Positions 1 through 64,000 of a stretch of 64,000 nucleotides of DNA are shown here, in pieces. The stretch lies in assembly GCA_012064415.1 (NCBI GenBank), contig SSNU01000187.1, positions 170,830 to 234,829 of the forward strand, written 5' to 3'. Every line of letters begins with the position of its first letter. The stretch's first letter is position 1. This DNA is from Gyrodactylus bullatarudis (lineage: Eukaryota > Platyhelminthes > Monogenea > Gyrodactylidea > Gyrodactylidae). The notes beneath the pieces were generated by a model, which made no database searches, was not told the origin of the DNA, and saw nothing but the letters and a program-made list of their open reading frames with translations. The translations under genes and the position numbers were made by a program.

Positions 1-644
1 TCTAATGATACTAAGAAATAATTACTTAAATCCTAATTAAGGTAATTAAGGATAATTTTCCCATAGGAAATGTCAATTTTGTTAATTTCTGCTATAACTT
101 TTTTATTTCTCGATAGAATTGCAAATTTCAAGCACATTTGAGATCAGCATTTTATTTTTTACAAACCCTGAAAAAATCACCAGTGTACCTAAAAAAAATT
201 TTTTTCATCACCACCAGTGTAACTTTCGGAGGGGATGATTAAGTAGTATAAACAATGAATGAATATAGTGATATAGTTGTTTGAATGAATATAATTATAA
301 GGATAATTAATATATATATATTGTTTAGTGACGGTTGTCTTCTCTCATTCTTCTGCTAAATCAATAGGGATATTAAAATTTCTCATATTGACGTATATTT
401 TAAATGATAATTTAATGTTTTAAGCTTCTTTATTTAACTATCTAATCTTCAATTAAAATTAATCTATTTAGATTAGACACTCGTCTACTGATTTATCCTA
501 ATTTTGCTTTCGGTTTTAAGTCACTAACTAAATTAATTCTGATTTTTATCTAATTTTATTTAGAAAAATTAAATTCGTTTATTCATAAAATATTAAAAAA
601 TTGTGAAAATATTACAGAAACAAGCCAAGTTTAAATTTGGATTA
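1..644. other. Left-edge intron or flank sequence
   Basis: A+T-rich with no supportable gene. It lies inside or beyond the SGSM3 gene, whose SH3/RUN exons were searched for on minus and not found here. Confidence 0.4.
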
Positions 645-1130
645 AATATTGAATAAGTTATCATCTAAATCGACATTATCATCATCGACTATTTGATTTA
701 GAGCTTGAGCATCTCTTAATCGAAATATCAGATCAAACAGATGATTAAAAATTGTTGATGCAATTGATGAGTTATTATGCAAGTATTGGAAATTTTCAAC
801 TCTTGCAGCGATAGGCCTTTTGGTATTTTCTCTTTGAGTGAGCGCCAAAATCTTTCGATCGTATTTGTATGAATTGAAGGATCTCGTGGATTACATAATA
901 CAGTCTGTGATTAATTGTAATGTGCCAGTATCCTGCTGTAGCCCTCTATGAATGGATACTCCCCGGGAGCAAATTGAACATTTCTTGAATTTAGGTTTAG
1001 CATTGGAAATCTTTCTTCTACCATTACAACCAGGATAAGGGCAAGGACTTATGCCAACATTGATTAAATTATTCTCAATAAAGAAATTTGTGGCTTTAGA
1101 TTCAGAGTTACATAAGCTTCAAATTTCTTT
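645..1130 (-). pseudogene. Merlin (IS1016/ISXO2-type DDE) transposase remnant
   Basis: Read on minus, the N-terminal part gives a zinc-ribbon-like stretch (CPYPGCNGRRK...KKCSICSRG). After an internal deletion comes the C-terminal catalytic end NPRDPSIHTNTIERFWRSLK, the ISXO2-type ending with the catalytic glutamate. A frameshift then leads into NTKRPIAARVENFQYL...DDNLFNI and a stop. Order and motifs are Merlin-like. Most of the core between the zinc ribbon and the last motif is missing, so it is inactive. Terminal repeats were not identified. It lies in the 3' part of the SGSM3 locus. Confidence 0.7.
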
Positions 1131-2118
1131 GTCGCTGAGATCAACAAGTTAAATATTTGATATACATTGTTTATAATTCATATGGATGAAGCTTGAAAAG
1201 CTAGTCATAGGTTAATTATACACGTCAATATGAGAAATTAGATAGATTATTGGTGTATGCTAAATGTTGAAGGTCACCTGCCTTGATTAAGTCAAGGTTT
1301 AACACATAAAAAAGGTAGCTTAATTCTGATTGGTTGAAGCCTCACACGCATAATTCGCTAAAAAATTTCACCGAACTTCTTTCCAAGTGTTACCAAAATT
1401 TCTTTAAACAGCTTCAGTGAGGAGAATTCTGTCCTTATTCAAAGGCATTTTTCATTTCTATAAATAATTGAATGGATAATAATATAATTTGATCGGAAAT
1501 TTTTTATTGTTTCAAAAAAATTTCAAATGAAGAGGCGTTGATGTCTCAAATGGAATGTATTATATTGTCACTCTCAAATATATTATCTTGAAGCCATCAC
1601 CAATAAGAATTAGTAGTCTCAATGCGTATCTCCCTTATTCTCAGCCATTCTCCAGATATACATGAGCTTGTGGAAGATTTATTCTTTCGGATATGATATT
1701 ATCCGATAATTGTAGATCAGATATCATTGTAAACTATTATGCTAATACTGAATAATATACATTTCCTACGATAAAATTATGAGTCTGAATAAAGATGAGA
1801 TCTGCCAAAGGGGGTACTACAGACTGTGTTGTTTTCAATTTTAATTACTAAAGCATACATCGTCAACTTATATAATCTCTAATTGTGGGTAACTATCTGC
1901 TATTTATGGCTGATCTAAAGAACATTTTTTTCGAAGCTGAAACTTTTTTTGTTTATTTAAAGTGAGAGATTGTTCAAAAGGATCGAAATTAGTTGAAGAA
2001 ACTAATTTTTAAATTCTTGAAGGAACCGCGGATTTTTAAGGATCTTGATTCATTGAAATAAGGCATTTAAAATGATCAAGAAATCGAAATTCGACTCCTG
2101 AAATTAAAAATTGCTCAC
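1131..2118. other. SGSM3 intron, no gene seen
   Basis: A+T-rich intronic sequence after SGSM3 exon 10. I looked on minus for the next exons (SH3 start) and saw none that kept phase. There is a CCAATCAG-type box on minus near 1330. Confidence 0.4.
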
Positions 2119-5100
2119 TTGTATAATGGCCAGGCGAAGATCCACCAGCATTTCCGTTTGCTTAACATTTTTAAGTCGAGGATCAACATCTATATTATGG
2201 CACCAAATGTTTTCTAAGATAAATTACCCAAATTAGTTTAAGAATAATCTTTATTATTAAAAAATAAAAGTTAATTTTGTGGGCCTATGGACGTCTAAGC
2301 TACCCGACCAATTTTAATAAAATATAAACCAGTTATAGATTACCCCAAGGACCATGTCCTTAGCGAAAAAAATTTCTAGATTTGACCTTAGTTGGGCCGT
2401 AATCTCGATCAGAACCGAAAAAGTGGCTGATCAATCAGATGGCTTCATTTTTAACACGTAAGCTTGCTTCTCATTGGTCCAATCTAAGCTTAAATTTCTT
2501 CGTCTTTATACAAAAACAAAAGCTTTTTCGAATTTTAAGAAACACTGCGTAGCAGGTTCGGATCAGTTAGTGACGATTAAATTAAATGCAGCTATAAAAT
2601 AAACTACAAAATAATTAAAATGTGATTCAAGTCTGAATAATTTAATAAAAAGTTTAAGAAACCATTCTGAAGATAAGAAATCTGGACGACCCTACTTTAG
2701 TCCTCAAACCAAGCGAACATCTCAACCTGTTCTTACCAAAACTAAAAGTCTCAAGAAAATTGTATCAACGATTGCTAATCTAAGCGGGCAATTAAAAAAG
2801 GATAGATAATTTAGAAGAAATCAATAACTGTAAAAAAATTAGGTGGTCGCATTGACCTTTCGTCTTCCTATCTGAATTGAATCAAAAGGGTCTGTATTGG
2901 AAGATTTATGGGATTTTAAAAGATTGTAAAATAATCAGATGAAATCCTGCGAAATAAAAAGTTTTATCAAAGAAATTGAGACAAGAGGAGTCCTTAATTA
3001 TGAATTACAGTTTCAGTCCAGTAAAAGCTCATCGAGATATTGATATGCTCTTTTTTAAGTTCATAAAAGGATGAAAGTTAGAGAACCTCAAAAATCTCCC
3101 AAGGAAATAAGAAAACTCATTTCCGACTAAAATTAATTACTAGATTATCTTTGAAGATTATCCTTTTAAGCAAATTAAAATATTTCTGAACGGATTGAAT
3201 ATCTGAATAGAGAGTATTTTTTATCAAAAATATAGAGTTTTCGATTCAGAGTATTGTTCGATTAAACTTTTTAAAACATTTCTGACAAGTGTCACGAAAC
3301 GAGTCGATGAGAACATGCTTTTTTGAGTAATCGGTTAGTTCTTTGTAAATTTAATTAATTTACTGTATCATGAATATAAAATTAATATAATTCGAACAAA
3401 ATATTCATGAACTCCTTTTTTATTTAGGCAAAGTGAAATAGAACATGTTAGAATTTAAATGTTAGGAGAAGATTAAATAATCTCATCGATCAACATAATA
3501 ACAATATACAATTGAAAATTGTATTCAAAACTCAGAGATTGTTCAGTTTAATCCATAAGGATTTACTTGACCCTCAAGAAAAGAGGCTTGGGGGCTTCGT
3601 ATATAGGGCGTACTATTAGGAAGTTGTCAACAAGATCGCCTGATCACTTCAATAAAGATATCGCGGTGACCAGACATCTAAAACAGGAAACCCCTGCTGC
3701 TTCAATTTCTAATTTCTCTATCTTATACAAAAACCCAGGGGATGACAGCACAGATGCGTGGGTGAAGGAGAAATTTTTCATCAACATGTATAAACCTAAT
3801 TTGTGTGTTCAAAAGAACTATTCGTTTAATCTTCAACTGCCTTGGCCTATGTGAGCTTTTTCACTTTTTTCTCTTCACTTTTGCTATCTATTGAAGAGTT
3901 TTTGGTGTTTTTTAGCTTGAATTATATTCTTATTTCCATTCATGACTCTTATATTACGAATAAGTAATTCACGTAGATTTTTAAACACGTCCGAAAATCC
4001 AATTATATTCATAATTTAGAAAATTGAAGGTATATTAAAACCAAATGTACATTTCTTGAAGCATCATCAGTGGTAATTCTTCAAAAATGATATTAGTTAA
4101 GAATTCATTCAAGATAATATTTTACAAATAATAAAAGAAATAGAAAAGTCAACGAAAATAAGAATAAGATGCAAGCTGAAAAAACACCAAAACTCTCCAA
4201 TAAATAGCAACAGTGGAGAGAAAAGTGAAAAAGCTCACATTGGCCAAGGTAGTTGAAGATTATAAGAATAGTTTTTTTGAACACACAAATTAGGTTTATA
4301 CAGGTTGATAAGAAATTTTTCTTTCACCCATACATCAATGCTGTCATCATTAGGGTTTTTGTATAATACGGAAAAATTAGAAATTGAAGCTGTATGATTT
4401 TCTTGTCTAAGATGCCTTGTAACCGCAGTATCCTTCTTCAAATGATCCTACGCTCGTGTAGATAATTTCCTAATCGTTCTACCTACAATCACATTGGAAT
4501 TTGTAAACTAATAGAGTTTTCTCCTCTGGCTTCAGCAAATCTTTATGAATCAAACTAAACAATCTCTGAGTTTTAAATACAATTTTCAATTGTATGTTAT
4601 TATAATGTTGATTGATGAGATCATTTAGCCTTCTTCTAATGTCATTACTGAACCCATCACCTTTGAAGTTGAGCTTCATAAAAGAGCTGTTTTCTCCAAT
4701 TCATCTGTTTCGACAACCTCATTTCTATCCATAGATACATTCATGAATTTGTCAACAAATTTACCGGGATAACCATTTTCCTTCAGACTTAACTTCACGT
4801 TCTCTATTTTGTTCAAGGCTTGCTATCTTTCTTATCCTCTTACTTAGACCAATTACTAAGCCAACTTTATGAGAAATAGGACTGAAACTGGCATAATTTA
4901 GATACTTCCCGGTGTCAGTCTTCTTCTTATAAATATTTATCAGAATTGATCCATCTTCTCTTCTAGTCAATTTGACATCTAAGAAACTCAAGATACCATT
5001 AGATTATCTTTCCATAGTAAAAACTATATTCGGATGAAACGAATTCATCTTAGAGAAAAAATCATCTACTGATACGTTAGGTTTCATTAAAATAAAAGTG

Positions 5101-8100
5101 TCATCAACATATCTGATGTAAAAATCAGTGTAAGAATTGATTGTTTCAGACATTTTATTTAATTCTAACCAACCTAAGAACATGTCTGCTAAAAGAACCC
5201 ATAGCTATTCCATCTTTCTGGATGAATACTTTGTTTTGAAATGATAACGGAACGTTTGTACAACAGATTCTAATGAGATGAGTGATTTCATTACTTTGCA
5301 TTTCAAAACCTTCATGTTCATCAATGAAAGATTTAATAACATATAATGTCTCCTCAATGGGTACTAGGAAATAAAGAGCTTACATATAATGAAATCATTT
5401 CATTTAAACCAATATTTAAATCCTTAATTCTATCTACAAAACTACTCGGTTCAAAATTATATTCATTTAATCTTCAACTACCATGGCCTATGTGAGCTTT
5501 TTTATCTTTTTCTCTTCACTGTTGCTATTTATTGAAGAGTTTTTGGTGTTTTTTCAGCTTACATAATATTCTAATTTCCATTAATGATTCTTATATTCTT
5601 TAACTTTTACTATTTCTTTGTAAATTGTAAATTATTATTTTTCAGTCAAACTTTTACTTTTATCATTTTCAAAGAGAGACCACTGATGATCCTTTGAGAA
5701 ATGCGCATTTGGTTATAAATATATATTTATAAAAATATTAGAATTGATAAATCTATGAGTATTGAATATCCAAATACAGTATTGATAACAATTAACTTAC
5801 CAATAGAGTCAAAGCGTAGATATGAGGCTATACTGTTAAATTTAGAAGGGAAAATTCCTTTTGGAGGTTTAATTTCTCTCTTTGACAAATACTAAAATAA
5901 AAAAATACATACTGTACTGTGATATCTATGAAATTTTTGAAATGAAAGTAAATTTTCAAACCAAGTGCAATCAACCCTAGATGTAATAACTTACTGATTC
6001 TTTCATCTAATAATCAATTTTTAAATTCGTTAAAATTAGTAACAGCCAAAATTGCCGATGAGAAAAATTAATTCGCTTTATAAGCAAATTACAACAGGTT
6101 TCTATCTAAATATACCTTTGAAACCCACAACTAATTTGATGAGAAGAAAATGCTCTTTCTAATGGGCCTAAAATCTACAAAATAAGGGTTTAAAATGCCT
6201 ACTTTATAGTAGTTACATGTCTCTCAAGACTTTAGTGCTATTTTTGTGAATAGATTACACTCAGTAATACTTTCTACAAAACGAAAAATACAGTTTCAGT
6301 AAGGCATTTCTCTCATGAATTTATGGAAATTTTGTGTATAAAAACATACCTGTTTGGGAAATATCCGAGAGTTTTGTTGATTGTTTTCACCGATAAACTG
6401 GGATGATGGGAGTAGTTGGGATATATTCTGAATTTCATTACTCAGTAGTTGAGCTAAATGATGACGTCTGATTGAGGATATTTCTGTCATATTTAAATAA
6501 TCATCTTCAATATCATTGGCAAGCTAGCAGAAAATATGCATTAGATCATGGCATTTGACACAAAGATCATAAATTCGAGATGAATTATTTTCGATTGAGC
6601 AAATCAGTTTCTGTTATGCATATTTAAATGCTTGGACAGTTCAAGTTGGACTATATTCTAACTGAAATTAATTATTCTTAAAATAAATTTTGGCACTGAA
6701 AAAAAATTTATTTCAGACTATAAACTGATTTTCTGTTCATCAAATTATCAGGAATAAAGAATTTCACTTTGGTAATATATCTCACAGGTTCGTCTTATTT
6801 GGTAATGGATTAGCTCATGTAGCTCAATCTTACAGCTTAATTTCTTACGTACTAGTCAGTGTGGGATCCATTAGTAAGCTGTGGACGAACCTGTGGGATA
6901 TACATTACCTAAGCACCTAGAACGAAATATTTCTAGCTAATCTTTGTAAGTACAGGTGCTGCACTATTCATTATCGTGGGAATATTTTTTGGTCTTTGAA
7001 ATGGAGTGTAAGAATTCAACTATATTTTGAAATATTTTTCAGAAGTCAATAAGAGTTTTCAGCATGAATCATTTTTGAAACCGAAAATCAACTCAGTGTT
7101 TTAGTTTTGAATTATACTCTATGCGCTAATTTGGTACAATTTAGATCAGGGAATTTAGATCTGTTTTAATTTTAAAAAATGAACTTAAACTGGAAATAGA
7201 AGGAAAATGAAGGGAAGGAGTGAATCTTATGAATTATTGAAAGAGCGAATTTGATTTCTATCTGAGAGAGAAAGAGCATGGAATTTCTTTGTATGGATCT
7301 ATTGATCTAGCAGCAATTTCAAATAAAAGATATGAAAAGCGATAGTTATAACGAATTTCATCTATAGTCTTAAATTAATGAATTTAAAACGTTTTACTAT
7401 TGTATAAAATTAAATTTAATATTACAAAAGAACAATAATGTTGACTTTAAAATACAGTATTATCAAAAGAAGCTAAAACATTTTTTTAAATTCCAAAACT
7501 AGCTCTAACTGAATAGCTTTAATTGAATTCTGACTAATTTTCAATTTATATGGTCGGGAATATAAGCGCTACTGTTTGAACCCAATAGAATCTTTGTTAA
7601 GAATTCAACACAGAAAATTTGAAACTTAAAAGTATTTTTATTCATAATTGAATTTTATAGGAACACTTTATTGGGACAACAAAATAATTTTAAAGAGGAT
7701 ACAATATAATTTATGAAATATTGAAAAAAAAATTTAATCAAATTTATTATTTGAAACTATTTTTGAATTACTTCTATTTTAGAAAATTGAAAGAAGATTT
7801 ATTAAAACTTAATGTTGAAAGAGATTTGAATAAATGTAAGCTGAAAAACACTGAAAAACTACAATAAATACAATTAGTAGAGAGAAAAGTATAACAGCTT
7901 ACATAAGAAAAGGTTGTTGAAGGTTATAGGAATATTTTGAAACCTAAGTTTTAATTGTATAAATTTATGAAGAATTTCTCCTTCACCCAAACGTCTGTAT
8001 TTTCATAACTCGGGTTTTGATAAAATTAAATTCAATTTTACTACAGATAAGGGCGATCTATTCGCATTCATTGAAATTTAAAAAAATCAGTTAGTTTATA

Positions 8101-11100
8101 TATCTGAGTTTTTAATTCAGTGAATCAATCAGATTTAAGTAAATTAAAATTCAGTGAAAAAAACACGAGAAGTTTTTTTCATGCTCGCATTCAATCTTTT
8201 TTTTATCTTATGGTTTGTGAATACGCTGATTACGAATCTACAGTTGTTTTAACGCAATAATTTTTGGTTCAGAAGCAATCGATCAAAAAATGGGTCATTT
8301 TTTTATCCCAAAACAGGTTATCTTTGTAGCTTTAGGTAGCTATGACCCTGGGAAGTAGGTTTTCAAAAAAACGTTTTAAACAAAAATTAATTCTTTGAAA
8401 AAATCAACTCTCTTTAAATTAGTATAGCGCGAGTTTGACGAATGATAGAGCCAAGATCTTTGCGTATTCCAGGAGATTAATAAATTTCCTACCAAATGGG
8501 TGGTAAACTAGGTATTTTCTGAGGCTTGAATGAATAATAATGAGATGTTAAAATGACGTGTGATAGAACTATCACTGTGGGACTTTAAGGGTTAATAAAT
8601 AAAAACCAGGAATAGAATCAATTCAAACGATATATCAGGGGAAAGACCGTTAGATAAAGTAGAGGTGAGGGGCTAGTTTTTTCCCACTCAGCTCTATTCA
8701 TCACATACGCCTTGTTTATATATCTAATTCAGACTTATTTCGAACCAATGGGAGGGTGAGAAACCAATGAAATCCAAGTACATCAAATTTGCGAATTTCG
8801 TGGTACATGTTATAACTAAGACAAATTGATCTATTAATTAATTTTTAGATATTAATTAGAATTAAATAATTTCTAGATTGAGATGTTAAAATTTTTTAAC
8901 GTCACTTCTACGAAGACTTTGTTTTTTGGTCAATAAGGTAATGATTTTAGTATTATTAGATAGATCAGATTTTCTCCTGACTGGTACAAACTTTATATGG
9001 ATAAACTTGTTTTCTCCTTTCAAAATTAAACTCAGGTGGTGCATGATTTTAAAAATTTCTCTCTTTTACATTTTCCCAAATTATACCCAAACCTTGTAAG
9101 ATAGCACAGATTCGGATTCAACATAAATTTTTATATCCTGTTAAAAGTACTTTGATATTTTTTTATTTTACAACAGGTTTTATCGAAAAATATAACGCAA
9201 ATAATTAAACATTTTATCTGTTTTAAAATTGTATATATATCTAGCCGGTGTAAGAGTCTGATGAGATCCGGTGAAATATAAGCTTTATCACTAAATATTC
9301 ACTTGTCTTCTAAATCCTTACAATGAATTCTTCATTGGAAACAATTAAAGGTTGGTTTATATAACTAGGGATTCCCGAACCCTCAGGTAAATAACCTAGT
9401 TAATATGAAGATCGAAATAAAATGATTTTTACACAATTCTTAATTTTTTCATCAAGAAATCGAATTTGATTGAGACTTTTTAGAACCTATACCTTTTACA
9501 GACGAAAATGAGAGATTTCTTCAATCAAAAAGAGAAACTTTTCGTTTCAAAGTAAGAGTATACAATTATGAACAAAAGACATAATGTTATTGTATGAAGG
9601 TTAAGTACAAATAGTATATTCACATGTATCAATGGTATCTCGGACTTTGATTATATGTAATAATTAAGAGAAAATCCAATTCAAAAAATATTTTAGATCA
9701 TGAGGCCCATTTTCGAAAATTATTTTTCAATAATTTAAATTTTCCTCAAGTTGTTCAAGACGTCTAGCCATTCTTGAAAATCTTTTTGCTTTTACTCCAA
9801 GATGTTTAGATGATGATGTATGTAAAGAAAGATTCGACTAAGATGACTTTTTAATGTATTTTTCCCTCTAATATTTCAATACTCCTCAGGGAAATTTTGG
9901 AAAAAATGTACCCACAAGAAAATTTGATACATAAATTAGTAACAAACTGACTAGCTATTCCATTCAAAAAGTAATGGAATAATATATTACTTTTGAAAGA
10001 TTTCTGTCAGATATTTCTTTGAAAAGGAGATAATAACAAGGAAAGCAAGTAAATATTTACTTTCCAGAAAAAGTTGAGTTGTATAGTGGAAGAAGTATTT
10101 CATCACAATTTCTTGAAATTCTCTCATGTCTTTTATCAGAGATTTTTAGTCCTTCTTTTTAATCAGGAATCTTCTAGAGTAGGTAAGAATTTCTTACTAA
10201 GAAATCTCAGAAAATTATCGACGATAAATAGGGCCTCATAAATTAACCTTATAAAAGTAAAATTTACTTTGAAAGGAGATTTTGGATTTTTTAGGTCATA
10301 CATATTTTGTGACTCTACAACTTTGACTAATAAAAACTACTTTTGAGTAAAAATATAAAATTTTATAAAATAAAATTATTGTACTATACTGTAATAGAAT
10401 AACTAGAGCCCAAAAATTAATAAAATGCTTATTTCAATCAGCTATTCCTTCTTTTATGAAAACCGTTTAGAACTATAATTTTTTTCTGCTATGTCATCAG
10501 GTCTCAAAGTTAAAAGGTCTTTAAATGCATTCTTTTCAAGTTAATAATACATGAACACATTCCACATTTTCTGAGGTAGAGAGGTGATTTTCATTGTTTA
10601 ACAATTTGCTAGGCTCAAAATTAACTCTGAAGAATATGATTTTGAAGGCATCTTGATGTTCAGTTTAATTCCAACATCAACTGGTTTTTCGAAATTTTAT
10701 TCTGTTTACTTGTAAGTAGTTCAGGTAAGATATTTGTTGAAAATTCGCGATTAAAGTATTAAAATAATACCTTAAAATCGAAAAATAATACTTTTAGAAC
10801 TTCAAAAAGTTATTATTTTCCGAGGCTCTAATAATAATTAATAGGATTCAGGAATTTTAAACAATTTTCTGTTTTGATTTAATTAAAACAATCCTCTTGA
10901 GAAGTGCAACTCAATGATCTAAAAATGTCTTTAAGTTTACACTAGTTCAAAATAATTGTTTAAAAATTTATATTCTGGATCATGAATAATCAAAAATAAT
11001 CGTTGATATCTATTCCTTCATCCCTAATGTAGACGGTCCTTAGTTGGAGGCCTAATGATAAATATTCAGTTCGGCGTAAAGATTCAGAGTTGATTGATAA

Positions 11101-14100
11101 ATTTCATGCTCTGTTTGTAAATTATTATTACAGTATTAGTTAATTTGAATTGTTCTTTGAATTGAAACTGTTTGATTCTTCAAGATGAATGAACAAAAGG
11201 AAAACAAGAATGAATAAGGGAAAAGTCGAAACAATCTTGCTACTTGAATGACAATGGGAAAAAAGATCAATCTTCTCTTCTCTCTCTCTCTCTCACTTGG
11301 TTTGCTACTCTCGGCAAGTTAAAAAAAAGCTTACGTGAGATAGATTTTATTTGTTAATCTCTCCAACTACTACGATAAAACAATAATCATTCTCAATGGA
11401 TCTTTCAGTTAGTTTTTATTCATATTTCTTGTTAAAGCTTTTGTCTCTTAATAAGTTAAGACTTTATAGAGTATTTTATTTAGTAATGATTTGGTGCTTA
11501 CAATGCGTTATAAATTGAAAAACTGGATCTAATATGACTTTTTACAATGTAAAATTTCAGATTTAGTATGATTTGCTCAAAAGATATCATTCATAAATAA
11601 TTTTTTTTGTTTACAAACTACAGCTATTCTTGATAAAGTTGAGAATTTTTGATTCTAACAAAAATCTCATCCATCAAGGTTTCGAAATTCTCCGAAAAAA
11701 ATTAGGAAACATTTTTAATTTCTAGTTGGCGTGATTTTTCCATTTTTTAACTTTTCGTTGAAAATGTTTGTTGTATGGTTTTTTGAAAGGTGTAATAGGA
11801 ATCAAAGGTTATTTTTCAGGATCTCGAATAAACATAGAAACCTAGAAATCACTTGTTCTTAATCCCAGCATGACTTTAAGTAAGCAACCTCAGAAAACTC
11901 AATCTATATTGAGACATGACCCGTATTTCTCAACTCTTTCTCACTGTCTTAAAAAAACAGAAAAGTAATGAATATAAACGGTAAAAATTTTTAGAAATTT
12001 AAACTAGATTTATTAGATTATTACTAGAATCTGTTCGAGAATTGTAATGTTGATAGTTTTAAAAATTGAGCTGTACACTAGTATGCAATGAATAAATGGT
12101 CTAGTAATAAAAATGACAAAATATTTCTGATATTTCAACTAATTACGTATAAATGGTTACATATCATGTATGCAGTTCTCCAAGACATTCGGCCAAAAAT
12201 TACAAGAGCTGAAGTTTTCAAAAAATATTATCAAACTTGTATACCATAAAATGAACATAATCAACAAATCAATCTTTATCTAATACAGCTTGACAAAATA
12301 TTTGTAGCAATTTTTTCATCCTTTTTAATGATGATTAAAAAATTGTTGATCTTTTGTTGTTTGTACACGAATATCATTTTTCAAAGCTCCATACTTCCTC
12401 TGTAAATTGTTCTTTCAAAAATAGCTTTTCTGGCAACTAAATCAAGTTAATTTCAAGCTGATCTATAGATGATAAAGTGTGAAATTCTCTTTTATTTTAA
12501 ATGATTAATCTATTTCAAGACCGAATCTAATCAAACAACTTATTGTTTTGGTTAATGAATGCAAATTTCAAACATTGGTGAAAAAAATCTTGTAGTCAGC
12601 GAGACAAGTGACAAGAAAAACTCCTCATGAAAATTCCATTTGCACAGTTTAAAAATGATCTGTGGCACTTTTGGAATTTTAGTTATATCGAAACGTTATC
12701 CAATAAATAAATTGACAATATACATAACTTAATGCCCGTAGTTGTAACACGAAATTAGAGCAGAATATATAAACAATAAATTTAATGAACATATTCACGA
12801 GAGAATGTAACAAAATATAATCATCTCACCTTTAGGAATGTTTCAATATGTTCCACTTCAGAAGGGAGATTTGATAAAACTCTGAAAATGTCTGATATAT
12901 TTTCCATCTGGAGGAGTCGGTCTTCCTGTAAAAATGCAATTAAGTGAAATTAATTTAATTGCTTTGCATTAGAATAAAATATTTTTTAAAGGCTAATACA
13001 CGATTAAAATTTTATGAAGTTAAAAACTCTCTCTACTCATCTAATGACTATAGATGATAAGTTTTATCGTTTATTGGAAGAATAGAAAAACTTCCGGTAA
13101 TTGAAAATTTGGTTATTAAAATATTGAGCATATATAGTTCACAGACTGTGAATAGTGTTAATTTGTCTGTCTTTCTTTCAAATTTCTTAATAAAGCTTGG
13201 ATAACTTCAAATATTTTGTAAATATTATTGCAATCTTTGTACCAGATACACATAACTAATTTACTAATTTTTTCAAATAAAGAATCTTATTTATATATGA
13301 TGCCAGTCAGATGAGATCAACGCTCCATGAGCAATGTTCATTGAGCATACAAGCATATGTTCTAGGCAACATTTCTTACATTGCTAGTAACCAAGATGAA
13401 TCTACGACTTTTGCAACTTGATAAGAAAGGAATTCTCCCTATATTAAGCATTAATTACCTAAAGCTTGTTGACATGAAGATGAGGATTTTACCATTTGAA
13501 GAAAAAAATTATTTTATGAAAAATATGACCATTTTTCAAATTTCGTTTTCGCGCCAAAATCCCATTTTTTCAAACTTTGAACTGAAATTTTTTATTGATT
13601 TGAAGGGTGATCAAAAGAGTTATTTCAAGATCAGGGTTAGACAAAAAATAAGTTCAACTGAATCTGATCTTATTTACCTCATTATCGTTTGGGAGCTGAA
13701 TTTTCGTTTTCACTACTAAAATCAATGAAATTTTGATAACTCAAAATCCCTCATAAATGGTGAATCTTTCGAAATTCTTTTGGAAATATTTCTTCTCTTA
13801 TTGCGATCCTGAAAATCAACTTTTGATCGCCCTTCAACTTTCAAATCAATAAAAATTTTCAGTTCAAAGTTCGAAAAAATTGTATTTTGGCGCGAAATCG
13901 AAATTTGAAAATTGGTCATATTTTTCCTAAAAATAATTTTTTTCAGAATTTCTTTCTTCAAATGGTAAAAGTAGGCAAAACTAGTAGGATTCCAAATTCG
14001 ATTTCTTGATGAAAAAATCGAGATTTCCGTAAAAATCTCAACTTCGTTTCAAACAACTTAACAATTTTTACAAAAAACCGTATACCTTTTTACCGAAAAG

Positions 14101-17100
14101 TCAGGAATAAAATTATTTGCATGATGAAATGAGCTGATAATTTGCTGGTACAGAAAAAAAACCAATCGGGTCAAAATTAAGCGATTTTTGAATTTCGAAA
14201 ATGCGCCAAATCTTTTCATCTTTCGAGCTCAAAAAGTGCTCAAATGCTAAGTTAATTATGCAATTTTACTAGTTATTTTAAGAAGAGTGGTGCTCTAACT
14301 CACTCGGGCCCTTTCTGATATATAACATAATTATGAGATTATGACACTGTTTTATTGAAATTTTCAAGAATATAGATTGATTTATACTCAATATTTGAAT
14401 ATTGATTAGGATTAAATGAATGATCCACAAAACGTTCTTGCTTTTAATATTTTATGTATGTACTTTGAGATATATAATAATCAAGCCATGTTTTTTTTAC
14501 CTCTATTCCCTTTTATTCACTTGTTCTCTCTTGCTGTGTTCGTAACATAAGTTAGAAAGAGAAACAACAATTTCATTAACTCATCCATTATAAATCGATA
14601 ATTAACGAAGCATAATATGGATATTTGGATAAAACAATAATGTAGATTGAAAAAAAATTAAGTTTATCAATTATTACATGAATATAAAAGATTCTATAAA
14701 TATGCACTGAAATTTATTTTATTCCTACTTTATAGAGTTAAGGATTAAAGTAATTAAAAATTTAATGGACAAGCTTCCTTCTAGTCTAAACTTGTATTAA
14801 TGTTTATGTCAATTTCATTTCTAGTTACAAGTTACTACACTATGTTGATTTTTTCACTTCTGAGCACTGAGTTCCTTAAATTCTATGAGTTTTCAGTAAA
14901 ATAAATCAGTAAAAAGAATTTGAAAATTTACTTTTATAAAGCTATTCTCGATGAATTTGCGAATATCGGATTTTAGAAAAATCTTATTTTTTAATCAAGA
15001 TCTCTAATTTTTGTAAAAAAATAAAAGACATTTAAAATAAGAGTTTGCGCGATTTTAATTTTTTTATTAACTTTGAGTTCAATCAATTTGGTGATTTTAA
15101 GGTGAGAAAGAAATCAAAGTTGTTGGGGTATTTCCAAAAGAAGTATGCCCATGGGGTTTTTATTCAGAATTAGTATATTTTTAGATTACAAAATCAGAGC
15201 TAGAACTTTTAAATTTTGGTTGATCAATAAATTCGAAATTTTCGATTTCCCACAATAATGATGAATTTTTGTGAATTTCTGTAGTCTAATTCGAATTCTT
15301 CGTCTAATACTGATCTCGAATATCTGCATTTAACTCCTTCAAATCCTTGGAATCGACAAAAATTTTGGATTCGAAAAAGTGGAAATTTGGTGCATTTTCG
15401 AAATTCGAAAAACGGTCTAATTTTGGCGAGATTGAATTTTTTTATTTTCAACACTTTTTGGCTTATTTCATCATGGAATTCGAAAAATAAATTTTTTCCT
15501 GACTTTCCGGAGAAAAATATTGAGTTAAAAAAAGTAAATTCTCATGTTTCATTTTTATCCTTTGATCTTACTTTAACACGGTGTTCTGCTTGATTAAAGA
15601 AAATAATTTTTAAAATTAGTTAAAATTAATAAAAAATCTATTATTGGTTATTTTTCAGGATCACCAATAGGAAAGAAGACCAGAAATGTTTGTAGAGATT
15701 TTAGGAAAATCTCCATTTACGTTTAAAAGTCTACTTCCCATGTCTCGATTTTTATACTGCTTGGAAATGGATAAATTAAGAAGATCCAAGATCAGGTCAA
15801 TAAATGAATAAGAATAATTATTTTCTTAGTCTCATGATGATTCTGAAATATAAAGTTGGATTCCTCTCACACCTCGAAATCAACAAAAATGTTCAGTTTT
15901 AAAAAATGGAAAACCGCGCAAAGTTTCTCCAGTTTTTCCGAATAAACGACATGAAACGGTGAAAGTTTAGCTTAAATCGGTTTCCAATAGATCTTCAGAA
16001 AATGTCTGGGCCTTGATGATAAAAATCCTAAATTTCGTAGATTCATCGAAAACTAAAATTAAATTAACAATGATTATCGATTTCAATATTTCAACATTTC
16101 CTGATGATTCATAACTTATGAATAATAAGTTTTATAATGTTTTCCATTGTCCTTGTGACTCGCAAATCTATGGAATTAGAAATTCCTGTGTATTGATACT
16201 GAGTATAATTCTATAAATTTGATGATATAACATCAAGGATAAGAGTAAAGCGAAACAAACTTAAGGAATGGATTACTACAGAGTTTGTAGGATAGAGGTT
16301 AAAATTTAAGTTGTGTTATCTTTCTTAGTCACTTGACACACCATAATGGGACAGTTGCCTAAGAAAAATATTCCAAAAACAAAAATACCTTTAGAAAATC
16401 AAAAAATTGTGATCATAAAGCTATTCATATCGACCATTTATATGGAATAAACACAGTTATACCCTCAAATGACAATAAAAATTTGTTATACTGAGGCTAT
16501 TTGATGTGAAGATGAGATTTGATACTGTTTTTATAAAAATATCAACATCTTTCTCCGGATAGTCAGGAACACAAGTATTTCTCGGATTTCACTATGAAAT
16601 AAGTTAATAGAAAACAAGAAATTATGATAAATACTGGACCTGATGAAAGTTATGTTTTGTTTGAATTTTGGATAAGCAATAAATTTCCACTTCTTCAAAG
16701 TTTGTTCTTAAATTTTTATTGATTTCAGAGAATTTAAGCAATTAAATGCCGATATTTGAGATCAAATCAGACAATTTTTAGAAGTTAAGATGAATTTCTC
16801 ATTTTTAACTGAAAGTTAAACTTCTAAATTTTGTGTTATTTTTCATCATTTTACTTGAGAATTCAGATGGTTGGATTTCCCACATGAATCAGAAATTCAA
16901 AGAAAAGCCAAAATTTAGCCTGATTGAATATCAAAAAACTTGTGGACTCATTTCAAGAAATAATTTTGTTCCCGTGCATCCGGAGAAAAATATTGATTTT
17001 TTTATAAATTCTCATCTCCACATCAACTCGCTTTATATGGAAGGTATTCAAGTAATTTCTTCATTGTACAAAATTCTCCTTAATCATATCGAGACATTTT

Positions 17101-20100
17101 TTTACTATTCCTTATGGTGAAACATTTCATAGATCATCTAGGATCAGCAACAGCTCTGAATGAATTGGATAGATTTACATTTTCAAGACTTTTTCTTGCA
17201 TATGATAATCCCCCCCTTTGTCATACAAAATTGAGGGGTGGAAATGAAATTTCAATACATTGTGAATTTCTTTCCAGAAAATCATTCTTGAGTGACACAT
17301 ACAATGTATTATGAATGAGAAATGTTCACTACTGTGGTCAGACTCACATTAAACTTTAATATGAATAGAGTTAATTTGAATAAAATCGATGAGCCTTCAT
17401 AAAAAAGAATATCCCAAAATCTGAGGAGTGAGTGAATTGGCAAATGTCCAGCGTAAAGTGTTACAAACCATGGTAATGTGATCATTGGGATATCTGAAAA
17501 GAGAGGAGATTTATTGTTTTCTAATGGCATTAAATTTTTATTCAGTAAACTAAGAGTAGGCAAAATTTCATGAAGATTTCTTGTCTTGAATGAAATAAAT
17601 GGACTAACCAGATAATGAGAGGAAAATATCAGTATCAATAAAACTTCCTATTGTTGAGATCAATTAGAATTAATTGAATGAATTTATAAATTTAAAAACT
17701 CAAGTTGACCAATACCCAATGACCGATGAGAATCAAGCGGTGATCCTGAAAACCTGATTCCTTTCACATCTTGAAATCACCAAAAAAATTTCTTCTCTTA
17801 AATCTGTGAGATTGTGCCTTTTGAACCGGTTTTCAAAAAACCTTTGAGAGCATGACAAAAAAATAGATTATTCTGTAAAAATCATAAATCTCTAAATTCA
17901 TCGAGAATAGATTTATATTAATTAAAATACAAAAAAGAAAGAGAGATCAATGATACGAATTTTATTATTTTTGAGAAAAATTAATTTCTTATTTTCTGGA
18001 TGATAATAAATCATTTAGATGAGAGCCTAATTATATTTCGAGTATATTATGGTACTGAGCAGCGATCAATCATAAGAATATTTTATAGATCAAGGAAAAT
18101 TTTCCCATTAGAAGAAGTCATAATTGAACTTAGTTGATAAAAGCTTTTCATGCAGTCAGGTCAGGACTCAAGCTAGATATAAAGCTATTATATAAAGCTC
18201 TGGGTGTTCGAATTATATAAATTCTAAAGTGTTGAGCTTGCTTTCTAACTGGACAATATTCTGGTTTATATTGATCGTGTATAATAAACCATAAAATGAC
18301 GTAATCATTAGACAGGCCAGCAAAGATCAAGTGATATTATAATAACGTCTCTCAGGAAATATAATTTTAAACTCTTTTTATGTTTTTATTCATCTATTTC
18401 GATCCATTATTTAGTAATGCATATAGAATATATATTATAGATTCATAAGTTCTAAAGAGAAAAATTTAACGTTGGTCTTTAAGAATTTTGAATACAAGGA
18501 ATTTGTTGTGAAGATTTGAAATGGAATCTTTTTTGATGAATTAAGATGTTGATTAGAATTTCTATCATGTCATCTATGAACAAATTGAGTGTCATGTAAA
18601 AACTTTTAGCTAGCTTTTAATTATTCCTTAACAGATTTTAGTAATAGTAAAGCTAGGTAGCATCAAGATGGGAATTTATGAATTTTACAAAATTCTCAAT
18701 TATTTCAGCAATAAATCGAATTCGATCTAGATTTTTTGGAATCTAGATCTTGAGGCCCAATATAAAAAAAGACATGTATCAAATCTCGAATTAGCGCCAA
18801 ATTCCCACTTTTTAAACTTGAAAGTTTTTGTTGATTTCTAAGTGAAAGAATGATCTTTTTTCAGGATAACAATTACTCAAAGAAATCGAATATACTGAAT
18901 CATATTTTGAGAATCACCCCCTTCATCATAGTTTGAAAATTGTATTCCTATTTCATGCAAGGATTTAGAGTTTGCTAAAATAATTAATTTTCTTGATCTT
19001 GATCAAAGTTTTAAAGTTTTAGATCGGTCTATTTTCATCCTAACGTCGTAGAACTTACAAGTCTTATTTTTTTGGTCTTTAATCTAAAAGCTCGAAATTT
19101 TCTATCAATTTCACGCAAAGATTACGAAAACCAATCGAAATGTTTGTTGCTAATTAGTGTGGGTCCCATACACTGTAAGTTTATGAATAACATATTCCAC
19201 TGCTTCAGAAATTTTGATGAAGACTGGTTTGAATTTCATATCATTAGAATTAGAATGTTTAACGGTTAAACTTTAACCCCTTCGAACCCGTTACAATGCA
19301 GAAATCGCCTAAAACTGTCGATTTAGAGGTCGTATACGACCTCTGGGATCGTAGGGGTTAATAAATTATGTTTTGAATACTTGAGAAAAATATTAAGTCT
19401 TTTTTCCAGACCTTACGCTGAAAATAATTTTCCTTGCTCTAAAAACTCATCTTAAGGTTATATTTTTTGAGACCCTAATGATCATTTTTACTTCTTGAAA
19501 ATCGATGAAATTTCGATTATTTAAGATCCCTGAAAAATTTTATTGTGATAAACAGTTTCCTTGTTTTATTGTGATCTTAGAAATCAACATAAAAAGTTCC
19601 AACTCCAAGTTCAGAAAATTGAGGATCTTGTAAAAAATCATAAATTCCCATCTTCATATCAAATAGGTTCATGAAAATTGATTTGAGACGAGTGGATGAA
19701 AGGGTTAATTAGTTCCAAGAGTCTAATTTAAAGTTTTCCAACTAAGGAACTTTTACAAGTAAAATGAAAGACCAACTGGGATAGAATAGAAAGAGAATTT
19801 TTCCATCATCAATAATGCATCTCACATCGTCTCTATTGCCTGTTCACTATTTTTTTCTCTATCTATCTTTTTCCCCTTGATCATAGATACATTCCGCTTT
19901 GTCTGTTTTTTTCATCTTCTTCTTGTATCTCACCCAGTGTTCCCTTTTTCTTGCTTATACAAAAAATTAATTACTTTGTTGAAAGAAGCAAATAGAGAGC
20001 ATTTCTATCAGACACCAAGAATACAGGATTCTTGCCTTCGTTCTCCTTTGGATGAATAAAATTGAAAGAAAATGAATCTCTTTCAAAATAGACAATATAT

Positions 20101-23100
20101 GGAATTTAACGACTTTTGTGAGTTCATTCTTTTAGTTTGCTGAATTTTCAGTAGAAATATAGTAAAGTTTTGTTAATTAAAAAAAATTCAATTTAATTGA
20201 TGTGATTAAAAGTTGTTTTAATTTTTTTAGATAAACGTTCTAAATATTTGACTACATTTTCAGAAAAACACCTTTCCCACAAGCAACTTTGGTTAGTATC
20301 AGTGAAGAACTATCTTTATGATTAATACATATTTTTATAGCTAAATAAAGTTCTCTTCTAATGAAGGATGAAGGAAGTATTTTAACCGTCTTTCGGTTCA
20401 AGTTATGGCTTGAGAAAGTGCTGTGTTCCACAGGTGAAACAATGACGCATGAAGGGTTAATCATTATATTTTCTTCGAGAAATAGCACTTTAATGCTAAA
20501 AATATTCCATAATTTTTAATCTTTCTCATTTTAAATTTTCAAAAAAGTTATATCAGTGTGCACTAGGCTAGGATAAAATTCTTTTTTGTCCAAACAGCTC
20601 ACGACAACAGTACTTACTTACAGATCATGTTTCGCATATTTTTAAAGCGTAAAAGTTATCTTTCATTATAATAAAACAACGAAATTCGCCATGCAGGCCC
20701 TCTTGATGATAAGATTACTTTTTTTGAAGAAAAAACTTTAAAAAGTCATTAAATGGCCAAGATACTGAGGATTTTAGTGATTTCGTAGTAAAAATTCATT
20801 GAAATTTGAGCAGCGATTTGAAAAATTCTGGATTTTTAAAACTGAATGACGTAATGTTTTTTCGAAACATGTTTTAATACAAAGTAATGCTTAAAATTGA
20901 TAGTTCCATCAGAAAAGTACAAATATAAAGCTAAAAATTTCACCCTACCCTAGTGTGCACTCCTCAAAGATCAGAATCGACTGTGTGACTTCAACTTTGA
21001 TTAACTAGAAGAGGATATTTTTCTGCAGGAAAGCTGCTAATTTTTTATATCAATTGTGATATCGAAATTATATTTGAAAAAGGGGAATTTTGAAAATAGT
21101 TTACGTTTGTAATAATACATTTCAAGATTAGTTTAAATTGAAGGGAAGGTAACTCTGGTATCCTAAAGTCAGTTGTAATTATTCAGTATATTTATTCTAC
21201 CATGAAAATATTTAGTTTTTTTTCAGTTTACTTTGGATGAAAAGGAAAAATCAATAAACAGAAAGATATAATTTACCAAATATTGATATCTTTTTCACTG
21301 TCCATCCTTTTTCACAAGTAGATGATCAACCGTTAACTTTTCCAATAACTTGGGTTACAAATGGTTATTTACTTTAATTTGAATGGGAGGCATACAGTTT
21401 TACACATATGTAAGAAATAGATCAACATGTCTGGGTAAATCGTTATATAAAAAAAGTTATCAGTTTCTATACCCGAGAACGATATTGCATAATATTATTG
21501 AATCCATCTGTTATTTTGTTCGAATAACCATAAAATCTCTTTGCTGAGAAGCAACATTTAATGTCTAAGGAATGAGATGGTTGATATTTTCATAAATTAA
21601 AAAATTCATAATTAGCCAAAAAATATCAAATGATCCTGCTACTTATTTTGATAAATCAAGTTTATAATTTTCATTAAAATTATGTTTTTAATTCAGAATA
21701 TCTTTTCTGTTGGCTTCCAATTTTATTTTTTGAAGAGATATTTAAAGTTTCGAAAAAATAGGTTGAGTTAGAATCCTGTAGTACTAAAATGTGTCTCTCT
21801 CTTTAGTTGTACGTGTTTTGCACTCACTGATGTCCAGAAAAGAGAGAGGGAATAGAATGTTGCAAAAGGCTTTAGAGATTAAACAACTTCATGAATAGTT
21901 TGGTGACAACTGACGAGGAATTGATTTCCAAAAGATCCCAGCCGTAAGAGATCTTGGAATTAGGTTGACGAAAATTTATAATCATCTATAATCTATAATT
22001 ATAGTCATTTAGGGCGATGCAATAGACGAATATATTCTTTAAAGAGTCTTTCTCCCTCAGTATCCATCTGTTTTGCTTTCTCCAACATGAATTAATAAAA
22101 GGGTGAAATGAATCAACTCAAGACACAAAATCATAAATTCCTGATTTCAGGAAAAAAGTACTAAATATGATCTCAAGACTATTGGAAAATGTGTTGAAAG
22201 AAATGGTGATTATTTTGTTTCATATAATAAGGAAATGTTTAGATAAGATTGAAGAGAGTTCTGAGTACAAGCCTAGAAGAAACGTCTGGAAGAGACTTTG
22301 GAGAAAGGTCGTTTATATTCCAATTAAATCTAATTTTAATAATATTCGTTGTGTTGTATATTTTACATTCTCATTCATTTTATATTTTAAAGAAAAACTT
22401 TTTATCAAACATACTTGGCCAACTTTTCAGACAACCTACATTTTTTAACAAGACTGAGCTACAATACATTCTTTAAGCAATGCATCAACAATATAGATTC
22501 TACATTCTCATGAGAATAATAATTATAATTTTAGATTATAATCTAATCAGAAGGGAATAAAATTTTGAAATTAGTTGATTAACTCTTTGATTTGTATACA
22601 TAGACAATGCGTGATAATAAATCAATTCTTCATTCATTAATTTCACATGTTGAAATGGAGCTGGATATTGAGTGAGGGAACAGAGAGAGAGAGAAAGTGG
22701 GATCTCTGGAATCACTTCTGATTTTGATCTCTATAGTTCACTACCCCCTCCCTCTTCCTCATCCCTTCTCTCTTGCTTTGTGTTTATTTCTATACTATTT
22801 TTATAGGCTATCCATTTCTCTCAGTGTTACTTGAGTTTAATCCTCGTCTATTTGCAAGAGGATGGATACATTTACAATCTGCAGTTTGTTTTAATTACAG
22901 ATTGTTTTCAAAGTCGGTAGGATTAAAATTTCAACAATTCGATTCTCTAATCCAGTACAAAAAACACATTAATCACATGTTAGCGTAAATATTGAAACTC
23001 CCTCGTGAGTTTTGAAACTCACGAATATTTTCGTGAATATTGAAACTAGTTTCTAAATTCACGGTTTGGAATACATTTCTATCGCATCGGGACCAAGCAT

Positions 23101-26100
23101 GAAATAATAAATGGATGGTTCTCTACCAATGAATTTACTGTTCTTCAAGAGAAAGTCATTTCATCTAATCAAATTCCCGCCTTTTCTTTAAGGACAATTT
23201 CTGGATTCGAGTCAAAATTTGGTAGCCAGCGTTTCATTAAATGTGATTGCAAGCTAAATTGCAAGACAAATAGATGCAAATGCATGCGTCAAGACCTACT
23301 TTGTAACTCGAAGTGTCATAACAGTAGTCCTTGTAGTAATAAGTGAAAAAATTTTAGTTTAATAAAAGGTTATTAAACTAATATTATTGATTCATATCAC
23401 TGAGGAGTTTAAGTTTTTCAACTTTGAAAATTATTTCAAAATATATTGATAGATATTTGAAAATTTAGTTTAGTTTCAATACTCACTGGGGGGTTTCGAA
23501 ACTCACGAGTTTCAATACTCACGAAAACCGTGAATTTAGAAACTAGTTTCAATATTCATGAAGATATTCGTGAGTTTCAAAACTCATGAAGAATTTCCAA
23601 TTAAGGTATTAATCGTATGGATAATTCTGGAAATATATGTCTTAGACTCAAATCTAATCTATCAGAAAGTTCAAAATTTTCATCATATATCTTTAAATTA
23701 AAAAGAGTGTATAATAAAGATCTGAGCTCTGCCATTCGTGAAACAGGTTTTATACTGATTCAAATGACGTTGATTTTTTTCAAAATATTAATTTTTGGTT
23801 AAAATTTTTTTTATTGGAAACCTATTTCCCAGGGTCATAGATGGAAAGTAAGATAACTTTTATCGAATAATCATACCTATAGAATTTAAATATGCAATCG
23901 CCTCCATCTGCAAAAGCTTCAAAGAATAAAAATTACTCAGTATTCGATCGATACCTCCTGAACTAAAAATAATTGCGTTAAAATATAGATTCGTAATCAG
24001 CGTATTCATAGATTTTTAAAATTAACATCATTTTATCTCTGAACAGTTTCGATTAAAATTCAGAAGTGAATAACAACCTGATTTTGGAATCCCTTTAGAG
24101 TTATTGAGATTTTTTAGTAGATGAAATTAGGATTTACTCACCAATGTTATGAGATAGTAAGTGATTTGTTAATCTGGGCAAGCACCTTTTCATCAAGTCA
24201 ACAAGCACTAGTTGATCTGTTTGAATGCCTAATAATGACTTTGAAGAGTAATAAGATGGCGGCAAAACATCCTCGATAATTGAGCACATCATCCAAAATG
24301 TCGTCTCTTCCTCCATGAATAATAAAAGTGTGGCCGTAATCTGTTATTTTTAATTTTAAAAAAATAAATTATCTTACTGGAAATTTTCTGATTCTTTCAG
24401 ATACCTAATATTTTCCATCCTACTAACTAATAACCTCTCAGAGCAAGATTCCAAATTGATCTAAATTCTCTCCCCTAATAAATGACATAATACCATTCTC
24501 AAAATACTTGATAAATTATGTACCCAAAGAACACAATTGATGAATAACTATATTTTTACTAATGATATAATCATGCATAGCAAATATTTGTGATAATAAA
24601 ACTTTAAATTCTATAGAAAAATCATGATACATCTATTTAATACTACAAACAAGAATAGACTAAATTTTCTAATTCATTAATCAAGATAGAATTAGGAAAT
24701 TTTGTAAAATAATTCCAACAAACCATTCCAAGACCTTGGCAATATCCAATGTCGACATAGAGGAAAGCGAGAGCTCTCAGAATCCTTCGGAGTCTGGGAA
24801 TTCCAATTGAATTGACATCACTGAAGCATACATTAGTTGGCATAGTTCGTAGGAGATCCTTTTGAAAAAAAATGTTAATCAATTTTTAGGGTGAGATAAA
24901 ATCTCTTTTTCGATTGATTTTTGTGTCAATTTTTTGTTCCTCGTCTTTAAACAGAGAGTGATGAATATTTATGATCAATTTATTTATGAAAATTCTAACT
25001 AATTTGCCCACAAAAACACTAAGAGAGAATATCAACATAAATCACTGACTTTTTCAATTTGTTTAAAGTCGGCGGAAATTTCCTCATTGCTAGCCTGGAC
25101 AATATCAAGATATTTTTCTGGTGGAACTTTCTGTGATGCTTTAGTCTTTTTTTCAATTGACCCTAAGATTCTGGGCCAAAGTTGTGGACGTATAGTATGC
25201 GGGATACCTTTTGTTGAACTTGTAATTCGATAATCTGAATTATTTTAGATATAATAATTAAAATGACGAATTGTAAATTGATTATTTATAATTTTCTACA
25301 ATCTTGAATAGATACTATAGAGTAGGGTAATACAGAATATTCTTTTTCCGAACAACTTTATTGGCGATTTGCTAATTTGGACTTCTCTACACAGAAAACG
25401 AGAATTTCAAAAATTAAATTTAAAAATTTTATCGTTCTGGTACCCATAAATCCTATTTTCCCAAAATTCTTCAAATAGGAACAAAAAATGTATATCAGAA
25501 CAAAATTTAAAATATTCAATTCACTTAAATTTACAAAATGAACATTTGGATCCGTCAGAGACATATTTCACTTTTTATTCATTTTTATTCCAACATAGAT
25601 TGATAAAAGAAGATCAAAGTGAACGTGGAGAACTATCGAAATGAATTCTTAAAGTAGACTTGATTCTTAACTAAAGAAGAAGATACTCATTTTATTTCAA
25701 ATTTTATTTTTTATGGGATCATTAAAGGTTTAAATTCAAAACTCGATAACTATTTAAAATATCTAAATTTTTCTTTCAATTATAGACAAATTATCAAATC
25801 TCATTTAAACAGGATAAACCTTTCATCTATAGATCCATATGAACGTTGATTTGTGAAAAGAAAAGCATACGTCAATAGTCCATGAACCACGAGTACTATT
25901 TTCTTTAAAAGTTCCATCCGTCTCAACATGTTAAAATCATCTTAAAAACACTCAAGCCGAGATCTAGTCATGGGAGGTAACTGTACATCATATTTTATTT
26001 TTCAGTAAGTGGTACTTACTGAGTGCTGAACCAAACCTATTTTAGTGAAATTAATTAACTATTTTTTTATTTTCGAAAAAAATTAAAATTTGAAAGTCTA

Positions 26101-26637
26101 TCAGTGCGTCAGACAAAGGATTTAAAATGATAACCACTATTTCAGAAACAAAAAATATTTCATGTTTTGAATGGAAAAAAATCGAATATTCTCTATCGTA
26201 AATAAATTGAACCTTGTTAATTAAAGATTTGTACAAATTACTCACTATCATCAGCGAACCCCCATATTAAGTTAGTAAGATGTTTAGATGGAGATATTTT
26301 GGTATTAACTCTATTCCAAAAAGATTCATCTGAGCCGATCCCTCCATCAATATCTGCTAATCCACCTTCAACTCCTAAAGAGTTCGTGTGATTAAATTCT
26401 ATAAATTTTAACCATTCCACACGATCAGCAGCATCTTCTTCAAATTGACAAGGCTTATAATTTTCAACTAGAGGAAATTAAAACGAATCTTTTACTTTCA
26501 GAAATGATGAAACCGAATTGATCATACAATTCTGACGGATTTTGTTTTGTATCATTTTCTCCAAGATATAAATTCGGTATCATAGTAGATATCAAAGCTG
26601 AGAACGTTTCCTGAGTATCTTTTAATCCAAAACTCAT
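2119..26637 (-). CDS. SGSM3: SGSM3/RUTBC3-type TBC-domain Rab GTPase-activating protein, 3' end beyond window
   Basis: Ten exons on the minus strand: 26637-26496, 26467-26246, 25234-25050, 24858-24724, 24340-24142, 17493-17348, 12925-12830, 6523-6350, 5891-5801, 2213-2119. All junctions are gt...ag, every phase matches, and the exons sum to exactly 495 codons. The family acts as a GAP for small GTPases (Rab/Rap) on endosomal membranes. Seen: [11 protein letters not shown] (residues 131-141) opens the TBC domain. IEKDLLR (181-187) is the IxxDxxR arginine-finger motif, and YCQG (222-225) is the glutamine finger, so both catalytic residues are present. [10 protein letters not shown] and [12 protein letters not shown] follow, then the SGSM3-like helical linker with [12 protein letters not shown] and [13 protein letters not shown]. 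The SH3 and RUN domains expected after this linker must lie left of base 1. Introns are 28, 1011, 191, 383, 6648, 4422, 6306, 458 and 3587 nt; the large ones are full of repeats. Exon 4 uses a weak gtttgt donor. The family call is firm; expression is not shown. Confidence 0.93.
2640..3990 (+). pseudogene. Penelope-like retroelement copy A, reverse transcriptase deleted
   Basis: The clear part is 3450-3990. It contains the linker [12 protein letters not shown] region and the GIY-YIG endonuclease ([14 protein letters not shown], then the conserved [16 protein letters not shown] end and PWPM stop at 3854), followed by a 3' UTR shared with copies B and C. The reverse transcriptase is absent. Upstream at about 2655-2810 a plus-strand reading ([16 protein letters not shown]...) looks coding and may be the decayed N-terminal part of the same element; that assignment is weak. 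Many stops and frameshifts. Located in an SGSM3 intron. Confidence 0.7.
4040..4074 (-). ncRNA. Hammerhead-ribozyme-like motif downstream of Penelope copy B
   Basis: The 35-nt minus-strand motif reads ACCA, CTGATGA, TGCTTCAA, GAA, ATGTACAT, T, TGGT. That is helix I (ACCA/TGGT), the CUGAUGA core, a short helix II, GAA, a palindromic helix III and H17. Helix II has a G-A mismatch, so this copy may be decayed. It lies 161 nt past the stop of copy B, in the same orientation. Confidence 0.6.
4140..5455 (-). pseudogene. Penelope-like retroelement copy B: reverse transcriptase plus GIY-YIG, frameshifted
   Basis: Read on minus: [10 protein letters not shown] (RT motif before the active site), the catalytic YVDD (codons at 5110-5099), then [17 protein letters not shown] and [14 protein letters not shown], the Penelope-type RT thumb. 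Next is the linker [11 protein letters not shown]...VFKTQRLF. The C-terminal GIY-YIG endonuclease is frameshifted at its cysteine motif (KFQCDCR) and ends PWPM at 4235. At least three frameshifts or stops inactivate it. The 5' end is truncated at about 5455, where a plus-oriented 3' fragment (copy C) is joined. Copies A and B face each other tail to tail. Confidence 0.82.
5455..5600 (+). repeat. Penelope-like element copy C, 3' end only
   Basis: This is a plus-oriented duplicate of the element's last codons (stop at 5493-5495) and its 3' UTR, starting exactly where minus-oriented copy B breaks off. Head-to-head partial copies of this kind are typical of Penelope-like elements. Confidence 0.75.
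5679..5713 (+). ncRNA. Hammerhead ribozyme motif (type I, minimal) downstream of Penelope copy C
   Basis: The 35-nt motif reads ACCA, CTGATGA, TCCTTTGA, GAA, ATGCGCAT, T, TGGT. Helix I is ACCA/TGGT (4 bp). The conserved CUGAUGA is followed by helix II (UC/GA with a CUUU loop) and GAA. Helix III is the palindrome AUGCGCAU, too short to close alone but able to pair in a dimer, as described for Penelope-element hammerheads. H17 is U, less favoured than C. It lies 184 nt past the stop of copy C. Confidence 0.72.
6781..6897. repeat. Short hairpin MITE
   Basis: The 14-bp arms CTCACAGGTTCGTC and GACGAACCTGTGGG (13 of 14 complementary) close a 117-bp unit. Inside are two further complementary pairs, TAATGGAT/ATCCATTA and ACAGCTT/AAGCTGT, which cannot form at the same time. 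Confidence 0.6.
7835..8025 (-). repeat. Penelope-like element copy D, 3' fragment
   Basis: A minus-strand remnant of the final endonuclease codons (FSFTQ-type region) and 3' UTR. It matches copy B over the AAGCTGAAAAACAC and GAGAGAAAAGT stretches. No hammerhead motif is found next to it. Confidence 0.6.
12926..17347. other. SGSM3 intron 6 (4422 nt), repeats only
   Basis: No gene supported. It contains the inverted repeat at 13480-13965 and further copies of the same family at about 14190, 15370 and 16980. Open frames here are repeat-derived: the PEKNI string recurs in two of them. Confidence 0.5.
13480..13965. repeat. Long inverted (foldback) repeat of a dispersed family
   Basis: The two arms (about 13480-13640 and 13795-13965) are reverse complements. 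Each encodes, on opposite strands, a near-identical string (KNMT.FQIS.SRQN, SNFELK.FIDLK), which is simply the repeat read both ways. Related single arms carrying a GCGCCAAA core recur near 14200, 18790 and 44160. Confidence 0.65.
19273..19361. mobile_element. piggyBac-type TTAA MITE with a 20-bp perfect palindrome
   Basis: TTAA-flanked unit of 89 bp with CCC...GGG ends (CCCCTTCGAACCC / GGGATCGTAGGGG). It carries the perfect palindrome AGAGGTCGTATACGACCTCT at 19325-19344. A second copy lies at 54851-54938. TTAA target duplication points to piggyBac mobilisation (established for that superfamily). Confidence 0.7.
20555..20961. mobile_element. 407-bp TIR MITE
   Basis: Ends AGTGTGCACTAGGCTAGG and the imperfect reverse complement CCTACCCTAGTGTGCACT. 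The interior (AAAACAACGAAATT, ATTAAATGGCCAAGATA, GGATTTTTAAAACTGAATGA) recurs at 43691-44035. No coding capacity. Confidence 0.65.
22151..22246 (+). pseudogene. Possible transposase C-terminal fragment
   Basis: A 31-codon frame ending in TAA contains [15 protein letters not shown], which resembles the last residues of mariner/Tigger-type transposases (..RC....G.YF). A possible N-terminal piece ([15 protein letters not shown]) lies near 21940. Family assignment is a guess. Confidence 0.3.
22993..23599 (+). mobile_element. Defective GINGER-like element keeping only the transposase tail
   Basis: Terminal inverted repeats of about 78 bp (arms contain GAGTTTTGAAACTCACGAAT and GAAACTAGTTTCTAAATTC) flank a 3' coding remnant at 23101-23346. 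The remnant translates to the same CxC module as the intact element at 35 kb ([20 protein letters not shown], then [14 protein letters not shown] and stop). The terminal repeats are unrelated to those of the 35-kb element, so it is a different family member. Not autonomous. Confidence 0.78.
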
Positions 26638-26786
26638 TGATTAAACCTTTTGAATGAACAAATTCACCAAAATTTTTAATTGGGAATTTCTCATTGAATT
26701 CAATAATTTGCAAGCATCTCAACTGATTAAAGTTACAATTTAAAACAAATCCACAACAGATAGGGATGATTTTGTTTATCTAAAAT
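26638..26786. promoter_or_regulatory. Divergent promoter region between SGSM3 and RBMX2
   Basis: Only 149 bp separate the start codons of SGSM3 (minus) and RBMX2 (plus), so both promoters must lie here or overlap. One ATTGG (inverted CCAAT) occurs near 26679. No clear TATA box is seen. Shared regulation is inference from the spacing. Confidence 0.5.
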
Positions 26787-28160
26787 ATGAGTTTGATTGC
26801 ACGAGCTAGGCAGCAAAACAAACTTAATGAAAGAGAGCTTAAACTAGGTTATACTTCGGGAGTATCTAGTTGGCATAAACAGTATTCAGATTCTGCTTGG
26901 ATTTATGCTGGTGGACTTAATTACGACCTAACAGAAGGCGATCTTTTAGCTGTTTTTTCACAATATGGCGAAATTTTAAATATCAACTTGGTTCGAGATC
27001 ATAAAACAGGAAGTTCGAAAGGATTTTGTTTCATTTGTTACGAAGATCAAAGATCTACTGTTCTTGCTACGGATAATTTTAATGGAATTACGCTTTGTGG
27101 AAGAATAATAAAAGTAGATCACGTTGAAAAGTACAAAGTTCCCAAAGAATCAATGATGGATGTCTCCAAAGAAAAATCTGATGCTAAAAAGATTGATATT
27201 AACAACAAGGATGAAGTTGCTGAATATGTAAGAGTTCACGGTTGCGGTCCTGAAGTATTCAAAGAACTCGAGGAGTTATCAAAGAAGGCTCACGCTAAAA
27301 AGAAAAAGAGTTCAAAGAAACACAAAAAAGATAAGAAAAAGAAAAAAAAGAAGAGTAAAAAGGACAAGAAAAAGATTAAGAAGCTCAAAAAGAAGTTGAA
27401 AAAGTCAATGGAAGAGAGTAATTCGAATATCAATGTTTCTTCATCGTCTTCTTCATCCTCGTCATCAAGTGGATCTTCTTCAGAGTCTGATTCAAACGAT
27501 TATGAGAAAAAACCAAAGATTAAAATTGAGGAAGAAGAAAATTCTGAAAGGTAATTAGTAATTACATATAAAATTTTTGCATTTATTATTAGTGTATTAC
27601 GATGTTCATAACAGTTCATGAGAGTCAAATGCGACTTTTTATCATTTTACATTATGTTGTTTAGGATTTCTTTAATGACATAATTGCCATAATGAGTTTG
27701 TTTTTTTCAATTCAAATATCAAGTTTTAATTTTTCCTGTCTCTAATCCGTTATGAAGATTAATTATTTTCTTCCTAAACAGATATAATCGCAACCCAGAG
27801 CCTCCTGTAAAAGAAAATCAATCTGAATTACCATCAATCACATATTATCAACCAAAGAGAAGTCCTGCGAGAAATCCTGTTATTCGATCTGCTGCTCCGA
27901 TTCAATACGCTAATGCAGAACCTCCGTCTCCACCTAGAAAACAAATATTCAGGAAACCTGAACCAAGAATAACTACCTATCAGTCCGATAATAATAACCG
28001 CTATGCCCATTCCCCACCAAGGAGATCTTATAACTCTTCTCCTAGAAGATACAACCGGTCACCACCAAGAAGACCCAATAAAAATTATTCCCCAAGAAAT
28101 GGTAGAAGATCTTCACCATATTCCAGGAAATCAAGAAGCAGATCTCCTCATAGAAGATAA
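26787..28160 (+). CDS. RBMX2: RBMX2/Ist3-type RNA-binding protein (U2 snRNP RES complex), 380 aa
   Basis: Two exons, 26787-27550 and 27782-28160, joined across a 231-nt intron (gtaatt...aacag, phase 2). The family (yeast Snu17/Ist3) binds pre-mRNA as part of the RES complex of the activated spliceosome. Seen: the conserved N-terminal leader with NERELKLG and SSWHKQY. A single RRM spans about residues 36-113, with RNP2 WIYAGGL and RNP1 SKGFCFICY. After the RRM come a lysine-rich block (about 168-210), a serine run (about 219-235) and an arginine/serine/proline-rich tail with repeated SPPRR and SPRR units, typical of a splicing factor. The ATG at 26787 is chosen because it aligns with the start of the conserved leader. 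The last 126 residues are visible only after splicing; reading exon 1 straight through ends four nt into the intron. It runs divergently from SGSM3. Identification is firm. Confidence 0.95.
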
Positions 28161-29512
28161 TTGGAATGATATTAAAACATTTTATAGAAATCCCAATTTT
28201 CTATTTTATCGAAAATTTTCTACTAATCTTAATAAAACCTCAATCAAACACTAGAATTGCCTTGCTTTTTCACTGAAAAATTTTCAGGGATAATTTTATT
28301 TCGTAAAAATATTTTTTTCTCTATTAAAGACTTTTTAGGAGAAAGTTTTTTCAGTATAATTTATTGAAACTCCATCATTTCAGTGTTTCCAGTTGACTCG
28401 GGAGTCGCGAGTCTTGACTCAAGAAAATATATCCAGGTTCTTTCAGTTTCTTAAAATTAAAGTAATAATTTACTCGAAAGTAGTGATATTATTATTACCA
28501 TCCATTTTTCAGTATATCAGGTAACTCTATTGATATTTATCAAAATAATTGAATCAATTTGATTCATAGTACTTTGTATTAAATTCTTATTTGCATTAAT
28601 ATTTTACAGATTAATTTTAAGACGTATTGTTTCAAGTTTAATTTCAAATAAAAATAACAACTCAATCAGCAATGCAAAAAAACCGCTGACAACACAAATC
28701 TCTAATAATAATACAACCAGATCAAAAATTTATCTTGAAATTGGTCATAAGAATTAAGGCGTTGCTCATCAAATAAGGAAATTAGTTAGATTAAGAAACC
28801 TAATAGTCCTTACGTTGAATCTTCAGAGATACTGAGAAGTAGAGTTAAAATTCTGGCTCTTTTAGGGTGAAATGCAGTAGGAGAGAGAAGCTAAAAATTT
28901 GTACGAAAGAAATCTCTTTGAAAATTCTTTCTTCCGATAAAAATGTTGAAACATACATTTAAAGTTGAAATTTTATAAAAAGAAGACTCAAATAATTTTT
29001 TTTTTAATTATCATCAGATTGCTTTAGAATAGTGCATTTAAAAAATATATCACAAATCTTGACATTAAAGTACCTGCTTGGTGAAAGTAAAAAATGTATA
29101 TTGAAAATCTATGATTAAAAAAGTGATCAGAAAAAACATGTCAAAATCTGGAAAAATTGTTAATTCTTGATAAGAATAATCTAGTGATGTGGGTAAGGAA
29201 GAATAAAAATCGTTATCCATATTATTATTAATATACTTATTATCCATATGGATAATAACTTTTATTATTAACGTTTATAATATCTTTGTGAACTAGAATA
29301 AGGAGTTCGAGAATAGCTATTATTGTTATTTCGAATTGTATTTCCCGCTTCGGATCTTTGTGGCCGGTTAAACTGGACTCGTTTTGGTTATTATCCATAT
29401 TTATTTTTGCTTTATTCGTATCTTCATTAATCAGATGATTTTCGTTTTTCTTGCAGACTCTATTTTCTGTATAATCGAGATTTTTGTAAAAATCATAGAT
29501 TTCCAATTTTTC

Positions 29513-29590
29513 CTCTCACTCGTCCTAGGTTCAAACTCTCTCACACCGGGCACATTGAACACTCTTTCCCTGTTCCCTTATCTTTTTTGT
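29513..29590 (+). repeat. tRNA-derived SINE fragment
   Basis: Matches the second half of the SINE at 49221: B box GGTTCAAACTCTC, CACACCGGGCAC end, then the family tail TTGAACACTCTTTCCCTGTT. The head is missing; another internal piece (CTCATTCGGACCCTCTTACT) sits near 29715. Confidence 0.6.
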
Positions 29591-30644
29591 TAGACAAAAC
29601 ACTTATATTTGTAGGAATATAGAAAATACAAAATAAATATAGCATAATCTGCGATGAAAAGATTCTCGTTTTTCAAATTATAAATAAATATAATAAAATT
29701 TAAAATCTCTCACCTCTCATTCGGACCCTCTTACTCTCGGTCCTCATGAAAGATTCATTTTTTTATTTATTCAAAGTCAAATTTCTCTCTCCATCATGAA
29801 TCAATGACATTTCTAATTTTTTGTATTTTGTATCCAATGAAACTCAAAGACGTTATATTTTATATTATTTCGTACACTTTTATTTCAACTTTTAATAAAC
29901 TTATTTTCTAACCTAAAAATTAGCTTTACACTTTTGCCATTTATGTGAATTTAATCGAATTTTTAAAAAGAGAATCATTATTTATCAATTAATTGTTAAC
30001 ATTAAACAATTTTTACTCATAAAAAAGCATTATCTTTATCAAAAAATTCACATTATAGTGATTTTGTGTTTTTTCATTACAAAAATTCAAGCATAATGCA
30101 ATGCATAATAATAATAATAATAATATGCATTACGTTTCCACTTTAAAAAAATGTATTAAGGGGTCCTTTTTTTCATGTTGAGAGTAACAATGCATAAGTC
30201 CTCTAAACGTAAAAAAGAGGGGTTATGGGGGAAAGATTAAAATTATTCCATGAGATACGCGTGTTCACCTCGGTTACTGACCGCGTCATCGTCAAAGCGT
30301 ATTTTTGTTTATAATTTTTGATCAATCCCTGTTTCATAGTTCTTGGGAAAATTGGTTTTGAGTTTAGTTTTTTATGTATGAAATTTCATTTCAAATCACT
30401 ACTCAGAGGAATGGCATGAATTTACACAGTGTTTTTTATTTTGTTAGGTTGTATTTTAACTGTTAATTTATGAATAGACAAAATAAATAATATAATAGAC
30501 AATAAGAAAAAATACAGAATTTAATGATTTTATGAGATTTTTCTTATCTTCGAATCCAAAGTTGGCATACGAGCATAAGAATTAGTATAAAATATAACAA
30601 GAAAAAATACCTGAATAATATTTAATGAATATTATCAATGGCTA

Positions 30645-31295
30645 ATGATGGGCAAGTGGTCATTTCCCATGTATTTTTTAATTTTCTATTCCATACTCAA
30701 AATTTATTCTTTCTCTAATACCCCTAAAACTAAATTTTCAAAAAATCTAAGGGGATCAGATCTAACCTTGATTATTCCAAGTCTTTGCTCTATTCTTATC
30801 TTCATTAGTAATAACTGCCAGATAATTAATGATTTGCTTTCAGACACTAGAGTTTCTGTTGATCCATTTCACTCATTTTATTGCCATTTATTTTATTACA
30901 TTTAAAAAGACTACAAGATCCAGATTTATTTCATTCTATTGATCAGATTAACTTACATTTATTTTGTACACATTATTTTATATTTATATTTCAATATAAG
31001 GCTTTATCTAACGAAAAAAAAGAGCATCCAAGTCATGCCCCACTTTATCTTACCGCTGCTTATAAATCTGAGTAATGATCAAGCATGTAAATTAATTAAT
31101 TTACCCTCATTTCAGTATCGGATCTTAACCCATTGTGGATCAAGAGATACGCATTTATTTTCAAAATATTTATTGAGCTCCCTATTAAAATTAAACAACC
31201 TTTTTGATCAGTACGATCTTTCCAAAATAAATTTTTTCTCTATTTTTACATCTGGCTCTATTAAAAATACCACTGATCTAACTGCATTAATGTAA
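30645..31295 (+). other. Unassigned open plus-strand stretch, possible broken gene
   Basis: Three overlapping frames (30645-30905, 30881-31075, 30939-31295) leave this 650-bp stretch unusually free of stops for such A+T-rich DNA. The last frame has a plausible composition (SFQYRILTHCGSRDTHLFSK) and the first two are strongly hydrophobic. I could not join them with the gt...ag introns seen elsewhere and recognise no family. It may be a pseudogene or chance. Confidence 0.25.
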
Positions 31296-31533
31296 GCTCT
31301 ATAAAATGAATACGAATGAGATCTAAAATTGAATTAAATTGACCTTGAATTGTTTTCTTAACGAAAAAAATGATTTTCACAGAAAAACCTAAACTTGAAA
31401 AATCCCTTTCAATCAAATAAGTTTGTTTAAAAATATTGTAATGGTATTCATGGAAGTTGATGTTTTCTATGCACAAAACAACTTATTGTAATTAATGCTG
31501 TGTTTTTGCTGAAAAATTAGAAATGTATATTGA

Positions 31534-31686
31534 CCAATCAGATCAAAAGTAATATGTAATAGCCTATTACTAATAGGATATTGCGTACTTAGCATAGGAA
31601 ATATTTTCTGTAATTTGATTGGTCCAAAAGTACCATAAATATTAATAAATTATAAATCAAGATACAAAAATTATAATCAACAACCC
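31534..31686 (+). promoter_or_regulatory. CCAAT/TATA promoter of the TIS11-like gene
   Basis: Upstream of the ATG at 31687 there is a CCAAT (31534-31538), an inverted ATTGG (31618-31622) and a TATAAAT (31651-31657). If the TATA is used, only a few bases of 5' leader remain. That would fit a nearly leaderless mRNA or a trans-spliced one; both are inference. Confidence 0.5.
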
Positions 31687-32184
31687 ATGATCAATCTTCC
31701 TGATTTTGTTCACAACGAGAAAAGTCCCTCTACCTCAGTTAGTGATTCTGGGATTGACAACAATGGTTACAAATTTTCTGAAATCTCACCCAATTCGGAT
31801 ATTTCCACCAGCAATTCTTCTTCTCATAACTTTCAACACTTGCGAAGACATTACAAGACGGAAATTTGCAAACGCTTCCTTAAAAGTCCGAATGGTTACT
31901 GCGATTATGGAAATAGGTGTCAATTCGCCCATGGAATAGATGATTTAAGACATCCCCAACGACATGTAAGGTACAAGACAGAACTCTGTCGGCTGTTCCA
32001 CATGGAAGGAATTTGTATTTTTTCAAGAAAATGTAATTTCATCCACAACGAAGATGTCAGTACATTGAATAGGATACGAAAGCAAGTCGATGTCTTTCAT
32101 GCAATTCAACTCAAGAATAGAATTAATGGTGGCCTCAACAACATAAGTTCCCTGGCGGAAATAGATGAAAATAGATCTTTTTGA
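31687..32184 (+). CDS. TIS11/ZFP36-like tandem CCCH zinc-finger protein, 165 aa
   Basis: Single-exon gene. The TIS11/tristetraprolin family binds AU-rich elements in mRNA 3' UTRs and recruits deadenylases. Seen: a serine/asparagine-rich N-terminus (about 1-52), then two fingers each led by the family lead-in (HYKTEIC, RYKTELC). Finger 1 is C61-x10-C72-x5-C78-x3-H82. Finger 2 is C101-x8-C110-x5-C116-x3-H120. The canonical first spacing is Cx8, so finger 1 carries two extra residues (CKRFLKSPNGYC). The spacer between the fingers is the normal length for the family. The protein is short, with no long C-terminal region. CCAAT and TATA elements lie just upstream. AATAAA-like signals at about 32204 and 32270 place the 3' end in the 127-bp gap before the convergent gamma-SNAP gene. 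The exact paralog is not assigned. Confidence 0.88.
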   Translation: MINLPDFVHNEKSPSTSVSDSGIDNNGYKFSEISPNSDISTSNSSSHNFQHLRRHYKTEICKRFLKSPNGYCDYGNRCQFAHGIDDLRHPQRHVRYKTELCRLFHMEGICIFSRKCNFIHNEDVSTLNRIRKQVDVFHAIQLKNRINGGLNNISSLAEIDENRSF

Positions 32185-32311
32185 AACATAATTATATTTT
32201 TAAAGATTTTTGTAATAAATATTTTTCTATAATAATTTCTATAATTATTGTCTTTTTTAGAAAATAAGGAATAAATATCACACTTGTTCTTGGTCAGATT
32301 CTTAATAATTT

Positions 32312-33391
32312 TCAACAAATGTCATCACAATCATCGTCATTATTTGAAATAAGATTGGAATTCGAGCTAGCATCTTTGATTGGTTCATTATTTTCTGCTT
32401 GAGCTGAATCTTTAACTTTAGGCAAAGGGATTTGTTTTACGAGAATCTGAAACTAAAAATACACAAATTAAAAACAACATTTTCCGGATGTATAATTAAA
32501 ACTTACTTCATATTCATGGTTCTTAAAAGCAGATGTCTCAATGGCAACTCTTGCATCAGTTCCATCTTCATTCTCAATAGATTGTATGAGTTTTAAGACG
32601 TTTTGATAGTGTTCACTAGCCCCAAATCCCCACGAAGTGGTTGCCCTTTTAACATGTTGAGTAGCTGCCACGGTATCAGAATGTAACAACTCAATTATGA
32701 CCAATTTAATAACATCGCGATGGACCATACTAATTATATCGTTATCTGGATTGCGGCTGAGAGCGGCTTTAATACTCTGCTGTAGTTCTAGAGAGGTTTT
32801 CTTGTAATTCTTTCCAAGAAGGTAAGCTTCAGCAGCCCTACGAAAGGTTTTGGATGATTCAATTTGTCGATCAACAACTAACATTAAAGAAGCGGCTGAA
32901 TGTAAAGCATCGCCAGCTTTAGTAGGATTCGTTTCAATAATATTTCTGGAAAATAAAATAAACTTCAAATAGATTGAAAATGATGTAATATATTTTTATG
33001 AAACTTACTCAGCAGCCATAATATAGGTGTTTATTCCACTATCATGTGAACCATGCTTGAAAAGAATATCTGCAGCTTCAAGGTAATGAACAAACATCAA
33101 ATCTAATTTCCCAAGAAGTCGATAACAGTTTGCGGCTTCTTTAAGTTGATTTGCAGCATAATAATAGGAGCCAGTTGTTTTATAGAATTGTGATGTTTTC
33201 TTATAAGTTTCGGCAGCTTTGATATAATCTTGATTAACAAAGTAGATTGAAGAAGCTTTTTTCAAATACTCTATAGCCCCATCATAATCAGGAGTCCATT
33301 GCAAAAGGGATTTAGTAACACTAATAAATAAAAAAATTACAATATACCATTTCTCTGCCTTTTGAATCAAGGATTCTGGATTTTCTGACAT
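32312..33391 (-). CDS. NAPG: Gamma-SNAP (NSF attachment protein gamma), 311 aa
   Basis: Four exons: 33391-33348, 33320-33009, 32945-32507, 32452-32312. Introns are only 27, 63 and 54 nt and phases match. SNAPs load the ATPase NSF onto SNARE complexes for disassembly after membrane fusion. Seen: the gamma-specific start KAEK...LLQWTPDYDGA, TPR-like helical repeats (KAAETYKKTSQFY, QLKEAANCYRLLGK, KTFRRAAEAYL), the gamma-type motif WGFGASEHYQNVLKLI, and a terminal acidic tail ending DDIC. Length matches the family (about 312 aa). It is gamma rather than alpha because of the WxPDYD start and the tail. The ATG at 33391 is used rather than the upstream GTG at 33421. Intron 1 (27 nt) is a multiple of three with no stop, so if retained it would insert nine residues and hide the splice. 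Convergent with the TIS11-like gene. Confidence 0.93.
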
Positions 33392-33710
33392 ATTTCCTCT
33401 CGCAATCAAAAGTTTATTCACTAGTTGTAAGCTAACCTAGCTAGAATAGAATTTATTAAATAATAATTGAAATTCTAGATAAAACCCGGATTATTTAAAG
33501 CAAATATTACTCATTGTTTCTCTGAAGGTAAATTGGTTTAAGTAAATTCAATTTATAAATTCAAAACATTAATTCGTCTGATATGTAGGTTTTTACAGAA
33601 CCCTTATATTATGAATTTTGAATATTTCACATTTATGTAGTTAAATAGAGATAGTTGAAGATTTAAATTACATTAGCTAATATACAGTATATTTTTATAA
33701 ACACTTGCAA

Positions 33711-34025
33711 TCAGAGGCAATTATCAATTTTTTCTAATAGTTTGTCGATGTCATTTTCATTTGGGAAATGGCCTCCTAATCTTTTATCAAATGTAACATT
33801 TCCGTTCAGTTTTATGATAAAATCATCACCGGGGCAAACATCTGACAACTTGAATGATAGTTAGATAATTCAATTTACAATTGTAACGTCTTTCCCGTAC
33901 TTTCTATTTAAAACTTTCCATATTTCTACCGAAGCGTTACGACACTCGCAGCTTGAGCTATTCAGTATCAGTAAAAATTTAAAATACCATGAATTAATCT
34001 CGACCGTACAGTTTTTTCTTGGCAT
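33711..34025 (-). CDS. Selenoprotein W-like (Rdx family) protein, cysteine form, 84 aa
   Basis: Three exons: 34025-33988, 33957-33879, 33848-33711, with two introns of exactly 30 nt each (gtattt...aatag and gtaaat...tcaag). The family has a thioredoxin-like fold with a CxxU/CxxC redox site. Seen after splicing: NSCSSCECRN, giving CxxC at residues 13-16 in place of CxxU; then VCPGDDFIIKLNG and GGHFPNENDIDKLLEKI, which match the C-terminal half of the Rdx fold. The splice position inside the first redox cysteine codon (TG|C) and the 79-nt middle exon are identical to the neighbouring Sec gene, so the two are tandem duplicates. The first 30-nt intron has no in-frame stop and can be mistaken for coding sequence. 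No SECIS is needed here. Function beyond redox is not known from sequence. Confidence 0.85.
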
Positions 34026-34429
34026 TATTAACTAGAGTGTTCAATTTTGTGGCACAGTGAGTTAAAGTCAAACTTCTGAACAATTACAAAGTTACATAGG
34101 AATCAAGTTATAAAAAGTACTCTAGTGGAATTGGATCTGATTCGTTAATTTTTTTTGTTTTCCAATGAACTCATTCCATAGGTTACTTTAGAGGTAAGAT
34201 AAACTAATAGGTCTCTAGCGAATGAGGAACTTCAGACTCTATCGCCGTAGCTGTTCTTGTGTAAATGAAAAGCATTCTGCGTAGTATACTATGAATTGCG
34301 TGCACGTATCGATCTGTAGAAAGCGTTCAAAAATAAACTTAGCTCAGCTACACATAAAAATTAGCTAACCTTAAAATATTAGCCTGAAAATCAATAGCAA
34401 TAAAAAGATGAAGTATTCAGATTTCTCGA

Positions 34430-34495
34430 TTTATTAAACCTTGTTGTCAAATTTAGGGGGACAATTGTTTTACCCCAAAATCATCATTTAGTGGT
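34430..34495 (-). promoter_or_regulatory. Candidate SECIS element and poly(A) signal in the SELENOW 3' UTR
   Basis: Starting 40 nt past the stop, the minus strand reads ATGATGATTTTGGGG, then an AAAA-containing loop, then CCCCC, an A/T-rich return arm and TTTGAC. This matches the SECIS layout: ATGA quartet, about 12 nt of helix, an A-rich apical loop, and a TGA-type quartet partner. GGGG/CCCC and TTTA/TAAA-type pairs can form the helix, with a few mismatches. AATAAA follows at 34435-34430. The fold is by eye only. Confidence 0.6.
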
Positions 34496-34534
34496 GAGTA
34501 AATTGAAAAAAATGAAATTCCAAAACAATATTGA

Positions 34535-34867
34535 TTACTTTGTCAGGCTCGAGACTTTTTCTGTTATTGAACTAATGATTTCTTCAATTTTAGCTGGATT
34601 TGGGAGTTTACCTTCTGTTTTTTTGTCGAAAATCATTTCATCATTAAACTTAACTGTGAATTCTCGGTATTCGCCAACACTAATATCCTTTTAAAATACA
34701 TCTAGATGAAAAATTAATTGAACTTACAACCTCAACAGATTTTCCTAGGACCTCCTGGAGACCTGAAGAGATTTTCTTAGCCTTGGCACCGTAACCTCAT
34801 GAGTTGCTGAAAGATGTATTTTTAAATAATCAGCTTACCAGTATCTAATATGGACTTTTGGCGTCAT
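34535..34867 (-). CDS. SELENOW: Selenoprotein W with in-frame TGA decoded as selenocysteine, 86 aa
   Basis: Three exons: 34867-34839, 34806-34728, 34687-34535, with introns of 32 and 40 nt. SelW is a small cytosolic thioredoxin-fold selenoprotein. Seen: after splicing the N-terminus reads MTPKVHIRYC then N-S-[TGA]-G-Y-G-A-K. This puts Cys at residue 10 and Sec at residue 13, the same positions as in vertebrate SelW, with the family GY after Sec. The TGA is at 34797-34799. Downstream FTVKFNDEMIFDKKTEGKLP and the amphipathic C-terminal helix match the Rdx fold. It ends at TAA 34535-34537. Simple ORF callers break it at the TGA, so it is easy to miss. An inverted CCAAT lies 58 nt upstream (34925-34929), and a candidate SECIS plus AATAAA follow the stop. 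Confidence 0.9.
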
Positions 34868-35097
34868 AACTCGGATGAAGTCCTCGGGAACATCTGATTA
34901 AATAGGTAATCTAGATTAATTTCTATTGGTCAAAAAACATGGCAAAGGAAAATAGTCTGAATAGATAAACTCATACTATTGTAGGACCTAAAGTAGTAGG
35001 GTGTGGGAGGGTAGGGGGCCACTCTGTTAAGCAAACGGATAATAGACGAGATATACCAATAGTACCCAGTATACATTTATCGACCAATGTATGTATA

Positions 35098-37137
35098 TGT
35101 TACCGTGAGTTTGGGAAATCAGTGAGTGTTGGTAATTCACTAGTGTATGTTGGTAATCAGTGTATCTTTAGTGAATCTAGCTAATAAGCCCTTATTACCC
35201 AAACTCACTGAGAAGGTCAGTGAATTGTAGGAAGTGTTTGTCTGAGGGATTGATTTTCAAAGAAAAATTTTTAAAATGCAAAGATGATTCAATAAGTTCA
35301 AGCCCTGAATACGAAATTCTATTTATACTACAAATACAAATTTCATACACCTTTTTATATTTTGATTCCCATTGGCTTTCTTAAGGGTATTGTCACTTTT
35401 TCCATGAATTTACTTCAATCGAAACATAATCGGTTTAAAAATGGACGTCAAAGAATGGCGATTAAAATTCGAAAAATATCTAGAAGAAATAAAATCTACC
35501 AAATTATCATCTCTATTGTCAAAATTAGAAATAGACACCATGATCGACCGGATATTGCTTCTCAAAAGCAACTCATGCTCCAAAGTTCCACAGGATTTTA
35601 AGCTTCTTAAGAAGTACGACTATTTAGAAGAAGAGGGAAAGAGATTTCTTATTGAACCAAGAAGTCTCGATTCAAACAAGGTAATCAGATATGCTGCTCA
35701 AGAAGACGTTTTCGATATTCTTTATGAGGCCCATCTTAAAACTGGACACGGTGGCCGAGATCGGATGGTCTACGATATAAGGGTGAAATGGAAGAATATT
35801 ACATACTCTCAAATCCAGAAGTTTTTGAATCTGTGTATCACTTGTCAAAAGTCAAAAGGTTCCCGCAATAAGAAATTAGTCGTAAAGCCAATCATTTCTG
35901 AAAATTTCAACTCAAGAGCACAAGTTGATTTGATCGATTTTCAATCGAATCCTGATGGGGATTATAAATTCATTCTTGTTTACCAAGACCATTTGACTAA
36001 ATTCGTGAATATTTATCCACTCAGGAATAAGAAGGCTGAGAGCGTCGCTGAGGTTCTAAAAAGAATTTTTTCAACTTTTGGCTCCCCTGACATCCTTCAG
36101 AGTGATAATGGACGAGAGTTCGTCAATAAGGTCATAGATTCTCTAAAAGTATTTTGGCCAAATATGAAGATTGTTCATGGATCCCCAAGACACTCACAAA
36201 GCCAGGGGAGTGTTGAAAGGGCAAATAGAGATATTCAAAACATGCTTGCGGCCTGGATGGCTGATAATAATACAAACAACTGGTCTGATGGAATTCTTGA
36301 TGTGCAGATGGCTAAAAACAACTCATTACATGCAGGAATAAAGATGAGTCCATATGAAGCTGTCTTTGGAAGAAGAATGAAGACAGATCAAACTGCCCTT
36401 GAATCCCCGATACAAGAGGAAAACTTGGGTGATGCGGACGATTTTGAAGAAATTAATCTTGATGATTATTTCGATGAATTTGAAGTTAAAATTAACAGTG
36501 CTCGTAAAACTTGTTTGGAAAATCTCAAACTGCAGGAAAGAAAGATGTTGGCAAATTCAGAGAAGAAAATTCATACTTTCAAGGTAGGAGACAACTGCAG
36601 CATTCAAATTCCTGACGTTGATAGAGGAAGGGGCGATTTTAAATCTATAATTGGTGTAATAACTGAAAGTAACGAACAAAATGGTCTTTACAAAGTTGGA
36701 ACTATTTATGGTACCCTGAATAAATTGGTAGCAGCTAATCAATTAGATGTGGTTTCTGAAAAATTTTACGACATCTCTAGTGTCAAAGAAAATGAGTGTT
36801 CATTAAGAGAGATAAATGCCAAATTTTCCCTTGGAAATGGACAAGGAATATTCAAATGTAATTGTATTAGAAATTGTAAAACACTCACCTGTAAATGTAA
36901 AAAGAATCAAGTTTTATGTAACTCTAGATGCCATCATTCTCTTCCTTGTGGCAATAAATAAATTATTCATTTTTTCTCATTATTTTTAATCAATTGGTTG
37001 AGTTGATGAACTCACTGACTTTCTCAGTGAGTTTGGGTAATAAGGGCTTATTAGCTAGATTCACTAAAGATACACTGATTACCAACATACACTAGTGAAT
37101 TACCAACACTCACTGATTTCCCAAACTCACGGTAACA
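35098..37137 (+). mobile_element. Intact GINGER-type integrase DNA transposon, 2040 bp
   Basis: The element starts TGTTACCGTGAG and ends CTCACGGTAACA. It is flanked by the 4-bp direct repeat TATA at 35094-35097 and 37138-37141. Terminal inverted repeats of about 127 bp (35098-35224 and 37011-37137) differ at only about one position, which implies a recent insertion. The single internal ORF is open from end to end. Integrase-like transposase, TGT...ACA ends and a 4-bp duplication are GINGER-family features (established). It lies between SELENOW and alpha-tubulin. Confidence 0.9.
35441..36961 (+). CDS. GINGER/KRBA2-like integrase (rve) transposase, 506 aa
   Basis: The protein inserts the transposon by DDE strand transfer. 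Domains in order: an N-terminal helical region (1-90). An HHCC zinc-binding integrase domain follows, with H98, H103, C132 and C135 (HLKTGHGG...CITC). The catalytic core has D163 (AQVDLIDF), D222 (LQSDNGREF) and E259 (SQGSVERANRD). After an acidic linker rich in D and E (about 325-350) comes a C-terminal cysteine-rich CxC module (KCNCIRNCKTLTCKCKK, then CNSRCHHSLPC). The reading frame is uninterrupted, with no frameshift or stop. The same CxC tail occurs in the defective element at 23 kb. It resembles the transposon-derived proteins usually labelled KRAB-A domain-containing protein 2, but there is no KRAB domain here. It is probably competent for transposition, although expression is not shown. 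Confidence 0.92.
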   Translation: MDVKEWRLKFEKYLEEIKSTKLSSLLSKLEIDTMIDRILLLKSNSCSKVPQDFKLLKKYDYLEEEGKRFLIEPRSLDSNKVIRYAAQEDVFDILYEAHLKTGHGGRDRMVYDIRVKWKNITYSQIQKFLNLCITCQKSKGSRNKKLVVKPIISENFNSRAQVDLIDFQSNPDGDYKFILVYQDHLTKFVNIYPLRNKKAESVAEVLKRIFSTFGSPDILQSDNGREFVNKVIDSLKVFWPNMKIVHGSPRHSQSQGSVERANRDIQNMLAAWMADNNTNNWSDGILDVQMAKNNSLHAGIKMSPYEAVFGRRMKTDQTALESPIQEENLGDADDFEEINLDDYFDEFEVKINSARKTCLENLKLQERKMLANSEKKIHTFKVGDNCSIQIPDVDRGRGDFKSIIGVITESNEQNGLYKVGTIYGTLNKLVAANQLDVVSEKFYDISSVKENECSLREINAKFSLGNGQGIFKCNCIRNCKTLTCKCKKNQVLCNSRCHHSLPCGNK

Positions 37138-37141
37138 TATA

Positions 37142-37721
37142 TATTGAAATTGTACAATACAATTGTATATGAATATACTGTATGATTCATAGAATTTAGA
37201 TAGAGGTTTGGAAAATTTCATTTCCTTAACAGGATCAAGTTAACCCTATCGAAATGATAAGAAAACCAATCGATAATATTATTCTAAATCAAATTTTAAT
37301 GAGAATTCTATGTAGTAAGGATTCTTTTGGTCCCTTTCAAGAAAATTGATTTAATATTGTTTAGATCAGCGAGGTAAAAGAAAATTTCCTATATAGGGAA
37401 AATCTCAGCGTTGGGTTAATCAAGTATCAAGTAAAAATCTCAGACAAATACTCAATTAAGTTTACAGTTAATAAGAAAATAGTTTGTAAAAAAAGAAAAA
37501 ATGTATTTTTGATATAATCGAGATTAAAACATAATAAGTAATACTTATAAGTATGTCACACGAATTTAACACCCAAGTTTGGGACTCCAGGTGTAAAATA
37601 AAAAAAATTCTTGATTGTTGGAAGATAACGACTTATTCAACTTATTGATTGTTATGTAATACTGAATCGAAAGCTTTGCCACGATTACGACAAAGGTATG
37701 AACTCAAAAATTTTGGAAGAC
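37142..37721. other. Intergenic, GINGER 3' flank to the alpha-tubulin 3' end
   Basis: A+T-rich sequence with no coding potential that I can support. The left part is pre-insertion flank of the transposon. The right part, read on minus, should hold the alpha-tubulin 3' UTR; AATAAG-type signals near 37620-37640 are possible poly(A) sites. Confidence 0.4.
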
Positions 37722-39138
<1,417 letters not shown>

Positions 39139-39293
39139 TTTTCCTGTACGAAAGAAAAATTATAATGACTACCGGATGTAAGCAGGTTAGACATTTTGAT
39201 AAAAATCCAATTTCATTGGTTCATTTGATTGGTGAATCTAATAACAGCTTATAACAAAATAAGTATCAATTCTTAAATATTTTGTTGTAATTA
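39139..39293. promoter_or_regulatory. Bidirectional CCAAT-rich promoter region (alpha-tubulin / uncharacterised gene)
   Basis: The 155-bp gap between divergent start codons contains CCAAT (39207-39211) and two inverted copies ATTGG (39215-39219, 39228-39232), i.e. NF-Y-type boxes within 26 bp. No convincing TATA is seen. Co-regulation of the two genes is inference. Confidence 0.55.
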
Positions 39294-42200
39294 ATGATAT
39301 TTACTCTTAAATATTTTCGTACTATTTCGAATTTAATGTTGATCACACTGGATTATGTATCGGATTATACTCTTGAGAATTTGAATAGCAAAAGTATCTT
39401 CAAAAATAACAACAGTTCTGTTGATTCCTCATTCATTGAAAATATCTCTCAAACTGATATAGAACCAGGTGTTTTTGATTCAGAATTGAAATCAGTTTCT
39501 AAAAGATGTGATAATTCAGAATGCTTGACAAATTGTCATCCAAATAAGGATAAATTATCTGAAAATTTAGATAAAAATCTTCAGTTTCCCGAAACTGCTA
39601 TGTCCTATTCTGACAAACAAACATCTACATCAGAAAAATCTTCTTTTTTAACACGTTCCGACGTATTTTCTTTCTTCATTTACTCGGACGATTATGTCGA
39701 AGATAAACTGGATTACTCTTATAAATTTATTCCTTACGAAAATTATTCCTCTGATTCAGGGATAGTTAGTAAAGCAAATACTATAGAATCTGAAGGATCA
39801 CACGAAGACAGTCCAAAAAATTCGTTCCGCTTAGAAAATTCTCTAACAAATTCTCCAATAAATGATTTGAAAAAAGAAAAGAACGATCTTTTCAATGAAA
39901 CAAAGTCGAACAACGAAACCCATTTATACGAAGAATGGACTCTAGAAGAAATCGAGGAAGAAATTATAGCATCAGTTCCTGAAGTTCGTTTGAGAAACAA
40001 ACCGAAGTTCTTATCTAAAGATATTGACAACGGATCTAACATTCGTCCCAAATCATATCTACCAAGATCTATTTTGAAGAAGAATCTCGATTCTTGCCAG
40101 AAAAAACGTCGTTCAATATCTTTTGCCAATTCAGAAAATTTGTGAGGAAAATGTTGGGCTTTTGATTATTTTAGATAAAAATATTTTTTCTTAGATACAG
40201 CCAAATCGACGAAAGAAAAATCGAAGTTGAGCGACGTGCCTCTTTAGCTAGAATAGAAGATGATCTTGATCTTATTGCTCCCACCCCGGACTTGTCCCGG
40301 AATAAAAAAAAGTTTACATGCCATGATTTTCTTCAACAATCCTATCAAGACATGTCTGAAAACAAAGATAATCCAAAGGAAGATTTCATTACCCCTAGTG
40401 ACCAAATGTGAGTCAAGTGTGAAAAAAGATTTTTATTATTAATTTTAAAAAATTATCAAGAATTTATTTTAAAAATGTAACATTATTGAATTTAATACAA
40501 TTTTTCCCAAGATAAAATTGTAACAGATAACCATTTCAGATTTAAAAAAATTTCCATCAAATAAAATAAAAAAACTGATTTAAATTTAAGTTTGAGTTAG
40601 ATTTTTTTCTCTACTGCTGATAGAAATGATAGAATCCAATTTTTAAACTATTTTATAAAATTTAGTATTTTTTACTCATGTAAAGTTCATGTACTACACT
40701 TTCTAACGAGAAAACTGGCATGGAAGAATAAATTTGTACTTGTAGTAATGAATAATTTTATCATTAGAAATCAAGATCATCTAAACTAAGACACGTATTA
40801 ACAGTTTTCTTCAATCCATGTTCATAAGCTCTCTTATTTCTTTAAAATCTTAGGTTTAAATATATTTAGGGGTATCTGGATGATAAAACAACGGATGATT
40901 TAGGTGAAATTTTATTCTAACGAAAACCTTATTTTTATCCTACTGGATTACACCTGTTGCTTTCCACCTTGCTTTATCATTGTTAATGGGGGATTTGACT
41001 CTAGTATGCAATAAACCAAAATAATTTTATATAAAGTTACAACAAATAGAATGAGTGATTTGAACAGAGATATCCTCAAGGGTTGGATTGATTACATATT
41101 TCCTGGATAAATAGCTTTTGCATCGGACTTTCTTAAGGATTTTCTTGTAATGAGGTTCTTGTCATACACAAGGGCTAGGTCTTTAATGGAGGAGAGAAAA
41201 TTAAAAGGGAATGAGTCACTTGGAGATATTGTACTATTTAGTGGCATGAATTTAGGTTCTAAAAATTTAACTTATATCCTACTAAAAGTTATATACTTAA
41301 AGTATGTATTATATAATGAATAAAACGATTGGAATAATTCTGAGAATAATAATTCTGTGACATATCCTCATCACTTTTGTCAATTGTTTTTGAAAAGGAC
41401 GATGATGTCCCACTAGAACTAATCAATCATGAGAATTTCAAAATCTTCACTATCGAGAAGAATGAAATAAAACTCTTGATATGGCGAAATGAGTCACGAA
41501 TGAGTATCTTGGCTTTTACGCTCTGAGAGAAGAAATTTATTCAATTATTTTACATTTCAAAATTCAAATATTTTGCCATATCAGTTGTGTTGTTGAGTAA
41601 AAATATTTATTTATTCAAAATGCAATATCATACAGTATTTGGCTATGGACATAAATTTGAATTTTACTTTGTCACGAAGCTTATCAAGTATGAATCATTG
41701 AAACATTTTCATCTGGATTAAGGTCCCTCACACATTTCTTTTTTCAAATGTAGTAAAATTAACCCATAGCCAGAATTTTAATCCCCCTCTCTAACACTGT
41801 ACAATCTAAATTCCAAGTTGTAAATTTAATTTGGAATTATTTATCACCTATAGGTATAAGTTTGGTTCACATTTCAGGATTATCATAGTAGTATTAATAA
41901 ATTTTCTGCTTTGAAAAATAAATTTGAATAAATAAACTTTATTCTAATTAGTTAAGAGAATGCTGAAGAGAGAAGGTTTCGTTTGGCATAATTATTTGAA
42001 TTGATGTTTCCAAATTTTATGTCAGTTGCTTTGAAAAAGTTGATAGAGTTTCTTTCTATTCAGCTTATTCACTCGAATTTGAATTCGTCTATATGAAAAC
42101 AATGAGATTTATACAGGATAGGCATTTCCCTTACCAAATGCCCACCCTTGCCCAGTAAGAAATCTTAACCCTTTCGGTGCCGATGGACATATATGTCCAT

Positions 42201-45200
42201 TTTCCAATTTTTTGAACCTTCATAACTCTACCAGTTTGATAGGTTTCTGGATCAATTAAAGTTTTAATTGAAGCCCAAAATGTGAACTTGCAATAGTAAT
42301 ATTTTTGGTCAAATAACTTGGTATCTTCATAGCTAAATTTTGGTTTTTATAAAAGTTGTGAAATAGTCTCGGCACCGAAAGGATTAAGTTACAATACCTG
42401 ATTTGAATTAAAATCAATTAGATAAAAAGATACGTAAACTAGATACTTGAATTTTCTGGAAATTAACTTGTATTATTGTCTGATTTCCTAACACTCTTAA
42501 ACTACACGATACAATATAAAATTTTGTTAATTACTAAGGACCTTGAAATCTCTCAGGGAAGTTGAATGATTATATTCCAAATTGGCTTAACTGAATAGAC
42601 AGTGTAATGTATAAGGTGTAATAGAACTCGATAGTTTTATAAAATCTTAACCTTTTACATAAAACCATCAAGTCTCTTGAAGAAAAAAATGTGCTTAATT
42701 TATAAAAAGTAAGGCAGTTATTTTGCTAATTTTGGATGATTAGAATTCCAAGCCTGTATCATCCTTCCTTCTCTGAGTTTTCTGATAACCGAGAAAATTT
42801 TGCTTTAAAACATGAAATGCCCTTTTTTTGTTAGTTAGTTTTTGTTAATACATTCCTAGCACATCTCTGATATTAATTTAGATAAAATTCTTAATTCTTA
42901 TTGGTTGATCTATATTTTGCTATTTTCATCCGAGAAATACACCCCTTGAGTTTCTGCCCTACGAATTGGTGATTGCCTGTTTGCTGAGATTAACCAATCG
43001 GCTACATAATATATATCGCCTCATACATCTCTATTTAACTGATATGCATAGATCTTTAATAAAAATTATGAATAATATCAAATCCTCTTCAGGTTGGGGA
43101 GGATTACTGTGACTCGGTATTATTACAATTAAATCTACTCAAGCTAAATTAGAACAGTGAAAAATTGCTAGTTGAATGGGCGTTAGAAGAATATCCGACT
43201 AGCTTTTATGTAAAACAACTTTTTGAAGTTATCACCAGAATATTAAGATTTTCTAAAAGAGTCTCTAGAAATTGCTAGTTCATCTTGAGGCCTCGTTCAA
43301 AGATCTACAAGAGAAATATGATTCACGGAAACATCCACAGAAATCTGTAAAAATTTAAGTATAGTAATTATCTTAAGAAGCGGGAAAATTCGTGAACAAT
43401 TTATCCGGAAATTCCTCCTAAAAATTCAGTGATTATATTTCCTTCTCCCATTGAATGATGTTGATCGATGATCATCAATCATGCTGGTAGATAATTTCTA
43501 GTTATTAATTTCGTTTTATGTATTTTTCCTTGTTTTTCTATCCATCCTTTTTAGGGTCATAAACCTTTTATTTATTTTATCCGCTCTTCAAGATTGATAG
43601 CACAGTGTTATTGTGATTGGTTTATTGTTAATATATATTCTCAAATTAATTACATCATGAAATGTGTTCAAAAGTTTATATCATAAGCTTTATTTATGTT
43701 TTGCGTATTTTTAAAGGGTAAAAGTCATTCTCCGTTATGCCATTGTTCAATTTTCCCACAATATTCCACGGACATGATAAAACAACGAAATTTATCATGA
43801 AAGTCCTTTTAATGATAAGATAACTAAATATGAAACTTGAGAAACTCATTAAATGGCCAAGATATTCCCAAATTTAGTGACGGCTTAGTAACAATGCATT
43901 GATTGAAAAATTCTGGATTTTTAAAACTGAATGACATAATGGAGAAGCATTTTCGACACATGCTTCAATACAAAATAATACTTAGAATTGATAAATCTAT
44001 CAGAAAAGATAGTTCCAAAATGAAGTTGTGAATCTATAATTATAGAAATAATCTCAATTTTTCATCAAAAAATAGAAAGTGTGCTAGAGATATTTTGTAA
44101 TACAGATTATGTTGCAGACATTCATAATTTTACGAAAAATATGGTCATTTGTCAAATTTTGATTCGGCGCCAAATTCCCATTTTTTGAATAGAAACCGAA
44201 TGTTGCCACCTCATTTTTTACAGATCTTTGATCATCGAAATTTCATTGATTTTCGAATAGTGAAAATGATCAGGAAATTAAAAACTCAAAGATGATAACG
44301 AGGTGAATCATTACACTAGATCTAACTGGTTTCTTGTCTAATTTTAATTCTGAAAAGTCTTCTTTTGGTAGCCTCTTAATTTCAAATTCTCATGTTCGAA
44401 AAAAAAATTTTTTTCCTTCAAACGGCAAAAGTCGTCAACATGCCTGAATCTCAAAAAAACTCTATCAAATTCGAATTCTTGATGTAAAATTGAGATCATT
44501 TCTAAAATTATAGATTCACAACTTTATATTAGTTGGCTTAGACATGACATCAAATGAAATCTTTAATTTTTTCAACCAATCAAAATAATTCTGATGATTA
44601 AGCTCTTTATTTGAGACAAATTATTTTACCTTTAGATCGTCATTTTCAGGTGATCAGTTTCAAACTCCTCAAATAAATTCCATGAGGGAAAAACATTAAT
44701 CTTGATAAAGAAGAAAAAAATTTGTTTAAAATCTATCTCTATGAGTTGTTCATTCTGCTTCTAAGCGAGAGAAAACAATTTCTATGTAGAGAAGAAGCAA
44801 GATTTATTTTTGTTTTGCTATCTCTTTTCTATATTCTCTGCACAGCATGAATCCTAAAGTGAAAGAAAATAGATTGAGACGGTATGATTCACATTTTTAG
44901 GCTTGTTTTCATTCATTGTACTGATACAAGTGTTTTTCATTTCTTCTAACTACAACTAAATTTGTCTTTATTTAAGATCTTTGTGCCTTTCTGTGCTAAA
45001 AACCGATATTTTTAAAATTAAAGTTACTGAAATGTTTTTTAACTAGTTTATTCTAATCAAAATAAAGACGTTGCTCAAGAAATTCGGATCAAATTTGACT
45101 TGACAGTTTGAAATTTTTTAATTCACATATTTTTTAAATGACTATTCAAGATTCTAGCATTTTTTAAAAATTAAAACGGCTTTAATTTTAATACCTTATC

Positions 45201-48200
45201 TTCAAAATAATACATTTAAAGATATTATAACTTTGGACCCTGATTCAATAATAGAAAATTTTAATGTTTGAATCGTTTTCACAGGGAATAGCTGGTTAAA
45301 ATAATATTTTAAAGACGTTTTGAGGTTCTAATGACTAGGTTAAGTCAAAAGAAATTAGTTTTTAGGAGGCTTATCGATCACATAAGCGTGAAATTCTTGA
45401 CTTTTTGAATCAGAAATTCGTGCTAAATCCGTGAATTTCTCCTTTAATTTGGGAACCATTTGCTTTAACGAGTCCAGGTTTCTTTGAGAAGTGACAGGCT
45501 GACCATAATCCATATGTTAGTGGATTACTCCTTTTCCTGTCCAAAAAACTGTTTGGAGAAGGTTGAGTTCTTTTCTCACCAACTCGTTTCCAAGATATTT
45601 TGCGACTCTGATCCTGAAGATAGATCTAATTATTATTATTATATTTTGAGACATTAATTGCCTAATTTCCTCGAAGATATTTTGAGGGTGCTGACTAATG
45701 GTCATGCTGGTGGTTAGAACGACGAAGTTAATTCGGTGAATAAAAGCTTTTATTTTCGTCGGCTCTCTTCAGACCTTACACCGAATTAGAAGTTATATAT
45801 ATACATAATACAAGAGCATAGAAGTATAGTCTTGACCAATAGCGAATATTCATTTGTTTTGAACCAATAGGGTATCAAATTTTTATTACTCACCAATGGG
45901 ATCGGCATAGTCACTGTTTGGGGGTTGTGAAGAATTTTTGGATTTTCTGAGTCCCCGTTGCCGCTCTCTTCCCCTGTTTTCTCCTCGCTTTGGGTTGCTG
46001 TGGCGATGTTGAGGCATTTCGTTTCCGGGTATTATAGTCGTTTCTCGAAATTAGAGGAGAAGTACTCGAAATTAGTTGAGAGCTGTACAAAATTGATATA
46101 GGGCTGTACAAAATTAATGAATAGCTATACAAAAAACGAAATAAGCATAGACGAAAAACATATATAATTATTCGAAATTGGTAGAATCCTTGTTCAAAAT
46201 AAGTCCACACTTTTACATAATAGAGAGAATGCTTAATTACAGGTCTTGAGCTGTACAAAATTAGTGAATAGCTTTACGTATTGGACCATTGTTTATTCGT
46301 AATTAGTGCAGACTTAGTCAATATTAGTGTTTCAACTGATCGAATTTAGGAGAATTAAAATTTTCTAATTATACAAGACTTTCCTCCAATAGAAATCAAC
46401 TCATTGCCTAATTTACTATTACTTGATGACTATTGGTCATTGACCAATTTGGGTCACATAGGATACATTTTATATCTAACCCTTAAAAAGGTTAGATCAT
46501 ATCCATCACACATGAACAGAGCTTTAATAGACAATTCGAAAATTCAAATTGGTGTCAATATTCTATTAACAACAATGGGGACATTGAAAATGTAACGAGC
46601 TCACTGAACTGTTCTAAAAGTACAGCTTATAAATTGAGAAAGAAGGCTTTCTCTCATGAGACTGGAAACTACAATGCTTATGAATGCCAAAAACGTGGAC
46701 GCAAGGCTAAAACAATACCTCAAGAAACAAAGGCAAGATTCCTTAATGAAATTAGGAATGGATAATGTTATATTTCACAAATCTCATATCGTTCGGGCTT
46801 CTTTCAGAGAGGATATTATAGTGAAATTCTTACCTCGTTATTCCCCTCAGCTGAATCCAATTGAACAAACCTTTTCTCAATTGAAAAGTATTTACAAAAG
46901 CTACAGAACACGAAACAACGTTGATCTCACAAACAATATTGAAATTTCAATAGCAAGAATACAAGACAACGATTTTTCTCCTTATTATGAAAATATGTTG
47001 AAATTCATGAGGAGAGCTCTTAGGGAAGAACCCTTTAGAGCAGATTGAATATTTAATGAAAAGTTTATAAGGTTTATAACAAATAGTGTTTATTGAAACT
47101 TATTTATCAAAAATATAGACTATAAAGTTGATAAAATCCATTGATTGAAATATAATTTTCATAAGAAAGAAGCTCTAACTAACTAAATAGATTTTTTTAT
47201 CATTGAAAAGTTGTTATTTATGATTTAATCAATGAATTTAAGTCAATATATCGTAAAAATTTTAATTCTCCTAAATTCGATCAGTTGAAACACTAATATT
47301 GACTAAGTCTGCACTAATTACGAATAAACAATGGTCCAATACGTAAAGCTATTCACTAATTTTGTACAGCTCAAGACCTGTAATTAAGCATTCTCTCTAT
47401 TATGTAAAAGTGTGGACTTATTTTGAACAAGGATTCTACCAATTTCGAATAATTATATATGTTTTTCGTCTATGCTTATTTCGTTTTTTGTATAGCTATT
47501 CATTAATTTTGTACAGCTCTCTACTAATTTCGAGTACTTCTCCTCTAATTTCGAGAAACGACTATATAATAATAAGAGAATTGAAACCCTTTTAGTTGAT
47601 ATCTGTGAATTATATCCTATATTTGACTACGATAATTATCAAATTAATCAGATAAAAACCTGTCAGTTATTCATTAAAATCAATAAAATTCTATTTTATT
47701 CCCATCAATCATGGTTTTTTTCGTCCCTACAGATGTGATAGAGTTGACATAGATTCAAAAAACAGCTGTAATAAGGATGATAAAAATGATTCTTCCCTCC
47801 TCAGAACAATCTCTGATGATGAATTTTATGAGAAAATTGAAAAATCCGTCAACATTTCCTTACAAGATCAAACAGATGCCAGTTCCATTTCCAATTTTAG
47901 TACAACTAGTGAGTTGTAACCATTGTTTGAAAACTTTTTAATTGAATTAGGAGGATTAGAGAACTGCTAAACATCTCAACGAATTAAATGGGATATAAAA
48001 TCATTTTAAGCATTTGAAACTAAGTTTGAAAATTTATTTAAAATTCTCCAATATTTTTGGAAGAGAAGTTAGCGTTTTTGCGAACAATAATTTTGAACCA
48101 AGTAGTTCTTCAGGGAGCTGTTCGGCATAGATTGACTATAACGTTGTTCGCTTGCTGCCTGACTATGTTGTCTTTTGGTTTTTATTGGTCTATCTGTAGA

Positions 48201-51200
48201 AAAAGAAAGACGAGAGAAAGGTGTAGTATTTCTTAAAAATTAAGGATTATAAAAATTATAGGGATTGTTACAGTAATCAGAATTATTTGAGTAATAACTC
48301 TGATAATATAATTCATCACTTGAAGGAAAATTAAAATTAAGATTAGAATAGAAAACATTTAGATTACCCTGATAAAAATAGTTTAGACTCAAACTACAAG
48401 CCAGAAGACAACATAGTCAGGTAGCAAGCGAACAACGTTATAGTCAAATAATTATAAAATTAATTTGCAGCATTCTGCAGGAATGGCGCAGTGGGTAGAG
48501 TATAGTTTAGAGATTTAATATAATGGAATTGAGATTTTTGTAGAAAATTTTTTATATCCACTAGCTCTATAATATAGAGTCTATATCATCTTTAGTTAGC
48601 TACAACAAGATTTCTCGATAAAATTTGGCGACAGAAAGGAATTTTTCCGTATCTATACTACCAGGTATCAGTGGAAAAATGGTTTAAAGATTTCTTAATC
48701 AAAGAATAACGAGTCGTATTCTTAATCTGAATCAAGAATTGATTCTAATAGGTTATCTTCTGATTTTAATCAACCCTTCATTATAGTCATTTTTCGAAAT
48801 TAGAGGAGAAGTATTCGAAATTAGTAGAGAGCTGTACAAAATTAATGAATAGCTATACAAAAATGAAAGAAGGGTAGACGAAAAACATATCAACTTAACG
48901 TGCAGTGTATACACTGTACGAGTTTCCACTTTGAACGTAACAAGTACATGTATAATTATTCGAAATTAGAAGAATTCTTGTTCAAAATTAGTCTACACTT
49001 TTACAAAATAGAGAGAATGCTTAATTACAGGCTTAATTTATATAAAGTTCCATGAAAAATATTACTTTTAAAACTTAATATATGAAAAATAATTCAATAT
49101 TGACCAAAAACCAGAAAGTTGAATCCATTGAGTATTATTTTCATGAGATCGATGCTCAAACTAACTAAATAGATTTCTCCATCATTGAAAAGCTGTTATT
49201 TATGATTTAATCAATGAATTTGCCCGGTGTGGCGTAGAGGTATTTCTCTCTCCTCTCATTCGGACCCTCTTACTCTGGTTCCTAGGGTTCAAACCCTCCC
49301 ACACCGGGCAAATTGAACACTCTTTCCCTGTTCTCTTATTTGTACAATCATTAATCTTTAAAATTCTGTATATAAATGAAAATGTTCGATTTCAAAAAAA
49401 AAATTTTCGATTAATATATTGTAAAAAATTTAATTCTCCTAAATTCGATCAGTTGAAACACTAATATCGAATAAGTCTGGACAAATTACGAATAACCAAT
49501 GCTTTAATACGAAAAGCTATTCACTAATTTTGTTCAGCTCAAGACCTGTAATTAAGTATTCTCTCTAATTTGTAAAAGTGTGGACTAATTTTGAACAAGA
49601 ATTCTACTAATTTCGAATAACACTGTGTGTCAAAAAAAATAGGTCTCGGAGTAATAGGGTTTCAAGGCCATGTCTGATGCAAAATTTGACGCTGATTCCG
49701 AATCTGGTCTCAGAATTCCGTTATCATGCTTCGTTTGGGACAAAATCTCAAAATTTCAAAAATGCCATTTTGCATATAATTGAGCCTCAAAATTACATTA
49801 AATTAAATTTGAAAATTAATTATACCGGAATAAAATTAACATTAATTAATAGAACAATAAATTCTGCGTCGATTGATGTATGGCAAGGCTACGCAAATAT
49901 TTGTATTACGCGGGAAATCACAAAATGAGTACTTGAAAGTCCCAATTTGTGTGAAAAAAATCAAGAAATTTTATGACTTTCTATCAACTTACAGGCTTAT
50001 TAAGAATAAATTCCAGAATGTTAAGCATGGATCTAGATCAAAATTTTGTGCTCTTTCGAATGAGACTATTTTCGGAACGATCTGACTTCATCTTCTTGCC
50101 TTAATTCAGGGTTTCAACTGGTTAGAGTTATTTCTCACTAACTTAGTAGACATCTCCTCTTGAAGGCTTTTATTCTCTATTTATCAACTTTAACCGGGTA
50201 TATAGACTAAAAAATTAATTAGAAATTCAGAAAGTGTTCTTTATAATACCTTGAGAGATTTGTGAGCTTAGGGATCGACACAATCCTACAACAAAGCACC
50301 GTTTAATAAGTTATAAAATGCATTTTATTTTTTAGACCAATGACGTTTAAGCATTCTTGTGGCCAATAATAATTATAATTATACATGCATATGTTTTTCG
50401 TTTACCCTTCTTTCATTTTTGTATAGCTATTCATTAATTTTGTACAGCTCTCTACTAATTTCGAATACTTCTCCTCTAATTTCGAAAAATGACTATAAAA
50501 ACTAAGAAAGAAAATGAAGAAAGGTCGATAAACAAAGAAAGACTTCAAGAATTTAATTCGACTGTAATTCTACCTTTCTATACAGTCCCTATCTTTTCTT
50601 GTGCCAGCATCTAGGATATTGATTACGAATTTTATAAGGCTATTCTCAAATGTAGCGAAAATGATTCTAAAGTAAGAATTCAAGGCTATCCTTTGTCCCA
50701 AAGTTACCTATTTAAACTTTAATTTTTAAAAATATATAATAATCCTTATTATGAGTATTCGAAAAATTAAGTTTTCAGCATGAAGAAAATTTAATGGTGA
50801 TTAAGTAATTTTGACATTCGATACAAATTTTTATTCATCCACTCACATAGAATTGACCTCAGAATTGTTTTCTCTATTTGAATTCTCAATTTCTGTTACG
50901 TTTATGTTTTTTTTGGTAATTAGATTAATTCCTATCTATGCATTCTGTAGATTGAGTCGTCTAAAATTACTTCTACTTTTGTAATCATGTTTTCCCCCGT
51001 TATAACAATGACTCATGTATTTTAATAAATAAATTGATGTAATACTAGACATAATATAGTCTTATAGTTCGCTTCAATGAACCAAAAGTTACCTCTACCG
51101 TTGTACGTGCGTTTAAATACATACAATTATAAAATAATCAGCTTCAATGTATCATGTTCCCCAAAAATAACTCAATCATGAATAGTATGTATGCATTGGA

Positions 51201-54200
51201 TTTATGTTGGGAATTAAGTTTTAGCAGTTGAGGAAAAAGTTGTCAAATGTTTTCAGAGTCTTGATATTAGACTTAAACTCACTTATTTGCTGATTCAAAT
51301 TCATTCCCAGTGGAAATATTGTAATGTTGCAATGCACAGAGTAATACTTTTAGGTTTGATTGGATTTTTGAGTAACCAACGCTTTATTCATACGAATCAG
51401 TGGGGTGGGATAAAAATTTAAACCTCATCTAGCCACCAACTTTTACTTTGAAGCAAAGAACTTTGAAGAATGTCTCAAAAAGGCTACTCCATTATGTCAA
51501 TTAGGTTTAAAACTAATGATTATAAGAAAAATAAAAAATTCTGAGTACTAAATTCTTCTGTTCGTGAGCTGTTCTGTCCAAGTCTCATTTGGTTGTTTCA
51601 GCAACTTATTGATAATTTAAGCATCAGAAAATACTTTTTTACCACCCTATTGATCTCCTGGAATATGCAAGGATCTTAGCTTTACATAGGAAAAATGTCG
51701 ATTTCGTATGCTCAAAAGTGTCGAAATATTTTACCGGCCTAATGATTATAATTTTTTTATTTATACTCAAGCTCAATACATTTCCTGTTGTTTATCCATG
51801 TGTTCATTTTCTTTTCACATGAAATCCATTTCTTATCTCCCTTCGGCTATGCAAATGCTAATAATCCATCTTTAATATTGATTCTCATTAAAATGAATTT
51901 TCTCCTTTACATATGCAATACTTTTCTGGTCAGTTTTGTGTGCTATCATTTCTCATTTATCAATATATATACTTTAGTAATTTACATGAAAAAATGAATA
52001 CTGAACTATATATTCTGTATTTTCCATTGTGATGTTCCAACAATACCTCTGTAGAAATTCTTTTTGTTGATTATGATCTTTAATACATGTGATATCATCA
52101 ATGACTATGATTATAGAACAGGTACAGGCCCACAAGTAAATAAGTATGCATTGCATTGTTTTACCTTTTTTATCACTTATCAATATGATGCGTGTATGAA
52201 CATATAAAAAAGTAGATTGTAGTATGTTTGTACTTTAATAGGATTGTGATCTGTTAATTTTATGCGGGAAAAGGGGAAAAAAACAACAAATTTGAAATGA
52301 TGATTCACATACACGAGTTATCTATGCATCTGATAAATTACTAATGCAGTTATCATTAATAAGTACTCCAAGATTCAGTATAATTAACATAAAGATAAAA
52401 ATTTTGGTTTTGGTTAATTGAATCTCTCCGACATTAATGCGCTCCTTGATATGATGATACTCTGGGATATTCTGGTAAGAAAGATGAAGGTGAGATGATC
52501 ATATTCATTTGATTATGAGACCAGATAGTATGAAAAATGTTCATTGAATATGTTACAGGGAATCTGGAAACTATTGTTAGTCTTGAGACTCTCTAATAAG
52601 CTAGGAAATCCGTAAACTTGCTTACTAGAATCTCTACCCCAGTTAGAAACACAAGGAAATCTTGACAAAATTTATAAAATTTTAAGAATAAATGATCAAA
52701 CTATTGATAGCTGAAAAATTTGGCATTCAATGTTTGAAGAACCTTTTAATTTATTCGTTTAATAATTATAATTATTAATCATTAGGGGCTCAAAAAAGTA
52801 CTATTTTTACTCTAGACAAAAGACTGACTGAGTTGCAATAATCTGAAGAAGAAATCTGCCGATCTTATCCCAATTTAAAGATAGTTGCACTTAATTGTTC
52901 TCCCTATTTTTCTGAATTAAGTCTCAGAGTATAGTGTTCTTCAACCAATCAAAATTTTTGATGAGTGGGTAACTAGATTCCTGAGCTAGCAGTATTTCAT
53001 CTTGTAAGCTATTCCATAGAATTAATAGTTTCAACTTTGAGGATTTATTTTGTAAACTATGCGCTATAACAGTTAAATGGTGAAAAAAATTTGACAAAAA
53101 ATCAGAAATTTTGATGACACAAGATTTAAATACTTCAAAATTTTGCAAGAATTTACTATGAAGTACTATTTTTTACTCAGAATCTCTTAAAATTTGATCA
53201 AAGTACTATTTTCTTCTTATTTTTCAGTTTATGAGATACTTTTTTATTTTATTTGGTACTATTTTTGAGGCCCTATCAATAATCATGTATTAAAATCATG
53301 TGTTATTTGAAGTAACAAAAAAATTCCTATGGAAAGAGAATCTTATAATATTATAGAGATGCCAACTTAACATTGATGTACTGACTATGAAAGACGAAGA
53401 TCATGGAAAATATCTTCATCCTGATAATTTCGAATACATTACATTCTCCAAAACCCTAGTGATTGATGTATTTCTAATTGAATTAAAAAATAGTCTTTTT
53501 TTATTTTCTGAAAATGTAAAGCAATAGTTTTCTTGAAAATTTATATTTTTGTGAGACTTATAGGTCAATACCTCAAACAATCAATCTTTAAAACTATATT
53601 ATTATTGTTTTATCAAACTTGTAATGAGTAATACAATTGGATCGAATCAATCATATTAAGGGTATTGAATAAATCATTCTAGTTTTTTAATTAGTAGTTA
53701 ATTAACCAACAAGTATCAAAGTGAGAAATATCTGTGGGAATTTCACGCCTACGTTATTTTCATAGTTTCGTAAGAGTTTCACCATACCTCTGTGTTTCCT
53801 CAGTAAGTAATACAGTATCTTCTTGAAATTGAAAGATGATTGCCCTACACACGCCTTAAAAGAAATATTTATACAAGCAAGAGTGTATTACTCATCTTGA
53901 TCAGTAAACTCATCAGTTAAATACTGATTAATAAATTCATTTCATTTATGTTTAATTAGATGGTCTATCAGTAAAGTTTCCAATTCATAAAACTGAATTA
54001 ATTTGACATGCCTGAAACGATAATGTATCACACCGTGTGTGTGCATCATCTGTCAAAATTTATATTGCAAAATGACCAAGGGATCATATAACAAAACTGA
54101 AATAAAAACAAATTATGAGTCATTGTTACTCCCTCTCTCTCTCTCTGAATTTAGTTTTATAAGCTGTCTCTAATGTTGAGGTGAAGTGTACATTTATTAA

Positions 54201-57200
54201 ATTTAACCTTCAAATTTCTATTCTTTTCATTAGAATTTAAAATGAAATGATAATGAAATACAAGGAACTACTTCCATTTTGTTATTATAGAAGTAGCTAA
54301 TTTTCTTTTCTTTCTATAAATGTTGTACACTTGAGCCAGAATAAATTACAATGAATTTGACCTTTTCCTGGATACTATCAAATACTATGATACATGAATC
54401 CGAATCCTGCATTTGAATTGAATTTCAAACCATATAAAGTTTGAAAAATTTGATTAATACTTAATACTTTTGAAAGACTCAAAAGTTTTTTATGCCTGCT
54501 AATCAAAGTATTGATCGATCGAAATTTATCAAAATCATGTATTTTTTAGGGAAGAAGCCTAGTTCTATTTTTTCGAATCAAAATTAGAAATAAGAAGATG
54601 CCAGATTATTTCAAACATTTTGAACATTTATCTGAATCAAAATTAATTTTAGCAAAACCACCACTTATTTTAATACATCATATAACTTGAATAACATCTA
54701 TTGATAGGATAATAATAATGTGCCAAATGAATAATTTGTATTATTTCGGATTCAGTAAAGAATGATCGAAAATTAGTTTTTGGATAAAATCGATACTTTG
54801 ATTAGCTGGTGTAAAAAACAATCATCAATGAAACTTTTGAGTCTTTCAAGTTAACCCCTTCGAACCCGTTAAAATGCTGCGATCACCTAAAACTGTTGAT
54901 TAGAGGTCGTATACGACCTCTGGGATCGAATGGGTTAAGTATTTTTTTGATTATTATTAAGAACTTAGCGTTAAAGTACAGCTATTATCAATGAATTTGG
55001 GAATTCATAATTTTTACAAAAATCTTATTTTTTCATCAAGGTATCAAATTTTTTAAATCTTGAAAATATCTGAATTAACATTTTTATTTAACAAGACTTA
55101 CGATTACCCAATAGTTTTTACTGGAACTTCTCAATTTCCTTATAAGCACAGACATTTTGATTAGTCTAGTATTCAAAATAACAACAAATTGTTAGGAAAA
55201 TAAATAATTTTTTTACCCCCACCATGCTTTACATTTTAAATCTCTCGAAGTAGGTAGGCGGAGTTTTATTTCATCCTGAACTGGGATTCTTTCATTTTAT
55301 GGTTACACTTTTCTTCAGGTTTTATTTCTTTGAATTGAAAATTTATTGATAAACTATGAATTCGAATACATACTGTATATTTATATTCTGAATATAAAGT
55401 AATTAAGGCAATATTTTGGGTTCATTTATTAACTATATTGCCAAATGAAATTGATTTTCCCAACTTCTATGTGGGGGAAATATTTGCGTGGTTCTTTTTC
55501 AATTTTTCAACAAAAATTCAAAAATTCTAATGAGTTTTAGGAATTCAGATCTATCGGACCAACTTTAGACAAGGAAGCCGGATATTGTCATTAGTATTCT
55601 AAAAAGACCCACTGTTTTTTTACAGATCTTTGATAATTTAAATTTGATTTATTTTCAAGAAAAATTTATTTTTGAAACTCGTCAAAAAATCGAAACTCAA
55701 CTCTCAAACGATAATTACGTGAAACGTTTGAGCAGATTTAGTGTCATTGGTTTTGTTGTCTGATTTTGGTCCTTTTCTTCAACTGGAAAAACCAGGCATT
55801 ACGATCTGGATTCCAAAATTCTTCAACATATTTGAATTATTGATGAAAAAATTTAAATTTTTGTAAAGATCATAGATTCTCAACTTTATATCAATTAGTT
55901 TTAATCCCAACTGTCGAGATTGGATTGGAAATCACGTTGAGTATGTAGGAAGAGGCGAAGAGAATTATCCTTTAATCCAAAAAATAGTTCCAAACTTTTT
56001 AATCATGTTCTAACTTTTACATTTCTTTCCAGATGACAATCACAATTTTAGTAGATTTGACTCCCAAGCGAAAAAAGAAATTTTATATAAAGAAATTGAA
56101 AATGGTGTTAAAATCAATCCTGAGCTGAGAAGGAATCTAGAAATCTTATGTCAGAATTCCTTATCCAAAGAAGATGATTTGATTTGTTCAGAGAGAATCG
56201 TAAGTTTATTTCTGTTGTTGTCTCTCCGAATTTTCTTGTTATAAACCATGATTTTCACGGATGAATCATTTTACCAGGAAAATTGTTGCCCTTGAGGCAT
56301 GATTTCATTACGTGATATCGTATTTAATGATAACTAAACTAACATTCCAAATGTGTGGTTATCTGAGTCTGTAGTAATCTAATAATTTTTTCAATACCGC
56401 CAAGCATCCGGATGAAAATTTCTAACACATGAGTCACCCAATGTCTACATGTTTAAATCTTTCCAACATATATTCTAGTCGAGGGATTTATGTAAGAACC
56501 AAATTTAAACTTCGAATATAATCTTCTAGACAAAATGTTTCTAAAATCAATCTATAAAATTAAATACAATACCAACGGGCAAAATCAAGGAAAATCGCTT
56601 ATTTGATATTAATTTCAAATTACAAGTGTATTTTTAAATAGGATTAAGACTAATTGCTAAGATTTATCTTTAGTTCTAAATGGGTCTATTTACTATAACC
56701 GTCATATCGAATAAATAAGCAACCGTCTATCTCTTGGGAGAGGCTTTGGAAAACCTTCGGCTCCACTCCGCCTTTTTTGTATCAACATGAAGCAGATCTG
56801 TAGCTTGTGTCTATTTTTAAATTGTACAAAACAATAATTCTCGATATTCTTGTCTCTAAGAAATAATAAATTTAAACTAGTGGATTTTATATTATAAACA
56901 AGTAATCTTTTTTATGATTTTTTATTTCTAGTAAAGAATACTTTTACTTGATTTATTTCCTAAAATTAGGTAATTCACAAACAATACCTTTTGATTATGG
57001 GTCTTATATTGCATCATGGTTAATCACTTAACAAAATTAGATTTTTTTGATTCAAAAATAGTCCATGTCTCAATATTTTCTAGCGGATAAATTTCAGGCG
57101 GATTTGAATTCTACGAATATGATTGCATCACCTTTAATCTAATACCTTGGGAATTAGGTTTTCAAAATAAATTTATTCTATTTTACAATCCTACCAGACT

Positions 57201-60200
57201 GCTGTAATTCCAAATAAAGGAAGAGAGGTATGGAGAGGAAATTCTAGTTCAGGATAAACTACTTCTATGATATCAACATTATAACTTTAATTAATTCAGA
57301 TTATAATTAATCATAAATTTGTACTGCAATATCGAGAGAATATAAAAAACGATAATAACAACTTGCTTCTTCTCTTACTTGCAAGTAATCCACAGTGCTT
57401 TCATTTTTATTAATCCTGATAAGTTTGTACAGAATCTAGGATAATACACTAGGTAATACCTTTTTCATTACATTATGTTTCAGGAAAGTTTACAAAGTAG
57501 ATTGATAGATAAAAACATGATTGAATTTTTTGTTCTTTATTCAATTTTTCCACATAGAGTTGGTTTCTTTTCAAGAGGTTGTAGACTTTCTTCTTGGTTA
57601 ATTTCCAGGTTAATACGAATATAATCTCCCTGTCGGCTAACATGGTTGTAAATACAATTTGAAATTAGATAACTTCAATTCAATCAGGTCTAGACATGTA
57701 AACATTCTCAACATTTTATTTGTACAGTTTAATATCTAAGAATTGGTCATAATTCAATATTTTCACCTGTTAGAAAACTTAAATACTTCACCTAGATATA
57801 GATAAATCATTTGAACCAATAAACAGTACTGTATTACTTTTATATAATTCCAGGTATTATTTGAAAGTTTGATTGATAAAATTTCATTTCCTATTTCCGA
57901 TGAATTCTTATCAATTTATTTTTTTATTACACTGCTTCTCATGAAAATTTTCTATTAAGTGTACACGAAAAAAGAAATGAATCAGATCTTTCGATGCTAA
58001 AATTGATTGTAATTATTCCAACATATGGCTACCTTTTCCTCTTATTTTTCTGAATTTTTTTCGTCATTAATTCAGAAAATTTCTTAACTCTACCCTTTTT
58101 CTCACTTGACATCTGAAAGATCCATTTCTGAACTCTGATGAATAAGATTTCTTTAAGTCAAGATTTATTGAACTTTCCACTCCTTCTTGAGCAGGTGAAA
58201 GTATTTAATTTGTTAATAAATCTTGTAAAACAACTCTTCATGTATTTATTTTAAATTTTCTATCACTGCACTCTGTGTTTAGCATACATATGTAAAATTA
58301 GTTGAGAAAAATCTCTTGTTTACCCAGGAGATTAGTAGCAGTTTGAATTTTCATCCATTGGACATTTGTTAACCATGTTTTTGGGGATTTTATTTTTTAC
58401 TCCTTTTGGTATAAATTAACGGTAGATATCTATCCTCGAAGATTTTTTTCCATTGTATGACTCAAAAAATATTCTTCAACTTAGGAATTACGTCACTATT
58501 TCAGGTGTTGATGTTTACTTTATCATTCTAGTTCATTCCCCAAACAAACTTTTCCTTTACCTTTCTCTTGTTTATATTTTCCATATTTTACTCATAATCG
58601 AACTAAATTGACAGTTGAAATTAAGCTTTATTGATTTTTGTTTCACTACTTTTCTTGGCATAACCCTGAGAAAAAGCACACTGTTCTCTATTATTAATTT
58701 TAAAATTTATCAAAAGATATATCGAAAGAAGGCCTATTCATCTTTAGCACATCACTTTTATAGTCATAGAAAGATGTTTAATTCATCGAGTCATTAGTTT
58801 AGAGACTTGTTATTCCAAAAAAGATGGTATTAATAATTCTGAAAATCTACATAGACTACATGAAAGAAAAGACTTTTCACTAAATAGAAGACTTTGACAC
58901 TATACGGATTGAACTAATCAGAGGATTCTTTTAGCATTCTAATTTTTAAATTTATAACTATCTGAATAATTTTTTTACTTTTACTTCATTATCGTATAAA
59001 AGTCAATATCCTATATTCCGACCATTTTTTGTACTGATTGAAAATTAATAAATCAAATTTACGGTTCTTTCAAAAGTGGATAGTGAACATTGGTTTCTTT
59101 CTCTATTGGTCATCCTGGTCGATTTCGGCTTGATAGATAAATATTATTATTACATACAACATAATATGTAGTACATATATTAATATTATTTTTAGTTATG
59201 CTTTCACAGGTTTTATAGCCTTTCATTACCTTGTGTAAATTACATTGACCAATCAGAATCGTTCTTTCCATGTCATATTTTTTTGTTTTGCTATTTAAAA
59301 ATGCCAAGACCAAGAGTACCTCCCTCTCACAAAAAATTGCTCCAGTAAATAGGAGTTTTGATGACTATTGATTTGAATATCACATTAGGTTAAATTATAA
59401 TAACATTTTAAAATAATTATTCGGGTTACTTATAAGTAATTTTTATTCGAATTTGACTAGAAATATTTTTTTATTATGAGAGAAATCGGAATCCGACTTT
59501 TGCACGATAATGAAGTGAATCTTTCGATCACATTTAGCTTATTTATTTGCTTGTCCCTCAAAAAATTTATTTGGCTACCTTCTCACTCCAAAATCAATTA
59601 AAATCGAAAAAATTTGCTGCCGCCTCGGAATTTAAATAACGAATTTGATCAAACGTTTAAATTAAATAATTCAAAGAAGAAATACATAAGATAAAAGATT
59701 CATTTTTGAAAATAATCTTAAGAATGCTTAATGCATGTTAATTTCATAGAAAAAGCAAAGTTTGTAGACAATCCTGGAATATATATTTCATGTTAGAAAA
59801 GCGTATTGTATTTCTTCTGTTTGATAGAAGCATAATTTTATTAAAATTCATACAGATAACATTTATAAAAACTATTTATTATTATGTCAAAAATAATAAG
59901 TGACAGTTTTTTCATCTCGAGGTTGACACCATTCAAATTGTACATATTCATTCACAACATTGTATTTATTTAAAAAATAAATAATAACACAACTTTGTTC
60001 CATACTTGATGCATTACGATTACGGCGTATTGAATTTTGATCAATGTATCAATCTTTCCGTCTATGTACACTGTACAATGTACAGTGTACACTATACAGG
60101 AAGAAGTTACCGCCCATTGTTTCATACAGCCAAATTCTCGTTCAAGGTAATAAATATCCTTTCAGATTGAGTACCGAGAAGAGAGGCACGATGGACTGAA

Positions 60201-62222
60201 ATGTATTCAACTGAATCGAATTTTTATAAGCTCATGATAATTTCCTGAAATAAATCTTCTCTCTTTTGTTTCAGATAAACAGAAAATCAGGAGTAAAAAT
60301 ATTCAAAATGAATTTTTTTAAATAATGAAAGAAATAACAACTATTTCAGGTCAAGTGGGATTTTAGATCCAAGTCAATAAATTCTGTTCTTTTATTTGAA
60401 CGTGAACAAGATTGAGTGTGTATACTTTCTTCAATATTTAAAATATCTAAGCTTTCTGAGTATTATTTTGAGTAAATAATGTTTTCTAATAAATAGGGAT
60501 TCTTTTCTACATACAAACGGAACGAAACTGTCCAATAATGATATAAATGCAAAAATACTTTTTTCATACACTAGAGTTGCCACTGTCCTTTGATTTCTAA
60601 CTTGATTGTCTTCTAGCACCAAAATGTTAGAAATCAAAAATAGGATATCTTTGAAGCTTTAGCAGATAGAGTTCGGGCGATTGCATATTTGAATTCTACG
60701 AGTATAAAGTATCACTCGATATCTTAGTTTTTTCATTTAAACAAAGATCAGCTTTCTTTGAATAAGTATGGAGCTTGTTTGACATAACGAGTCCTTATGA
60801 GGATTAGCTTGATTTCGCGTATAAAAATTGAAAATTTTAATATGCTAAAACTTTGATGATAGGCTTTCTCAACTAGGAATTAAACTAAATTTGAGCTCAA
60901 ATTGGCTTTTACTTGTTCTTTAAATAATTCAGAGTCTCTATTTGTTTCTTGACTGTGTTGAAGAACTCTGTTTGTTCAGCTAAAATCGAATGTAAATGTA
61001 AAAATTCAATTTTCTTTATTTTTGTGTCTATTAACTTAGCAATTCCTAGTTCAGGTCAAGATAGTTTCCTGAAGGTAGTAAGCTCTTAAAATCTCGCTTT
61101 ATTAATGGATATTGAAAACACTTGAAATTATTTAGAGGAAAAATAATGTTTTAATTATAATTCATTGACTCATTCGAGAATATTGCACCAGAATTTTAAA
61201 TGTATAATTCTACAATGTTTCTAATACAAGTTTATTGTCTGCTTTTCTTTTGCTTCGTTTCAGGCTCGATGCACTTTATTTTTGTTTTGTTTTTTCTCTT
61301 ATGCCTTTAGTCGAGTATCCATTCGTATTCATTACTCTGTTGATTCTACATTGTACATGACTAAATAAATACACTTCAAGTCTTGTATATTTGTAATGTA
61401 CAACCAAAGTAAAAAGAAAGATTGGTTAAAAAAAGGGTTTTCTCATTCTGTTATATCAAGCATTCTAATGTTGAAGTTAATAAAAATTAATTCCATCTCC
61501 CAATTATCTGTGGATATAAATTCATCCTTCGTATCAGAAAAGCCTTACAAATTACCTTAGGGTAGGGATATCTCTTTGAGCTAAGACACAAAATGCATCA
61601 CTAATTAGTATTATAATACCTTATAAAATTTAAAATCCTTTACTCTGCTCAAAAGTAAATAAAAACACAATATTATCAGAAGCAATTTTCCCACTTACCA
61701 GGGTTGCTACGAGTATTTTGAAATTTTTCTCAAAGCTTACTCATTCGGTATAATACAAGATGAAATCAATATTATTTGGAGATTAAGTTCCAAAATCTTT
61801 TTGCAAATAAGTAAAAAATTTGGGGGAAACATAAAAATTCATCCCAACTCCACCACACAACTAAGTCTAATCTTCTAAATAGGCTAAACATAGTAAACTT
61901 TGCTTTCAAGTATTCTTAATGACTCTAATTTCAATAGATTACTTTAGAGTTAATAGAGACGCCTCTCTGATTTATTCTATTCTATTGCTTAGGAGGTAAA
62001 ATACTTGCTTATATTATAAAATTTAACACTGTGAATTAGTCAAATTTAATCATTTCTTTCTTTTTAATTCAGCATTTAGCTTTGGATTATGTTAAGAACG
62101 CCTGGTTTGACGCTACTTCCCTACAAAACTCTAGTCCTAATGATCTTAAACAATTGATAAAAGTAGTCAAAAGCATTGATGAATCACTTATGGTCAAGAT
62201 TTCCAAAATGGTTGATAAAAGT
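39294..62222 (+). CDS. Unrecognised multi-exon protein, 3' end beyond window
   Basis: Five exons, all gt...ag with matching phases, summing to 518 codons: 39294-40141, 40195-40407, 47733-47908, 56033-56199, 62073-62222. Introns are 53, 7325, 8124 and 5873 nt. I do not recognise the family. Residues 1-240 are low-complexity, acidic and S/N-rich with a DDYVEDKLDYSYKF patch. Then comes an EEWTLEEIEEEI segment. A basic segment with PRSILKK and KKRRSISFAN has the look of a kinase site or a PP1-type RVxF-like docking motif. The last two exons are helical and better conserved in character (ELRRNLEIL, HLALDYVKNAWFD, DLKQLIKVVKSIDESL), so the folded domain probably starts there and continues to the right. 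The start is uncertain: the second ATG at 39336 is also possible. Large introns carry transposons. Confidence 0.75.
42165..42387. mobile_element. piggyBac-type TTAA MITE, second family
   Basis: 223-bp unit with TTAA at both ends, TIRs CCCTTTCGGTGCCGA / TCGGCACCGAAAGGA, and an internal palindrome ATGGACATATATGTCCAT. No ORF. Confidence 0.7.
43691..44035. repeat. Second copy of the 20.6-kb MITE interior
   Basis: Shares TTGCGTATTTTTAAAG-like, AAAACAACGAAATT, CATTAAATGGCCAAGATA and GGATTTTTAAAACTGAATGA blocks in the same order as 20555-20961, but the terminal repeats are lost. Confidence 0.6.
45355..45705 (-). pseudogene. Unrecognised small ORF with one in-frame stop
   Basis: Starting at ATG 45705 the minus strand reads MTISQHPQNIFEEIRQL, a five-isoleucine run from an ATA repeat, then ...LLQTVFWTGKGVIH and TAA (45519-45517). 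It continues in the same frame as HMDYGQPVTSQRNLDSLKQM...HAYVIDKPPKN and TAA (45357-45355). The composition after the stop is as coding-like as before it, so a nonsense mutation is more likely than a true end. I recognise no family. A CCAAT/TATA promoter-like region lies directly upstream. It is nested antisense in an intron of the 39-62 kb gene and may be transposon-derived. Confidence 0.4.
45706..45900 (-). promoter_or_regulatory. Promoter-like region: three CCAAT boxes and a TATA
   Basis: Going downstream on minus: three inverted CCAAT elements (45897-45893, 45868-45864, 45840-45836), a TATATATATAAC stretch (about 45804-45790), then an A+T-rich leader to ATG 45705. The order and spacing fit a minus-strand core promoter. 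The leader contains a hairpin (TTCGGTG/CACCGAA). Confidence 0.45.
45911..46034 (-). pseudogene. C-terminal coding fragment with basic stretch and PIP-box-like end, cut by a transposon
   Basis: A G+C-rich patch unlike its surroundings. On minus it reads RKRNASTSPQQPKARRKQGK, then RAATGTQKIQKFFTTPKQ and stop (45913-45911). KARRKQGKR is an NLS-like basic run; TQKIQKFF fits a PCNA-interacting box (hydrophobic, then FF) with T in place of the usual Q. The upstream part is interrupted by the TA-flanked transposon at 46035. I do not recognise the gene. Confidence 0.4.
46035..47564 (+). mobile_element. IS630/Tc1-mariner-like element with about 320-bp terminal inverted repeats
   Basis: Begins TAGTCGTTTCTCGAAATTAG and ends with its reverse complement, flanked by TA duplications (46033-46034, 47565-47566). 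Inverted repeats extend to about 46358 and from about 47255. It carries a deleted transposase. Related copy at 48784-50495. Confidence 0.82.
46600..47048 (+). pseudogene. Deleted IS630/DDE_3-type transposase
   Basis: The first frame gives the helix-turn-helix region NCSKSTAYKLRKKAF and KRGRKAKTIPQETKARFLNE, then a stop near 46764. The second frame (to 47048) gives FHKSHIVRASFRED and FLPRYSPQLNPIEQTFSQLK, the last motif with the catalytic acidic residue of DDE_3 transposases. The central catalytic D residues are missing, so the element depends on help in trans. Confidence 0.75.
48132..48447. mobile_element. 316-bp MITE with about 42-bp TIRs
   Basis: Ends TTGACTATAACGTTGTTCGC and GCGAACAACGTTATAGTCAA are perfect reverse complements. 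The repeats continue inward (TTGCTGCCTGACTATGTTGTCT / AGACAACATAGTCAGGTAGCAA) with about one mismatch. No ORF. Confidence 0.78.
49221..49405 (+). repeat. tRNA-derived SINE, nearly full length
   Basis: The tRNA-like head starts GCCCGGTGTGGCGTAGAGGT (A box) and closes with GGGTTCAAACCCTCC (B box) and CACACCGGGC, complementary to the start. A body with TTGAACACTCTTTCCCTGTT and an A-rich end follow. It is nested in the TA element at the point where the 46-kb copy reads CAATGAATTTAAGTC. Confidence 0.7.
49621..50375. mobile_element. Unclassified insertion in the right TIR of the TA element
   Basis: Comparison with the 46-kb copy shows about 750 extra bases starting CACTGTGTGTCAAAA. The reverse complement of that start (TGACACACAGTG) recurs near 62911, suggesting a terminal repeat of another family. 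The two overlapping open frames inside (49677-49928, 49873-50085) match nothing I know. Confidence 0.4.
50498..56032. other. Intron 3 of the uncharacterised gene, right part
   Basis: A+T-rich intron. Apart from the TTAA MITE at 54851-54938 and copies of the dispersed repeat near 55000-55070 and 55620-55910, I see nothing. The short open frames have no coding character. Confidence 0.45.
54851..54938. mobile_element. piggyBac-type TTAA MITE, second copy
   Basis: 88 bp, TTAA at both ends, about 88% like the copy at 19273. It retains the AGAGGTCGTATACGACCTCT palindrome intact. Confidence 0.72.
56200..62072. other. Intron 4 of the uncharacterised gene (5873 nt)
   Basis: Nothing coding supported. 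It contains a short G+C-richer patch (about 56735-56780), a CCAATCAG box on plus at about 59251, and the 27-nt palindrome at 60065. Confidence 0.45.
60065..60091. repeat. 27-nt near-perfect palindrome
   Basis: Arms TGTACACTGTACA and TGTACAGTGTACA are exact reverse complements around one base. A similar palindrome (GTGCAGTGTATACACTGTAC) sits at 48900-48919 inside the TA element's left TIR insertion. Confidence 0.6.
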
Positions 62223-64000
62223 GTGAGTAATTTTATTGTAAATAAAATCTTCTAAGAGTTGAACGTTTGTAAATATCCTTCTGTTAGAGAAATAATCTGG
62301 AATACCTTCTGTAACTTTAATTGAGTGATCAAAAGTCGACAAGATAGTGATTGGTGATCACTAGGGCAACCAAATGCCTTTCTTGTCTTTATTCTATGGA
62401 GATTCAGAATCATGAGCAACCTTGAAAAACCAAAAAAATTCTCTAACAAACTCCTACTAGAAGATAAACTTGTCTTATCTTGTTTTTCTGCCTCCAGCAT
62501 GTTTTTTAGGCCCTTGCCTAACAAAGTTATTGGAATCTTATTTGTTAATTGTATTTTAACCAATAAGGGAACTAGAGTTGACTAAGTGAAGGCATATTTT
62601 CAAAAGATTAATCGGAAAAAAGTTCAACGAAAAAATGTATATAAAAGTGGAGGCTTGTGCTAACCAATCAGATTTGAGTGTATATTTTTATGTGCCACAC
62701 ATCTATAGAGCAACTAGTAAGCACACCACCTCAGCTTGCATATACATTTATCACATTTTCATGCATAATTGTATACTATAAATATTTGGAAGAACGTTTT
62801 TTTTATTTTCGAATAAACCCAATCTTCTAATTCTAGGACCAGATTTGAAATCTGTGTGAAACTTTGGATCAAAAATGTATGGATATTACATAATAATTCC
62901 TTTCTGACACACAGTGTGATCACAGATCGTACAGAAGAGTCAATTTTTCAAAACTTAACCTTGAACATTTTATAGTTACCAGGAAAATTTACTTATTTCA
63001 TCTTTAAAGTTCAATTTGATAAATTCTCTGTTTCTTCTTTGAGGTACAAAGATGAAAAAATATAATTATACATTACAACCTGTTAAATAAAGTACATGTT
63101 ACATGTTAATGTGTAGCATTCCTAGATTATCTAGTAAACTCTATGGTAGAAAGATTTTCTCCCAATTGCAGTTATTGATGTTGAAATGGAAATGGGAAAG
63201 CAGCATGGGATTTCTTTCATCTTCTCTCTTATTCGGAAAGTTGCTCTTTTGAAACTGTTTTTATAATAAAAAGTACTAGGATTTCTGTGGCCCTAGGTAG
63301 AGTTACCCAATGACTCACAACCGAATGATTCGTCATATCATTCAAAGTTTTGAAATTATTAAAACCTTAAAAAATAAGAATTATCTCATGGATTTCTTTC
63401 CCTCAGCATAGCGAAAACAATTTTTATTTGTCGGCGTCCTTTCAATAGAACAATGAGAGGCTTCTCCTTTTATCTAAAAATAGATTAAGTGGAAGTCTGC
63501 TGTAGAAGAGCGGGCATAGAGGCAAACTATATAAGTGGCTTCTTTTTTACTATCTTACTTTTACTACCTGAATAAATTTTTTATTTATAAAGATTGAGTG
63601 ATTCATTCAGTCTTTTGAATATTGAATAATTATTATAAAGAGCTTCTCGATTCGAATACAATCTCATGATTTTTTAATAAATACTGGAATTATTACCGGA
63701 TTTCTGTAGCCTGCTAGTAGACTTTGCTATTGATGAAACAAAAACAATAACTTTTCTGCTCAACTAAATCAAATTCAGATCAATTTTGGCAAATTCTCAA
63801 TTCATCTACTAAAAGGTACACCTTCAAAACACTTTCCTAATCTAGACGATTGTTCCAAAAATTTCTGACCAATTTAAAATTATCAATCAATGTTTCATAT
63901 TCAACTTCTCAATTTCTAGTTCTTCTCATATTTCTAATTCAAATCAAATATTGAATAGATATTATGACTTTTTAGATTGTGATCGTTTGTTTAAATATGA
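62223..64000. other. Start of intron 5 of the uncharacterised gene
   Basis: No further exon found before the window ends. At 62252-62563 both strands are unusually open (a 103-codon minus frame, and a plus frame from ATG 62421 reading MSNLEKPKKFSNKL...), but neither is recognised. CCAAT (62560, 62664) and TATATAAAA (62638) cluster just downstream. Confidence 0.35.

Follow-up and report, generated by a model that had tools for sequence, protein, structure and literature searches.

Six very short segments in a 64,000-nucleotide stretch of DNA, which we analyzed as a whole and call the window, appear to be genuine U2-type GT-AG introns of a flatworm. Our analyses further suggest that they belong to a genome-wide class of micro-introns of ∼23 to 45 nt, with a second class at 54 to 72 nt, a reading to which we give a probability of roughly 0.88. 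What can be seen directly in the DNA are the GT...AG segments, the protein families restored when they are removed, the two length classes, the composition of the donors and acceptors, and canonical-looking stretches of U1 and U2 that would pair with introns. The minus strand carries all six window segments, each with GT at its start and AG at its end; they measure 27, 28, 30, 30, 32 and 40 nt. The coordinates, lengths and ends that a preliminary description had given for them all match the re-read sequence.

Short introns of the window

The shortest segment (33321 to 33347, minus strand, 27 nt) is intron 1 of a γ-SNAP gene, where it separates the first two exons (33348 to 33391 and 33009 to 33320, together spanning 33009 to 33391); the gene runs on to ∼32312. 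These two exons matched the solved γ-SNAP structure 2ifu_A with 36.3 bits when spliced, compared to 29.4 bits when read through, and the spliced match had no gap at the junction. When the protein was aligned with five relatives from a protein search, of which the four that are named are all from flukes, the translated intron formed a 9-residue insertion directly after the invariant KAEK. The joined protein matched PF14938 with 56.8 bits. Two further GT-AG introns, both on the minus strand, complete the gene model: intron 2 (32946 to 33008, 63 nt), which falls in the longer class and was also predicted ab initio, and intron 3 (32447 to 32506, 60 nt), for which the ab initio run chose another acceptor that gives 54 nt (32453 to 32506).

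Four of the segments lie in two SelW/Rdx genes, again on the minus strand. In the first, SelW1, which has the CSSC form, one 30-nt GT-AG intron (33958 to 33987) is a multiple of three without an in-frame stop and the other (33849 to 33878) contains in-frame stops. With both introns removed, SelW1 matched Pfam Rdx with 26.6 bits (cut-off 22.6), and the read-through form, which ends at a stop inside the second intron, had no match. The second gene, SelW2 (window 34500 to 34890), has GT-AG introns of 32 nt (34807 to 34838) and 40 nt (34688 to 34727); the form that was scored, spliced and with its TGA typed as C, matched Rdx with 52.8 bits. This TGA is in frame at the selenocysteine position (CNSU), so SelW2 is probably a selenoprotein. 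An Rfam scan of the window found no family, SECIS included, at the gathering score.

The sixth segment (26468 to 26495, minus strand, 28 nt) is a GT-AG intron among the first exons of a gene that we take to be SGSM3-like from its likeness to SGSM3. This intron was also found ab initio, in a gene with a low score (2.1), and the assignment is supported by a RabGAP-TBC exon (PF00566, 38.6 bits), which lies downstream of it at 24718 to 24861 on the same strand. The spliced first exons had no Pfam match. The earlier claim that each intron restores a family alignment holds for five of the six, those of γ-SNAP and the two SelW/Rdx genes, and for the SGSM3-like gene the case is made by reading frame and likeness to SGSM3. 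Similarly, introns of 6 to 8 kb had been described downstream in the same genes. The SGSM3-like gene alone seems to pair its 28-nt intron with one of ∼6.6 kb, given exons that were picked by eye and the assumption that none lies between them, but the other introns of γ-SNAP are the 63- and 60-nt ones. The preliminary description had also noted two segments of multiple-of-three length without an in-frame stop, which are those at 33321 to 33347 and 33958 to 33987, and had expected gene callers to read some of the introns as coding. Our own ab initio finder bore this out, as it called 33009 to 33391 as one exon, straight through the 27-nt intron.

Other features of the window were recorded alongside these genes. 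At 26787 to 28160 on the plus strand is a gene for an RRM protein, presumably resembling RBMX2/Ist3, itself a splicing factor, with an intron of ∼230 nt by eye. A CCCH zinc-finger open reading frame at 31687 to 32184 (plus strand) is presumably tristetraprolin-like, again by eye. Two long reading frames adjoin the introns, at 35408 to 36961 (plus strand) and 37722 to 39071 (minus strand), with 517 and 449 aa from stop to stop; by eye, the first resembles a mobile-element integrase of the retroviral type.

Two intron length classes

For a genome-wide survey, we used 100 loci, drawn from the Ras (40), kinase (40), TCP1 (9) and proteasome (11) families, all four of them conserved. A spliced aligner matched each locus to the profile of its family; it charged one flat penalty for any intron of 12 to 1,500 nt and scored the decoy ends TG-GA, GC-AG and CT-AC exactly as GT-AG. 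Among introns that break the frame, by shifting it or by containing a stop, 80 were GT-AG compared to 3 TG-GA, 3 CT-AC and 1 GC-AG; these counts leave out 23 introns with neither shift nor stop (8 GT-AG, 8 TG-GA, 6 CT-AC and 1 GC-AG). Three of the eight GT-AG introns set aside in this way are 30 nt long and may be real. The 80 lengths fell into separate groups, with 47 introns of 23 to 45 nt, none of 46 to 53 nt, 25 of 54 to 72 nt and 8 of 103 to 603 nt, and the medians of the shorter and longer classes were 30 and 60 nt. For the 80 lengths of at most 80 nt, a fit with two components gave means of 31.1 and 60.7 nt and a BIC of 22.1, whereas the BIC was 65.6 with one component and 30.5 with three; the sample was partly picked for short gaps. 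For this fit and for the class comparisons below, eight window introns (the six segments and two from γ-SNAP) were added to the 80.

Banning introns below 46 nt in the family alignments necessarily lowered the score of each of the 39 affected loci, with a median loss of 14.5 bits per intron; the gain was under 5 bits per short intron in six of the 39. One of these six is the Ras locus L027, which holds the smallest family intron, of 23 nt; the next smallest are two of 24 nt and two of 25 nt, each of which scored at least ∼18.5 bits over the next alternative. Being close to the end of the profile, the 23-nt intron gained only 0.4 bits, and the case for it lies in the Ras identity of the gene: once its three introns (23, 35 and 40 nt) were taken out, the L027 Ras protein aligned to human HRas without a gap over 163 residues (288.6 bits). 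At one of the nine TCP1-family loci, the CCT locus L104, the aligner placed no GT-AG intron but two decoys, of 31 and 47 nt, which are among the decoys counted above. A control on reversed DNA gave no introns in 40 loci, but this control is weak because the alignments that it produced were so short that no intron could repay its penalty.

The choice of loci bears on how these numbers are read. Twenty Ras and 20 kinase loci were picked for interrupted or stop-containing matches, and several more for split matches. This biases the share of each class and favors multiples of three, but we see no way in which such picking could empty the range of 46 to 53 nt. No such picking was applied to the nine TCP1-family loci, which are all that were found and by eye comprise eight CCT-like genes and one HSP60-like gene, or to the 11 proteasome loci (of 14). 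The nine TCP1-family loci gave introns of 30, 31 and 33 nt, of 54, 58, 59, 60, 63 and 68 nt, and of 109 and 118 nt. The proteasome family had 14 matches on 14 contigs and the TCP1 family 14 matches at nine genes, and the genome looks complete for both.

We also ran an ab initio search over a contiguous 264 kb that takes in the window and in which 14,615 bases are unreadable. The two strands were run separately; codon statistics and splice-site weights came from the family set, and all intron lengths from 15 to 200 nt were treated alike. This family-exon model replaced a first pass trained on long open reading frames, mobile-element genes among them, which had been noisy. The run predicted 74 GT-AG introns compared to 20 TG-GA decoys. 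Specifically, it placed 30 introns at 53 to 74 nt against 2 decoys and 9 introns at 28 to 38 nt against 4 decoys of up to 45 nt, and none of the 74 introns measured 39 to 52 nt. It recovered two of the eight window introns exactly, and its nine short introns include the window's own 28-nt intron. The class near 60 nt is strong in these 264 kb; that near 30 nt, taken alone, is weak and is the smaller of the two (9 introns compared to 30). Together, the spliced family alignments and the 264-kb run support the proposal of the preliminary description that the segments are host introns belonging to a class near 30 nt found across the genome.

The idea that longer-class introns are two short introns fused was considered and rejected. 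Internal YAG was only mildly depleted in 56 introns (26 compared to 37 for GAY), and no regular internal splice pair was seen in the longer class.

Splice signals and competing explanations

Of the splice sites, the aligner required GT and AG and made no use of the other positions. Strong preferences of the usual kind nevertheless appeared at +3 to +6 of the donor and among the acceptor pyrimidines, including the one at −3. The donors of the 47 short introns had A at +3 in 77%, A at +4 in 85%, T at +6 in 68% and G at +5 in 43%. When family and window introns were combined, G at +5 was present in 22 of 53 introns of the shorter class compared to 22 of 27 of the longer class (P = 0.0008). Pyrimidine content before the acceptor was nearly equal in the two classes (0.673 in the shorter and 0.685 in the longer for the family introns; 0.657 and 0.719 ab initio), which speaks against the shorter class having simply lost its tract. 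Branch-point searches, by expectation maximization and with fixed patterns, returned A+T-rich words alone. YTNAY was present in 47 of 61 short introns compared to 46.1 expected from shuffles, and CTRAY in 8 compared to 4.6; since these motifs are not clearly above the shuffles, what is said below of the branch site is our inference.

The 5′ end of the U1 snRNA reads AAACTTACCTGG and the branch-pairing stretch of U2, in which GTAGTA is present, reads GTGTAGTATCTG; both look canonical by eye. Two matches to U1 snRNA, separated by 413 bases, are located on a 19.9-kb contig (G000:C9:19011-19728). Also found were the large subunit of U2AF (467.3 bits), the RED N-terminal domain (222.8 bits) and a U12 snRNA gene (76 bits). 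The preliminary description had proposed that this lineage has an adapted intron-definition machinery. U1, U2, U2AF, RED and U12 were all found, so special machinery is not demonstrated, and we favor ordinary splicing by the major spliceosome across the intron. In the explanation that we prefer, an ordinary U1/U2 spliceosome would remove both classes by intron definition, because the introns are too small for their ends to be recognized separately. The branch site would be degenerate, at a distance from the acceptor of a few to ∼20 nt. Introns of the class near 30 nt may tolerate the loss of G at +5 through A at +3 and +4. Work on the human B complex gives a computed donor-to-branch span of ∼52 nt and describes Smu1/RED as helping where the human donor-to-branch distance is short (PMC6692369). 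Introns of 23 to 45 nt lie wholly under this span, so if they are spliced some adjustment must exist.

That the segments are not introns, but retained coding or inserted sequence or assembly errors, is very improbable. Two of the six would read through, being multiples of three without a stop, and 8 of the 88 family GT-AG introns likewise lack a frame shift or stop, as such an explanation would have it. Against this, the 47 frame-breaking family introns of up to 45 nt comprise 25 that shift the frame and 22 that are multiples of three with in-frame stops. Moreover, conserved motifs are split exactly, and many contigs show the same signals. The possibility that these are minor, U12-type introns can scarcely be entertained: a U12 snRNA gene is indeed present, but the U12-type donor motif, RTATCCTT, is absent from all listed GT-AG introns, a set to which the aligner's end types did not admit AT-AC introns.

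The gap between the classes, with none of 80 family introns at 46 to 53 nt and none of 74 ab initio introns at 39 to 52 nt, might instead reflect two modes of splicing. The class near 30 nt would be removed without U2AF, like the human short introns proposed to depend on SPF45/RBM17, and the class near 60 nt with U2AF, so that an intron of 46 to 52 nt would suit neither. The difference in donor +5 G between the classes (P = 0.0008, above) is in keeping with this, and a U2AF-independent route is described for some human short introns (PMC8363638). The ∼52-nt span computed for the human B complex (PMC6692369) also fits, but the near-equal pyrimidine content of the two classes does not, as a tract lost from the shorter class is not seen. 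In addition, the +5 G difference was not significant ab initio (5 of 9 shorter compared to 26 of 30 longer introns, P = 0.065). We consider such a division of labor unlikely. Equally doubtful is a reading in which two geometrically distinct intron-defined modes operate side by side, one using a relaxed donor at 23 to 45 nt and one using a strict donor at 54 to 72 nt, the lengths of 46 to 52 nt between them being forbidden. Were two modes at work, the shorter class would act wholly under the ∼52-nt human B-complex span, as would most introns of the longer class once the part from branch to acceptor is subtracted.

Comparison with known short introns

The genome offers an animal case of 23- to 30-nt introns, under the human B-complex span, that lie in ordinary conserved genes and beside kilobase introns. 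The lower size limit of an animal spliceosome thereby becomes testable in a lineage with ordinary-looking U1, U2, U2AF and RED. The introns also carry a warning for annotation, as gene callers will translate through some of them.

The identification of the genome as that of a flatworm is well supported. The cox1 gene, on a 14.9-kb contig, scored 399.3 bits with genetic code 9 (echinoderm and flatworm mitochondria); the scores with codes 5 and 13 were lower, at 379.6 and 380.8. The genome comprises 77.3 Mb in 471 contigs, and the G+C content of the window is 29.6%; Gyrodactylus genomes are given as 67 to 91 Mb with 31 to 39% G+C (PMC12677651). Tapeworm short introns peak at ∼36 and 73 bp, and bimodal short introns are stated for Gyrodactylus salaris (PMC5036155). 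Like those genomes, the present one is that of a parasitic flatworm with two discrete short peaks and A+T-rich introns, but its peaks are at ∼31 and 61 nt, unlike the ∼36 and 73 bp of tapeworms (PMC5036155), and its minimum is 23 to 24 nt.

In the fluke Opisthorchis felineus, peaks are reported at 37 and 90 bp, with ∼34% of introns below 75 bp; the same paper mentions microintrons in Macrostomum, notes that annotation settings can miss microintrons, and credits two short peaks to earlier work on Cestoda and Monogenea (PMC6530080). The present genome resembles O. felineus in having many introns below 75 bp (PMC6530080). Microintrons of that fluke are described as having splice sites nearer to the consensus and as frequently having lost the pyrimidine tract (PMC6530080), unlike here, where the shorter class has less G at donor +5 and no clear loss of pyrimidines. 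Sites nearer to the consensus were not found in our shorter class at +5 G, the sole position compared, and both of our classes are under 75 nt.

Outside flatworms, Dicyema introns average 26.2 nt (16 introns of 23 to 30 nt) (PMC2222250), and a genome-wide mean of 38.2 bp is given for a dicyemid (PMC6736024). The present genome is like dicyemids in having introns of 23 to 30 nt in an animal (PMC2222250). Unlike the uniformly tiny introns of dicyemids (PMC6736024), these occur together with a class near 60 nt and kilobase introns, apparently even within one gene. What appears to be new, judged against the literature cited here, is that both classes (∼31 and 61 nt) are shorter than the tapeworm values and that donor +5 G depends on the class. 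From the same sources, the nearest precedents are tapeworms, G. salaris, flukes and Macrostomum, which are closer to the present case than most of those named in the preliminary description.
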